Below are positions 1 through 64,000 of a DNA stretch of 64,000 nucleotides, piece after piece (position 1 is the first letter of the stretch; the number at the start of each line of letters is the position of its first letter). The notes under the pieces were generated by a model. The model searched no databases and was not told where the DNA came from. It was given only the letters and a program-made list of their open reading frames with translations. This DNA comes from Chlorella sorokiniana (taxonomy: Eukaryota; Chlorophyta; Trebouxiophyceae; Chlorellales; Chlorellaceae), in assembly GCA_025917655.1 (NCBI GenBank), contig CP084609.1, positions 2,170,001 to 2,234,000 of the forward strand, read 5' to 3'. The translations under genes were made by a program, and so were the position numbers.

Positions 1-485
1 CTGCAGGGGCCAGGAAAGGGGGGGAGGGGTGTCAGGCGGCGGCGAGGCTGGAGCCAGGCGGCGACGGCTGCGTGGCGCCCGCGGCAGCGCCGCAGGAGCT
101 GGCGCCGCCGCCGCCGTGCGCCAGCCGTGCTGTGCCTGCAACACAGGCAGGTGTGACGAGCAAGCAAACCATCCGAATCGCACCTGTCCCCAAATCAGCG
201 TGTGCTCGTCAATGACGCCTTGGGTCCACGCCTCCCGCAGCACGGGTAGGCTGCAAGGGCCGCGCGGCGTGCTCAGACGATCCCTGCGGGGCGGGCAGGC
301 GGCAGCGCGGGCATCCTCAATTTAAGATAATCGTTTGCGGCGGCTGACACGCCTCCCCGCATTGCGACGCCCGTTGCAGGAAGGCACGAAGCAGTGGCAG
401 GGAGGGAGGAGGCGGTGTGGCAGCGCCGCCGCCGCTGTTGTCGCCGCTTGCTCCCTCTTCGCCCCATGCGGCCGTGCCATGCCGC
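1..485. other. No gene seen; 3' flank of the small minus-strand gene
   Basis: GC-rich sequence downstream of the stop of the 58-aa minus-strand protein. Open frames here are Ala/Arg/Gly-rich and lack splice-linked homology to anything I recognise. It probably holds that gene's 3' UTR and intergenic DNA. Confidence 0.4.
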
Positions 486-662
486 TCACCGGTAGTACCA
501 GATGTTCTTGGCCGTGGCGGTGCGCACGTAGTCCACAACCTGCCGGTCATAGTGCGTGTACTTGGCGGGCTTGAAGGGAGGGGGCGGTTGCACGGCCTCT
601 TCCGCGACTGCTTTGCTGCTCGACTTCTTTGAAGCCTTCTTGGGAGCTGGCGAGTCTGCCAT
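486..662 (-). CDS. Small Lys/Pro-rich conserved-looking protein, 58 aa
   Basis: Single-exon reading frame from ATG (662-660) to TGA (488-486). The N-terminal half is Ser/Ala/Lys-rich (MADSPAPKKASKKSSSK), followed by a short proline run (PPPP) and an aromatic, basic C-terminus (KPAKYTHYDRQVVDYV... ending NIWYYR). A longer in-frame extension upstream to 728 exists, but the composition changes sharply at this Met, so I chose it. There is no signal peptide and no membrane segment. The size and the charged, aromatic tail would suit a small accessory subunit of an organellar complex, but I do not recognise the family and assign no function. A further exon is not excluded. Confidence 0.5.
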   Translation of the reverse strand: MADSPAPKKASKKSSSKAVAEEAVQPPPPFKPAKYTHYDRQVVDYVRTATAKNIWYYR

Positions 663-1249
663 GCTTGTGTTGCTCCCCTGGCCTGCTCTCGCTGCGGCGA
701 TGCTGATGTGAAAACGGCAATGCAACAATATAGATTACAATGCAGCTGTTTAAAGCGACGATCGTCGCGAAACAGGGGAACTCTATCTTCGGCGACCTTC
801 CACCCAGCCAGCATGCATCATGCGGGTTTTGGGAACGACCTGGGCTGCTCTGCGCAATCTTGTTGCTACTTCGACGGCGTTACAGTCAGCGCCCCCATTC
901 AACGCCTATATGTCGGTCCAGGGCACTGCCGGCGAGCACGGGAACCGCCACCGCCTGGCGGGCGGTCGATGACCCTATCCAACCTCTGCTGACGGGGTGC
1001 CTTGGAGACAAGTGATGTGCAGCTTGATCACGAGGTTACCATACATGGTATGAGAATGATATAGCGGGATCGAGCCCAGGAAGCGATGGACGAGGGGCAG
1101 CCGAGAGGGACATGAGCAGGAACAGATCAAGAATCAAACAAGAGTTGTTGACTGTTAAGCAAGGCTTGGCAAATGAAAGGAGCGAGAAGGAACACTTGGT
1201 TCCTGGCAGGTTTCAGCCTGTGTGGCATTCCGGGCTGTTGGGCGCCTGC
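663..1249. other. Intergenic, nothing identified
   Basis: Lies between the start of the 58-aa gene and the end of the secreted-protein gene, both minus strand. It should hold the promoter and 5' UTR of the former and the 3' UTR of the latter. I see no TATA element, RNA gene or repeat I can support. Confidence 0.4.
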
Positions 1250-1984
1250 CTACCAGCGGCGCTTGGGCAGCAGCTTGATGTCCGCCTTGCCACGCAGCAC
1301 CTTCCCCTGCCGATCCGTGGTGGCCCAGCTGACCACCCTGAAGTACTTGTCCTTGCCACTCCTGCACTTGTAGTGCGCCTTGTAAGCAAACTCTGCAGGG
1401 GGCGGGGCCAGCGGGTGGAGGTGTCGTGAGCGCGCCCAGCTGAATAGCTGTGGCCAGGCTGCAGGAAACACCAAAGGCGGGCGGCCTGCAAGGCAGCAGA
1501 CAGCGGCTGCTCACGAAACACGCCCAGCGTGATCTTGCGGCCGTTCTTGCGCAAGGCCTGCGCAGCAGAGGCGCAGGGTGGGTTGCTATTTCGGGTGGGC
1601 ACGTTGGGCAGGGCCGAGGAATGTAACGGCAGTATGAAGCAGGCAACTGCAGGTTGCCTCCGCCGACACTTTTGATGTCAGCCTGCCAATTGTCAGTCAG
1701 CTCACATGGAAGCAGCCCTTCAGCAGGCGGTAGCCGACTGGGGAGCAGAGCACGATGATTTTCTGCTGCCGCAGCTCCCGAGTGATGTCGCTCTGAGCCT
1801 TCTTTAGAATGACGTTGGCGAAGCGGTCCATGTACCGGTTCTGCTGCACCTTATACTGAATCTCGTAGCTAGCTGGCACGCAGACCGTCGACTTGGGCGG
1901 CTTCTTCGCCGCGGCGGCCAGCGTTGTGGCGGCGCAGCAGAGCAGCGACGCAAGGGCGAATGCTACTAGCCGCACTGCCGTCAT
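1250..1984 (-). CDS. Small secreted protein of unknown function (~154 aa, 3 exons)
   Basis: Exons on the minus strand: 1984-1706, 1557-1515 and 1392-1250, with GTGAGC donors and CAG acceptors; phases agree (93 codons, then 43 nt, then 143 nt ending in TGA). Residues 2-25 form a classic signal peptide (VRLVAFALASLLCCAATTLA, then Ala), so the protein should enter the secretory pathway. The mature part is basic, with Cys residues in CVPASYEIQYKV and CSPVGYRLLKGCFH and one more in YKAHYKCRSGKD, and ends KLLPKRRW. The Cys pattern would allow a disulphide or two. I do not recognise a domain. Exon joins are clean with no frame disturbance, so the model is more secure than the function. Confidence 0.65.
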
Positions 1985-3726
1985 TCTCAACAGGTAACGC
2001 TTCCGCCGAAACTGGTCTGGGCAGCTGACTCCTAGTGTGCGAGATTGCAATCGACAGATCTGGGCGTGGTTTTGTGGCAAGGTCACCAGATGTCAATTTT
2101 TATGTGACGATGTCACGAAAGAATGAAAGCCTTGTTCACGTTCAAGCTCATTGAGCCTGCACAAGTCTTGCACCGCCGCTGTACTACCAGGCTTCCTGAC
2201 TTTTTCTCTAGAGGAGACACAGGGCTCCAATGCATGGCAATGCAAGCTCAATGGGAGAAATTCGTGTGTGATGTGCGAAAGTCGGTGAGTTTAGTGCTCA
2301 CAGAAAATGAAGAGAGCTGAAGCTCTCTTCAGACCCTTGTGCAGCCCTTCGAGCAAGTGACGATGATGTCATGCCTTCATCGCATTGGTGTGGCCGCAGC
2401 TGGGTTTTGAAGGGCAGTGATTCGCGGTGCCTGGGGCGCCGCCGCTCAGGGCGCAAAGTTGCTCCTCTGTGTCGCATCGGGCGATGCCCAGCTGCTGCTC
2501 TCTCAATTGTTCAGCACCCGCAGGCTAGCCGTCCATCTGTGCACGAGCGCATTGCTGCGCAGCCGAGGCGCAGGAGCATTGCCTCCAGCACCGGGGTGCG
2601 GCCTAGCAGCACCTGTGGCCCTCGCAAGGAGGTGAGGGGGTGCTGACGGTGCACGAGTGCTTTGGGATGGAGGGGGTGGGTGAAAGGCCAGCGTGTGCAG
2701 TAGCGCAGCGAAGAAGGGATGAGGCCGTGCCTGGCAGGGTGAGCGTTTGAGCGCTTTTCGGCTGGCTACAGCTTTCAGCGCCACCTCCCTGCCCATTAGG
2801 CTTGCTCCGGCGGCGGTCACCTGTGCCTCTTCGGTCGCTCCTACAGCCCTGCCCACACCCCCGCTGCCTGCCTGACTGTTGAACAGCATGATCATGCTGA
2901 TTGCGGCAGTGCACAGCAGCGGCTGCGCAGCGAGGGGCCAGCAAGGGCGGGAACGGAGGATGGCTTGCTGCCCCCCTTGCTGAGGCAGCCAGCGCAGCGC
3001 TGCGTCGGCGGGTGTCGCTGCCGACAGCGCTCGGGCAGTCCGCCTGCCGCAGCCTGCCCCAATCACAATCATGTGCACTATTGACCTGTCCCTGCTGCTG
3101 TGTGTTATGCGGCTGCCAGCAGGGGGGCGGTGAGGACAAGGGGGCAACGGGACGCAGATAGCATGAGATCGCCACAGCAACAGTTGAGGACAGAAGTATT
3201 TGGGGGTCTTGAATTGACGCTCTGAAAAATGCATTGCAAGGACGTAGATGATGGTTTGGGGCTGCGCTTGATGTGCTTGATGCTGGAACCGTGCGAGAAA
3301 TTCGGCGGCGGCGGCAGTTGAGCAGAGTGGCAGCGGAAGGGGCGCGGCCTGCGATGCATGCCTACAATAGACACATCGAATGTGGTTTGGGTCGCAAACG
3401 TCGCTACTGTCCGAAGGGTTCGACCGGACACATTCTATTCCCTGCCCACAAACGTGTGCAGTCGCCCCATCCCCTTTCAGCAGCCCTGAACATCCCTCAG
3501 GGGGATGTAGGAGTGGTAGACGATGAGAGATTCGGCGTGTGGGTAGTACCTCCTGACCTGCTGGCCGCCGCTGGCAGGCGCAGGCGCAAACGGGGGAGGG
3601 CAGTAGTAGACATCAAACCCAGCGCGCTGAGAGCCGCAGACGCGTGGAAATGGCATAAGTCGTTAATCGATTGGGATCGCAGGGTCGAGCAAGCCCAGAT
3701 AAGTGGTGCAGATGCCGAACGAAAGG
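1985..3726. other. 1.7-kb stretch without a firm gene
   Basis: Upstream of the secreted-protein gene and downstream of nothing recognised. A minus-strand open frame at 3234-2503 (243 aa) and short plus-strand frames exist, but they are Arg/Pro/Ala-rich as expected of chance frames at this GC, and I see no conserved motif. A minus-strand gene with exons here (for example a plausible acceptor near 2622 followed by coding-like sequence) cannot be excluded. The right end (from about 3500) is the 5' flank of the first SnoaL-like gene and resembles the flank of its paralogue. Confidence 0.35.
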
Positions 3727-3780
3727 TGGTAGCAGCTACCACCAGTGGGTGGAAAGCGGGCTGCCCTGGAGCTCATAAAA
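3727..3780 (+). promoter_or_regulatory. Conserved promoter module of SnoaL-like gene, copy 1
   Basis: A 15-bp inverted repeat TGGTAGC-A-GCTACCA (3727-3741) is followed by GGTGGAAAGCGG and a TATA-like CATAAAA (3774-3780), about 76 bp before the ATG. The same three elements in the same order precede the paralogue on the other strand (11657-11603), although the surrounding sequence has diverged. That conservation is the evidence for function; the bound factor is unknown. Confidence 0.6.
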
Positions 3781-3855
3781 GCCGCTCTCCCGCCTGTTCG
3801 TTACTCTCTCTTTCTCTGTCGACTTCTCCGCACAGGCGCCCCCCCCCCCGCCACA

Positions 3856-5858
3856 ATGCAGACCGCCGTTGCCCACAACCTGACCCTCAAGGCGGGCTCT
3901 GCCGCCACTGTGCGCAAGGCCGGTGGCCGCCGTCTGCCCGCCCTGCGCTCTGCTTCTACCGTCCGCTGCCAGGCCGCGGTGAGTCTCCTGAGCGGCATGC
4001 GCAGCCTGGGGGACAGGCAGGTGGCCTGCCTCCCGCCTTGCCTGCGGCCAACACATCCGTGCCAATGTCTCCCACGCCGTCACCAACACGCTCCACCCGC
4101 GGCCTCCCCCGCAGAATGTCCTGGCCACCGCCAAGGCCGACGAGGCTGTGACCATCCGCTTCGACGCCGCCGGCAAGCCTGTGGTGTCTCTGGGCGCCGC
4201 CGCCCCGCTGCCGCACCCGCCGCCGCCGACGAGGTGGGTGCTGGCGCAATGGCGGGCCCACCCCTTGGCCAGCACAGCCCCAGCACAGCTCCTGCGTGGA
4301 AGCAGCAGCAGCAGGGCATCTGCAGCAGCTTCAATCGTGCTTGCCTCCTCCTGCCAGAACAATGCTTGTTGCCAGCTCGGCCCCCGCTCGGCCCCCGCAC
4401 ATTGCTGTGGTAGAGTCTTGCCTCGCACACTGACGCCTCTGCCACCACCCCCCCCCCCGCAGAAGGCTGAGCTGGCTGAGCTGGCCAACCAGTTCAACGT
4501 GTGGAACTCCGCCCTGCAGACCGGCGACCCCGAGAAGGTGGCGTCCCTGTACGCCCCCGACGGCATCCTGCTGCCCACCGTCAGCAACAAGGTCCGCACC
4601 GACCACGCCGGCAAGGTTGACTACTTCACCTCCTTCCTCCAGCTGAAGCCCTTTGGCGTGATCGACCAGAGCATTGTGCGCTTCCTGACCCCGAGAAGGA
4701 TGTGGGCTCCAACAGCGGCATCTACACCTTCTCCCTGGTCAAGGAGGGCCAGCCCGTGAAGGTGGGTGGCCGGGGTGGGCCCGCTGCCTGCTACACGACG
4801 GGCTGCTGCCTGCTGTTGCCTGCTTTCCGCACTTTGTATTTATTTCTGGGTGCTTGCCTGTTTGCAACACCTGCTCTGCGATTCACCTGTTCCAATCCCA
4901 GCTCTGCACCTTTTGGCTCACCTTTCTCTCCTCCGCATCCCCTTCCCCCTTCTGCTGCAGGTCCAGGCCCGCTACAGCTTTGTGTACCGCAAGATTGACG
5001 GCGAGTGGAAGATCACCGAGCACCACTCCTCCGCCATGCCCGAGCCGGTGGTGGACCCTCTGGAGGAGGTGGCTGAGCAGTTCAACATCTGGAACGCCGC
5101 CCTGCAGACCGGCGACCCGAGAAGGTTGCGTCCCTGTACGCCCCGACGGCGTGCTGCTGCCCACCGTCAGCAACAAGGTCCGCCCGACCACGCCTCCAAG
5201 GTTGACTACTTCACCTCCTTCCTCAAGCTGAAGCCCTTCGGCACCATCGACGAGAGCAACGTGCGCTTCCTCAACGCCGCCAAGACCCTGGCGGCCAACA
5301 GCGGCATCTACACCTTTGCCCTGGAGAAGGAGGGCCAGCCCGTGAAGGTGCGCTGGGGCTGTTGCTGCGCGCTGGGTTGCGAGCTGGCGAGCGTGGCTTT
5401 CTTTGCGTTGCCTGGATTCCTGCCTGCGGCTGCATTGGTGGTGCTGCCTGCATGTTTGCTGCTTCTGTCTGCTGCATTTGCTCCAGCCTCTCATCCCTTT
5501 CCTGGCCATCCTCCCTTGCCCACCTGCAGGTCCAGGCCCGCTACAGCTACATCTACCGCAAGATCAACGGCGTGTGGAAGATTGCTGAGCACCACTCCTC
5601 CGCCATGCCCGAGCCGGTGGCTGCCCCTGCCGAGGCAGCTAAGGAGACGGTAGGTGAGCTCTCTCCCTGCTTTGAAGAAATGTTTGCATGTGCCAAGGCC
5701 TTGCGTTTTTCTGTGGCTGAGAAACTATCCAGCGCCCTCACCTCTGCACCCACGCTCCTCCCTGTGCAGCCGCGTAAGGAGGCCGTTGCCGCTGCCGCCG
5801 CCGCTGCCCCCAGCGACGCCGCCCCGCCAAGCGCAAGAAGTTCCTTGGCATTTTCTGA
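3856..5858 (+). CDS. Plastid-targeted protein with two SnoaL-like (SgcJ/EcaC, NTF2-fold) domains, copy 1
   Basis: Six exons: 3856-3978, 4115-4233, 4463-4761, 4961-5347, 5530-5649, 5770-5858, about 380 aa. Residues 1-41 (MQTAVAHNLTLK... VRCQA) look like a chloroplast transit peptide. Two tandem domains of about 125 aa follow. Each begins FNVWNSALQTGDPEKVASLY or a variant, runs through LLPTVSNKVR, KVDYFTSFL, SGIYTF and VQARYS, and ends WKITEHHSSAMPEP, the signature of the SgcJ/EcaC family in the NTF2-like superfamily. Members form small barrels that bind or isomerise hydrophobic ligands or mediate oligomerisation; the substrate here is unknown. The tail is Ala-rich, ending KRKKFLGIF. Single bases appear to be missing in exons 2, 3 and 6, and three in exon 4 (net in frame); all but one lie in C runs, so I read them as assembly errors. 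ATG context CCACAATG is good. A convergent paralogue lies at 11531-9423. Confidence 0.8.
4463..5649 (+). repeat. Inverted repeat, left arm (exons 3-5 of SnoaL-like copy 1)
   Basis: About 1.2 kb that is nearly identical to the reverse complement of 9624-10809, exons and introns alike. By eye the exons differ at very few sites; intron 3 shows about ten differences in 200 bp and intron 4 only about two. Similarity falls off abruptly on both sides (exons 1-2 and exon 6 are clearly diverged). The pattern fits recent gene conversion between convergent paralogues, not a whole-unit duplication. Confidence 0.8.
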
Positions 5859-6353
5859 GGAGCGCGGCGCACCAGTGCCCCCCGCAGCCAGCTTGAGCGC
5901 CTGCGGCCTCTGCACACCGGGCGCCCCCAGCCATGCCGCGCTCCGGGCGGGCCGCTCACCCGCCTGTTGTGCCTTGCGCCTGCGTTGTACCGCCGGGTCC
6001 CTCCCCCGGCTCCGCATGGCCCCACTCTTTTCCCCTGTACCCCCGTTGCTACCTGTTTCTCCCCCGCCCCACCTTGCTGACGCTCCTGCGTTTTCCGCTG
6101 CTGCCTGAATCCCGACGGAATGAACTCCCCTGCCTTTCATATGCTGCCAACCTTCTTGAGAGATCACAACACTGAGCGGTTGCTCATAGCCATGTGAAGA
6201 ACACAAACCGCAACCTAGTGCCAAGTGGAAAAGGCAAGGAAATTTTGAGGCAAGGGTGGTCTGTGAAAGGTGTTGAGTCTCAAACAAAGATGCTTACATT
6301 GGACAATGCCCACATGTGACACGGGCTACACGAGTCGTGCCAGCACATCTCTG
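5859..6353. other. Convergent 3' flanks
   Basis: Between the stop of SnoaL-like copy 1 (+) and the stop of the SDR gene (-). No TGTAA was found after the plus-strand gene within this stretch. TTACA (TGTAA on the minus strand) at 6294-6298 suits the SDR transcript. Confidence 0.5.
6294..6298 (-). terminator. Probable poly(A) signal TGTAA of the SDR gene
   Basis: TGTAA on the minus strand, 56 bp beyond the SDR stop codon. TGTAA is the canonical green-algal near-upstream poly(A) element. Confidence 0.5.
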
Positions 6354-8724
6354 TCACAGCGGCTTGTCCAGCCCAAACCTGCGGGCCAGCATGCCGTTTA
6401 CAGGCCAGCCCAGCAGCTTCTGCACAACACCCAGGGCCCACAAGAACAATGCAGCGCCGCCTGCAAAGAAGGACGTCGGGGCGGCCGCGGGCGCCAAGGC
6501 TGCGCAGCGCTGCCGCCGCCGTCGCCCTGAGCGGGCAGGGCGGAGCGGTTGATCACTGCCGCCACCTGGTCTGCCACTGCCTCGGAGCTCAAGCTGATTT
6601 TCGGGTCCTGCGACGCGTTCGCCCGTGCCCTGCAGGGTCCAGCGGGGCCGCAGCAAACCCTGAAACAAAAAGGCAGGCTGGGCGACCGCAGCGGCAGCAG
6701 GACATGGGGAGGGGGCCACCGCCTACAGCAGCCCAGCGGCGGTGCCTACCCGCCGAGAAACTGGCCCGACGCTGCTGGCCCAGCGTTGACCCGCCCACTT
6801 CACCCCGCGACCCACCCAAACCAACCCCCATCTCACACACAGACACACACACGCCACAGCCGGTGCCACAGCCATGCTCAAGCTTCCACCGCCTCACCAC
6901 CAAACAACGCCGCCACCTGCTCACCTGATCTGGTCTGCCAGGGGGCGGTACAGCGAGTCTGGCCGCTCGTACCGCGCCACCTGCGTGCCGCCCAGGATGT
7001 TGTCCGCAAAGGCAGTCCTGCAGAGCCGGGCAGGGAGGAAGGCAAAGGATCGAAGCTGCACACGCTGGCGCGGACGGCCTGCGCAGCGCAGCGCAGGCAG
7101 CGCAGGCGGAAGGACCGCAGCGAAACAAGAGGTTGAGGCTGCACAGGCGGGCGGTGGGGGGGGCAAGGGTGGGATTGGGCCCAGCCCTGCAAGTGCGGCC
7201 GGGGCGGGGCCAGCGCAGCACGCCGCAGCTGCCGTGCTGGGCAGCGGCAGGGGCCCTCTGTCCCCGCGTCTCACTTGATGGCGCCGGCCGTGACGTAGGT
7301 GAGGCGTACCCCAAAGGGCTCCAACTCCACTCGCAGCGAGTCACTGAGCGCCAGCAGGGCGGCCTTGGAGGCTGCAGGGGTGGGGGTGGTGGGTGGGGGG
7401 GGGGGGGGGGGGGGTGGGGGGCTGAGGGCGGAGCGTGCGTAAGAAAGTGGGTTGGCTTGGGTTAGGTTGAATGGCTGGGGGTGGGGCGGGCTGCAGGCTG
7501 AAGTCAAGGGGACCGGGGCTGGAGGAGGCGCATGCCACTTGATTTGAGCTCACAGCCCAGGGCCTGCCCCCGCCGGTGCCGCTGCGTGAGCGCTGCCTGC
7601 CCTCAACCTCTGCCAGTCGGGCGTCACAGCAGCGTACGAGCGCAGAGGCAGGCGTGGAGGCAGGCGTGGAGGCAGGCACCGCACGCGGCGTGCGCACCCG
7701 AGTAGGCGCCGCCAAAGGGGCTGGCCAGCATGCTGACCACCGAGCCAATCATGACGACGAGGCCGCCCCGCGCCGCATCATGTGCGGCGCAACCGCCTGC
7801 CGGGCCGCAGCCAGAGGGCAACGCACAGAGGGCACAGCGGTCAGGCCGTCTGGACTGGATGGTTGCACATGCGGCAGCGCAGCGCCGCTGGTGCAGCGCC
7901 GCCAGACCCAACAGAACGCCCGGCGGCGGCGGCAGCGCCAGCGCGGGGGCTGCGGCCGCTGGCCGGCTGTGGCAGGCGCGGCGTGAGCCCGCGGGTGCGC
8001 ACGCCCGGCCCACCTGCGTCACGCGCACCGCCCCAAAGAAGTTGGCAGCCATGATCTCCTGGATCTCGGCGAGGGGCTGCTCGACGATGGGGCCAACCCG
8101 GCTGAGCCTGCGGCCAGCCAGGAACCGGGCTGAGCGGGCGGGCACCGCCTGCGGCGCCGTGCGGGCCATGTGCACACTCCTGGGTGGCCTCCAGCCGCCC
8201 CAAACCAGCGCCCCCGGCTGCAGACCTGCATTGTTGACAAGCACGTCGATCCTGCCGGCCTTCTGGATCACCCGCTGCACCGCGCGGTCCACAGACTTCT
8301 GCGGCCGGGAGGCAAAGGAGCGGGTGAATGGGCATGCCGCGTGGGCTTCCACCGCTGCCGACCACCCCCTCTGCTGTGTGCTGCTGTTCCCACCTGGTCT
8401 GTCACATCCAGCTGCACAGTTTCCAGGCCCACCGCCTCCAGCTCCTTCAGCGAGGTCTGGTTTCTGGCAGAGGCAAACACGCGGTACGGGCGCTCCCCGC
8501 CAGCGCCAGCGCCCTCGGCGTGCAGGCGCAGGGCCAGCGCTCGGCCAAGCCCGCTGGAACATCCCGTTATCTGCGTGGTGTTCAAATGACAGCGCGCAAG
8601 CCAGATGAGACGGCTTGTGTTGCAATCGGGAAGACTGAACTTCCCCATAGCCTCGCAATAGCGGTGTCAATCTGTCGTCCAACGCTCTATAGCCGCTGCT
8701 GCTTACCAACACAACCAGCGGCAT
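6354..8724 (-). CDS. AYR1-like short-chain dehydrogenase/reductase (1-acyl-DHAP reductase type)
   Basis: Eight exons: 8724-8707 (six codons, MPLVVL), 8570-8394, 8298-~8228, ~8106-8014, 7796-7698, 7371-7275, 7017-6925, 6629-6354. The joined protein has the SDR Rossmann motif (VLITGCSSGLGRALAL, TGxxxGxG), an acidic turn LDVTDQ, the NNA motif (VLVNNA), the catalytic Ser strand (MIGSVVSMLASP) and the YxxxK pair across an exon join (AYS|ASKAALL). The C-terminal part (VRLTYVTAGAIK, then GWPVNGMLARRFGLDKPL) matches the layout of yeast AYR1, an NADPH-dependent 1-acyl-dihydroxyacetone-phosphate reductase of ER and lipid bodies. A lipid-precursor role is therefore likely but inferred. One G appears to be missing in exon 5, one base in exon 8, and one near the exon 3/4 join. 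The gene sits between the two convergent SnoaL-like copies. Confidence 0.78.
7395..7414. repeat. Poly-G tract of 20 in an SDR intron
   Basis: Twenty consecutive G on the plus strand (C on the transcribed sense strand), flanked by further G-runs from about 7378 to 7421. It lies in the intron just upstream of the exon carrying the catalytic Lys, so it forms a long C tract near the acceptor. Its length is likely unreliable in the assembly. Confidence 0.85.
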
Positions 8725-9422
8725 CGTGCAAAACCTGCGCTGCGAGAAGCGCGCGATCTGATTCGCAGTTCTGGTCCGCTTGAAGCAATCCAAGCAGTTC
8801 AAGCGCAAAAGCAACCGATTGTCAACGCGTGTGAGCGTAAAGGAGGATACTGCGGTGCTGTCCCGGGTTGCTATGCACAGCGCCGCGACAGCATGGTGAT
8901 GGGCAGGTCAAGATGTCGAGCTGCAGTGCTCCCTGACATTGGTGTGTGTATTCACCTGTGTCAGGCAAGCTGAAACCGCACAGTTTTCCTCTGACAATCA
9001 ATTCCCGAGTGCTTTGTTTACAAATTGGCTGAGCGGCCGGGAACGCCTTGTCAGTTGGGGGGGGCTACAGAGCAGCAACATGAAAGGAATGAAAATCCAG
9101 AAGCAATGAAATGTTGTGAGCAGAAAATGGAACTGAGGTGGGGGGTTGGGGGGGAGGGGGGTGATGTTCAGCAGCGGTTTCATTCTCGTGAGGCGGGTCG
9201 GCGGGAGGGTTGGGCAGAGGGAGGTGAAGGACACAGGGAGAGCCAGGAAGGCAGTCGGATGGAAAACTCTGCCAAGCTCCGCGCCTGTCGCGAGGTCAGG
9301 CGTCAAGGGCCATGCTTGGAGGCTGGGCACGGGCGGGGTTGGTGGACGGGCAGAGCTGCCATCAAGGGGCTCATGTGACCTCTCTGGCCGCCTCTGCCGG
9401 TGCATCGCAGTCAGCCGAGCCG
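8725..9422. other. SDR promoter side and 3' flank of SnoaL-like copy 2
   Basis: Both bounding genes are on the minus strand. TTACA at 9018-9022 (TGTAA on minus) is a candidate poly(A) signal for copy 2, about 400 bp past its stop. The part from 8725 to about 9000 should carry the SDR 5' UTR and promoter. No other feature seen; 9052-9170 is G-rich on the plus strand. Confidence 0.4.
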
Positions 9423-11531
9423 TCAAGATTGCTCCCGTTTACGCAGCTGCAGGGCAGGAAGGGGCATGAAGGAGACATCAAGCAGAGCTTGCGCGCGGCA
9501 TTGAGTTGGGCAGGCACAAGAGCATCGCAGGCAAGGAGTGCATGCACAGGAGGCCATAAGAAAGCGGCAGCTGCACGCATTTCAGTGACAGAGCGAGAGC
9601 AGCAAGGGAGAGAGCTCACCCACGGCCTCCTTGGCAGCCTCAGCGGGGGCAGCCACCGGCTCGGGCATGGCGGAGGAGTGGTGCTCAGCAATCTTCCACA
9701 CACCGTCGATCTTGCGGTAGATGTAGCTGTAGCGGGCCTGGACCTGCAGATGGGCAAGGGAGGATGGCCAGGACAGGGATGAGAGGCTGGAGCAAATGCA
9801 GCAGACAGAAGCAGCAAACATGCAGGCAGCACCACCAATGCAGCCGCAGGCAGGAATCCAGGCAACGCAAAGAAAGCCACGCTCGCCAGCTCGCAACCCA
9901 GCGCGCAGCAACAGCCCCAGCGCACCTTCACGGGCTGGCCCTCCTTCTCCAGGGCAAAGGTGTAGATGCCGCTGTTGGCCGCCAGGGTCTTGGCGGCGTT
10001 GAGGAAGCGCACGTTGCTCTCGTCGATGGTGCCAAAGGGCTTCAGCTTGAGGAAGGAGGTGAAGTAGTCAACCTTGGAGGCGTGGTCGGGCGGACCTTGT
10101 TGCTGACGGTGGGCAGCAGCACGCCGTCGGGGCGTACAGGGACGCAACCTTCTCGGGTCGCCGGTCTGCAGGGCGGCGTTCCAGATGTTGAACTGCTCAG
10201 CCACCTCCTCCAGAGGGTCCACCACCGGCTCGGGCATGGCGGAGGAGTGGTGCTCGGTGATCTTCCACTCGCCGTCAATCTTGCGGTACACAAAGCTGTA
10301 GCGGGCCTGGACCTGCAGCAGAAGTGGGAAAGGGGATGCGGAGGAGAGAAAGGTGAGCCAAAAGGTGCAGAGCTGGGATATGAATGTGAATCTCAGAGCA
10401 AGTGTTGCAAACAGGCAAGCACCCAAAGATAAATATAAATTGCGGAAAGCAGGCAACAGCAGGCAGCAGCCCGTCGTGTAGCAGGCAGCGGGCCCACCCC
10501 GGCCACCCACCTTCACGGGCTGGCCCTCCTTGACCAGGGAGAAGGTGTAGATGCCGCTGTTGGAGCCCACATCCTTCTCGGGGTCAGGAAGCGCACAATG
10601 CTCTGGTCGATCACGCCAAAGGGCTTCAGCTGGAGGAAGGAGGTGAAGTAGTCAACCTTGCCGGCGTGGTCGGTGCGGACCTTGTTGCTGACGGTGGGCA
10701 GCAGGATGCCGTCGGGAGCGTACAGGGACGCCACCTTCTCGGGGTCGCCGGTCTGCAGGGCGGAGTTCCACACGTTGAACTGGTTGGCCAGCTCAGCCAG
10801 CTCAGCCTTCTGCAAAGGGGGAGGGGTGGTGGCAGCAGGGTGGCGTTGGAGAACATTGGCTGAGGGCCGGAGCGTGGTGACGTGAGCTGGTTGTAGGTTT
10901 GCTGCTTGATGCTGAACTTTTCGTACGCATGCATGGCGTCAAGCAGTTTCGCACACAGGGGGCAGAAAGTTGCAATGTAAAAGCAAGCCACAAGGCAGGC
11001 AATGCAATGCCCATGTGACATACCAGCCACGTGCGGCAACCCCTGACGCACCTCGTCAACCGGGGCAGGCGCAGCGACGGCGGGGCGCCCAGAGACACCA
11101 CAGGCTTGCCGTTGGCATCGAAGCGGATGGTCACAGCCTCGTCGGCCTTGGCAGCCTGCAAGGAGGGGGTGGGAGGTGATCGAGGTGATGTTGGAGAAGA
11201 TGGGTCTCAGCGATCTGGCAGGAAAAGGCTACACGAACTATTCGCGATGGCATGTGAAGAGCAATGGAGCGGCGAGCAGGCCCCGAGGGGACGCCAGAGG
11301 TCAAGGTAGGCATGGATGCAAGGCACTGCCGCCGGCAGCACCAGGGCACAGGCTGCAAGGTCGGGCTGAAGCGTGCTTCGCATGCGTACTATGCATGGTT
11401 CTCACCACGGCCTGGCAGCGGATGGAGGAGCCGGCACGCAGGGCCGGCAGGCGGCGGGCACCAGCCTTGCGCACGGCGGCGGAGGAGCCCGCCTTGCTGA
11501 GGGTCAGGTTGTGTGCGACGGCGGTCTGCAT
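9423..11531 (-). CDS. Plastid-targeted protein with two SnoaL-like domains, copy 2
   Basis: Minus-strand exons 11531-11406, 11155-11052, 10809-10511, 10312-9926, 9743-9624 and probably 9446-9423, about 354 aa. The exon-intron plan matches copy 1 exactly in exons 3-5 (299, 387 and 120 nt). The transit peptide (MQTAVAHNLTLSKAGSSAA...) and exon 2 are clearly diverged from copy 1, and the C-terminus is shorter (LRKREQS instead of an Ala-rich tail). Both SgcJ/EcaC-type domains are present, with the same motifs (LLPTVSNKVR, DYFTSFL, SGIYTF, EHHSSAMPEP). The same single-base losses seen in exons 2, 3 and 4 of copy 1 recur here at the same places. With identical domains the enzymatic or binding role should equal copy 1; the differing ends could change import efficiency or partners. 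Confidence 0.78.
9624..10809 (-). repeat. Inverted repeat, right arm (exons 3-5 of SnoaL-like copy 2)
   Basis: Partner of 4463-5649. The two arms are separated by about 4 kb holding the SDR gene. Intron differences show that the two arms were assembled separately and are not one segment duplicated by the assembler. Confidence 0.8.
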
Positions 11532-11602
11532 TGTGAAAGGCGCTTGGCGCTGGGTGCCTGGGAAGATGAAAGTGGAAGAGTAGAGAATGCGTGCGAGAAC
11601 GA

Positions 11603-11657
11603 GCTTTTATGTGGTGCACTCCGCCGCTTTCCACCAGCCCAATGGTAGCTGCTACCA
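11603..11657 (-). promoter_or_regulatory. Conserved promoter module of SnoaL-like gene, copy 2
   Basis: Reading on the minus strand: inverted repeat TGGTAGC-A-GCTACCA (11657-11643), then GGTGGAAAGCGG, then CATAAAAGC (TATA-like, 11611-11603), about 72 bp before the ATG. Same order and near-identical spacing as the module at 3727-3780. Confidence 0.6.
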
Positions 11658-12059
11658 TCTCTGTTTGGGCCCGATGGTGGCCCGGTGCGACACCAATTTG
11701 CAAAGAATAACGCCGGGAAGCGTTTTGATGCAGCGCCGCAGCGTTTTGCGCCGGGTTTGTTGTCTACCACCCCTCCCACTCCCTTGCGCCCGCGCCCGCC
11801 GCCACTTTTTGCCAGGTCATGCGAGACACGAGCAAGTTCTCGCACCCCTACCACTCCCACGAAGCTTACAGATTTCTTGAGCCTCTGGGTACTACCTTGG
11901 GCGTCTCAGACACGCCAAGCACCAGCAATGCGCACGACAGCAATCGCGCCAGTCTGCTTGCCAACAGCTCTGACCCCCATGACTTAGACTCATTGCAGCG
12001 TCTGTATCTGCAGTCTTTTCAGCTGTTTGCAGGCGACTGCGAATCGGTCCTGCTCCGGG
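11658..12059. other. Divergent 5' region between SnoaL-like copy 2 and the Cys-rich gene
   Basis: The left part is homologous to the region upstream of copy 1: both carry a GTAGTACC block and a stretch close to GGCGCAA...TAGACAACAAACCC. The duplication therefore included roughly 300-400 bp of promoter. The right part should serve the plus-strand Cys-rich gene; its exact start is uncertain. Confidence 0.45.
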
Positions 12060-13234
12060 ATGGTGGTGCCGCTGCTGCTGCCGCTGCTGCTGGCGGGCTG
12101 CAGCCTCTGGAATGTCCCCAGCTGGCCCAAGGCTTTGAGGCATGCGTATGGCAACAGGCCGATAATTCCAGCTGCTCGGTATGGACTTGCAGGGGTTAGG
12201 CAGTTATGAAGTAGGGCAAGACGTGCCATGGGGCATGTGGGGGTTGGGAAGGACCGCATGTGCCTGCACGCGTATGCGGCCTTGACGCCATCTGCAGCTC
12301 ATGGCCAGCCAGGCTGCACTGCCGGGCCGGGCTCCCCTGCCACCTTCAGCCAACCTGCTGGCGGGTAGTGTTGGCCAGCTGCCAGCTGGGTGATGGAGCC
12401 GGTGTGCAGCATTATCCCGCTGCTGCGCATGTTCGGTGCCGCCCAGCTGTTCGGCTGCGGCGTGCCGCCACGTTGCCATCGAAGGCTTGGCATGCGTCCC
12501 ATGCAGCATGAGCTGTGACTTTAGCGTGTTTGCAGGTTGACAACCAATCCTGTTGTGACTGTCACGTACCTGAACTTGCATTTTTGCCTGCCAGATGGAC
12601 ACTCTGCCAGCTGGCTGCCAGGGTGGACGCTCACTGCATCTCGGGATCCCGGTAACGCGGTTGAATCCGTGCATCCGACGGCAGGTTACTCGTTGCTGAC
12701 TCGTCTCTCTTGATCTGATTTGCCACCTGTGCGTGGCGTCTCCAGACCAGGCGCTTCAGCTGTTGAGTGGGGGCGCTGCGTTGAGCGGGGGCCTGCTGCA
12801 GTTCGCGCACTGCTCGTGCTGCCTCTGCCGCCACACACGCTGCTCTTCTGCTTCTCCCCCGTGCCCTTGCTCACCCATCTCAGTCTGTCAACCATTCCTG
12901 GCTGATCCTGCATCGCAGCCCAGTGCACAGCCGGAAAGCAGGGATGCCTCGAGTGCAACAGCGCCGCCTCAAAGTGCAAAACCTGCGCACCTGGCTTCCG
13001 CCGCGCAAATGGCGGCATCTGCGAACGGGTGAGCTGCACAGGCGCAAATCGTCTTGCTTGTAGTTTCCCCGGCCTCACGCAGGGCTTCAGACAAAGACTG
13101 ATTTCCCGCCTGACGCTGCCTGGCCTTACCTGCAGTGCCGCGACGGCTGCCGTACCTGCCCCAAGTCCAAGAATGTGTGCACGGTGTGCCGCAAGGGCTT
13201 CAACCTGGTACGCAACCGCTGCGCAAAGGCATGA
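12060..13234 (+). CDS. Secreted Cys-rich protein with furin-like (growth-factor-receptor-type) repeats; first exon tentative
   Basis: Two exons are clear. Exon 12919-13028 encodes QCTAGKQGCLECNSAASKC... ending GICER, and exon 13136-13234 encodes CRDGCRTCPKSKNVCTVC... ending RNRCAKA and TGA. The Cys spacing (C-x5-C-x2-C-x6-C-x2-C-x12-C, then C-x3-C-x2-C-x6-C-x2-C-x10-C) is that of furin-like/EGF-receptor-type disulphide repeats, typical of extracellular or ER-lumen proteins. A hydrophobic leader MVVPLLLPLLLAGCS starts at 12060 and is the best candidate signal peptide, but I could not find a donor in the matching phase, so the 12060-12918 part (first exon plus intron or introns) is inference. 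TGTAA at 13402 follows. Function unknown; cell-wall or surface role is possible. Confidence 0.55.
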
Positions 13235-13858
13235 CAGCCCGTGCTGAGGAGAGAATGCAGAGAGCGCTGCCTGACGGTAGCGCCACAAAGCAGCAGAGAG
13301 GGATGTCGGATACCAGTTTTCCAAACCTGCCTTTCATGGCCACAAGCTTAGTTCCTTGCACATATACACTCGTGACGATTAGAGATTGATTGGTGCAAGC
13401 CTGTAAACAACCAGAACCGAAGTTCTGCTTGCCGTGACAGTGACGGCGTCAACTTTGTTGAGGAGTCGTCAGCAATGGTTGTCCCCGGGCTAGGGACGGA
13501 GGCTATCGGCAGAGATAACTGTCACGTGGTCACATCTCGGCGTCAAAACTCAGATATCTGAGGCGTCACGAGCCCACCGATGTGCTGGGCACATGGCTCT
13601 GGCCGGCACTGCCAGAGAAGTTTGCCCGAAACGCACAGTTGCAATTCTATCCGAAGTGATCATTTCTGTCGGCAACAAGACTGGGGAGGCCCCCGTTGTG
13701 CTGCTGTCCTGCCGGGCAAGGTTGCCCTTCCTTTACAGCAGTGTTGGCTTGCTGTTAAGCAGCCTCACTTCGCCGTTCATTATTTAGAATCGAACATTTA
13801 CCTCCCTCCTTGTTCTGCTGGCCCTGCTTGGACTCGCTGCCGCACAAGCCCTGCTGCG
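13235..13858 (+). other. 3' UTR of Cys-rich gene and promoter region of UBC12
   Basis: TGTAA at 13402-13406 marks the probable end of the upstream transcript. The rest, up to the UBC12 ATG, is less GC-rich than the coding regions. I see no confident TATA element or RNA gene. Confidence 0.4.
13402..13406 (+). terminator. Probable poly(A) signal TGTAA of the Cys-rich gene
   Basis: TGTAA 168 bp past the stop codon, the usual green-algal element, on the gene's sense strand. Confidence 0.5.
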
Positions 13859-15849
13859 ATGATTAAGTTGTTCTCCGTCAAGGTGAGCATTCCGAACAGC
13901 GCACTGGAGGAGGTAACGCGTCGGCACTTTGCGATCAGCGGCGCTTGACTCTCTCAGCAGGGGACTGCTGCCGCTCCCGCTGTGTGCGACGGTCCTTCAA
14001 GTGCCGGAATGCCTCATCGAAGTGCTTGGCTGCAGCCGAGAGGTTCTCAGCCTCGCTGCAGCTCAGGGACGACGGCAGCGGGCAGTGGCTGCTGTCGTGC
14101 CAGCGCTCGCGCCTCCGCCAGGCCCCGCTCTTACCTGTTGCAGCGCCGCCCTGCTGCCTGATGCCTGCAGGAGAAACAGAAGAAGGATGCAGCAGCAGCA
14201 GCCAACGGCAAGACCGTGAAGCAGTCGGCGGGAGAGCTGCGGTTGCAGAAGGGTGAGGCACACCTGTGGCTCCATAGCCGCGCTGCCAGCGGCGCTGCGA
14301 CAGGCGCGGGGCACTGCCCTGCCCTGCCCTACCCTCGCCTTACCCTGCTCGTCGCCTTCCCCGTCATCATTCCTCACCAACTCGCCTCCTTTCCAACTTA
14401 TCAGCTCCGCCCCCACCTCTCTCTGCAACCTGTCACCGCCCCCCTCACCCAACTGCATCCCACCCTCCTCACCCCTCCCCCTCCCTCCCCGCCTCACCCC
14501 CTCCCCCCCACCCCTGCCCAGACATCTCCGAGCTGGACCTGCCCAAGAACGTGAGCATCCGCTTCCCGGATGGAAACAACAAGATCATGAACTTCGAAGT
14601 GGTGCTGAAGGCAGATGAAGGGCTCTACAAGTGAGGGCGGGGCGCTGGGGTTGAGGGACGTGCGGCCAAAGGGGTCCAAGGGGGTTCCGGCTGCAAGCCA
14701 GCGGACCAAGGGCGCTGTCGATGCAAGGGAACTGGGGGCTGGGGAGGCAACTGCAAGGAGGAACTGTGCTGCGCCAGCCCCCTGCCAAGCCTGCTGGAGA
14801 CGTCCCTTTGCGGCCAGCCTGCCGGCCGGCTCCCCTCAGCTCAGGCCAGCGCCGCTTGGGCTTCCGTCCCTGGCTCACCTCAAGCCCGCTCCGCAGCCAA
14901 TGCAGTGCACAGCGCCCGGTGCACGCACCCTCCTCCTGCCTGCCATGTCCATGCCTTCTTGGTGCTCCCTCGCCCCCACCCCCACCCCTTCCCTCCCTGC
15001 CCCCAGGGGCGGCGCCTTTCTGTTTTCTTTTGCGGTGCCCGCTGGCTACCCCCACGACCCACCCAAGGTCAAGTGCCTCACCAAAGTGTACCACCCAAAC
15101 ATCGATCTGGAGGTGGGTGGGTGCGGCGCAGCGCGGGCGCTGCAGGGCGAGGGGCATCGGCTGGCTCCTGTGCCCTGCTGTTTCCTGTGAGCGGGTTGGT
15201 GGCAAGCGGGTGGGGGCTGGGGGCTGGCCCGGCGTCGGCGTGACGGGGCATTGCTGCCTCACCTGCCACCGCCGCTTGCCCCCGTTCTCCGGCCTGCCTT
15301 TGTCGCCTGCCCCGCTGGCTGACGGCACCCGCAGCGCCCCTGCTGCAGGGCAACATCTGCCTCAACATCCTGAGGGAGGACTGGAAGCCGGTGCTGACTA
15401 TCACAGCGGTGGTGTACGGCCTCAACTTCCTGTTCCTGGTGAGCGGCACGCGCGGCACCGTGCCGGCAGCGCTGGTCGTACCGCACCGCCCCGCAAGCGT
15501 GCGTGGCAGCGTGCGGCGCGTGCAGGGCTCTTCCTGCACGCACGCTACGGGCTGCTTGGCGCCTGCTAGCGCCTTTCCTCCTGCTCGGCCTGACGTCCAA
15601 CCGCTCGACCTGGTGCCTTCGGAAGGCGCTGCTTCAGTCCTTGCGTGTGTCATGACAGTCCCCGGCCTGCCTGCTCTTGGTTGCCCGCCGCAGGCACCCA
15701 ACCCAGACGATCCCCTGAACAAGGAGGCGGCGGCAGCCATGCAGCAGAGCCCCGCGCAGTTTGAGCGGCTGGTGGCGCAGTCGGTGGCGCGCGGCTGCAG
15801 CATCAACGGCGAGTACTTTCCGCCCGCCCGCGGCGAGCGCAGCGGGTAG
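13859..15849 (+). CDS. UBC12: NEDD8/RUB-conjugating enzyme E2 (UBC12)
   Basis: Six exons, all in phase without any repair: 13859-13882 (MIKLFSVK), 14171-14252, 14522-14630, 15007-15112, 15349-15438, 15694-15849; 188 aa against 183 in human UBC12. The N-terminal extension ([18 protein letters not shown]), which binds the NEDD8 E1, is present. The UBC core shows [40 protein letters not shown] and [17 protein letters not shown]; the catalytic Cys falls at residue 111 as in the human enzyme, next to the HPN motif. The C-terminus has [12 protein letters not shown]. It carries activated NEDD8/RUB to cullins, switching on cullin-RING ubiquitin ligases in cytosol and nucleus. The donors are GTGAGB-like or GTGGGT. 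TGTAA at 16020 probably ends the transcript. Confidence 0.95.
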
Positions 15850-17283
15850 CGCCGGCGCCCGCTGGCCGAGCCACCCGCCCTGTACCAACCCCTCCCTCTC
15901 CCCCCACCTTGCACCATCCCCCCAGTTTTCCTCCCGCTGCCCTCTGCTGCTCCCGCCCTCTCTGCAGCCTCGCCATGCAACCTATTTCATCTGCCGTTGC
16001 GCACACGCGCAGCGGTGTGTGTAAAGCCACGCACTGCCAGCCTGCCCGATTGCAGCCCAACCCTGGCTGCCACTGTGGGCCCACCAAGCAGGCAGGCCGG
16101 TGCCCGGCGCTGCGGCCATGCCACCTCCCCCTGCCCGCCTGCGGGCTACCTCTAACAATCTTCTCAAGTTACACAATGGATCACAGTACGCAAAAAAATC
16201 CGAGGTTATGAGCACAAGGGGTGCGGCGGAGCGTGAGGCCGCGCCAGTCGGATCGGCCGAGGGAGAACATGGGCAAAGCAAGTCCGCTAGGTCAACACGG
16301 GACGAGCGCTGGTGTACATGGGATAGGAAAGGGTGGCGGGCGGAGGGCGCGGCATGAGCCTGGCTATCCTAGGGCTCCTTGCATGGGGTGGGGCGCGCGG
16401 GCGCCGCCCTATCGTACAAGCAAGGCGGGGGTGCGAAAATTCAGAGCAGCTGGTCTGCAGTGCTAGAAGGGAGGAGGTGCTGCGACTAAGGGGAGGGGGT
16501 GGTGATACACGGAGGGAGGGTGGCGTGCGGTAGGGGCCCGCAGGGTGGGGGGTGGACAGAGGGGGAGGGCTCAACGGGACAGGGTCAGGGCTCTACGAAA
16601 TAGGGAGGGAAAAGGGGCAGCCGCTAGGGGCGCCTGGTGATACAGGAGAGGGGTGGGGCCGCTGGACATGACTCACAGAGCGGCCCCGCACGCGACGCGG
16701 CAGGGAAAAACGAGGCGCTGAGGTGTAACGAGGGGCCAGGGTGTTTGCTACCCGGGGAGACAGTATAGGCGGGCAAGTGCGTGCTGCCGGTGGGGCAAGG
16801 AGGCAGGCGCCCCCTACCTGGGCCCTGGGTGAGGGAGGAGGCGGGGCGCATCCCCACTCTTGAGTGGGGGCGTATGGATCCGCGGCAGCGCATCATATCA
16901 ACGAGGCATGGAAGCATCGTGCTGGGTGGGGTGGGGCGGTGAGGAAGGGGCCGACCGCAGTGGCGTGAGGCGGTCACGGGATGGAAGCGCGGGCAAAGAG
17001 GCGGGAGGTGAGGTGGAGAGTGCGCAATATGGGGGGTGGGGTGGCAGGGGCAAGTGCCAAGGGAGGCAACCGGGCACGCCGCAGCGACGGTCCGGCGCCA
17101 AGGTGCGGTGCATGGGATGGGCAGGGTCAGGGTGGGTTCGTTTCGTAACCGAGGGTACGGCTTGGTGGCAGGAGGGAACCCCTCTGCAAATAGGCCGGCC
17201 CAGGCCCCAACTGTATGCAAATGAATCATCTCTGGGAGGACGCCCGCACTGAGCGGCGGCAGAGAGGCAGCTACGGGTCGCCA
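15850..17283. other. 1.4-kb intergenic stretch, G-rich on the plus strand
   Basis: Convergent 3' flanks of UBC12 (+) and RSH (-). After the TGTAA at 16020-16024 the sequence from about 16300 to 17200 is strongly G-over-C skewed on the plus strand, with many AGGGGTGGG-type runs. Open frames on the minus strand (for example 17229-16624) are Pro/Ser/His-rich and look like chance. No gene supported. Confidence 0.45.
16020..16024 (+). terminator. Probable poly(A) signal TGTAA of UBC12
   Basis: TGTAA 171 bp past the UBC12 stop codon on its sense strand. Confidence 0.55.
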
Positions 17284-20200
17284 TCAGGCGGAGCTGGAGC
17301 CGGGCCGGGCGCCGCAGCTGCCGCCGCTACGCGGCCGCGTCAGCGGCGGCAGAGCGCAAGCGCGCGCTGCGCAGCGCCCGAGCGGCACCACGTTGCTGCG
17401 GCCGGCGCCCAATGGGGCCTGCGAGGGGGAAAGAAGGGGAGCGAAGGGGTCAGCACCGGGCCTGATGAAACAACCAAGAGCGGCAGTGCCCGATGTTGCT
17501 TGCGTGGGGAGCGAGGCAACAAAGGCGACTCCTCCAAACGTCAACTGGGCCCCTCAAGCGCACCCAGCCACCCCACCCCCTCACCTTGGCGGGGCCCGAG
17601 GGCAGCGGCGCGTCCACAGCCACAGCGGGCAGGCGCGCGGGCTGGCGAGCAGCGAGCACGCCCGGCAGCGGCTGCGCGGCCGGCACCGTCGCCGCCTCCG
17701 CCTCATACACCTCGACGATGTCGCCGGTACGGATGCGTACCGCCCCGCTGCCCTCCAGCTGCCCGTTCACCAGCACCTGCGCCTCTGGCAGGCGCAGGCC
17801 GGCGGCGGCCAGCAGGCCAGCCAGGCGGCTGCCCGCAGGAAGCTCCGTCACCTCCAGCCCGCCGCCGCGCACCACCGCCACCACCACGCGCTCCTCGGGC
17901 GGCGGCGCCAGCACCTGCCCAGACCGCTCCAAGTAGGCGGCGAAGCGGGCGTCGCGAGGGGGAGAGCCCGCGGGGAGGGCCCCTCCGAAGACGAGGAGGA
18001 CGAGGAGGAGGAGGAGGAGGCGGCGGCGACGGCGGCGGCGGCGACGGTGCGCTCGCCTGGCGCCAGCGGGGCGCCCACGATGCTCGCTAGCGACGTGTCC
18101 TGCCCCGGCGAGCCGCTGGGCCGAAACTTCTGGTCATGCACCTGCTGCGACAGCACCCACTTGGCCCAGTTGGCCTCGCGGGCGGCGCCGCAGCCGCTGC
18201 CGTCGTCGCGGGAGGAGAGCGGCGCGGCGGCGGGGGCGACGCCGCCGTAGCCTCGCTCCTTGTACTGCCAGTGCGCCGCGTCGGCGCCATACTCCGCAAA
18301 GTAGTGCATCTTTGCGGTACGGATCTGGACCTGCAGCGCAACCGGACGACAGAGAGCAGCAGTGAGCGGGGCTGCTCCTCGGATCGCCAGCCAGCAGCCG
18401 CCACCCTGGCAGACAGCTGCAGCCTGGAACCCAGCCAGCAGGCCGGCACGCGAAAGGCCGAGGCCTTGCACCTTGCAGCGCCCGACACAAACCCAGCGGC
18501 AAAGCGGGCGGCCCCAAAGCGCCCCACAACCTCAGGCTCCCTCCAGCCGCAGCTGCGCGCATGGCCGGCGGGAGCCGGGCGGGCACCCACCTCGATGTCG
18601 TGGCCATCATCGCCACGCACCACTGTGTGCAGCGAGCGGTAGCCGTTCTCCTTGGGGCGGCGGATGTAATCCTTGGTGGGGCCCACGGGACGCCACGCGG
18701 TCTGCAGCGTACAAGCGCACAGGGCAGGGGGTCATGCATGCCTGCACCCATCACCCATGCGTGCGGCGCCAGCAACAGAGCTGGAGAGAGGCTCCGAGCC
18801 ACTCGCTGGAGGTCGGGCAGCCGCTGGCGCAGCCAGACAGGTGCCAGGACAGAAGCGGGTGCAGCGCAGCTGCAGCGTGCGCGCAGTTCGCACAGCGCGC
18901 ACCTCCACCGCCCTCAGCGCGCGGTAGCAGTCCTCCTTGGTGTCCACGATGATGCGCAGGCCGCGCACGTCGCTCACGCGGCCCAGAGGGTAGCCCTTGG
19001 CCGCCATCTTGCGGTACACCCCACAGGTGCTTGGGGCGGCCGGAGAGGTCGTGGTAACTACAGGGAGAGGGGGCGCGGGGGGCGTCAGAGAGTGAGCAGG
19101 CAGGCAGCCAGGGGGAAGGCATCCTGAAGGCTCGCCGCCGCAAAAAGAGGCCCGGCCGGCTGAGCAAGAAGCAGCGGGGCTGGCGGCAGGCGGGGGCAGA
19201 TGGATGCGTGCCCGGGTACCCACCTGATACCCCGGCGCTGCAGCTCGGAGCGCAGGCGGTCCACCAGCCCCACCAGCACGTCTGCAGACTGTACCGCCTC
19301 CAGCCGTGCAGCCAGCTCGGCGTACTGCAGGGCAGGGGCGGACATGCGGGGTGAATTGACCGGGGGCTGATGCGCTGTACGGAAGCATGGGCCACAGGTG
19401 CAGGCGGGAAGCCAGCAGCGACAGATGCGGGCGAGGCGCCAGGCAGCATGCAATCGCTGCAGCCCCTACACAGCCGCCAGCTGGGCCGGGCTGTCAACCC
19501 GCCCGCCCAGCCGTGCAGCGGCGCCGCTGCCAAGCGATGGCGAAGCAGCGCGGCGCACCTCGGTGGGGCAGAGCTGCTTGAAGGCCAGATCCTCCAGCTG
19601 CGCCTTGAGCGACCACACCCCCAAGCGGTTGGCCAGCGGGGCCCACACGTCGATCGTCTCGCGCGCCAGGCGGTTGCGCTTGGCGGCCGGCAGCGCGCCC
19701 AGCGTGCGCATGTCGTGCAGGCGGTCGGCCAGCTTGACGAGCAGCGCGTGGTTTGCACCCATGGCCACCAGCATGCCCACCAGCGCCGCGGCGGTGGCGG
19801 CCTGCGCGTGCGGCGAGGTGGCGGGGCAGGCGCGGTACTTGAGGAGATGTCGCCCAGGTGGGCCACCTGCGAGGTGTGGGAAGGGGGAGCTGGAGGGTTG
19901 AGTGCGCAGCTGGAGAGTTGAGAGCGTCCGCTCGGCTGCTGACAGGAGCGGGGCGGGAATACAGGAGACTGAGAACACAGGAGGCGGTGAATGAGGGGAG
20001 GAGGGAAACACGCGTATGCAGGAGCATCAAAGAAACAAACAAACAAACAAACGCGAAGAAGATGGAGCGAGCGGGGGCGGCAAGCACGACGCTTGGGGCC
20101 GAATGGGAGGAAGGAGAGGCTTTCTTTCACTAGGGTGAAGGCGCACCTGCTTCACCAGTTCCGCCACATCGTCGTCTCCCAGCATGGGCCGCAGCTGCGC

Positions 20201-21595
20201 CTCCACCAGCAGCGTCTCGTCCAGCGCGTCGTGCAGCAGCGCAGCTGCGCGCAGGCGGCGGCCGGGGGTTGCAGCGAGGAGAATGGAGCGGGGCGGGTGG
20301 TGGAGGCGAGGGCGCGTCAGCCCAGAAGAGGCCTTTGGATGCCACAGGCGTGCTGGAAAGCTCGCGGGCGAGATAACCGGCGTGCCGAAGCGCGGAGAGG
20401 GGGCTAGTGCAAAGCTGCTGCTGGCGCAAGCGGCAGCGGAGCGGCGGCACCCGCCGCAGGGCGCTGTTGATGCTACTGCCACTCCCACGGCCGTTGCGGC
20501 GGCTGCGCAACAGCAGCACCGCAGGCATGCAGCTGCCGCGCGGGGACACTGCGAGGCGAAGAGAAGCAGGAGAGGCGGGGCGCACCAGAGACGGTGCCCT
20601 CGTCAGCGCCCATGCCGGCCAGGATGCGAGCGACCTCGACGCAGTGCAGCAGCGGGCTCGCCAGAGGCGCGGCAGCGGCCGTCGTGCGCGGGCGCGCGCG
20701 ATGCCGAACGCGCGCACGCACACGGGCTCGGCAAAGACGCTGTGCTCGCGCTGCGGGGCAGGAGAGCAAGGGGGGGAAAGGAAGGAGGAGAGGGGAGGTG
20801 AGGGGGAGCGGGTGGGAGGCGAGCGGGGTGACGGGCAGCCCACCGGCATCGCAGCGCAGCGGCGGCCGACCGCCAGGCAAAAGATATGAGACGTAACAAA
20901 CGAATGAGACGAGACAGTGGCATAAGCAGAAACCCGCACCTGCAGCTGCTGCAGGAGGTCGTCGGGGATGGCAGTGCGTGGGCGGAGCAGGGGTGTGGGG
21001 GCGCGGCACGGAGCGACGCGCACCGCGCTTTCCAGCCGCGCCGCCAAGTCCTCCAGGCCGGGAGCCGGCACGGCGGCACCCAGGGCGCTGGGCACGCTGG
21101 GTGTGTTCGCCAGGCTGGCGCCCAGCGAGGGCAGGCGGTCGGTCGAGAGCTGGCGAGAGAGGAGGGAGGAGAGCACGCGGGGCTGCTGCGGCGACGGCGG
21201 CGCCGAGCCGGCGGGCGAGCTGTCGCGGGTGTCAAAGCCCTCGATCTTCACGAACGCCGCCGACTTGGGGATGCTGGCGGTGGCCTGCAACGGCCGCGCG
21301 CGGCGGCTGCGCTGGCGGGGCCGCTCGCGCCGGCGGGGCCGAAGCCAAACCCGGCGGCGGCGGCACCCTCGGAGGCACGCCGCTGCGCGCCGAGCGAGCG
21401 GGAGAGCGCGGCGCCATCGGCCGTCACGCTGCGCGCCAAGCCGCTCTTCAGGCTGCCTGTCTCATAGTCGGAAATTCCCGACCGGAAGCTGACCAGGGGT
21501 CGCTTGCTAGAGGCGGGGCGCGAGGCCGGGCTGGGGGTGGGGAGCGCAAAGGAGCCCGGCGGCGTGCTACCCAGCACGCCGCAAACGCTGCTCAT
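17284..21595 (-). CDS. RSH: Plastid RelA/SpoT homologue, (p)ppGpp synthetase/hydrolase, RSH2/3-like
   Basis: Nine exons by eye: 21595-20940, 20750-20586, 20244-20147, 19866-19559, 19324-19224, 19057-18903, 18701-18591, 18330-17585, 17418-17284; about 825 aa. A Ser/Ala/Arg-rich N-terminus (MSSVCGVLGSTPPGSFALP) suits plastid import. The HD hydrolase domain keeps LLHCVEVARILA and LLHDALDE. The middle (LLVKLADRLHDMRTLGALP, APLANRLGVWSLK) and synthetase domain (GISYHDLSGRPKHLWGV, VSDVRGLRIIVD, ENGYRSLHTVV, EVQIRT) follow, then a Ser-run linker and a TGS-like C-terminal fold (VRIRTGDIVEVYEAE), as in plant RSH2/3. It should make and degrade ppGpp in the plastid, adjusting transcription and translation. 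Apparent one-base losses break the frame several times (N-terminus, HD region, GDIS, HLWGV, linker); two coincide with C or G runs. With domains this well conserved I read these as sequence errors. Confidence 0.88.
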
Positions 21596-22273
21596 GGACC
21601 GCTGCTGCTCCCGTTTTTAAGGTCTGGGTACGCGGGGTTCGCTACCTGCACGGCCAGGAAGTGGGTCGGGATCGCCGTTGGCCGGGGCGTGGGGAGTAGG
21701 CATGGCCAGCACAGAGGCCAGCCGGCGGCAGTCGAACCGCTGCGCCCCGGGTTGCGCGCCCTAGCGGTCCACAGACGTGTGGCCAGTCTCGAGAGGGCAC
21801 GGCAGGCGCCCGCAGGCCTGCCCTCGCATTGTCACGCGCCTACCCTCCGCTTCAGCCCCAGCCCCTGCCGCCTGCCTCGCGCTGCCCGGAACCCCGTGAC
21901 ACAGCGGCACCCGCACCTAGAACGAGCGCCCGTAGGGAAGGAGCGGGCTGCTGCAACTTTGGTTTTGCGGGCTGATGTCTGACGGCGCCTGGAGCTGTAA
22001 GAAAGGTTCACGAGGGACCAGGGTGCCGTCAAACTGCAGGGAGAGCGAGAAACTTGACAACAACGGCGCAGGGAGGCAGACTTGGAGTCGCATGCTGGGA
22101 CTGTGCGCAGCATGCATGTGGCCCAACAAGCACACAAGGGTGTTTCGGCTGCTCTGATTCTATTCGGGATCCTATTGTAATTCAGTATCGAAACAGGCAC
22201 CCTGGCGGCACCCTCCTTCCCCCGCCCAGGGCGCCCGGCTTGGCGCCCAGCGCAGCTCCCGGTTTGTCGGTCC
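21596..22273. other. Divergent promoter region, RSH (-) and pseudouridine synthase (+)
   Basis: 678 bp between two start codons pointing outward. It must hold both 5' UTRs and both promoters. I see no clear TATA box or palindrome, and no RNA gene. Confidence 0.5.
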
Positions 22274-23006
22274 ATGGCCATCCATCAGCCTCGAGAAACC
22301 TCTAGCCACGCAGAACGGCCCGCGCGGGCGAGGGCGCCGCGGGCCCCGCCATCGCCGCCGCTCCCTGGCGTGCAGCTGTCGCCGCACGAGGCACCCAAGC
22401 AGGTGGTGTGGGAGGGCCTTGTGCCACAGGGCTCTTCCGCTCCCTGCCTGCACGAGGCCCTGCAGCAGCTGTGTCCCGAGCGATACGCCACGGCAACGGC
22501 GGCAAAGCGGGCGGTGCGCCGCCGAGAGGTCATGGTTGACGGCCTCGCCATCAAGGACCCCTCCTTGTGAGTGAGCTGAACTGATTTGAATGCATGCTAC
22601 CGGAGTGGCTAGGCTCTGTTGGGAAAAACGGGGATCTGCCAGTCCAGACGGTTGCCTGCAAGCTGGCCAGCCCCGGCCATCCGCCGCAACGGGGCCGCCC
22701 ATGCCTTGCATGCCGCCCACCCTCTGCTGTCGCCCTGGCGCCCCTGAACCGGCAGCGCGCTGCAGGGCGGCCAGCTGCTTCAAGTGATCCAGCGGCAGGG
22801 TTCGCGACCCCTGCGACCTGCCCCCAGCGCTGCGGGTGACGCGGCGCCAGCACAGCTGGGCTGCGGCATCGGCGCCACTGCGGCCGCGCTTCCCGCCGAG
22901 CTTGCAGCGGTGCCGCCGCACCTGCGCCTGTCCATAGCTTACGAGGACGACCACCTGGCCTGCCTGGTGAAGCCCCCAGGGGTGCCCTGTGACCCGCCTC
23001 CCGGCC

Positions 23007-23037
<31 letters not shown>

Positions 23038-24268
23038 GGCAGCGGCGCCCGACGGCATGCCACCCGGCGACGGGGCGGCCGCTAGCGGCAGCGCCCCCGC
23101 CCGGCCGCCCCCAACGCCTTTGTGCAGATGGCGCGGCTGCTGGCGCCCAGCAGCGCGCTGGGCGCGCTGCGGCGCCCGCCACGTGCACCGCCTGGACGAG
23201 CCCACGGGCGGGCTGCTGCTGGCGGCCAAGACGCGGCCGGCCCAGCAGCTCCTCTGCGCCGCCTTTGAGCAGCGGCAGGTGGGCGATGCCGCAGCCCTTG
23301 CTTGCGGCCCTCGCTGCGCGCTGCAGCTGCTGTCGCTGCCGCGGCAGCGACTGACGCTGGTCAAGGTGTGCAGAGGCTTGCCAGCCCTTGGCACCCGCCC
23401 AACTAGTAGGCTGTCTTAAGTGGGCGCTTTCCCTCCGCCATCCCCAACCACCAAAGCAGGTGGGCAAGCGGTACCGCGCCTTGGCCTGGGGCCGTCTGGA
23501 AGATGCTGGCCTTGTGCGGTACAGCCTGGACGGCAAACGGTGCATCACCGAGTACCGAGCGGTGCAGCACACCCGCGTGCCCGCAGCAGCCGTGCACGAG
23601 TGGATTTGCGTTGCAGGCGCGGCAGCGGCAGCAGCCGCTGGCCCCAGAGGGGCCGTTCACGGTGGGCCTTACGGCAAGGCGGCGGCAGCGGCAGGAGCAA
23701 CAGCAGGGGCAGCGGCAGCAGCAGCGGCAGATGCCAGCAATGTGGAAGCTGAGGGAGGTGTGTGGGTGACGACCGTCGACTTGGTGCCTCACACGGGCGC
23801 AAGCACCAGCTGCGGCGCCACCTGGCGCTGATTGGGCACCCGTTGTTGGGGGAGCCGCGGTACAGCTTCGGGTATGCGGTGCAACGCTTGGAGTCTGGGC
23901 AGGACATGCCCCCGTGCGGCCACGTGCGGCTGCCCGGCGGCGCAGCTGACGACGCTGACGGCGTGTGCCGAGGAGCCGCCGCTGCAGCTGATGGTGCAGC
24001 CCTGGATGACGACGGCCTGCCGCCACAGCCGGCGTTGGGGGCAAACGGGGCCCTACGGGCGGCGGCCGCCGCAGCAGCGCGCCGCTACAGCCTGCCCCTG
24101 TGCCTGTGGGCGTTGGAGCTCAGGCTGGCGGCGCACCCAGCCACCGGCGAGCCGCTGCACCTCTGCATCCCCGAGCCACCCAGCTATGCCGCCATCCGCG
24201 CAGCGCTGGCCAGTGGTAGCGATTGGCATGCGGCTGTAACATGCGAGGGGTACGTGGTTGTGTGTTAA
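22274..24268 (+). CDS. RluA/RluD-family RNA pseudouridine synthase with S4-like N-terminus
   Basis: Three exons: 22274-22566, 22756-23278 and 23460-24268. The acceptor at 22755 (GGCAG) keeps the phase. The N-terminal region has an S4-like RNA-binding pattern (LHEALQQLCPERY... KRAVRRREVMVDG). The catalytic domain shows AYEDDHLACLVKPPGVPC, the diagnostic HRLDEPTGGLLLAAKT with the catalytic Asp, GKRYRALAWG, and GRKHQLRRHLALIGHPLLGE (GRxHQxRxHL motif). These mark the RluA branch, which isomerises uridine to pseudouridine in rRNA or tRNA; organelle or cytosol is not decided here. Poly-Gly/Ala insertions (about 22995-23060 and 23605-23740) enlarge it beyond bacterial homologues. Two apparent one-base shifts bracket the segment before HRLD and one base seems missing at HTG|RKHQL. 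Start chosen at CCATGGCC. Confidence 0.85.
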
Positions 24269-24514
24269 AGGCTCCAGGCATGCGCAGCACTCGGGCCTTC
24301 CATCCTTGCCGCCCGGCACCTGCCACGCCTGCGCCAACTGGATGTGCCCAATCTTGAATTTTACCGGGGGCGGTGAATTGTGTTGGCCGCAGCACGATCA
24401 TCTAGTCCCATAGATCCGTGCTCGCGCATTGAAAGGCACAGAAGCGGGAGAGGTGCTTGCTCCCGCTCGCGGCAGGATCCTCTGCAGGCTCAATCTATAG
24501 CTCGTTACACCGCA

Positions 24515-27510
24515 ATGCCTCTCCTGAACCTTCTTCCTGCGCAGCTGTATGCGCAGCCACCCTCGGCGCTGCACAGCGAGCACCACGTAGCCATCCAGCG
24601 CTCCCCTGGCCTCCTGGGCCAGGCAGGGCTGCCAGCCCCGCCCCTGACATCGCCACATGCGCCTTCCGCGAGCCGCAGCCTGTTCCTAGCCCAGCAGCCG
24701 GCGGCAGCTGGCGCGGCGGCGGCGGCCCCAGCTGCTGCCCACCTGCCGGGCGCGCCAGCCGTGCAGAGCCTGGTCCCCGCTGTGGCCTACAGCACCAAGG
24801 AGAAGGAGCCGCTGTCTGAGACGCTGAAACGTGCCGGCAAGCGCGCCCTGGGCGGCGGCATCCCCGGCGCGGCAGCGATGGGCGTCCAGGTGCGGCGCTG
24901 CTGCGGTCGGCTTGCCGGCCGGCGTTGAACGCCCTGCTTCTCACCGCCGCTGCCATGCCGCCATGCCAATCGCAGGTTCTTTCCCTGATGTGGCTGCGCA
25001 CCACAGGTTGGTCCGGGGTTGACGCGAGGCGTGAGAGGGTGGCGCCAGCCAGGCTGACAGGCAGCGGCAGCGCCCCACTGCCTGTACTCTCTGCTCACTA
25101 TCCCGCGCTCCCCGCGCTCCCCCCCCCCCCCCCCCATATACACATCGTCCCGCTGTCTCCTCTGATGCACAACAGTCAATTACCAGGTGAGCTGCCTCGT
25201 TGGCTTGCTGCAGGATCCTGTGGTACTGCCGCGGTAACCAACCCCGCCTCCCGCGCTCTGCTGGCGCTGTTGCTGGCGTCCAGCCTGATGCCTCTGCATC
25301 CTTCTGCCCCTGCTGCTCCCCCTCCCCCACCCGCCCCCGCGTGGGGAGGGTCTTCCCGCTCCCTGCTTGCCTGTCCTGTCCTGACCGCTGCGCGCAAAGC
25401 CTCCCGCTCCCTGTTCTCCGTCGCAGTACCGGTACGGTACCACCACCACGGAGGCGCTGCGCCACCTGTACAAGGAGGGCGGCGTGGTGCGCTTCTACCG
25501 CGGCCTAGGCCCCGCACTGCTGCAGGGGCCGCTGTCGCGCTCGGCGACACCGCCGCCAACGCGGGTGGGCTGGTGGGGGCTGCTCAACAGCAGCGTGGTT
25601 GGGTTGGGTTGTGGGGCACGCAAAAGTATGTTTGTGCGTGTGTATGTGGATGGGGGAAAAGCAGCTGTGAGACAACACATGGTCTGGCCCTTTCACTTCC
25701 CTTCTCCCTTCCCACACACGCACACCACCCGCAGGCATGCTGGCCCTGCTGGAGGGCGTGGAGATGCCGGTGGCGCTCAAGACAATGGCGGCATCGGGCG
25801 CCGCCGCCGCCTTCCGCATCGTGCTCATGCCGGTGGACGCCACCAAGACCATCATGCAGGTGCGTGGCTGTTGGGTGTTCGTGGATGGGTGTGGGTGGGG
25901 GGGGGGGCCGCGCGCGGTCAGGACAGCTGCACAGGGGAAGGAAGACAGCGGCCTCGCTCGTTCGCTGGATGCTGGTCTGCGTGCCACACGATTGCCGCGC
26001 CCTGCTTTCCTGCCGCACCCGGCGCGCCTCCCGTCAGGCCCTGCTGCGCGTTGCTGCGCCCAGCTCACCACGCACCAGACCTTCCCGCCGCTCCCACCCC
26101 CTTCTCGCACAAACAAACATCCAGATACACCAGTGGCCCACCTCTCCCCCCTGCCCCCCCGCCCGCGTAGGTGGAGGGCAAGGGGGCTTCCAGAAGCTGG
26201 TGCAGAAGGTGCGGGTGGGCGGCCCTGGAGTGCTGTACCACGGCGCCCTGGCCGCCTCCGCCGCCACCTTTGTGGGGCACTACCCCTGGTGAGGCGCCGC
26301 CCCTCCCTGCTCCCTCCGGGGTGCTGCGGTGTTTTGCCGAGTGGGTGCGGCTTGCCTGGGCTGTGCTGGGCAGCACTGGGCCGGCTCATGATCTGCGCAC
26401 TCTCTCAGCCTTCTGCGAGGGCAGGACATTCTACTGTGGCCCAAGCGCCTGCATACTTTACAATGCAGCGAGTACGTGGGAAAACCTTCCCTTTGATGCC
26501 AGCGACCACCCACCCACCTGCATCATCCCCAACTCCCCCCCAGGTTTGCCGTGTACAACTACCTCAACACCACCATGACTCAGTACGACGACCTGCCCAA
26601 GCGCCTGCTGCGCTCGGCCTTCATCGGCTTCTGCGCGTCGGCAGTGTCGGGTGCGCCCCGGGCTGGGCTGCCACTGAGCGCAGCTCCTGTGGTGGGGAGG
26701 CCACCGAGGAGCGAGCGCCGCTCCCCTTTCGTGCGGTCGAGAGCTGGCCGCAACCGCTGCTGCTCCTGCCCTGCCTGGCCGCTGCCGCCCCCAGAGGCCA
26801 CCCTGCTGCTCCTACCTCACCCACCCCATCCCCTCTCTCTCTCAATCACTGTCACTAGGAGCAACCAACCTCCTTCCTCCCCGCGCAGACACCTGCTCCA
26901 ACTCCATCCGCGTGGTGAAGACCACCAAGCAAACCGCCACCGTGCCCATGACCTACCCGCAGGCTGTCAGGGTGCGTCACCTGAGCTGCAGCCGCGGGAA
27001 GCTGCGCCGGCGGGCCAGCGTCGGAACCAAGCGCCAAGCGCCGCTGTGCCAGTCAGCCGGCAGCTTTGCATGCCTGGCTGCGGGGCAGGCCCCCGCCCTG
27101 TTGCCATGCCGCTGTTGTTGGGCCTCCGCACACTACTCTTCGACCCCTTTTCATCAACCCCGGTCGCCTCAAAGGCCAGTTCATCCACCACCCTTGCTTG
27201 CCGCGCTGCTGCCTGCCCCGCCGCTGTTGCAGATGGTGGTGGAGCAAGACGGCGTGATGGGCCTGTTTGGCCGCGGCCTCAAGACCAAGATCATTGCAAA
27301 CGGCATGCAGGTGCGTGATGCTCTGGCGCTCAGTGAGGGAGGGAACCGGGGATGAGGTGTGGGGTGCACTGGAGTCGACTGCTGCGGGCGCAGAGCCTGT
27401 CGGGCGCTTCCACCCACCTCGTGTGCTTGCACACCCCGCCTGCCCGGCAGGGGCTGCTCTTCTCGGTGCTGTGGCGGCTGGGCCAGGACTACATGGCTAA
27501 GATCAGTTGA
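24515..27510 (+). CDS. Mitochondrial carrier family (SLC25-type) transporter
   Basis: Ten exons: 24515-24889, 24976-25006, 25176-25186 (11-nt microexon), 25427-25564, 25735-25859, 26171-26288, 26544-26650, 26889-26971, 27233-27310, 27451-27510. The joined protein reads LMWLRTTVNYQYRYGTTTTE, ALRHLYKEGGVVRFYRGLGP, RIVLMPVDATKTIMQVEG (second-repeat Px[DE]xxK signature), LYHGALAASAATFVGHYPWF, and a third repeat with NSIRVVKTTKQT, ending QDYMAKIS. These are the three-repeat, six-helix features of the carrier fold, with the plant subgroup's GHYPW motif. It should exchange a small metabolite across the inner membrane of mitochondria or plastid; the substrate cannot be read. The Ala/Pro-rich N-terminus of about 110 residues is an addition to the usual 300-aa fold and may be a targeting region. 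One base appears lost in exon 4 (SRFGDT) and one G in exon 6. Confidence 0.88.
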
Positions 27511-28136
27511 GCGTGGATGTTGGTGCCAGCCGCAGCGGCTCGGCAGGGCAGCCACAGAGCCTCGAGGCCTTGCCAGGAGATTTCCACCATAGGCGACCGC
27601 TTCAACGCAGCACTGATCTTAGACAATGTGTTCAGCGCACCCATTCCTGTTGCTATTTTCCTATGCTCTTTAGACTTCTTGGCTTATACACCTTGCAAGC
27701 CCGGTGCAGCAAGGTGCGGCGCAACGGCAGGTAGAGCAGGGGAGCCCCACCCCAAGCATGTCAGTTGACAGGCTTGGAGCCAGTGCATCACATTGTCTTT
27801 AGGACGCAACAGGGGATTCAAGTCTTCCATGCTCCGCGGGCTGCGAACTGAGGTGGTCAAGTTGAGGTTGCACTTTGTCGAACACAGCTCACAGTGGCAT
27901 GTGTCCCTCACTACGACTTACACTCCAATATGAACCGTTAGCTGACCGCAAACAGGAAATGCTGTCCTGGTGCTATGTTTTCGCGCGTTTTACCCCGATG
28001 GGGAGGCCAGCGTGGCGTTCCTCCGCAGGCTCCCTTTGCACATCTCAGGGCCCGGCTGGTCCTCTTTCCGTCTGCCCAGGTCGTCGGCAGAAAAGCTACA
28101 GGTGCTCTGAGCTGAGACTCACGAGCACTTGCAATC
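27511..28136 (+). other. 3' flank of the carrier and promoter of RPS15
   Basis: No gene supported. Composition is lower in GC than the neighbours. No TGTAA was found directly after the carrier stop. The last 100 bp should contain the RPS15 promoter and short leader. Confidence 0.4.
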
Positions 28137-29927
28137 ATGGCTGACGAGGTGAAGGCCAAGCGTACTTTCCGCAAGTATGCCTACCGGGTAAGTCGCGCGG
28201 ACAGTCAAGCAGGCCCGCCGGCCGCTGCATGATGCTTTGTGCGGGGGCTGCTCTCCACCCCGACGTGGCGCTCCCACCGCCTCCCTGCCTCGGCGACCAA
28301 TGAACACGGACGGAAGCTGCGCAGCGGACACCCATGCGGCAGCATTGTAGCGGAGGCAGGCCTTCACAGAGCTCTGGCACCGCTGGTTGCAGGGCGTCGA
28401 CCTGGATCAGCTGCTGGACATGAGCACCGATGAGCTGGTCGAGCTCTTCCCCGCTCGCCAGCGCCGCAGGTGCGGCCAGCACCGGGGTCTCGCCGCCGTC
28501 CGCGCCTGCCTCGCTGATTTGCTTCCGCCAGTTGTGTTGCCTCGGTCGCTGGGTCTGGTGGCAATGATGCCTGGTTAGCACTCAGCCTTGCAGCCGTCAG
28601 CTGCTTGGATCCAGCTGGGCAGATGTTGGGCCATTCCGGACTGTGGTCGCAGCGCTGAGGCGGGGCGGAGCGCAGCGGTCAGCGGCAGCCCTGCTGCGAG
28701 TTTGCTTGCGTAGGCAGCATGCCAGCGGCTCGTCATGTGCGCTCCAAACGGCCGAATGTCTCAGCAGGCGCTGAACACTCTGTCGCATTGTTCACGGCGC
28801 TAGCGGCAGAGGGGGCGCCGACGTCATTCTAGGGCTGCCAGCGGGCGCATGACCAGCATGCCGGCTGCGTTGCTGCGCCGCAGGTTCCAGCGCGGCCTGA
28901 AGCGCAAGGCCCTGGCCCTGATCAAGAAGCTGCGCAAGGCCAAGAAGGAGGCCTCCGCCGGCGAGAAGCCCGACGCGGTGCGCCGCCGCCGCCGCCACGA
29001 CGCACTGCACGCCGCCGCCGCCGCGCCTGCCCCTGCGCACGCCTCCAGGCACCGCACATGCAAAGCACATGCAAAACACATGATCAGCTGCGGAGTGCTG
29101 GGCAGGGGCGCGTCAATCTGCGTGCTCACGTTGCTGCCTCAGCCGCCGGCCCTCTGCTCCACTGCTCGCCTTTTCTGCCCCCTCTCCCCGCGCTTGCTCC
29201 TCGCCCTGCCCCCTTACCCTTCCTTTCCTCTCCATCTTCCTTCCTGCCTCCTCCCAGGTGCGCACCCACCTGCGCAACATGGTCATCATCCCCGAGATGA
29301 TTGGCTCCGTGGTGGGCGTGTACAACGGCAAGACCTTCAACCAGGTCGAGATCCGCCCGGACATGTGAGCACCCGCGGCGCAGGCGCAGCCGCGCAGCCG
29401 ACGCCATGCTTGCCTGCGCCGCGCTCTGCGCTCGGCGGCAGCCCGCACTGCTGCATGCGAGGGCCGCCGCCCTATGCGCTGGCGCCCTGCACCGCTCCGT
29501 CCTTGTTGCGTTCTTGGGTTGCGTGAGCCCCCACCACCACCCCCACCACTAACATGCCCCTGCCGCTCCTCCCTGCAGGGTTGGCCATTACCTGGCTGAG
29601 TTCTCCATCTCGTGAGTGGCTTATTTATTGTCTCTTTCGCCGCGGTTTGCGCTTTCATACGTGTTTGTGTGTGGGGGAGGGGGTGCGGCGGGGGCAAGCG
29701 GCGGAGCCCTTGCGCGGATGTCGGCATGTGCATTGCAGATGTCAGTCGCCGCGCCCCCCCGCCCCCTAGTCTTGCTTCCTCTCAACGCTCCTTTCCTCCC
29801 CCTGCATGCCTTGCATGCCCGACTCACTCCTTCTCGCTGTCCCCCCGCTTCCAGGTACAAGCCCGTGGGCCACGGCCGTCCCGGCATTGGCTCCACCAAC
29901 TCCTCTCGCTTCATCCCCCTGAAGTGA
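28137..29927 (+). CDS. RPS15: Cytosolic 40S ribosomal protein uS19 (RPS15)
   Basis: Six exons in clean phase: 28137-28187, 28393-28469, 28884-28977, 29258-29364, 29579-29611, 29855-29927, giving 144 aa, the normal eukaryotic length. The N-terminus [20 protein letters not shown], the segment [20 protein letters not shown], and the C-terminal uS19 core ([68 protein letters not shown]) are all present. It sits in the head of the small subunit near the decoding site. Introns are large relative to exons; the first donor is GTAAGT, the others GTGCGB or GTGAGY. No frame disturbance, unlike most neighbours. TGTAA at 30131 is the probable poly(A) signal. Confidence 0.97.
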
Positions 29928-30973
29928 TCGGGCTGGAGGCGCGCACCGCGGCGGTGGCGGCGGCGGGCCGGCTTGCCTCAGTGCGAGCGGCCGGCCCGCG
30001 AGGGGCGGGCCGCCTGTGTGCATGGCACACGGGTCCCGCTCGGGATCAACACGGCGCTTTGGCTGGTTGCGGCCCCGCGCTGCCTCCTGTTTCATGCACC
30101 TGCCAGCGCTGGGCTCGACAGACAGCGAGCTGTAACCACCGACGAGCACCGGAAGGGTGTGCCCTGAGCTCAAGCAGCGACCTGAGCGTAGAGTGTGTGT
30201 GGGGGAAATGGCGCGACCACAGAACGGCGGCCCACAAGTGTGGGGTCTGGCACATCCCTACTGGATGGGTGCCAGGGTGGCCGCAGGCTGCGCTGGCACG
30301 GCCTGCGCTGCCCCGCAGCACGCACTGCCACCTCGGATGCGTTCAGCTGGCGGTACCTTCTGCCGTCGTGCGCGTCGTGGTCTGCACCACAGCTTTGATG
30401 TGCTGCGTTGCAGCCCTGCTCACCGGCAACGCTCCTACTGGTGGACGGGGGCCTGAACAGGCGGCCCGCCCGGGGGCAGCAAACTCAGGCAGACAGACTG
30501 GCGGCAACACGGCTTCCTCCTGCCTGGCAGCGGCGCTGCTGACCGATGACCAGCCGGGGCTCTCGGCGCTGTAAGGACGTCTGGCACAGGATAACATGCT
30601 TCGCAGCTGGCCTCTCGGTTGTTTCTGCTTCCCAGCTACCGCAAGGGGTACTTTTGTCATGATTCGTGTCATGGTTCACAAAGGGTGCCTATCGGAAGAC
30701 AGGGAAGCCGCGGGGCAAAGGAGCCCATTCAGTTCTTAGCTCTTTCCTACAGGCCGTGTGCGCTTGTCGAGGCAATCGCCGGGCAAGCCAGGATAGAGCC
30801 AACCAGCACCCCAGCTCCCGCCATCTCCTGTCCACACTCGCCCAACGGGCTCGTTGTTTCTGCTGCGGCATATTCAGCGCCTAGAAGGTATTTTAAACAC
30901 TCCAGAGAAGCCTTCGACGAAACACAGGAAGCGGCACAAAGTCCAGCTCCTCGGCAGGGCGCCCTGGCAGCCA
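29928..30973 (+). other. 3' UTR of RPS15 and 5' region of the SBP-box gene
   Basis: About 1 kb without a convincing gene. TGTAA at 30131-30135 likely ends RPS15. The long plus-strand open frame through 30619-31280 is not in the frame of the SBP domain and looks like chance; part may be 5' UTR. Confidence 0.45.
30131..30135 (+). terminator. Probable poly(A) signal TGTAA of RPS15
   Basis: TGTAA 204 bp beyond the RPS15 stop codon. Confidence 0.5.
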
Positions 30974-32371
30974 GATGGGCTCGCCCCGCGAGGACCCGGA
31001 GGGGTCAGCAGCAGCCGGCCCTGCCGCCGGGTCGCCCGGCCTGCAGGGCCCTGGTGCCGGCGGCGCTACCGGCACGCAGCAGGCGCCCGCCGCCAGGGCC
31101 GGCTCGGCTGCCAGCAGTGCGGCAAGGACTTGGAGGGCCTGAAGCGCTTCTACAGGGTGCGCCTGAGCTTGCTGGCTGCTCGCCGCGCACGCTGCCCCCC
31201 GCAGCACACAGAGGGGCGGGGAGGGGGTGCAGCGGTGGACTTGGCAGCCAGTTGCTGCGGCAGATACCGGCGTGCGGGCGGGCGGCACACCCCCTCCCCC
31301 CCGGGGTCAAACCCCCACCTCCCCGCACCAGTACCCCTGCCTTCCAACCCCACCGACCGTCGCCCCTGCAGCGCTACCGAGCCTGCGAGGAGTGCGCGCT
31401 GGCGCCGCACGTGGACCGCGGCGGCGGCAGCCTGCAGCGCTTCTGCCAGCAGGTGGGCCCCCAGCGCCGCCCCGCCCTCCAACTGCCTGTAATGCCCCCA
31501 GCCGGGAAACGCCGCACGTGGCGACGCGCCTGGGGCGTGCACGCAGTGCAGCCGCGCCCGCAACGCCTGCCGCCGCCCCAGTACTGTTGTCTGCATCATC
31601 GCGCTCCAAGCGCGTACGACCCGCCGCCCCGGCCTGCAGTGCGGCCGCTTCCACCCGCTGGACAGCTTCAACGGCCTGATGCGCACGTGCAAGGTGCAGC
31701 TGGCGCGGCACGCGGAGCGCCAGCGCCAGCGCCGCATCCAGAAGCGGGCGGCGACGGGCGCGGCGGGCGCGGGGGCCAGGTCTGGCAGGCGCCGCCCCGC
31801 CGCCGCCCCTCCGAAGAGGGCAGCGGCGGCGAGGGGGCGGCCTGCGGGGCGTTCCAGCCGCTGCAGCCGCGCGGTGCGGCCGCGGTGGGAGGCACCGACG
31901 TGCGCAGCGGGCGTGCCGCAGGAGCCGCTGCTGCTGCTGACCGCGGCCGAGGCGCTGGCCGCGCCGCAGGCGGGGCGCGCGGCGCGCCCGCCACCCCCCG
32001 CCCCGCCCAGGCGCAGCTACTGGCGGAGTGGAGCGCGGCCCTGGACGGCAGCGGCGCCCTGCGCCCCTGGCAGCCCGCGGCGGCGCCGCTGCTGCCGGCC
32101 GCGGCCGGCTGGGCGGGGGCGCGCCGCGGCGCCGCTGCTGCAGAGCGGCGCGCTGGGGCTGTGGGCGCAGCAGGCGCAGCAGCAGCAGCAGCAGCAGCCG
32201 TCGGCTGCCGAGGCCGCCCAAGCCATCCAGGCTTTGGGGCTCAGCGAGCAGCAGCTCTACTGGCTGGGGCGCCTGGCTGACCTGGTGGCCGGGATGCAGC
32301 GGGAAGAGGAGCAGCGCGCCGCCGCCGCCGCCGCCGCCGCCGCCATTCTGCAGCAGCCGCTGTGGGCCTGA
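30974..32371 (+). CDS. SBP-box (SQUAMOSA-promoter-binding-like) transcription factor
   Basis: Exons ~30974-31156, 31372-31452 and 31640-32371. The join gives the SBP DNA-binding domain: LGCQQCGKDLEGLKRFYR|RYRACEECALAPHV, then LQRFCQQ|CGRFHPLDSFNGL and RTCKVQLARHAERQRQRR. The second zinc site is canonical (C-x2-C-x3-H-x11-C); the first reads C-x2-C-x16-C-x2-C instead of the usual C-x4-C-x16-C-x2-H. A basic nuclear-localisation stretch overlaps the end. SBP factors bind GTAC-core sites; the algal member CRR1 controls copper and hypoxia responses, but the target here is unknown. The region after the domain is Ala/Gly/Gln-rich, with LLAEWSAALDG, a Gln run, and a C-terminal helix EQQLYWLGRLADLVAGMQRE. 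The Met at 30974 needs one missing base before the domain; further one-base shifts occur in the low-complexity part. Confidence 0.85.
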
Positions 32372-33090
32372 ACCCTGCCAGCTTGGCTGGCTTCAAGCCA
32401 GCTGCACTCTGCACCCCTGCAGCAGTGCCGCTCGCGTCTTTCTGCCACTGCTTGCCACCTACCCGCCTCTCTGTTAATGCTTTTCGCTTCTCCGCCGGGC
32501 TCTCTGTGACGCAGGGGGCCCCGTTCCCTGCCTCTTTCCTGCCCTCGGCTCTCCCCCTTGCAGCCCGCCTCCCCTCTGCCAGCCCTGCCCTTTTTGTGTT
32601 GTCAAGCCTGCAAAACGCTGCCCCCCTTTTCGCCCCGCACCGATCCGTGGCTTGCCGATGCTGCCGCGCTGCCTAGGCCAGCCTGCCAGCCACGCTTCCC
32701 CGTGCACCCACCACCTCCACAGTGCTCTCCACCCCGCTCGCTGCTTGCCTCCATTGTCAAAAAATAAACCAAATCCCCAATAACAATTCATGCAACCGCG
32801 CCCAACTGCTGCCCCCCACATCGGGGCTCGGGCCCGCCTCTCAGCTCGCCGCGCCTGCTCGGCGCGCTGCGCGTGCATTTATTGTTACACCAGCCAGCTG
32901 TAACACGACTGTGCGACGTGGGCTGGGCTGAACCGAAAGAGTCAATGCGGGGGTGAGGCGGAAGCGTTGGGGTGCACAGACGCCAATGGGTGTGCAGGGT
33001 GCTTATTGTTCAGGTGCACAGGGTTGTGGGGACGGGGGAGGGGGCAGCACAGGGCTGCCGCCGAAGAAAGGGCTGGAAGGAGGTGGAACA
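32372..33090. other. Convergent 3' flanks of the SBP-box and F-box genes
   Basis: Pyrimidine-rich 3' UTR-like sequence after the SBP stop, then the shared palindromic poly(A) region at 32883-32905, then the minus-strand 3' UTR. No gene supported. Confidence 0.5.
32883..32905. terminator. Bidirectional poly(A) element, TGTTACA-N9-TGTAACA
   Basis: TGTTACA (32883-32889) and TGTAACA (32899-32905) form a 7-bp inverted repeat. It therefore presents TGTAA on the plus strand for the SBP gene and TGTAA on the minus strand for the F-box gene, 14 bp apart. Confidence 0.5.
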
Positions 33091-36000
33091 CTAGACGTGC
33101 CCCAGAAAAACAACAACGTAAACACACGCACACAGGAAACAGTGTTCAGAACGAGGGGCTGACTTTGCTGCTGCATCTGCTTCAAGCGTAGAAGAGGGAA
33201 GGGGAAGAGGGGGGGGGGAGGGGGGGAACTCTGCATCCAGCGTGGAGGGCGGGGGGTCAGGGTCGCAGGGTGGAGGCCACGGCAAGGTGCCGCTGAGGGG
33301 GCTGCCCGCCGGGGGGGCCTGCCGCCGCGTGAGCACAAGCGTTTCCTGCTCTCCCGCCTGGGGGCGCTGCAGCCTGGCCTCCCACACAGCAGCCCACTCC
33401 GAGGCTGCCACGAAATCGCGGAGCTCGGCGGCGGTGCAGCCCTGCCGCCGGCGCTGCTGCGACGACCCCCAGGCTGCTGCTGCTGCTGCGGCGGCGGCTC
33501 CTGGGCTTCGTCAGCCGCCGCTGCCTGCGCCTGCTGCCGCGGCCCCGCCTGCTGCGGCGGCGGCGGCGTGCCAGCGGGAGCCGCGGGCGCGTCCCCGCAG
33601 GGCGGCGCGGCAGCGGGCTCAAACGCAGCGCGCGCGCCGTGAGCCGCAGCGTGCGCAGCGTGCCGCCGCCGCTCAGCGTGCGCAGCAGGTCGGCGGGGCC
33701 GCTGCCGCGATACACGACGGTGAGGGCGCCGGCGTGTACCGCCAGCTGCCCCGCCGCCGTCAGCAGCGCGTCGTGCTGCAGCGTCGCGTCCGCGAGGCGG
33801 TCGCCCGGCATGGCCCACGCCTGCAGCTGCTGCCCCTGCTGCCCCTGAGCCTGCTGTGCGGCCGCGAAAGCGCCGCCGGCCGGCAGCGGCCCGGCGCCGC
33901 CGCCCGCTCCCGGCTGGTGGGGGTCGCCGCCGGCCGCCACCCATGCGTCTATCGCCGCGGGCGGGACCACCATCCAGTGGCCGCCCAGGCCGGGGCGGGC
34001 ACAGCAATCAGGTCGCCCTGCGCAGCAGGCAAAGCGTGGCGGGCAAACGTCGGCAGTCGGGCCTCATCCTCTCACTCGCAACCACACACTTAGCAGTGCA
34101 CAAGACGCTGGGGAGGGTGGTGGGTGGTGGGAGTTTGGGTATGTGGGTGTGCAGGTGTGTGTATGTGTGTGTGTATCGCGTGGGGGAGAGCAACGCACGG
34201 CCGCCCACGCATCGCAGGGGGCGCCGCTTGCTGCTGCCCGTCGGCGGCAGCAGCGGCGGCAGCAGCCTGCCTGGGCGGCACCCTCCTCATCGCTGTCCAC
34301 ATCTATGAGGCCCGGCGGACCGTCGTCGTCTTCGTCCTCCTCCTCCTCCTCCTCCACCTCACCCACATTCTCCTCCTCAGCCTCCGCCTCCACGCCAGCT
34401 GGCCCCGCCCCCGCCTGCTGCTGCGGCGCATGCAGCTGCGGCGCCGGCGCCCAAGCAAGGGGCGCCAGGCCCTGCTGCTGCTGATGCTGGTTGGGGGTGC
34501 GGCGCCGCCGTCTCTCCCCCCCTCCTCGTCATCGCTGACTAGATCGGGAAGCTGGTCGGCCTCGCCAGCAGCCCCCTCCACTGCTGGCCCTGCAGCCGCC
34601 GGCCCTGCTGCTGCGCCGCCGCCGCCGCAGCGGCCGCCGCAGCGGCCGCCTGGTGTGCCTCCAAAGCGACCGCACCGGCCAGGGCGGCCTGCTGCGCCAC
34701 CTGCTGCGCCGCCGCCGCAGCGTGCGCAGGCGCCTGCGGCGGCGGCGGCAGCTGCGCGGCGGCTGCCGCTGCTGCATCCTGGGCCATGGCTGCCAGCATG
34801 GCAGCCTGCTGGTGCATCACAGCCGGAGCCAGCTGCGGCAGGGCGACGGCGGCGGCGGCGGGCGGCGGCGGCAGCCAGCCCTGTGCCCCCGGCCTGCTGC
34901 CCCCGGCGGCCTGCTGCGCGGCGTGCGGCGGCGCCAGCGCGGTGCGCAGCGACAGCTGGCAGCCGGCGCCGAAGCCGCCGGGGGCAGGCCCAGCGTGTCC
35001 GGTGAGATGGCCCCTCCAGGGGGCTGCAGGCTGGTCAGGTGCACCACCGACGGCGCCGCCCTCAGCTGGGCCAGGTCGGCGGTGGCGAAGCGGGCCAGCG
35101 CGAGCTTGCACAGCCCCGCGCCCCCGCCAGCCAGCCGGAGCGGAAGGCGCGCAGCTGCGGCGCCGCGCCCAGCGGCGGCGTCAGCCGCAGGCTGGTCAGC
35201 CCCGCTGCGCCCAGCGGCGCCAGAGGCTCGCCGTGCCAGGTGCCGTCGATGCTTTGCAGCGCTGCAAACAGGGGGAGTGGGGGGTATGCGGGGGAGGGAG
35301 GGAGAAGGTGGGCGGGCGCATGGCGGGTGAAGGGCGGCTGCTGCAGCACACCCCCGCCGCCGCTCCCTGCTGGGCAGCCCCACATCAGCGAGAGCAGGCA
35401 CGCAGCAGGCGTGCAAGGGAGCGAGCGGCAACGCGCCGGCGCCGATGCACCGCGGCGGCAGCGGATGCGGGCAGAGGCAGCTTCCAGGCAGCTTCCAGGC
35501 GGGCGCCACCCACCCGAGTAGGGCGACAGGTCCAGCCCCGACCCGACCTCCAGGTGCGACAGGTGGCGCAGCAGGCCGCCGTTGCGCTGCGCAAAGTCGG
35601 GGCAGTTGAGGACGGCGAGGGCGTCTGGGGGGGCGGCGGGGCCAAACGCGATGCTGGTGGCCAGGGCCTGCCGCTGCAGGAACTCCAGCTGCGCAAGCAG
35701 AGGGTAGGGATCGGGGTCAGGGTCGGGGGCCCGGGAGGGGGGAGGGTGCACGCTCAAACGGCGCCCCCAAAAGCTTGGAGGTGAGGAAGGGGGCATTGGG
35801 CGAAGAGCACTAGCAGTGGCAACGGCTCCGACCCATCCCCGCCAGCGCCCCAGCAAGCGCATGGACCAACAGCGCATGCAGACTGGGCGGCCCAGCCCGG
35901 CGCCCTCCGCCGAGCTCGCCGAACAGGCCGGCAGCTGCCCTCCCCACCCCAGGTGAGGTTTCACACGCAGGCCAGGCACAGAGGGAAAGACCCCTGGCCA

Positions 36001-39000
36001 GCCAGCCCACCTGCTCGGCATTCAGCGGCGCATGGAAGGAGAAGGCGGTGGGCTCGGTGCGGCGCCGAGAGATGCGCACATAGGCTCGGAACGCACCCAC
36101 CTGCGGCGGCACACGCGCGGCAAAGAACAGCAAGTGAACGCACGCGCCGCACTCCGGCTCGGCAGCCACGTGACGCGCTGTGCCGCCCGACGCGCCTGGC
36201 GCCCTGTCTGTGCGCTAGCAGCTGGGGTGGAGGCCCGGCTGGGCCCGGCCGGGATAACTGCCAGAAGGGCTCAGCGGCCAGCCCCCTTGCCGCAACCGGG
36301 ATGCCAATTCATCACATGCGCCACAGCCCCCAGCCACCGCCTGTCCCTGCTGGTATGTGGCCCCCAGGCCCCAACCTCACCCCTCAATCCGCCCGCCCGG
36401 CCCCCGCACAAACCCTGCCACCCAGCATCAGCATCACCACACGCATACAAGCACCCATCACCCAGCCACCACCCACAGGTCCAGCCCGCGCCTCACCGCC
36501 AGCATGCGCTGCTCGACGTGAAGGGAGCGGAAGTGCCGGGCCAGCAGCACTGTAGCCAGCTGGTCCTGCTGCGCCACGCCGCCCAGCCCGTCGTTGGTGC
36601 CCAGGTCAAACACGTCTGGTGGGGGTGGAGGGGTGGAGGCGGGACGTCACACCGACGGCTTGGAACAACGGCGGCAGCGATCTGACCGGCACGCCGACCA
36701 GCAGGCAGGGCAGGCACCAAGCTCGGGACCGCTGCTTGCTAGAAAGAAGGGACCACCGCGCCAGCTGTGCGGGCAGAGCAGCGCCGGCCGGCTCGCCGGC
36801 CACTGAACGCAGCCGGGCGGCCAGCTGCGATGCTTGCGTGGCTGCGCTGCATGCACAGCCCGTCTGCCACCCCGGCAGCTGCCCCCGCCCAGCGCACCCT
36901 GCACAGGCTGGAAGATGAAGCAGCGGGTGGCAGTGACCTCCACAGCCTCCAGGGGTGATGCCAGCATGAACTGCGGGCGGGCAAGGGGGGGACACCAAAC
37001 GGGGAGGGGCAAGCGTGGGATGGGTGCAGGACGGATTGAGCAGGGGGCAGCAAAGAACACGCCACACGCCAGGGGGCGCAGGCAGGGCCAGGCAGGTTGC
37101 CATGTGATGTATAGGGGAGGGGGCGGGCAGCCTTTGATGGACCAGCGAACGTGCGTGGGCTGCCAATGCACACTGCTGGGGGGAGCGGCAGGCTGGGCAG
37201 CGCCCGCCCCGCGCATCGCTGCTGCTGGCGCAGCGGTTGCCGGCCGCGCGCTGCCCCCACCTGCGCCCAGCGCGCCGCCAGCTCGTCCACATCCGCCCAG
37301 GGGCTCCGCGGCGCAGCGGCAGGCCCAGGTACACCCGCCGCGCTGACAGGCGCAGCACAGCGCAGCGCGCCAGGCTGCTTGCGTCCAGGCACACGGGGCG
37401 CTGCGCGGAGAGGGCCAGCTCCCGCAGGGAGCAGCCCCGGGCACCACAAAGTGGATGGTGGCGAAGGAGGAGGCGATGTGGGCCCACTGCGGCGGGGGCG
37501 CATCTCCTCGTCAGCAGCCCGCTGAGCTGCTCGGCCTATAAACGGTGCCCCAACCCCAGCCGCCTCCCTTGCAACAGCAGCTGCGCCGAGCCAGGCCAGC
37601 CTGGACGCTGGCTGAGCAGCACGAAGTGCGCAGCAGGCAAAGCGTGCGCAGCGCGCCGTCGCCGCCTCGCCTGCATGTTGAGGCGCTCCACCGAGGCGGG
37701 CAGCCCCTCCACCACATACTCCCCGTAGCCAGCAGCCACCACTTCCCGCAGCGCCGGCAGGCCCGCCAGGATGGACATGCGGCAAACTTCGCTGCAGGTC
37801 GATGGGAAGGTGGTGGGGGCGGGGTGGGTGGGGGTGGTGGGTGGGGGCGGCGTGAGGGGCAAGCAGGGGCAGACGTAATCAAACCAAGAGCAGGTTGAGG
37901 TGCGGCACTCGGCAGCAGCAGAAAAGGGCTGCCGCCCAGGCACGAAGCCCCGCGCCAGCACGCACGCTCCCCAGGCAGGCTGCACGTGTCTGCATTGTTG
38001 TGGCGGGGATTGTCGCAAGCGCCGCGCACCTGGCGTTGCCGCACATGGCGACGCGCCGTAGGGCGGAGAGGGGGTGAGCAAGAGGATGCCTTCACGCGGG
38101 TGCACGCCCGACAGCACCCTGCGCAGCACCCAGAAGATCACGGGGGGGACCAGTGAGAGCGCAGCCTTGCAGCAGCGCCGCAAGGTGCCTGGGGATGCAG
38201 CGCCTCTTGCAGGAGCGGTCCCGAGTCCCGACTCGACCGAGGTGGCGGGAATGAGCGAGTCCCAGGAAAGCCGCCCTCGCAGCTTGCACTCACTGCAGCG
38301 TCTCTGCTGAGCTGCGCACGAACTCGGCGGTGGCCAGCAGGGTGGAGATGGCGGCGCGGTAGCGCTGCTCCGACGAAGCAAAGCCCAGGCAGCTCAAGTC
38401 CCCCAGCGGCGCGGCGCTGCAGTGCTGGAACTCCAGCCGCCGCACGCGCACGCGGCGCAGCCAGGCCAGCAGGGCTGGGCTGGGCGGGCACACGGCATCG
38501 ATGGGCATCTGCGGGTGGAGGTTAGGGATGCGGGCGGCCGTGAGGCCGGGGTTGGGAGCAAGGGGCAACAGCCCGCCGCCGCCGCCGCCTTGACAGGTGC
38601 AGCAGGAGGCCCTGGAGCAGCGCTCTGCCAGTTTTGGGCGGCTGTGCCGCGGCATCGAAGAGCAATCAAGGCCCTCCGTGCAGAGCAGAAGCGGAGGGAG
38701 GGCCAGAAGCAGCACAGCCGGAGGCGAGCCATCCTCTGGCTCGAGGAGATTGACTAGGAGGCGACAGAGGCCATTAGCCACGGCTCTCTCAGGTGTGAAC
38801 CCCCATCTACCACTGCAAAACCTGGGGGCAGAGGCGCCCTGGCTCGCAAGGCCCGGACGAAACCCCTCCACCCACACTCGCCTGCTTGACGACATTCCGC
38901 CAGGAGCTGCACACCGACAAGCATGACGCGAGGGCTTTTAGGCATACCAAGGACGCCCCGGTCTGCAGAGGCTGGAAGCAGAGCCAGAGCAATTCGTCGG

Positions 39001-39079
39001 GCAGGCTGGCCCAGGTTGAGGCTCCCGGCCCGGGTTGAGGCCCACGAGGGGCCGCGCGGTGACGCCTGGTGCGCACCAT
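33091..39079 (-). CDS. Long F-box protein with LRR-like repeats and an acidic insert (exons approximate)
   Basis: Starts at ATG 39079; first exon 39079-38882 carries an F-box (SLPDELLWLCFQPLQTG... CLSVCSSWRNVVKQ) at residues ~25-66, the Skp1-binding module of SCF ubiquitin ligases. Later minus-strand segments have leucine-rich, LRR-like periodicity: AWLRRVRVRRLEFQHCSAA (~38450), LAGLPALREVVAAGYGEYV (~37740), CSLRELALSAQRPVCLDASS (~37400), LTSLRLTPPLGAAPQLRAF (~35180), TLSGGGTLRTLRLTARALR (~33650). An acidic insert (DVSDEEG-like and runs of Glu/Asp) lies at 34540-34290, and Gln/Ala/Pro-rich parts follow. The last exon ends LCACVYVVVFLGHV at 33091. The ligand-binding repeats would select a substrate for ubiquitylation. 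Splitting into two genes cannot be excluded, exon joins were not all resolved, and frame slips in low-complexity parts are likely. Confidence 0.6.
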
Positions 39080-39597
39080 GGGTCCACCAGCCGCCGCAGG
39101 GCACCATCGTTCAAGTAAGCAAGCGGCGGCAGCGCTGTCCGCGCTGCCTCAGCGGGGGCCCGATGACGGCGCATGGCGTTCCTGGCCTGGGATACAGATG
39201 ACAGAAACCTTGCAGCATGGCATCACCAATCATGGCGACGCACCTTACTTACTAGATGCCTGGCAACCTCTTTGGACGCTGGAGGGCCCGCCCACGCCGG
39301 GCTGACCGCCGCCATGGCCCGCCGTGGACGGATTGGCATCTGAGATGTGTCAACCAGGATGCCGTGGCCCGCCGCGCACCCCCACTGACACCACAGCCAG
39401 CACTGCGCAAGCTCTTATGTACATGGAAGGATCTGGGGATCCACTGCAAGCGCGCCGCAATGAGCGCAGCAAAGGCACACAGTCGGTCTGTGCAGCAAGC
39501 AGCGTGAGGGCGAGTCCGCCAGGCGGCTCCGGGCCGTCCCTCCCGGCGCTGCAGGAGCCCCCATCGCTGCGGCTCCAGCTCGCAAAGCCGCCCCCCG
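39080..39597 (-). other. Gap between the ALKBH-type gene end and the F-box gene start
   Basis: Both genes are on the minus strand. Should hold the 3' UTR of the ALKBH-type gene and the promoter of the F-box gene. No TGTAA on the minus strand was noticed. Nothing else seen. Confidence 0.4.
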
Positions 39598-42500
39598 TCA
39601 CTTGACGGTGATCGCAGCGGCGCGGCGCGGCGCCTCGGCCGCCTCCTCCTCCTCCCAGAAGCCTCGCAGCGGGCCGCGCAGCTGCTCGTATGCCGCCACC
39701 TCGCGGCTCACGGCCTCCCCATGCTCCGGTCCCATCCTGCAGGCCAGCTCAGCAAGCGTGGGCAACCGCCGCTCACCGAATCCTTGCCAAGCGCGGTTTC
39801 CCCACGGTAAGGGCAGCACCCAGGCAGCAAGCCACACAGCGACGGTGCCTGCAGCCAAGCGCTCGCATCCCCCGGCAGAGCAGCGCAGACGGGCTGGCGG
39901 CAGCGAAGCCCAGCCCAGCACCCCTCGCTTGCCTGCGGAGGGTGATGGAGATGCGTCGGCCTTGCACCGGCGGCACGCAGTGCATGGCCTGGTCGCCGCC
40001 AAACCCTTTCAGCACGAGGCAGGAGCCTGCGGGGAGCACATTCGTAGACTCGCAGCCCATCCAGCGCAGGCTGGGCAGCGCAGGCTTGTCGGGCGCTCCG
40101 GGCGGCAGCCGCCGCATGGGGCCGCCGCTGGGGCGGCAGGAGAGCTAAACAGGGGTCGCAGCGGCATCTGCCCGCGCCGGCAGGCATCGCTCCGGGCAGC
40201 GGGCGCCCGGCAGCGCGGCGCCAGAGGCGGGGCCGGTGGCGCACCCGTGGGCAGCGGGATGAGGGCGGGGAGCAGCCGTCGCGGGCCTCGAAGCGCCCGG
40301 GCCCGCCGGCACTAGCTTCTGCGCAAACATGATGCTCTGCTCGCTCAGCAGGCTCAGCGTGCAGAAGGGGCGGATGAAATCTGCGGCAGCGGGAGCGGGG
40401 AGGCAGCTGCGGCTGTCAACATAGGGGAGTCGCCGCGCGGTACCCGGGCAGCAAGGGCTGCATTCAGCCCCTTGCACGCAGCAGAGGGATGCCGCGACGG
40501 CGTGGCGGCAGCCAGGGCCCACCGTGGTGGTCGACGTGCGGCGGGATGCAGTCGCCCTGCGGAACAAGAGGGGGCGGAATGCGTCGCCGTGAGTGCGCAC
40601 GCGCGTGTGTGTGTGTGCGTCTCGTAGTCAGGGGGCGGGCGAGCTGCCGCCGAGCAGAGGCAGCCAGGGTGTGGCCGCCGCCCCCATGCGCCCAGCCAGC
40701 ACGGCGGCGCTGTCGGCAGGCCCGAGGGCCGAGAGAGGCACGCCGCCACGCAGGGCAAGGCAAGCAGCTCAAGGGGGGGGGTCCACAACCGCATCTGCTC
40801 ACCGCCTCGTAGATGTTTATTATGGCGGAGTCCGGCTCGCGCGCCGCGGGCAGCACGCCCCAGCGCGTGAGGCGGCGGCACAGCGCGCGCAGCAGCGGCG
40901 GCATCGGCTCCACAATCTCCTCGGCCAGGATGCCTGCGGGTGGGGTGCGCAATGGGGGGGCGACATGTGAGAGCGGGTTCCAGCTGGGTGTGTTATCTTA
41001 CCTTTTGAGAATGGGGGCACTGGGGGTGTGAAAATTGCAGGCCAGAAGAAGGGAGAGCATCAGATCGAGGCCCTAAGTTGTTGGCAAAAGACACACCACC
41101 AATCCACGTGGCAGAAGGGCAGACGGCTGTCGGCTGTTGGCGGCGTAGCGCCTGCCTGGCGGCGACTCGCAGCCCTGCCCCTGCCCGCACGTGTCACCCT
41201 CGCCCCCTCCCCCGCTCCCGCACGCAAGCACCCCCATCCGCGCGAGCTGCATCGCGTCGCACCTGGGGGCGCCCCTCGGAATCCGTGGCATAGTTGTAGC
41301 AGCAGCCAAACTGCATCGTCATGCGCCCCTTGCCCGGCAGCCACTTGCGGGGCGCAGAGAAGGTGCGGCCCCGCAGCCGCCCTGCCTTGCCCTGTAGCGG
41401 TGGACGGGCGGGGGGAAGGGGGTGGGGGTTGGGGGGCAAGTGCCTCCATCAGGGGGCAGCAAGGGCAACGGAGGCACACGGGGGCAGTGGACCCTGCCCG
41501 CTGAAGCCGCTGGTTCCGTTGCCACTGGGCGGGCCCCCAAGCGGTACAGGACAAACCGAAACTTGATGGTCGGTCCCGGACACTGCACTCTGTGTGCCCT
41601 CACTGGTCCCTCCGGGCTGGGCAGCGGCGCCTGTGGCGGCGCCCCCGCCGCCGGCCCCTCCTCACCATCTCCACCCAGCCCTCCACCGCCTCCACCACCC
41701 GCGCCTGCTCCCCTCCCGTGAGCACCCCCGGTGCAGCTCCAGCCCCTCCAGCACGTTGACTGCAGCGGTGGGGTGGAGGGCAGCGCGCAGAGTGAGGTGA
41801 GCTATGGAGTGGGAGCAGGATGTGAAGGCGTCTGGCTGGGGGCCCGCCTCCAAACAATGGCGGCGGCGGCGGGGGGGCCGGTGCGGCGGCGGTGAACAGG
41901 CTGCGCGCAAGCTGCCGCCCTTCAGCTGGGCGCGTCGTCCCCTTGCACAGGCGCCGCAGAATCCCTCGGCAGCATGACAATGGCGAGAGCCATGGCGCCA
42001 GCACCCAGCCGCTCCCTCACTCTTGCGGCGCTGGCGCAGGTGCGGCTCGGTGTGCTCAAAGGTCTGCTTCTGCACTTGCCTGCAGCCACAGGAAGCGCGG
42101 GCGGCGGCAGCGCCGCGAGGCATTCATCTGGAGTTAGAGGCAGCGCTGTACCACAGCACGTGGGCAGGCAAAGGGAGCAGAGAGGGGAGCCGGCAGCTGT
42201 GCTGCGGGTGCCACGAGTGTTCCTGCCCCTCCCCGCCACCAAAATCCCTGCTGGTCCCTGGTACAAAGGACACCCAATACGGCAACACAGAGCTGCGATC
42301 ACCAGTGCGAGGCTACACCAACAAGAGGCGGCAGGGATCTCACCGCCGGCGGGACAGGTCAGAGGTGGCGTCCCCCGCCACCCGCAGCCCGCTCTCGACT
42401 TCTGCCTCCTCCACCGCCCCCCCCGCCCCCGCCCGGCGACGCGGGCCGCCCAGCAGCCTGCAGCGCCTGCTGCGCCAGACGCAGCGCGCCGCCGCCGCCC

Positions 42501-44813
42501 GCCCAGCGGCCGCCCCAAGCTGCGCCAACGGCAGGACGGCCGTTGGTGGCCGCAGCAGACGGAGCTCCAAGGGAGGGGAAGTCCTGCAAGGGGGTGGGGG
42601 GCACAGTCAAGGCCGCCCTCAGCGCACGGCAGCATGCCCAGAGCACATGCACCTCCCACCCTCTCACCCAGTCATACACCATCTCGCCCCGCCGCCTACA
42701 AACCAGCTGCGGCTGCCCGGCGGGCCGCACCCTCACCCCCGACAACCCCAGATTCACACAGATAGCACACACGCACACACGCACACACACACGCAAACGC
42801 GCTTAAGGATGGATTCCTTCCCCCAAACACCCACCCACCTGCTCCAGCTTTTCCGGCTGGCTCCACTCTGGCGGCGGCGGGAGGCGCCGCGCTGACGCCG
42901 CAAGTGCGCCGCATACTCCCCGCAAGCAGGTCGTCGTAGGCCCCTGCCGCCGCCGCCGCTGGTGCTGCTGCTGCTGTTGCGGAGGGCTCTCCGAGCTCTG
43001 CGGGGCGGGAGTAGGGATGTGTGTGTGGTGCATGTTGGGGGGGGCGCGGGCGGGGGCTGCGCGAGCGAGCTTTTGGGTGAAATGCAGCAGGTGGCACGGT
43101 TAGGACGCTTCTTGGATGGAGCGCTTGCAGCTGTGGATGGAGCGGGGGATGCTGGGAACAGCGAGGGGGGCGGGGCAAGGGGGTGGGCAGCGCGATGGGG
43201 AAGCGGGTGCGCACCGTCAGGGGCGGCGCTGAGGGCCTTTGGAGGCGCCGGCTGCGGCGAGCCCGGCGCGGTGGCGGCGACGACCGCGCCCGCCGCCGCG
43301 CCGCGGCCCCACCCCGCCGGCCGCTTGACGCTCGGGGCTGGCCGGGCGCGCTGCGGGCGTCCTGGCCGGGCGAGCCCGGCGGCGGCGGCCCCGGCTTCCG
43401 ACCGCTGGCCAGCGCGGATGCCTCCACGTCTGCATCCAAGCCGTCGCCGCCCTGGCTCCCCTCGGCCTCCTCCTCACACCCCTCAGCCACCTCGTCCGCA
43501 GGCAGCTCCCCACTCCAGTCTGCTCCTGCTGCCGCCCCGATGGGGCGCCGTTGCCCGCCGACTTGTCAGGTGCCGCCTCCGCTGCGATCGCCCGGCTGGC
43601 GGGTGCCCGCGGCTGCCCAGGGATGGGGCAAATGGCCAAAGGCGACTGGATGGGCAGGGGGACAAGACAGAGTGGGGCCTATGTCGCAAGTTGGGTGGGG
43701 CAGCGCTGGGCAAACACACTGCACGCAGCCTGGGTGGCCAGACGGCCAGACAGCCTCCCCAGACTGCCTCCCCAGCCGCCCCCACACGCCCACAGACAGG
43801 ATTCACACTCGAGCCAGAGCATCAAACACAAACCAGCCACCCAGCCACCCACACACCCACCTTCTCACGAGGCTTGGCTGCATCCTGCGCCTCCCCCACG
43901 GGCGGGGCGGGCCCTCGCTCGGCGAGCCACAGCTACTTGCTGCTGCCCCCGCCGCCGGCTGCACGCCAAAGCCGGGGGCGGTGGCTTGGGGCCTGCTGCC
44001 GGCGGCGGCGGCGGTGGGGGTTGGCGGCTGTGGGCGGCCCCTGCGCTGCGCCGCGCTGCGCCTGGCCGTGCAGCTGTACCGCCTGGTGATGCAGTTGTAC
44101 CGCCTGATCCTTCAGCTGTGCCGCCCGAGGAACAAACTCCTGGGCTCCCAATGCTTGCTCCAGGCGGGGGAGCCCCCGGCCTGCCCTGCTGCCCCTGCTG
44201 CGCCTGCTGCTCCTGCTGTGCCCCCTGCTGCGGCAGCGGCAACGGCAGAGGAGCCGCCGCCTGGTGCGGCGCACCAGCGCCGCCGCCTGCCAGCGCATGG
44301 GGCCCCGCATGTGTGGCGGCGGCTGGGCCAACGGCGGTGCATAGACTCCGGGGGCTGGAAGACAAGCTGCGACGGGGGGTTGTGAAGCGGCGGCCCGCCG
44401 CCGCCGTGTGCGCCTCCAGGAAACCCTGCACCCAGCGGGCGGTCAACTGGGTGACTTTCTCTCGCTCGATGCCAGCCACAAAGGATCAGGCGCGGGCGCG
44501 GGTGGTTTTAGGAAGCAGCGGCGGCCCAGCGCCCCTCATTGGCCGACACAATTCCCTGCACCCCTGCCATGCAGCCTGCTGCCTCACCGTTGTCGCCGAC
44601 GCACACCAGCGCAGCATACAGCTGGTTCTCAACCTGCTGCAGCTGGCTCAGCTGGGTGCGCAGGGCCTGCATGCGCCGCTGGTGCTGGTCCAGCAGCGAG
44701 CGGAACTGCGCCTCCTCCGTCGCCTGCTGCATCTTGGTATCCGCCATGCGCTGCTGCACCGCCGTCAGCTGCTGCCGCAGAGGCGCGGGGTCGCCGGGCG
44801 GCAGACCGGCCAT
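39598..44813 (-). CDS. ALKBH9/10-type 2-oxoglutarate/Fe(II) dioxygenase, probable RNA N6-methyladenosine demethylase
   Basis: Starts at ATG 44813 with a coiled coil (ADTKMQQATEEAQFRSLLDQ, LRTQLSQLQQVENQL). A long Gly/Pro/Gln/Ala-rich region follows, with an acidic stretch near 43480 and a DFPSLG motif near 42590. Catalytic exons: ~41765-41670 (VNVLEGLELHRG, GEQARVVEAVEGW), 41391-41263 (GRTFSAPRKWLPGKGRMTMQ, FGCCYNYATDSEGRPQ), ~40934-40803 (PDSAIINIYEA), then GDCIPPHVDHH with the HxD iron ligands, FIRPFCTLSLLSEQSIMFAQ, and ~40117-39933 with MHCVPPV (distal His) and RRISIT (2OG-binding Arg). The last exon is 39736-39598. These motifs are those of plant ALKBH9/10, which remove m6A from mRNA. The intron before the last exon has a GC donor. 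The N-terminal exons are approximate, and several one-base slips are present. Confidence 0.82.
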
Positions 44814-45701
44814 GCCGGCGGGTCGGTGCGAGGTGCGGCGAGCAGCCGAAGGCGAGGGTAGCTGGCGGCCAGCAAGCGCTCGGTTTGGCCGGTGCTGCCG
44901 GCACGAGGGTTCCTACTCGACTGCCGAAGCACGGAGATTGAGCAGGGCCACTGAAAGCCCGGGGAGCTCGAGCTCGGGCAGGCCGCAGATGGCTGCCTTC
45001 GCCGCAAGGGCACAGCAACCCGTCAGCCAATTTGATTTGTACGATTGTTCAAATGCCTGTGCCACCTACAGCAGAGACACTCCCTGCGGGACAACCTGCG
45101 TTCGAGCGCAACTCGGACACAAGGGCCCCCGGCAGCATGCTATGATTAGTGCGAGTGAATTTGTTGGGACCACGGTTGCAAGAGACGGGAAAGACTCGGG
45201 GTGAGCACGCAAAGCGCATGGGATGCCAATCCCGCTGGTAAGGGCGGCAGGGCGGTTGAGACGCAGGGGAGCCACTGATGCGCTGCACAGACTAGCATCC
45301 CCTGTTGAGGGCCTGCAAAGCTGCTCATCTCCATTCACATCCGCCTCGTACAAAGGTCCGTAGCTAGAAGGCACACAAGTGATGACTCTTTCATTCTTTT
45401 TGTGGGCGCTGCAGACGCAAGCGGCAGATCACCTCTGCATGATGAGCCTTTAAACAATGGCAACAGTCAAAGAGGGAAGGCATTCAGGCGGCATTCAGCC
45501 TGTTCCTCCCTCCCCTGAGGTGCTGCTGTCGGATGCGAGGCCACACTGGTGACTAGAAGACGACATGCGTACCGCTGAACCAGTCCCCAGTACGTCCGTC
45601 GGCTTCAATGTACTGGCATTTCCAGCAGCGCAAAGTATCGTATTGTCGTTTGTTTGGCTGTCTGATTGCTGGGTGACCGCGCTGAGGTTCACCTGGAGTG
45701 G
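44814..45701. other. Divergent promoter region, ALKBH-type (-) and NudC-type (+) genes
   Basis: 888 bp between outward-facing start codons. Lower GC than the coding regions, especially 45340-45700. No clear TATA box, repeat or RNA gene found. Confidence 0.45.
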
Positions 45702-47114
45702 ATGGCCGCACCTGAGCGCCACAGCTACGTCGTCCAGACTCCCCAGGGGCAGGAACAGAAAATATACGAGTGGGAGCAGACTTTTAGGTGCGCACCGAGG
45801 CAGCACTTGACGACGGGCGGCGAAGCGATCGGCAACAGCTCAGGACACCCAGCGCCCTGCTTGCCGCGCCCAGCTGCAACAGTTAGTAGCCGAGGCATCA
45901 GCCAAGGACAGGCGGCACCCGCCCTGCGCCCAGACCGCACAGCGCGTGTCCCCCGCCACATGCGCTGCTCGACCTCCTCCACCCTCTCCTCCTTGTGGCT
46001 GTCCACTTGCAGCGAGGTCGGCATCTTTATCGACGTGCCTCAGGGCGTACGTGCCAAGCAGCTGGAGGTTTCCATCCAGGCGGGACACTTGCGAGTCGGC
46101 ATCCAGGGGTTGCCGCCGTACCTCGACGTGAGCAGCCGGTGCTCATTGGTTTCCAACTGGCTCCTCTTCTTCTTCGCGGATTGACACGTTCTTGATCAAC
46201 TACTTGCGACCATATTATTGCATCCGGCAGCGCAAGCTTTTGGCGGTGCCGTGCGCGCGCGCGTGCACGCGCCCCCCCCCCACACCCCCACCCCCACCCC
46301 CACCCCCACCCCTACCCACCCACCCACCCCCACCCACACACGCACACATCCCTCGCAGCCTGCTGCGTCTTAGGTCAAGCACCCGCTCTGCCCGCCTGCA
46401 GAAGGGCCTGGGAGGCCGCGTGCGCCCCTCTGAATCCCTGTGGACTCTGGAGGACGGCGTGCTGCACCTGCAGCTGGCCAAGGCAGAGGAAGGGGCCACC
46501 TGGGCCAGCGCCATCGCGGGTGCGCCTCCGCCCTCTTTCCCCTGCTCCTCCCCTTGCCCGGGCCAACCGCATGCTCGCATGCTGCTCGTTGCTGCTGCGC
46601 TCCACCGGTCTCTGCCAGAGCGGGCCCATAGCTGAGTTTCTCGCAAAGCGCCGTCGTTGGCGCTCGCCGAGCGCCTGCTGACGCCCTGCCCCGATTCCGC
46701 TGCGCCGCCGCCGCCGCCACCTGCAGGCCACGAGCTGCGGGAAGACGAGCAGGCGGCGGAGCAGAAGCGCCTGCTGCTGGAACGCTTCCAGGCGGAGGTG
46801 AGGGGGCGGTGGCGGTGCAGCGGGTGGTGAAAGATGGTGTGGTGGGTGAGTCGAGAAGGGGCGTGTGGGGGTGGTGGCGCAAGGATCGTGAGCAGAAAGG
46901 GCTGTAATTTATCGCGGCTAGGGCCGGCTTGGACGGCAGGCTTGCCGTGCTATGCCCTGGCCATGCCCCACCTGCAAATTGCACCCCAGGAAAGAAAGAA
47001 AGTTCCGCTCGTTCCCCCGCCGCAGCACCCGGGCTTTGACTTTTCGGGCGCCGAGTTCTCCGGCGGCGCGGTGCCCGACCCCGCACCTTCATGCGTGATC
47101 TGCACCAGGACTAG
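45702..47114 (+). CDS. NudC/BOBBER-type CS-domain co-chaperone
   Basis: Exons 45702-45787, 46013-46127, 46402-46519, 46727-46797 and 47026-47114, about 160 aa. The CS (p23-like) domain runs from YEWEQTFSEVGIFIDVPQGV through AKQLEVSIQAGHLRVGIQGL, PPYLDKGLGGRV, SLWTLEDGVLHLQLAKAEEG to WASAIAGHELREDEQ, closely following the NudC pattern (KVGLKGQPP..DG, SFWTLED). The C-terminal helix and tail (LLLERFQAE, HPGFDFSGAEFSGG) are typical of NudC/BOBBER1 proteins, which act as small Hsp90-associated chaperones for WD40 and microtubule-motor clients and, in plants, in heat tolerance. One C seems missing before the last residues (TFMRDLHQD). Intron 2 carries a long C-rich repeat. Confidence 0.88.
46271..46350 (+). 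repeat. C-rich CCCCCA repeat in a NudC intron
   Basis: Runs of CCCCCA/CCCA/CACA just upstream of the exon 3 acceptor, forming an extended pyrimidine-rich tract. It may help 3' splice-site recognition; copy number is probably variable. Confidence 0.7.
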
Positions 47115-47234
47115 GCGGTACCGGCAGGTCCCCTTGGCATCGGTGTAGCCTCCTGAAAGCTTCCTGACAGCTTCCTTATTACAGCGCCTCGTGGCACCGG
47201 CTGGCAACGTGAACGCCGAACCGCCGTGCCCGCA

Positions 47235-50200
47235 ATGCCTGGCGCGGCTGCCGGCGGCGCACCGGCTTGCGGTACAGCAGGACGGCCCGCTTCGGCGGCC
47301 CTGGAGCGTCCCCGCAGCGCGCTGCGACGCCCTGGGAACGGAGCACGGCGGGGTTCGGAGAGGTGGCGGTGCGGCGTCGCGGCCCGTTCCAGCAGCGGCG
47401 CTACGGCCCAGCGGTGGCGGCCTCGGCAGCGGCGCCAGACCAGGTAGCGGCTGCGGGCAGCGCTGCAGCCTCGCCGCCGCCGCCGGCTCACGTGAAGGCG
47501 GTGGGGTTTGGCGCGCGGGGCGCTGCCGCGCTGTCCCGCCTCGCAGCGAGCGGCCGGCTGTCGGGGGCAGCAGCTGTGGTGCCTGGACAGCGACACCGCC
47601 GCCCTGGAGGCCGCCGCCGCTGCGGCGGGTGCGGCGCCGCTGCTGCTGCCCAAGGGCACAGGCCCCCGCTGAGCGCGACGGGCCTGCTGGGCCCCGCCGA
47701 CATGCAGCGCCTGACAGCTGGCGGCGGCAGCAGCGCCTGCCAAGCCGGCTCCCTTGCCTTCCTGCTGGCACCGGGCGCGGGGCCCCGGGCGGCGCCGCCA
47801 CCGTGCTGCAGGCGGCGGTGGCGCTGCGCGGCGCGGGCCACACCCTGGTGGCCGCCCTCACCCAGCCCTTTGGCTTCGAGGGGTCACTCAAGCGGCGGCA
47901 AGCCGACGAGCTGGCGGCGGCGCTGCGCGAGGGGTGGCGCACGTGGTGGCGCTGACGGAGCAGGATGCGCTGCTGCAGGCGGCGGGCGGCGCCCAGGTGA
48001 GACAGCCCTCCCGGTCTCTTATTCCCCCAATTCCTCCCGCCTCTGCCTCCCATCTCCCCACCTGTATTGCTGCCAGTGAGGCCTGACCGGCGCGTCATGC
48101 ACGCCCTTTCCCTTCCGTTTCGTCCTCCGCTGCACGCACCACAGCAGGAGATGACGGTGGCCCAGGCGACTGAGATCGCGGATGCTGCGCTGGAGCACAC
48201 CGTGCTCAGCGTGCTGCAGGCGGTACAGGTGGGCCGCGGCCTGCTGCACCGCAGCTCCTTGCCCGCCTGCAATTGCGCGTACCACCCTCTCTCAGCTGCT
48301 GCAATGGCTCGCGTGGTGGCTGGAGCAGGGGGTTGGGGGGTGGGGTGGGGGGCTTCCCTCCATCCCTCTGCCAGCCGCACACATGTGGTTCAAACACATT
48401 CATTTCCCGACCCCCAACCCCACCCCTGCAGTCGCAGCAGCTGCTGCACGGCGACGGAGGCGCGCTGAGCTGGCACGCACCGCCGCCGCTGCAGCACCCC
48501 CGCCCCGCTGGCGCCGCCGCTGCAAGCGCTGCTGGCGGGGCCGGGCGGCGGCGCGGTGGGGGCGCTGGGCGAGGGCTGGCCAGCCTGCCGGCAGAGGCGG
48601 CGCGGGGCATGAGGGCGGATCAGGTGTGTTTGTGCGTGGATAAGTGGCCAGGGAACGCATGCTGTCCCACAATCGGTTTTGCAGCCGGCAGCGGCTTCCT
48701 TCCCTTCACAGCCGGCCCGCCGTAACACAGCAGCTTGCACTGCGCCTGCGCCCCTGTGCCACCCACAGGCTCTGCTGCACCTCGCCTCTGACGCTGTGCG
48801 CGCTGCGGCGGAATCGCCGTTCCTGGATGGCGCGCTGTCCGGGGCCACAGGCCTGCTCTGCTGCTTGAGCCTGCCGCCCGCGGCGGCCGCCGACCCCGAG
48901 GGGTGCGGCTGGCGGCGCAGGCCGCCGCCGGCGCGCTGCGCGCGCTTTGCGGCCCTTGCTCCATCGTGCTGAGTGCGGAACCGCGGCAGCTGGGAGGAAG
49001 CTGCGGTGGTACAGTGGACACCAGCGGGACGCTGGCTGTGGAAGCCACGCTGCTGGTGCTGCGTGGCGGGGCTGAGCGGGGCCAGCTGGCAGCGCCGCTG
49101 CCAGCAGGCGCCGCCGCTTGGCGCACCGCAGCTCGGCAGCAGCGGGCCCCGGCCCTGGGGGCCCTCCCCGCCAGCAGCTGCAGCAGCAGCAGCAGCAGCA
49201 GCGTGCGCGGCAGCGCCTGCCCGCTAGCTCCTGGGGCCTGCTCTCTGCCATGGCTGGCGGCACCCCGCCGCCACCCCCGCCGCCAGCAGCAAACCTCCAG
49301 CTGGAGCAGCAGCAGCAGCGGCGGCGCCAACCGCTGCGCGTGGCGACCCTGCCGCCGCGGCGGCGGGGCGCGTGCAGGTTGCGCGTCCTGAGCGGTTGCA
49401 GCGTCTCAACGGCCAGCCTGCCGGTGGCTCCAGCCCAGGGCCGCAGCAGCAGGCAGAGGAGCAGCAGCAGGGCTCAGCGCAGGCGTCAGGGGATGCGCTG
49501 CTGGCGGCCCTCACAGCACAGTCTCTCGACCTGCCCCCGCGGTGAGCCGCAGGCGCAGCGCATCCCCACCTCACTCCTGCCGCCATCCAGGAATGCTCCC
49601 CTTCCTGCCTGCCTGTCTGCGGCGCGCCGCCACACCCTTCCCTGCCACCGCCACTGGCCGCGCCGCCGTCCTCAGCTTCCTTGCCTGCGCACGCGCCGCT
49701 GACGCGCCGACCTCCTCCCCTCCCGCTGGTCTTTTGTCCTGGCCCTGCAGGCGGCTCGCTGGCGCCAGGAGCACAGCAGCGACGGGCAGCGCCGCAGCCG
49801 CCTGATTGTGTGGGAGGTGGACGAGGCGGAGCCCTGGGAAGGTGGGAGGGGAGGGTGCTCTGGGGAGCAGCAAGGGGCGCGCCCTGCCCTTTGCTTTGTG
49901 GTCGGCGCCGCTTTTGAGGGAGGCAAGCGAGGCCGATTCTGGCACGGCCAGCCCTGGGCAGCCCCTCTGTGCCGCCTGGGGGAGGAGGGGGCTTGGGGCT
50001 GCCGCAGTGTGCCTGCTGCTGGGAGGCGAAGGAGGGCAGCAGGCACCCCGCAGCAGCCGCGGCAGACTGTATCCAGGCACCTGGTTGCATCTTGCTGCAC
50101 ACTTTTTCATATTCCTGCGCAGGTCTGCCCTGCTAGCTGTCGCTTCCCACGCACCCCATCCCTCGGCCCCCTGCAGAGGAGGCGGAGGTGGGCGGCCTGG

Positions 50201-50340
50201 CTGCGCTGCTGCCGCTGCCGCACCAGCCCCGGGAGCGGCGGGTGAACCTGCGGGAGCGCATGAAGGGCATACTGGCGGCCGACCGCGAGGAGGCGTGGCT
50301 GCGGCAGGTGGAGGAGGGGATGGGCGGCGGCGGGCAGTGA
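47235..50340 (+). CDS. ARC3-like FtsZ-fold protein, probable chloroplast-division regulator
   Basis: Exons ~47235-47996, 48148-48228, 48432-48623, 48769-49541, 49751-49841 and 50177-50340. An Ala/Arg/Ser-rich leader (MPGAAAGGAPACGTAGRPAS) suits plastid import. An FtsZ-like N-terminal fold follows: VKAVGFGARGAAALSRLAAS, LWCLDSDTAALEAAA, LAFLLAPGAG (the degenerate tubulin/FtsZ G-box), then AGHTLVAALTQPFGFEGSLK, matching the FtsZ TxPFxFEG strand, and EMTVAQATEIADAALEHTVL. A second half has SPFLDGALSGATGLLCCLSL, like the FtsZ/ARC3 C-terminal domain. The loss of GGGTGTG and the EMTVAQAT-type segment resemble ARC3, the plant inhibitor of Z-ring placement. No MORN repeats are visible; the end is charged (RVNLRERMKGILAADREEAW). 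One-base slips are needed near the leader and at LSGAQLW. The gene could instead be a divergent FtsZ-family member. Confidence 0.72.
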
Positions 50341-50863
50341 CGCGTGGCGGCGCTGGGGCGGTGGCTGGCGGCCCCTGAAGAACTGCGAGGGACCCAGGCC
50401 CCTGCTGCTGGCCAAGACTTGTGTGTAGGCCGTGTTGTGCTGCAACGGCTGGCCACCAGCGTGCAGCCCTCCTGCTAAAACTGTCACCGCTGCCTGGCTG
50501 ATTGCCAGATGGCTGCGCTTGAGTTAGGCTGTTTTGGTTGCTGCACTGTGAGCACTTGTTGAGTGGCTGCCCAACCCTGGCTGGGCTGGACTGATCGTGG
50601 CGTGAGCACAGCCAGGCTGAGAAGAAGACGCTTCAGTTGCGAGGATTTGCTTGCTGCGCATGCACCCTGCGCGCCTGTGATGCCTCTCCTTGCTGCTGTT
50701 GCTTCCATGATGGGCGGGGAGTGCCACAAAATGGGTTGCTGTCAACAAGTGGGTTGAGGCAGATTGTGGGGAAGCACGGCAGCCAACGCAAGCGGCGGCA
50801 CCGGACGCGCTTGCGGCCGGTTGAGAGCGCCGGGTGGCTGGGGTGGGCAGCTTCCCGGCAGCT
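50341..50863. other. Convergent 3' flanks of the ARC3-like gene and SEC31
   Basis: No gene and no clear TGTAA on either strand. Open frames are short and lack motifs. Confidence 0.45.
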
Positions 50864-53800
50864 TCAACCCATCATCTGGCGGGCCTTGATGAGGCGCTTG
50901 AGGGCGGTGAGCCAGGCTGAGCACTCGTCCCAGTCGGAGGTTGTGAGCGACACCTGCGGAGGGGGGGGCAGCAACACGCGGAGCATTGTGAAGCAGCAGC
51001 TGACACTGGGACGAAGCAGCGCTGCTAGCAAGCTTGTCAACTTGACATCACACCGCTTGGGCCGGGTGCAGGGCACGGGGCAGCAGAGCACGAGGCAGCA
51101 CGAGGCGCGCCTGCAGGTGGGTGGCCGTCACAAAGTCGCCGCCATCCAGCGCCTGGCACAGCTGCAGCAGCTTGCCCGCCACGCTCTGGCTGACCTCGCC
51201 TGCGCACACGCAACGAGGCAGCGACGGCGATGGGCCAGGAAGAAAGTTGCAAGCGCGCGTCCAGGGCGCAGCCAGCATGAGCGCACTTTTTCCTGCCCAA
51301 TCATTCCCCCGCTGTGCAGGGGTCAGTGTGATGCCGGGGCCCCGCACACCGCCGCCGGTCCCCCGCCCCCCCCACCCCACCCCACCCTTGTTCAGCTTCC
51401 AGAACAGCGCGCCCAGCTTCCTGCTGCTGTCCTCCACCTCCCGACGCTTGCCGGGGTGGCCGCCCGCCGCAGCCTCGCACGCCTGCTCAGCGGCGGCGCA
51501 GGGGCACAAGGGCGGAGCGGGGAGAACAGTCGGCTGAGCTATCTACTGAATTCATCGCAGTTCACAGCCAATGAAGATGGCAGCAGGACAGGTGTCCCGC
51601 ATTGCCGGCAGCCTGCATGCTGCAATCCTAAGCGCGCGCAGCGCTCGGCCAGCCCGGCCGCGGCTGCCAGGCCGGTCCCGCAGCAGCAGCGGGCGCCACC
51701 TCTGCCCGTCTCACCCGGTACAGGTTGCTGAGGGAGGCGATGACGGGCTGCAGCTGCGGCGGCACAGCCGAGGTGTCGGCGGTCTGCAGGGAGATGTTGG
51801 CGGGGGGCCGGGGGGGCGGCGGCGGCGCGGTGATGGGCGTGGGAGTGGGCCCGCCTGCGGGAATGTGGAGGGGGAGAGGGGCAGGGCGGCTGTGGGAGCA
51901 GCCCAGCTGGCAGTCTTTTTCAATAGAGGACCGGGCGGATGGATCAAGAACACACAAAAGAGCTGGGCAGATGGGGTCAGACGGGCCGTCAGCAGCAGTG
52001 CAAAGAGTGCCCAAAGAGCGCCTGGGTCGTCCACCTCTTCCGGGCAGCGGCTCCCGGCAGGGGCTGTGGCGGCAGCATCGCCGGCAGCACTCACTCCTGG
52101 CGGAGGGCGGCGCGGGTGCGGCCGCACCTGAGGGCCCCTGCTGCGGCACAAACGCGGAGGGGGCGTGCGACGGCGGCGCGGCTGCGGAGGGAGCGCGGCC
52201 GCTGGGCTGGTAGACCTGCTGGGCGGGGCCGCCCACGGGCGGTCCCGCTTGGTACTGCATGGAGCCGCCGCCAGGGGATGCGGCAGGCTGGTAGACCTGC
52301 GGCGGCACCGCTGCCGGGGCAGCCTGGTACTGAGCGGCAGGGGCGGCCTGGTACTGAGCGGCAGGGGCGGCCGCCGGCTGGTACACCTGTGCGGCAGATG
52401 CCGTGGGCTGGTAGACAGCTGCCGGGGCGGGCTGGTAGGCCGGCTGGGGCATGGCCGCAGCGGTGGGCGTGCTTGCCGGAGAGGGGCCGCCATACCCGCT
52501 GGCCGGCTGGTAGGAGGCGGCGCCGCCGTAGCCGCCGCCGTACGTCGCGTACTGCTGCTGCGCCTGCTGCTGCTGCGGCGCGGCGGGCGCTGCGCCGCGG
52601 CGCCGTAGCCGCTGCTGGAGGGTGCAGAGCCGTAGCCGCTGCTGGGGGCGCGGAGCCATAGCCGTTGGTCTGCCCGGCTGAGGGAGCCCCGCCGCCGTAG
52701 CCGCCGCCGTATGACTGATAGCCGCCAGCGGGCTGCTGCGGCGCGGCCTGCTGGTAGCTGGTGGCGGCGGCAGCGCCGCCGTAGCCGCCCTGCGCCCGTA
52801 GGCGGCGGGCGCCGCCGTCGGCTGTTGGTAGCTTGCAGCCACCACCTCTTCTGCAATGCGAATTCACAGAGGGCCAGTGGGTGGGTCTAGGTGGGAGGGA
52901 GCGTGCCAGGAGTTGAGGCTGGGCAAGATTCCCAACACGGAGGAGGACACTGGCAGAGAGGAAGCCGGGAGAGAGGGTCCCAGCAGGGTGGCTGGCTCAG
53001 GGGCAGCCAACTCACCGCCCGCAAAGGGGAAGGGAGGCGGCGCCACGCCCGGCGGCAGCTGCCCGGAAGCTGGCAGCCGAGTAGAGGCGCTCCTTCAGCA
53101 CCGCCACTGCAGTGGTCGGCTCGCCTGCAGGGTTAGGGGCCACACAGCAAGGCGGTCGGTCGGATGGCCAAGCCGCGGACGGGGGATGGCAAGCAATGAT
53201 GGGGTGAGCCTCCACTCCCTGAGGCTCTCCTCTGGCGATCGCAGCACTGGCCGCAGCCTGCAACGGGTTGGCAGGCCCACCTGGCAGCATGCCCAGGTAG
53301 TCCAGCGCGGTGCCCAGGCGCCCGTTGGCGGCCAGCAGCTCGGCGTACCGCACGATGAGGTCTGCGGTACAGAGACGGTACGTGGTGGCATGAAGCACCG
53401 CAAGGCACAAAGCCGCCTGCCCCCCCCGCCCCCCTGGCGGCCAGCACAAAACCCGCCCCTGCAGGCCCGCGAGATGGACAGGCCAGCAGACGCAGCACGC
53501 AGCGACCGTCCTGCTCCACACACCAATCGTCTTGCTTGCTCAACGAGCCAGCACACGCAGTTCATAACCCCCTCACTCTCCCGCTCCCCATTCCCCCTGG
53601 AGCCCCACCCGACAGCGCGTCCGAGGAGCTCTGGCGGTTGACGCCGATGCCCAGCACCACCGCCTTTTCCATCAAGTCCTGCCGGGGGGGTTGCAGCAAC
53701 TGTGGAGGCAAGGAGGCTGTCAAAATCGTGAAGACAGCAGGACAATGCAGCGAGCTGTTCACCGCACGCCCGCAGACGCGTTTGCTTGCACCGGGAGGCA

Positions 53801-56800
53801 ACCCGCAGCGGCAGGGAAGCAGGCTAGCAGGAGCGGCAGTACACAAGCCAGCGCTGACACAGAAAGGCAGCACACACGCCAGCGCTGACACAGAAAGGCA
53901 GCACACACGCCAGCGCTGACACGGGCAGGCATACTCCTTCCTGCGCTGCAACCGCCCCGCAAGACGCATGCACAGGCCACAGCAGGGCGGCGCAGCAGCA
54001 GCCAGCACACCTCCAGAGCCTGCACCGAGGGCGGGCGCCCTGCTTGGCGGCGGCGAGGGTCCACTGCCGCACGGCGGCGGCGTCGACGTCGCCGGCGCAC
54101 ACGTGGCACAGCGTGGCGGCGTGGGCCATGCCTGTTCAAGTGTGTGGCGGAGGCAGGAGGGAAGGGGGCAGCAGGAACGCAGCCTGTCACAAAGAGGACG
54201 GCTGGGCTGAACACAAGCTTGCTGAATGAGTGCGAGTGCGCCGACAGCAACCCGCTGCGCTGCAGGGCGTGCGAGAGTGTGTGAGTGAGCAACGGGCAGC
54301 GACGTCAGCCGCGGCAGGCGGCCGTGGAGGCCCGGCGGCACCATCGACAGGCGTTAGCTGCCAGGCCAGCAGGCCAACTCAGCAGCTGCACTGGCTGAGG
54401 CAGAACCCGCAGTACCAGCAGTACCAGCAGCGGCCGCGGACCTGCATGGGCCAGGCGGGCCGCCAGCGCCGCCAGCAGCGGCTCAAACTGGTCGTAAGGC
54501 GCAGAGGTCAGGATGGCGGCCAGCGTCTCACGCCACGCGGAGGGGTGGCGAGCGGAGATGAAGGCTGCAGGGAGGCGGGGGCGCGTGCAAGGGCGCAGCA
54601 ACGCGGTGAGGACGGGTCGGATGACCTTGTGTTGCAGGGTGCTGTTCTGTTGTTTTTGTTGTGTGGAGTGGGGGGTGCGCGTGTGTTGCCACAGACCACG
54701 GCCATCAAGCCAGCAGGCAATCGTCCCCAGCACAGCACAGGGCAGCAACGCTGTTTGCCGTGTCCCAACAGCCAGCCAGCGCACCCGTCCACTCGCCCCC
54801 GAGCACCGCATGCAGCAGGCGCATGAAGGGGCGGGGGTGGGCCAGCATGTAGGCGCGGCGGGCACGGTCAAACGCGTCGCCGCCAACCGCCGACGCAATC
54901 ACCAGGGCGTCTGCGTGCCGCTTCGCCTGCGATTGCGGGCGGGGGCGTGCAGAAACGGGCGGGGAGGCGAGTGTGAGAGCCTTCCTGCCCGTGAGCAGCC
55001 GGGAGAGAGCCTTCATGCACCCTAACTCCCGAGATCGCACGCGCAAGCCGCCTCGCTGCAGAACCCTCTCGATGCGCGCACGCAGTGAATACAGCATGCT
55101 CAGCGCACCTCCAGGCACGCATCCACGGCCCCTTGGTAGTTGCCCACGAACAGCAGGCGCTGCACCTCGCCCTCGCGCTCGCCGGGCGGGCCGTCGATCA
55201 CAGCCGGCTCAGCGGGCGGCTGCGGGCTGGTGGGGGCTGCGGTTGGCAGCAGGACGAGGGGTAAGGGGTGAGAGCACAGGCGCGTGTGTTTGTGAGGCTG
55301 TGTGCGTGCACCAAAGGGTTGGTGGTGCGGCAATAGCCAGCTTGCAGAGAAGCCCCCATGACCGAGGCTGAACGAAACAAGCCGTGCGGCACGCCGCACA
55401 GCACTGCTGGGGGCGAGCGCGAGCCGCAGGCGACAGCAGGCGGCAGCGCAGACAGGGGCAGCCGCCGCGCACTTGAGCGCCTGGCGGAGGGGGAGAGGGC
55501 GGAGGCGCGCGGCGGCGTGCCCGCCAGCTGGTCGAAGAAGGCCTGGTCTGCAGGGGGAGGAGCGGCGGGCAACGCCTTCCAAAGTCACTTATGCTGCTTA
55601 TGCCCATCCGGCGACCTCGTTCCTGACATCCCGTATCATGTCCCGACGCCCAGCACCGGCGTCAGGGGCTCGAGGTCTAAAATGCCAGCCCAAGGCTGGC
55701 CCGTGCACAGCGGGTTTGAGCGAGGCCCTAGCTTGCCACGCTGTCCCCCTCAGCGGGCTCACCGTTGACCGGGCTCTGCGAGAAGAAGTCGGCCCCGTCG
55801 TCCCCACCCGCCAGCAGCGCCTCGGCGGCCGCCTGGTTCTGCCCCAGCCCCAGCTGCTGCACGCCGTCTGCCAGGCCCGCAGCCCCCGCCGCCGCGTCCA
55901 GCGCCTGCGCCTGCGCATCGCCGTCGGCGGCCGGCGCCTCGGCCGCCGCATCTGCTGGCAGCAGCTCTCCAAAGCCCAGCCGCTCCAACAGGTGCTTGCG
56001 TCCGTCGGCGGCAAAGTGGGTCTGCAGAAAGGCCCATGTCTCTGCCTCCTCGCTGCCCGCCAGCTGCACGAGGGTCGCCGCGGGGCGTGCGTGCCGTTGA
56101 TGAGGGCTGAAGCCAGCAGTCGTGCAGGCCAAGTGATGGCCTGTGCTCAGGCCCCGCCGCATCGCATTCGCCAGAGACCTCACGCAACTGCTTGATGGTG
56201 ATGCCCGCAGCCCATCCTATTTCAGGCGCAGCCCAAGGCCCGCGCAAACAGCCACCACTCCACCACAACCACTCACACACCACCACCACCACCACCCTGC
56301 TGCTGGGCGCTCCACACTTCTCCTCCTGCTGGTCCCTCCCCCCGGCCCCCACCCACCCGCTGCTCCATGTCCGCACAGAAAGCGGCCAGCGCCTCTCGGT
56401 CGCCGCCGCGGATGGCGGCCTCAAAGGCCTCGCTGCGCTGCACCAGCTGCGGCTCCGTCGTGACCTGCAGGCAGTACGGGCGGTACGGGCGGTGCGTACA
56501 GAAGGCACGGGAGGGTTTCCATTGTGCAAGCACAGGTGCTGGAGGCAGACGGGATCCCAGCCAGGATGCGAGAAGAGATGCGGCAGGGTGTGAATATGGG
56601 GTGAGCCCCCCTCCTCCCCCGCTGTGGGCGTGCCTGGCTGATGATCACGCTGCCTGTGGCGACGCTCTCGCCGGTGGCCAGCTGGCGCCTGCTGTTGGTG
56701 AACTGGGCCAGCCTGCCGCCAAAGCCCAGCGTGGCGCCCGCGGGCGGCTCAGCCAGGCGGGGGCCTTGGTCTTGGCAAGGGAGGAGGCCCCTGCTGGGAA

Positions 56801-59800
56801 GGGGGTGCGAAGGGGCGGAGTTAAGCAACAGCTGCATGAGATGAAGGACCGGGCTCGCAACTGTGGTGCATTCCCCATCACTTGCTGCTGAGCCCTGGTT
56901 AGACCCCATGCAGTGACACTGCCGCAGGGTTGCCGCTGGCGCAGGGCCTCGGCCGGAGCCTCCCACTCTGCTGAGGGGGCGGCCCCTGCCCCCGACTCCG
57001 CCCGTGCCACCCACCTTGGCCGACCGAGAAGCCATCCGAGTCTGCCGACGCGGTGCAGGCTGACAGGGATGTCACGCCCACATGACCCTCAAATGTAGCG
57101 GTGGCAAAGATGCCGGCCAGGGGTCCGGGCGCCCACTGCACATCAAAGTTCCAGTTGGCGGCGGGAGGCAGTTCGCAGTACACCTCGCCTGCAGTACACG
57201 CCCGCCACAACACCGGGGTCAGAAGAGGGAAGTGAACAGGTTTGTAATCAACGAGCGGGTGCAACACCTCATTGGATCCTGAGGCGCCCACGCGCTTCGA
57301 CATCCCCACCAACCAGCCGACGGTGCGGCCCCAGGCGCAGACGCCGCGTCCCACTGCCCTCTGCCAGGGCCAGCCAATTCATCGCCGGCGCGCTGCCGCC
57401 CTCTCAAATACACACAACCGGTTCCTGCGCCGCCGCCCCTCCATACCAGCCACGCAGCCAAACGTACTCACGTCCACTGCCCCCACCTCACAGAACAACC
57501 CCACCCCCCAGGCCGACCCACCCGCGTTCACGTCCCAGCAGATGGTGCGGTTGTCCTTGCCGGAGGAGAGGAGGAAGGGGAGGGGTCCTGGGGGCACCAC
57601 GACAGGCCCAGCACGCCCTTGGCGTGGCCGTGGAACTCGCGCACGGGCGACACGCTGTTGCGCAGGTCCCAAAGCTGGAGGGGGGCGGGGGTGGGGGTGT
57701 TTCGGGGGGAGGGGAGGGCATCCGACAGCGTTGGAGACAAGACGGGTTGGCAGAGGGGGCAGACAGCGCTCCCCCTTGCAGGTGGGGCTGCTGCCCGGCT
57801 GAGGGATTGTAACACCCGATGCCAAGTTGGAAAGATAGCCGTGAATGAAGATGTTTGGGAGTTCGGATTGGTGTTTGCAACACCTCTGCCGAATCATGCT
57901 GTGCACACACACACACACACACACACGCGCGCACACACACCTGCAGGGAAGGCGCCATGTCGTCGTCGCTCGCCACCACCAGCTGCGTCGCCACCTCAGG
58001 GTTCCACTGCAGCGCCGAGCAGCGCTTGCGCCTGCGCACAGCAAGCGGGGGCAGCGGAAGCGTTATTACTGGGGAAGCCAGATCGGCTGAAAAAGCGTAA
58101 AGCAGCAGGCCTAGCGCCTGCCCTCAGCGTGATGCAGGAGTCGCCTGCACCATGGCGGCATGGAGAGGCTTGCCCCTCCGCAGCACCGCCGACCCGACCC
58201 AGCAGCCTGCTCCGCCGCGCGCTGGCCCGCTCGCCACCGACCTCGCAGAACAGCACAACAGCCAAGGACAGGGACACGAGGGCAGGGGGAGGAGGGGAGG
58301 CGCTGGCGGCGGGGCGCACCCAGAGGGGTCTTTGAAGGAGATGACGGGCTTCTGCTTCTTGAGGTCCCAGACCACAACGGCCCCAGCCGCCGTGCAGGTG
58401 CCCAGGATGTGCTGCACCTTGCGGTTCCAAGCCAGGTGGGTGATCTCCGGCTGAGGGCCGCCTGCGGGCAGCCAGGGATGAGGGCACGCTCGGAAAGGCG
58501 GGGGGCCGGCAGGGCATGGAAGGCAGCCGCCACGTGCGGGCGAACAGGCAAGTGTGGGCAGCCGGTCACCTCCAGGCAGGCCAGGCGGGACAAGAGACGG
58601 GCCAGCGGTCAGCCGGCGGCATGCAGAGCAGCCGCTAAAAGCCCGCGTGTAGCCGACAAGCGCAGCGGCAGCGCAAGCGGCCACACCAGCCGTTGCGGCT
58701 GCGGCAGCTGGAATGCCGCCCCACCTGCGCCGCTCTTCATGGCTGGGTAGAGCGACGGCTGCAGCGGGTTGCCCACATCCCAGATGCACAGGTCACCGTC
58801 GGCGCCGCCGGAAGCCAACAGGTTGGGGCTGCAGGCAGGGAGGAAGGCAGGGCGGACGGGACGAAGGGTGCTCGGGCAGGGTGCTTGGCCGGGGGCCACA
58901 CCAACAAGGGTCCACGCGCGGCAGCTGCCGCACATCCGGGGACTGGGACGCCCGCAGCGGCACGCTCTCTCTGCCCTGTCGGCCTTGCGGCAGCTGCGTT
59001 TCAGGCGCTGCCGGCAGGGCGGAACTGAGCGTGCCGCTGCGGGCGCGGCAGCGCAGCGCCCTGCCAGGCTGCCAGCCCACCTGAAGCCATTGAACTCCAG
59101 CCCCTTCACTGCCCCAGAGTGCTTCTGCAGGCGAGCCAGCAGCTGGCCCCGCCCGGCGGCGGGCGACGCAGGGGCCGCCTCCGCCTTGTGGCCGATGATG
59201 CGGGCCGGGTTCCACACGCACACCGAGCCATCGGCCAGGCCGCCCGCAAGCAGGCCGTACTGCGTGGCAGGCGGGCAGGGGCACGGCAAGAGGGCAAATG
59301 AGGTGGGAGCAGGACGGAGCGGAGGAACGCAAAACTGACGCAGTGCAGCCAGCAACGGCGGCTGCGGACGCCTCCCAGTGGTTACTTGGCTGCTTTCATG
59401 TGCCATCCAGGGCTGCAGCAGCAGCAACAGCAGCAGCAGCAGCGGCGGGGGCTCACTGGGTAGGTCTTGCTGTCCAGACCGGGGGCCCCAGCACACGCGG
59501 CAGAAGCGCTCTGGCGCCTGCACCGCGCCGCCCGCCAGCTTCAGATCTGCATCTGTGCTGGCAAAGTCCAGCCGGAAGATCTGCAGGCAGCAAGGGCCGG
59601 GGGTGCGTGTTCCGCGGCGGTCGACGGTTGAGCGGAGCTGGCGCATGCAGCAGCGCTAGTGGCCGTCGACACCCGCCGATCCATGTTACCGTCTCGCGCA
59701 GCCGGAAAAAGGCAGCCAGGACTTTGTAGCTGCGCTGCTTGCCTCGAGGGTGCTGGCTGAGGAGAAGGAAAGATCGATGGCCCCGCGACGCTGCCTGCGG

Positions 59801-59870
59801 CCAGGAACGGGCCGCTGGGGCAGAAGCTCAGCGTCGCGGAGCGATCCGCCTTCTTAATGTACGTGGCCAT
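50864..59870 (-). CDS. SEC31: COPII outer-coat protein SEC31
   Basis: About 24 exons over 9 kb. First exons: 59870-59743, 59580-59480, 59259-59081, 58828-58725, 58461-58320, 58031-57941, 57674-57522, 57188-57015, ~56791-56634, 56464-56357. The N-terminal WD40 propeller shows [120 protein letters not shown] and [39 protein letters not shown] and [18 protein letters not shown] follow as in plant SEC31, then an alpha-solenoid ([37 protein letters not shown]), a Pro/Tyr/Gly-rich linker (~52855-51860) and a C-terminal helical domain ending [14 protein letters not shown]. With SEC13 it forms the cage of ER export vesicles. Two GC donors (after exon 1 and exon 9) and several one-base losses occur. 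Confidence 0.93.
53847..53922. repeat. 31-bp minisatellite, about 2.5 copies, in a SEC31 intron
   Basis: Two identical 31-bp units (53847-53877 and 53878-53908), each starting GCCAGCGCTGACAC, followed by a 14-bp partial third unit (53909-53922). They lie in an intron between alpha-solenoid exons. No spacers, so not a CRISPR array. Confidence 0.85.
57903..57940. repeat. CA/CG dinucleotide repeat at a SEC31 donor side
   Basis: CA repeat with an internal CGCGCG block, directly after the exon ending at 57941; on the sense strand the intron begins GTGTGTGTGC. A simple repeat forming the first bases of the intron. Confidence 0.85.
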
Positions 59871-62280
<2,410 letters not shown>

Positions 62281-62555
62281 GCTGCACCTACGAACACCAG
62301 CCTGCAGCTCCCTTTGCTGGGCAGCATAGGAGAGAGGCCCCGGCGCGGCGCCTGGCGGCGTGCAATCGGCCGCGGCGCTGCATGGCTGCAGCCATCGTGA
62401 ACCCAGGCGGCATGCTGTTGCTTGCGCGGTGCAGCGCAGAGGTCACACCGGCTGGCCATGCATGAGATCGACCATGGACGTGCAGACTGCGTTGCACTGC
62501 ACCCTCGCCTGTCCAAGGCATGGGTGCCACATTGCTTTGACTCACAAACGCACTG

Positions 62556-62560
62556 TGTAA
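62556..62560 (+). terminator. Probable poly(A) signal TGTAA of DPM1
   Basis: TGTAA 325 bp beyond the DPM1 stop on its sense strand. Confidence 0.45.
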
Positions 62561-62768
62561 TGCTTCAATACTATGCCGGCTGACTGAAATCCCGAGAATA
62601 TGCTGACCTGCTGCGGTCTGGTTGTCTGTCGTCAAACGCGGTACAGCAGCGGGTACTCGGTGCTCTCCAAAGGGGAGGCCTGAACGCCGGCGGGTCATTT
62701 TCCCTGACTGCAGCATGCTTGTTCAATACATCAAGACGTCTGCTGGCCAGGGTTGAGCCTTGTCTGTG

Positions 62769-64000
62769 ATGTCCAGCGGCCGGTGGGTCGGCCCCTGGGA
62801 GAGGATCACTCACGCCCTTCGCGAGCGCGTTCGGGCGATCCAGGCGGTCGATGATCGAGCGCTCAAGTCAGTGCTGGCGGCCCTGCGGTCTCGCCCACCG
62901 CCCTCCCCTGCTGCCTGTCGCAGCAGCGATCGTGGCGGTCCGGCGGCCTGCAGGGATGCACACGAGCTTCCCGATACGCCCATCCCGGCGCAGGTCCTTC
63001 CCCGCCTCCTCCAAGTATGTGCTGGCGCCGGCGCTGCGGGTGCTCGCCGCCCTGTACGCGTCGTACAACTCCTCGCGCCACTTCTTCTACCGCCAGGGCA
63101 TGCTGCGCCCCCTGGGCCTGCCCTGCCCCGTCATCAGCATAGGCAACCTCACAAACGGCGGCACGGGGAAGACGCCGTTTGTGGAGTACCTCGCGCGGCA
63201 CTACGTCTCGGTCCACCGCATGCCCACAATGGTGCTGCAGGCGAGCGGGGGCTGCCTGCCCCTCGTTTGCTGCCATTTGCTGCAATCTTGTTGCAGCGTT
63301 GCTGCTCATGCCGGCGTAGAATGGCACCACATTCAGGCACCTGTGCATGCGCTTGATGGCCGCCGCCTGCCAGCCGCCGCTGTGCCGATCATGTGCTGCT
63401 GTTGCGGCTGTCATGCGATGGACCCAGCCTCAGCCCCTCTTCCAGCTGGGCTGCTGTTGTTTGCGCAACCCAGTCACGTACCTGCGCGCACTCACACGCG
63501 TGTGTTGCTGCCATGCAGCGCGGCGGCGGGACCGTCGACGAAACCATCATGCTGCGGCACGCGCTGGACGGGCTGCCGGTGTATGTGCACGACTCGGCCA
63601 CGTCGTCGGGGGAAGCCAGGGAGTACCTGCGGGACAACCCAGACACCCGCCTCGCCCTGCTGGACGACGGCCTGCAGAACCTGGCGCTCGTGCGGTGCGT
63701 ACTGCCCCCCGCCCCCCCACCCCCCAGCTTACCTTCCAGGCTGATGCATAGCTACCAGGCTGGCGGCGAAATACTGGGCTGCACAGCAGTTTGCCTGCTG
63801 TCGCCCTGGCCGGCCCTGCCTGCTTGCCGCTGGGGGCTGCCGGGGCCAGCCGCAGCGGCTGCCTTGCTGTCGGCATGGCATGCTGCATGGCAGCCGCTGC
63901 ACTCTCGAACAAGGCCTGACCTGCCACGCCTGCTGTCAGTAGCCTCCACACCCGCTCGCCCCTTGCTTCCCTGGCGTCGCAGCGACCTTGAGATAGTGAT
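62769..64000 (+). CDS. lpxK: LpxK-type tetraacyldisaccharide 4'-kinase, partial at right edge
   Basis: Start at ATG 62769 (MSSGRWVGPWERITHALRER), an amphipathic, Arg-rich leader compatible with organelle import. After an unresolved join near 62880-62991, one exon to 63240 encodes YVLAPALRVLAALYASYNSS, HFFYRQGML and the LpxK P-loop ISIGNLTNGGTGKTPFVEYL. The next, 63519-63694, has RGGGTVDETIMLRHALDGLP and LALLDDGLQNLALVR; the next starts at 63983 with DLEIV, giving the LpxK signature DDGLQxxxLxRDxEIV. The intron after 63240 has a GC donor (CAG|GCGAGC). In bacteria LpxK phosphorylates the lipid A precursor; plants keep a mitochondrial lipid A-like pathway with this enzyme, so that role is likely here. 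Spliceosomal introns rule out bacterial contamination. The remainder lies beyond the window. Confidence 0.87.

Follow-up and report, generated by a model that had tools for sequence, protein, structure and literature searches.

The window analyzed is a 64,000-nt stretch of Chlorella sorokiniana DNA, and all coordinates below are positions within it. Exon modeling placed two paralogous genes facing each other, as an earlier preliminary description had also recognized, with copy 1 on the plus strand (3856-5858) and copy 2 on the minus strand (11531-9423). Both have six exons, all ten introns carry GT-AG borders, and each model comprises a plastid-type transit peptide and two tandem CaMKII_AD (NTF2-fold) domains with HHSS. 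In copy 1, exon 1 (3856..3978) encodes a transit peptide ending in VRCQAA and exon 2 (4115..4233) encodes a linker, whereas most of domain 1 lies in exon 3 (4463..4761), its HHSS-bearing end and the bulk of domain 2 in exon 4 (4961..5347), the end of domain 2 (HHSS) in exon 5 (5530..5649), and a long C-terminal tail, PRKEAVAAAAAAAPSDAAPAKRKKFLGIF, in exon 6 (5770..5858). The copy 2 counterparts on the minus strand are exon 1 (11406..11531, transit peptide ending in IRCQAV), exon 2 (11052..11155), exon 3 (10511..10809), exon 4 (9926..10312), exon 5 (9624..9743), and exon 6 (9423..9446, short tail LRKREQS). These limits come from the gene models, combined with comparison of the copies for exons 1 and 2 of copy 1 and exons 1, 3, 4, and 5 of copy 2, with Pfam matches for exons 3 and 4 of copy 1, and with alignment for its exon 5. 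Exon 3 is 299 nt long and exon 4 is 387 nt. Between the copies, an SDR gene occupies approximately 6921..8570 on the minus strand (exons joined by eye from ORFs; adh_short, E 4.1e-44).

Neither gene is open as assembled. Copy 1 has six apparent drops (one each in exons 2, 3, and 6 and three in exon 4) and copy 2 has five, one of them in exon 2, while the four drops in exons 3 and 4 are identical in both copies. Each drop amounts to one base in a C-run, and the frameshifts that the copies have in common resemble assembly errors in such runs.

CaMKII_AD (PF08332) is the best Pfam match for the two domains (E 2.3e-19, 70.2 bits, and E 1.1e-17, 64.8 bits), both of which exceed its cut-off of 22.1 bits. 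The genes had been called SnoaL-like, and SnoaL_3 does pass its own cut-off too; however, CaMKII_AD matches better and iota-carbonic anhydrase (iota-CA) is the better name. Both domains also match the SgcJ/EcaC model, the name under which prokaryotic LCIP63 homologues are filed according to the sections of Jensen et al. cited here (PMC6776030). In a search of PDB sequences, domain 1 matched 3h51 (E 8e-38) and, much more weakly, the iota-CA 7c5x (E 3e-6). The former, a CaMKII-AD protein of Xanthomonas campestris, contains the same domain but is bacterial, has a single domain, and carries a signal peptide; it is 42% identical to the Burkholderia territorii iota-CA (Hirakawa et al., PMC8132391), and its own CA activity was unconfirmed as of the cited part of that paper. 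The metal-free iota-CAs of COG4337 (Bigelowiella natans Bn86287 and Anabaena all2909) have a related fold and HHSS, and domain 1 matches 7c5x weakly, but they belong to a COG other than that of the COG4875-type Chlorella pair, for which 3h51 and the SgcJ/EcaC model are far better matches than 7c5x. Entries for Anabaena all2909 were absent among the five PDB sequences matched at E up to 1.

The sequence EHHSSAMPE is present in both domains of both copies. The active-site residues of iota-CAs are Thr, Tyr, His, and Ser (PMC8395977, in the portion cited). A Thr, a Tyr at Thr+15, and HHSS were found in both domains of copy 1, where the sequence around the domain 2 Thr was obtained by reading across apparent C-run drops, as well as in the copy 2 protein and two bacterial relatives (L011 and L012). 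Both genes are best read as encoding double-domain iota-class CAs of the COG4875/LCIP63 type. Their predicted role is probably plastid CO2/bicarbonate interconversion for the carbon-concentrating mechanism, with both activity and plastid location deduced from sequence. In the whole assembly (38.8 Mb), scanning with PF08332 gave seven matches, six of them inside the two genes, and the near-identical DNA that they share likewise occurs at two places, which are these genes. A possible third iota-CA gene at C4:88385-88453 was set aside, having scored 18.4 bits, below the cut-off, with the motif HHHAS and neighboring exons that lack a convincing match. The locus holds the only two such genes found in the assembly.

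LCIP63 of Thalassiosira pseudonana, which is of the COG4875 type, resembles the pair in its tandem CaMKII_AD domains with HHSS in each, its plastid-type N-terminus, and its Thr and Tyr 15 residues apart. However, LCIP63 has four domains and a bipartite ER/chloroplast signal, whereas the Chlorella proteins have two domains and a simple transit peptide. Two facing, homogenized genes are a Chlorella feature unlike LCIP63. According to the cited sections of Jensen et al., both Chlorophyceae and Trebouxiophyceae contain LCIP63-like sequences, some Chlorophyceae have forms with two domains, and a variant of two domains is active as a CA; green-algal iota-CAs are known mainly as database hits (PMC6776030).

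The transit peptides, judged by eye to be of an RCQA type, have diverged as previously described, but they are still alike, with 33 of 41 residues identical between the copies and the RCQA motif common to both N-termini. The C-terminal tails alone differ in kind, being long and basic in copy 1 and short in copy 2. The earlier idea that targeting and tail were both left free to evolve is only partly supported. That conversion lets targeting evolve is not borne out, given transit peptides of the same kind and promoters that are alike. The region upstream of copy 1 (3507..3814, plus strand) is 59.7% identical to 11860-11568 upstream of copy 2 over 313 columns (E 8e-13), a score reached by none of 200 shuffles. 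An exact search of the assembly placed a 15-bp palindrome at 3727..3741 (plus strand), 115-129 bp upstream of the copy 1 start codon, and at 11643..11657 (minus strand), 112-126 bp upstream of that of copy 2. These are its only exact places in the assembly, compared with none for the reversed control pattern, and it is expected 0.10 times per window even allowing two mismatches. Its 13-bp core, GGTAGCNGCTACC, was considered as a regulon marker and rejected, since its four places in the assembly (both copies here, C2:517423, and C10:1135652) against one for the reversed control are too few for a regulon; inspection by eye of the C2 site revealed no clear promoter there.

Aligned base by base, the copies differ at 1 of 300 bases in exon 3, 1 of 387 in exon 4, 2 of 182 in intron 4, and 10 of 197 in intron 3, which has three further gap columns, the limits of the regions counted differing by one base from those of the final exons. 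Exon 5 differs at 8 of 120 bases. Introns 1 and 2, reported earlier as diverged, indeed align only at shuffle level (observed scores reached by 117 and 18 of 200 shuffles), as does the 3' flank (105 of 200), and the alignment of intron 5 is confined to its first bases (1 of 200). The expected inverted-repeat arms were recovered by repeat search, alignment, and segmentation at 4459..5665 on the plus strand and 9608..10813 on the minus strand; inverted repeats of 730 nt at 98% and 439 nt at 97% lie within them, and 26 of 1208 columns differ, in clusters. Near-identity sets in abruptly at 4459/10813, the acceptor site of intron 2. From there, 1 of 373 columns differs over 4459-4831, 11 of 63 differ over a diverged, older-looking island in intron 3 (4832..4894; counterpart about 10440-10380), and 7 of 734 differ over 4895-5627, followed by decay. 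This four-segment mosaic was the best model by BIC (237.2, compared with 258.1 for a single segment). The three longest identical runs sum to 825, a value reached by none of 20,000 permutations, although the longest alone, 290, is only mildly unusual within an arm (p 0.019). Within copy 1, introns 3 and 4 also resemble each other weakly, with a score of 28 against a maximum of 24 among 200 shuffles.

Of the sharp edges formerly placed at 4463 and 5649, the left one is abrupt, whereas the right side decays from somewhere within 5499-5628 without a sharp edge. The recent tract accordingly spans about 4459-5498, interrupted by the island. The segment pattern and the divergence of exon 5 together imply that exon 5 has not been converted recently and that the recent tract does not have its edge at 5649. 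The base-by-base comparison thus bears out an abrupt start and adds a gradual right side and an island, and the near-identity once ascribed to exons 3-5 and their introns applies to exons 3-4 and introns 3-4 but not to exon 5.

Synonymous divergence follows the same pattern, with dS values of 0.374 for exons 1-2 (19/64.5 sites), in line with the reported divergence of exon 2, 0.013 for exons 3-4 (2/159.3 sites), and 0.264 for exon 5 (6/27 sites), all of which rest on few sites in strongly GC-biased codons. The drop from exons 1-2 to exons 3-4 is about 30-fold (Fisher p 7e-10), and exons 3-4 show no amino-acid difference between the copies. As an internal control, the two domains of copy 1, products of an earlier duplication of comparable sequence, were set against each other; their dS of 0.25 indicates that codon constraint alone does not yield 0.013. 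The near-identical patch includes introns and is bounded by diverged sequence. The dS drop, the contrast between nearly identical introns 3-4 and introns 1-2 that do not align, and the mosaic make ectopic gene conversion a well-supported explanation for the homogenization of exons 3-4 and introns 3-4, and the conversion tract first proposed for this locus survives in that form.

As a whole, the locus is likely an inverted pair of iota-CA paralogues homogenized by recurrent non-crossover gene conversion. An old duplication would have produced two copies, after which exons 1, 2, 5, and 6 and introns 1, 2, and 5 drifted. Exons 3 and 4, being long, may have retained enough uninterrupted homology for inverted copies separated by about 4 kb to pair and to be repaired from each other repeatedly, the last round being recent. 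Conversion would halt at the loss of homology in intron 2 and at its fading in exon 5/intron 5. We infer from this pattern what part exon length plays, how many conversions took place and in which direction, and any benefit of keeping the copies alike.

The most serious alternative, though an unlikely one, is that the exon 3-5 block was placed once onto an older paralogue by replacement or partial duplication. Most of the similarity does lie within one continuous block, but the intron 3 island (11/63) between segments of 1/373 and 7/734, together with the intermediate exon 5, requires at least two ages of homogenization or an interrupted tract; the island could also reflect local mutation or a microsatellite-like change. 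It is quite improbable that the genes are a pseudogene pair whose real frameshifts were spread by conversion. The lack of an open frame and the four identical drops would fit, but every drop is one base in a C-run, the exon 2 drops occur in different contexts in each copy, splice sites and domain residues are otherwise intact, and exons 3-4 are free of amino-acid differences. Moreover, a similar C-run drop occurs at one of two recognizable beta-tubulin loci, with no clear one at the other. The same C-run indel errors and common drops, and the ambiguity of polishing in near-identical repeats, could suggest that reads of one copy overwrote the other. We regard such an artefact as very improbable, as different unique sequence flanks and separates the arms, which keep their 26/1208 clustered differences, and polishing could erase true differences and sharpen a tract but would hardly create one.

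Because the arms lie inside the genes, crossing-over between them would flip the SDR segment and exchange exons 5-6, which encode the C-terminal tails, between the promoters while leaving both reading frames intact. The arms are inverted, about 1 kb long, and nearly identical; however, the assembly contains a single orientation and no observation demands a flip, so that reversible inversion appears very unlikely. There is an equally slim chance that the arms act as a recombination switch, re-pairing promoters and transit peptides with tails to give two alternative isoform pairs in the population; if so, conversion would preserve the zone of the catalytic exons in which crossing-over takes place. 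A cruciform was judged, rather than calculated, to be implausible for a loop of about 4 kb. Finally, it is extremely unlikely that exons 3-4 stayed alike without conversion, through codon usage and purifying selection acting on the catalytic domains. The domains are indeed encoded in these exons, and by eye codon use is biased; but near-identity extends to introns 3 and 4 whereas introns 1-2 do not align, and dS reaches 0.25 between domains 1 and 2 and 0.26 in exon 5, which is also domain-coding.

As gene-family maintenance, the apparent copying of the middle parts is of a clear but ordinary kind, and the locus combines known kinds. In Chlamydomonas reinhardtii, CAH4 and CAH5 are likewise two nearly identical CA genes, close together and inverted, but they are beta-class and mitochondrial, unlike the iota-class Chlorella pair. 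A literature search on Chlorella iota-CA and paralogue gene conversion found no report of the pair. The iota-class is a recently described and little-studied class of CAs, to which the locus contributes a green-algal double-domain pair with its gene structure, common promoter elements, and contrasting tails. The locus also offers a clean natural example of conversion whose extent is limited by diverged introns, and it cautions that the age of the duplication would be masked in trees of such pairs based on their catalytic exons. Any division of labor between the copies might be sought in the tails rather than the targeting peptides. Among viral contigs, the domain 1 scan matched two stretches, neither confirmed as a relative, and a DNA pattern for the HHSS region had no match. 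The scan of prokaryotic genome contigs gave 121 pattern matches and two relatives, both bacterial.

Comparing copy 1 (3856-5858, plus strand) with copy 2 (11531-9423, minus strand), two facing paralogues each modelled as six exons with GT-AG introns, it becomes clear that divergence changes abruptly along the genes, with dS values of 0.374 for exons 1-2, 0.014 for exon 3, 0.011 for exon 4, and 0.264 for exon 5. Introns 3 and 4 align nearly perfectly between the copies, whereas introns 1 and 2 align no better than shuffles in which non-overlapping dinucleotides were redistributed (observed score reached by 117/200 and 18/200, respectively). For intron 5, alignment is limited to the first bases (score reached by 1/200 shuffles), and the 3' flank shows no alignment above shuffles (105/200). 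Within the inverted-repeat arm, 26 of 1208 columns differ, and the best segmentation gives 1/373 differing at 4459-4831, 11/63 at 4832-4894, 7/734 at 4895-5627, and 7/38 at 5628-5665. The summed length of the longest identical runs (290, 276, and 259) exceeds that in every one of 20,000 permutations; the run of 290 alone is no strong outlier (p 0.019). As an internal control, domains 1 and 2 of copy 1 share 100 of 128 residues with a dS of 0.25, indicating that such exons diverge at silent sites if left alone. That dS is lower than in exons 1-2 (0.37), though the domain repeat should predate the gene pair, and reflects either early silent-site saturation here or sequence exchange between the domains too. 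The gene conversion proposed in the preliminary description is strongly supported by the dS contrast, the near-identical introns 3-4 beside unalignable introns 1-2, and the mosaic identity. Judged from sequence, we consider this putative iota-carbonic anhydrase (iota-CA) gene pair a real and well-marked instance of ectopic gene conversion; such a pair and gene conversion are each of known kind, and their combination is a useful new example.

The pattern probably reflects non-crossover conversion between inverted copies. Because exons 3 and 4 measure 299 and 387 nt and the remaining exons 24-126 nt, these two may alone be long enough for pairing to begin. Introns 3 and 4 would be carried along with them, and the tract would stop where the match is lost, in intron 2 at one side and exon 5/intron 5 at the other. 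Both the divergent intron 3 island and the intermediate divergence of exon 5 suggest homogenisation of more than one age or an interrupted tract. Inversion between the arms, which the preliminary description had also raised, would reverse the intervening SDR gene and swap exons 5-6 between the copies, each of which would keep its own promoter, transit peptide, and exons 1-4. Both genes would stay unbroken since the arms lie inside them. Such an inversion is very improbable; the assembly holds one orientation of the segment. The SDR gene itself (6921-8570), its peptide joined by eye, matches adh_short (E 4.1e-44) and, as its best solved structure, 17-beta-hydroxysteroid dehydrogenase 1 (E 1e-31).

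CaMKII_AD is the top Pfam match of both domains (70.2 and 64.8 bits against a cut-off of 22.1). DUF4440 and SnoaL_3 also exceed their own cut-offs, so that the earlier SnoaL label is defensible but loose. An NCBIfam model, SgcJ/EcaC, was matched as well. Searching the PDB with domain 1 returned 3h51 (E 8e-38) as well as 7c5x, a Bigelowiella iota-CA (E 3e-6, with no individual stretch of the latter significant alone). In excerpts of PMC6776030, the iota class is defined by a CaMKII_AD-type domain plus (H)HHSS, its prokaryotic members are filed under SgcJ/EcaC, and homologues are known in Chlorophyceae and Trebouxiophyceae, with two-domain forms in some Chlorophyceae. Excerpts of PMC8132391 describe COG4337 members as metal-free and 3h51 as a structural relative. 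The active-site Thr, Tyr, His, and Ser, conserved across the T. pseudonana domains according to part of PMC8395977, are found here and in two bacterial relatives (56 and 54% identity). We file both genes as putative COG4875-type iota-CAs.

In the predicted proteins (380 residues for copy 1 and 354 for copy 2, with apparent C-run drops read through), a transit peptide with an RCQA end is followed by a short linker, the two domains in tandem, and a tail that differs in kind between the copies, being PRKEAVAAAAAAAPSDAAPAKRKKFLGIF in copy 1 but LRKREQS in copy 2. As introns 3 and 4 occupy the equivalent site in domains 1 and 2, after GQPVK and before VQARYS, the repeat probably arose by duplication of an intron-bearing segment. 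Introns 3 (4762-4960) and 4 (5348-5529) of copy 1 are weakly alike (score 28 versus a maximum of 24 in 200 shuffles), perhaps as a remnant of domain duplication or through simple motifs in common.

Neither gene is open as assembled: copy 1 has six and copy 2 has five apparent single-base drops, every one in a run of C and four, in exons 3-4, common to both. Among three tubulin loci used for comparison, a beta-tubulin exon (L016, about 502-534, contig C9, minus strand) is broken by a similar one-base C-run drop, L014 has one break that may be an intron, and L013 is a diverged tubulin. The assembly seems to contain C-run indel errors, and we favour assembly error for the frame breaks of both copies; if real, they would make both genes pseudogenes.

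A PsaD exon of the assembly shares 80 of 83 residues with chain D of 6zzx, a Chlorella entry. The exon 3-5 DNA occurs at two places in the assembly, and all 10 matches to the domain 1 protein lie within the two genes. The Pfam search of the assembly gave one further weak match outside them, without HHSS. It resembles a short exon matching the final part of the CaMKII_AD profile (G000:C4:88385-88453, L017 3886-3945, minus strand), falls under the cut-off, reads HHHAS where HHSS is expected, and is perhaps another NTF2-like gene. Since the searches went exon by exon and scored the best candidates only, a very diverged third gene could exist.

The upstream regions of the two copies align at 59.7% over 313 columns (E 8e-13; 0/200 shuffles), and a 15-bp palindrome lies 112-129 bp upstream of both start codons, with no further exact match in the assembly. 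Regulation common to both copies is likely. The 13-bp palindromic core, GGTAGCNGCTACC, upstream of both genes, is also present at G000:C2:517423-517435 and G000:C10:1135652-1135664.
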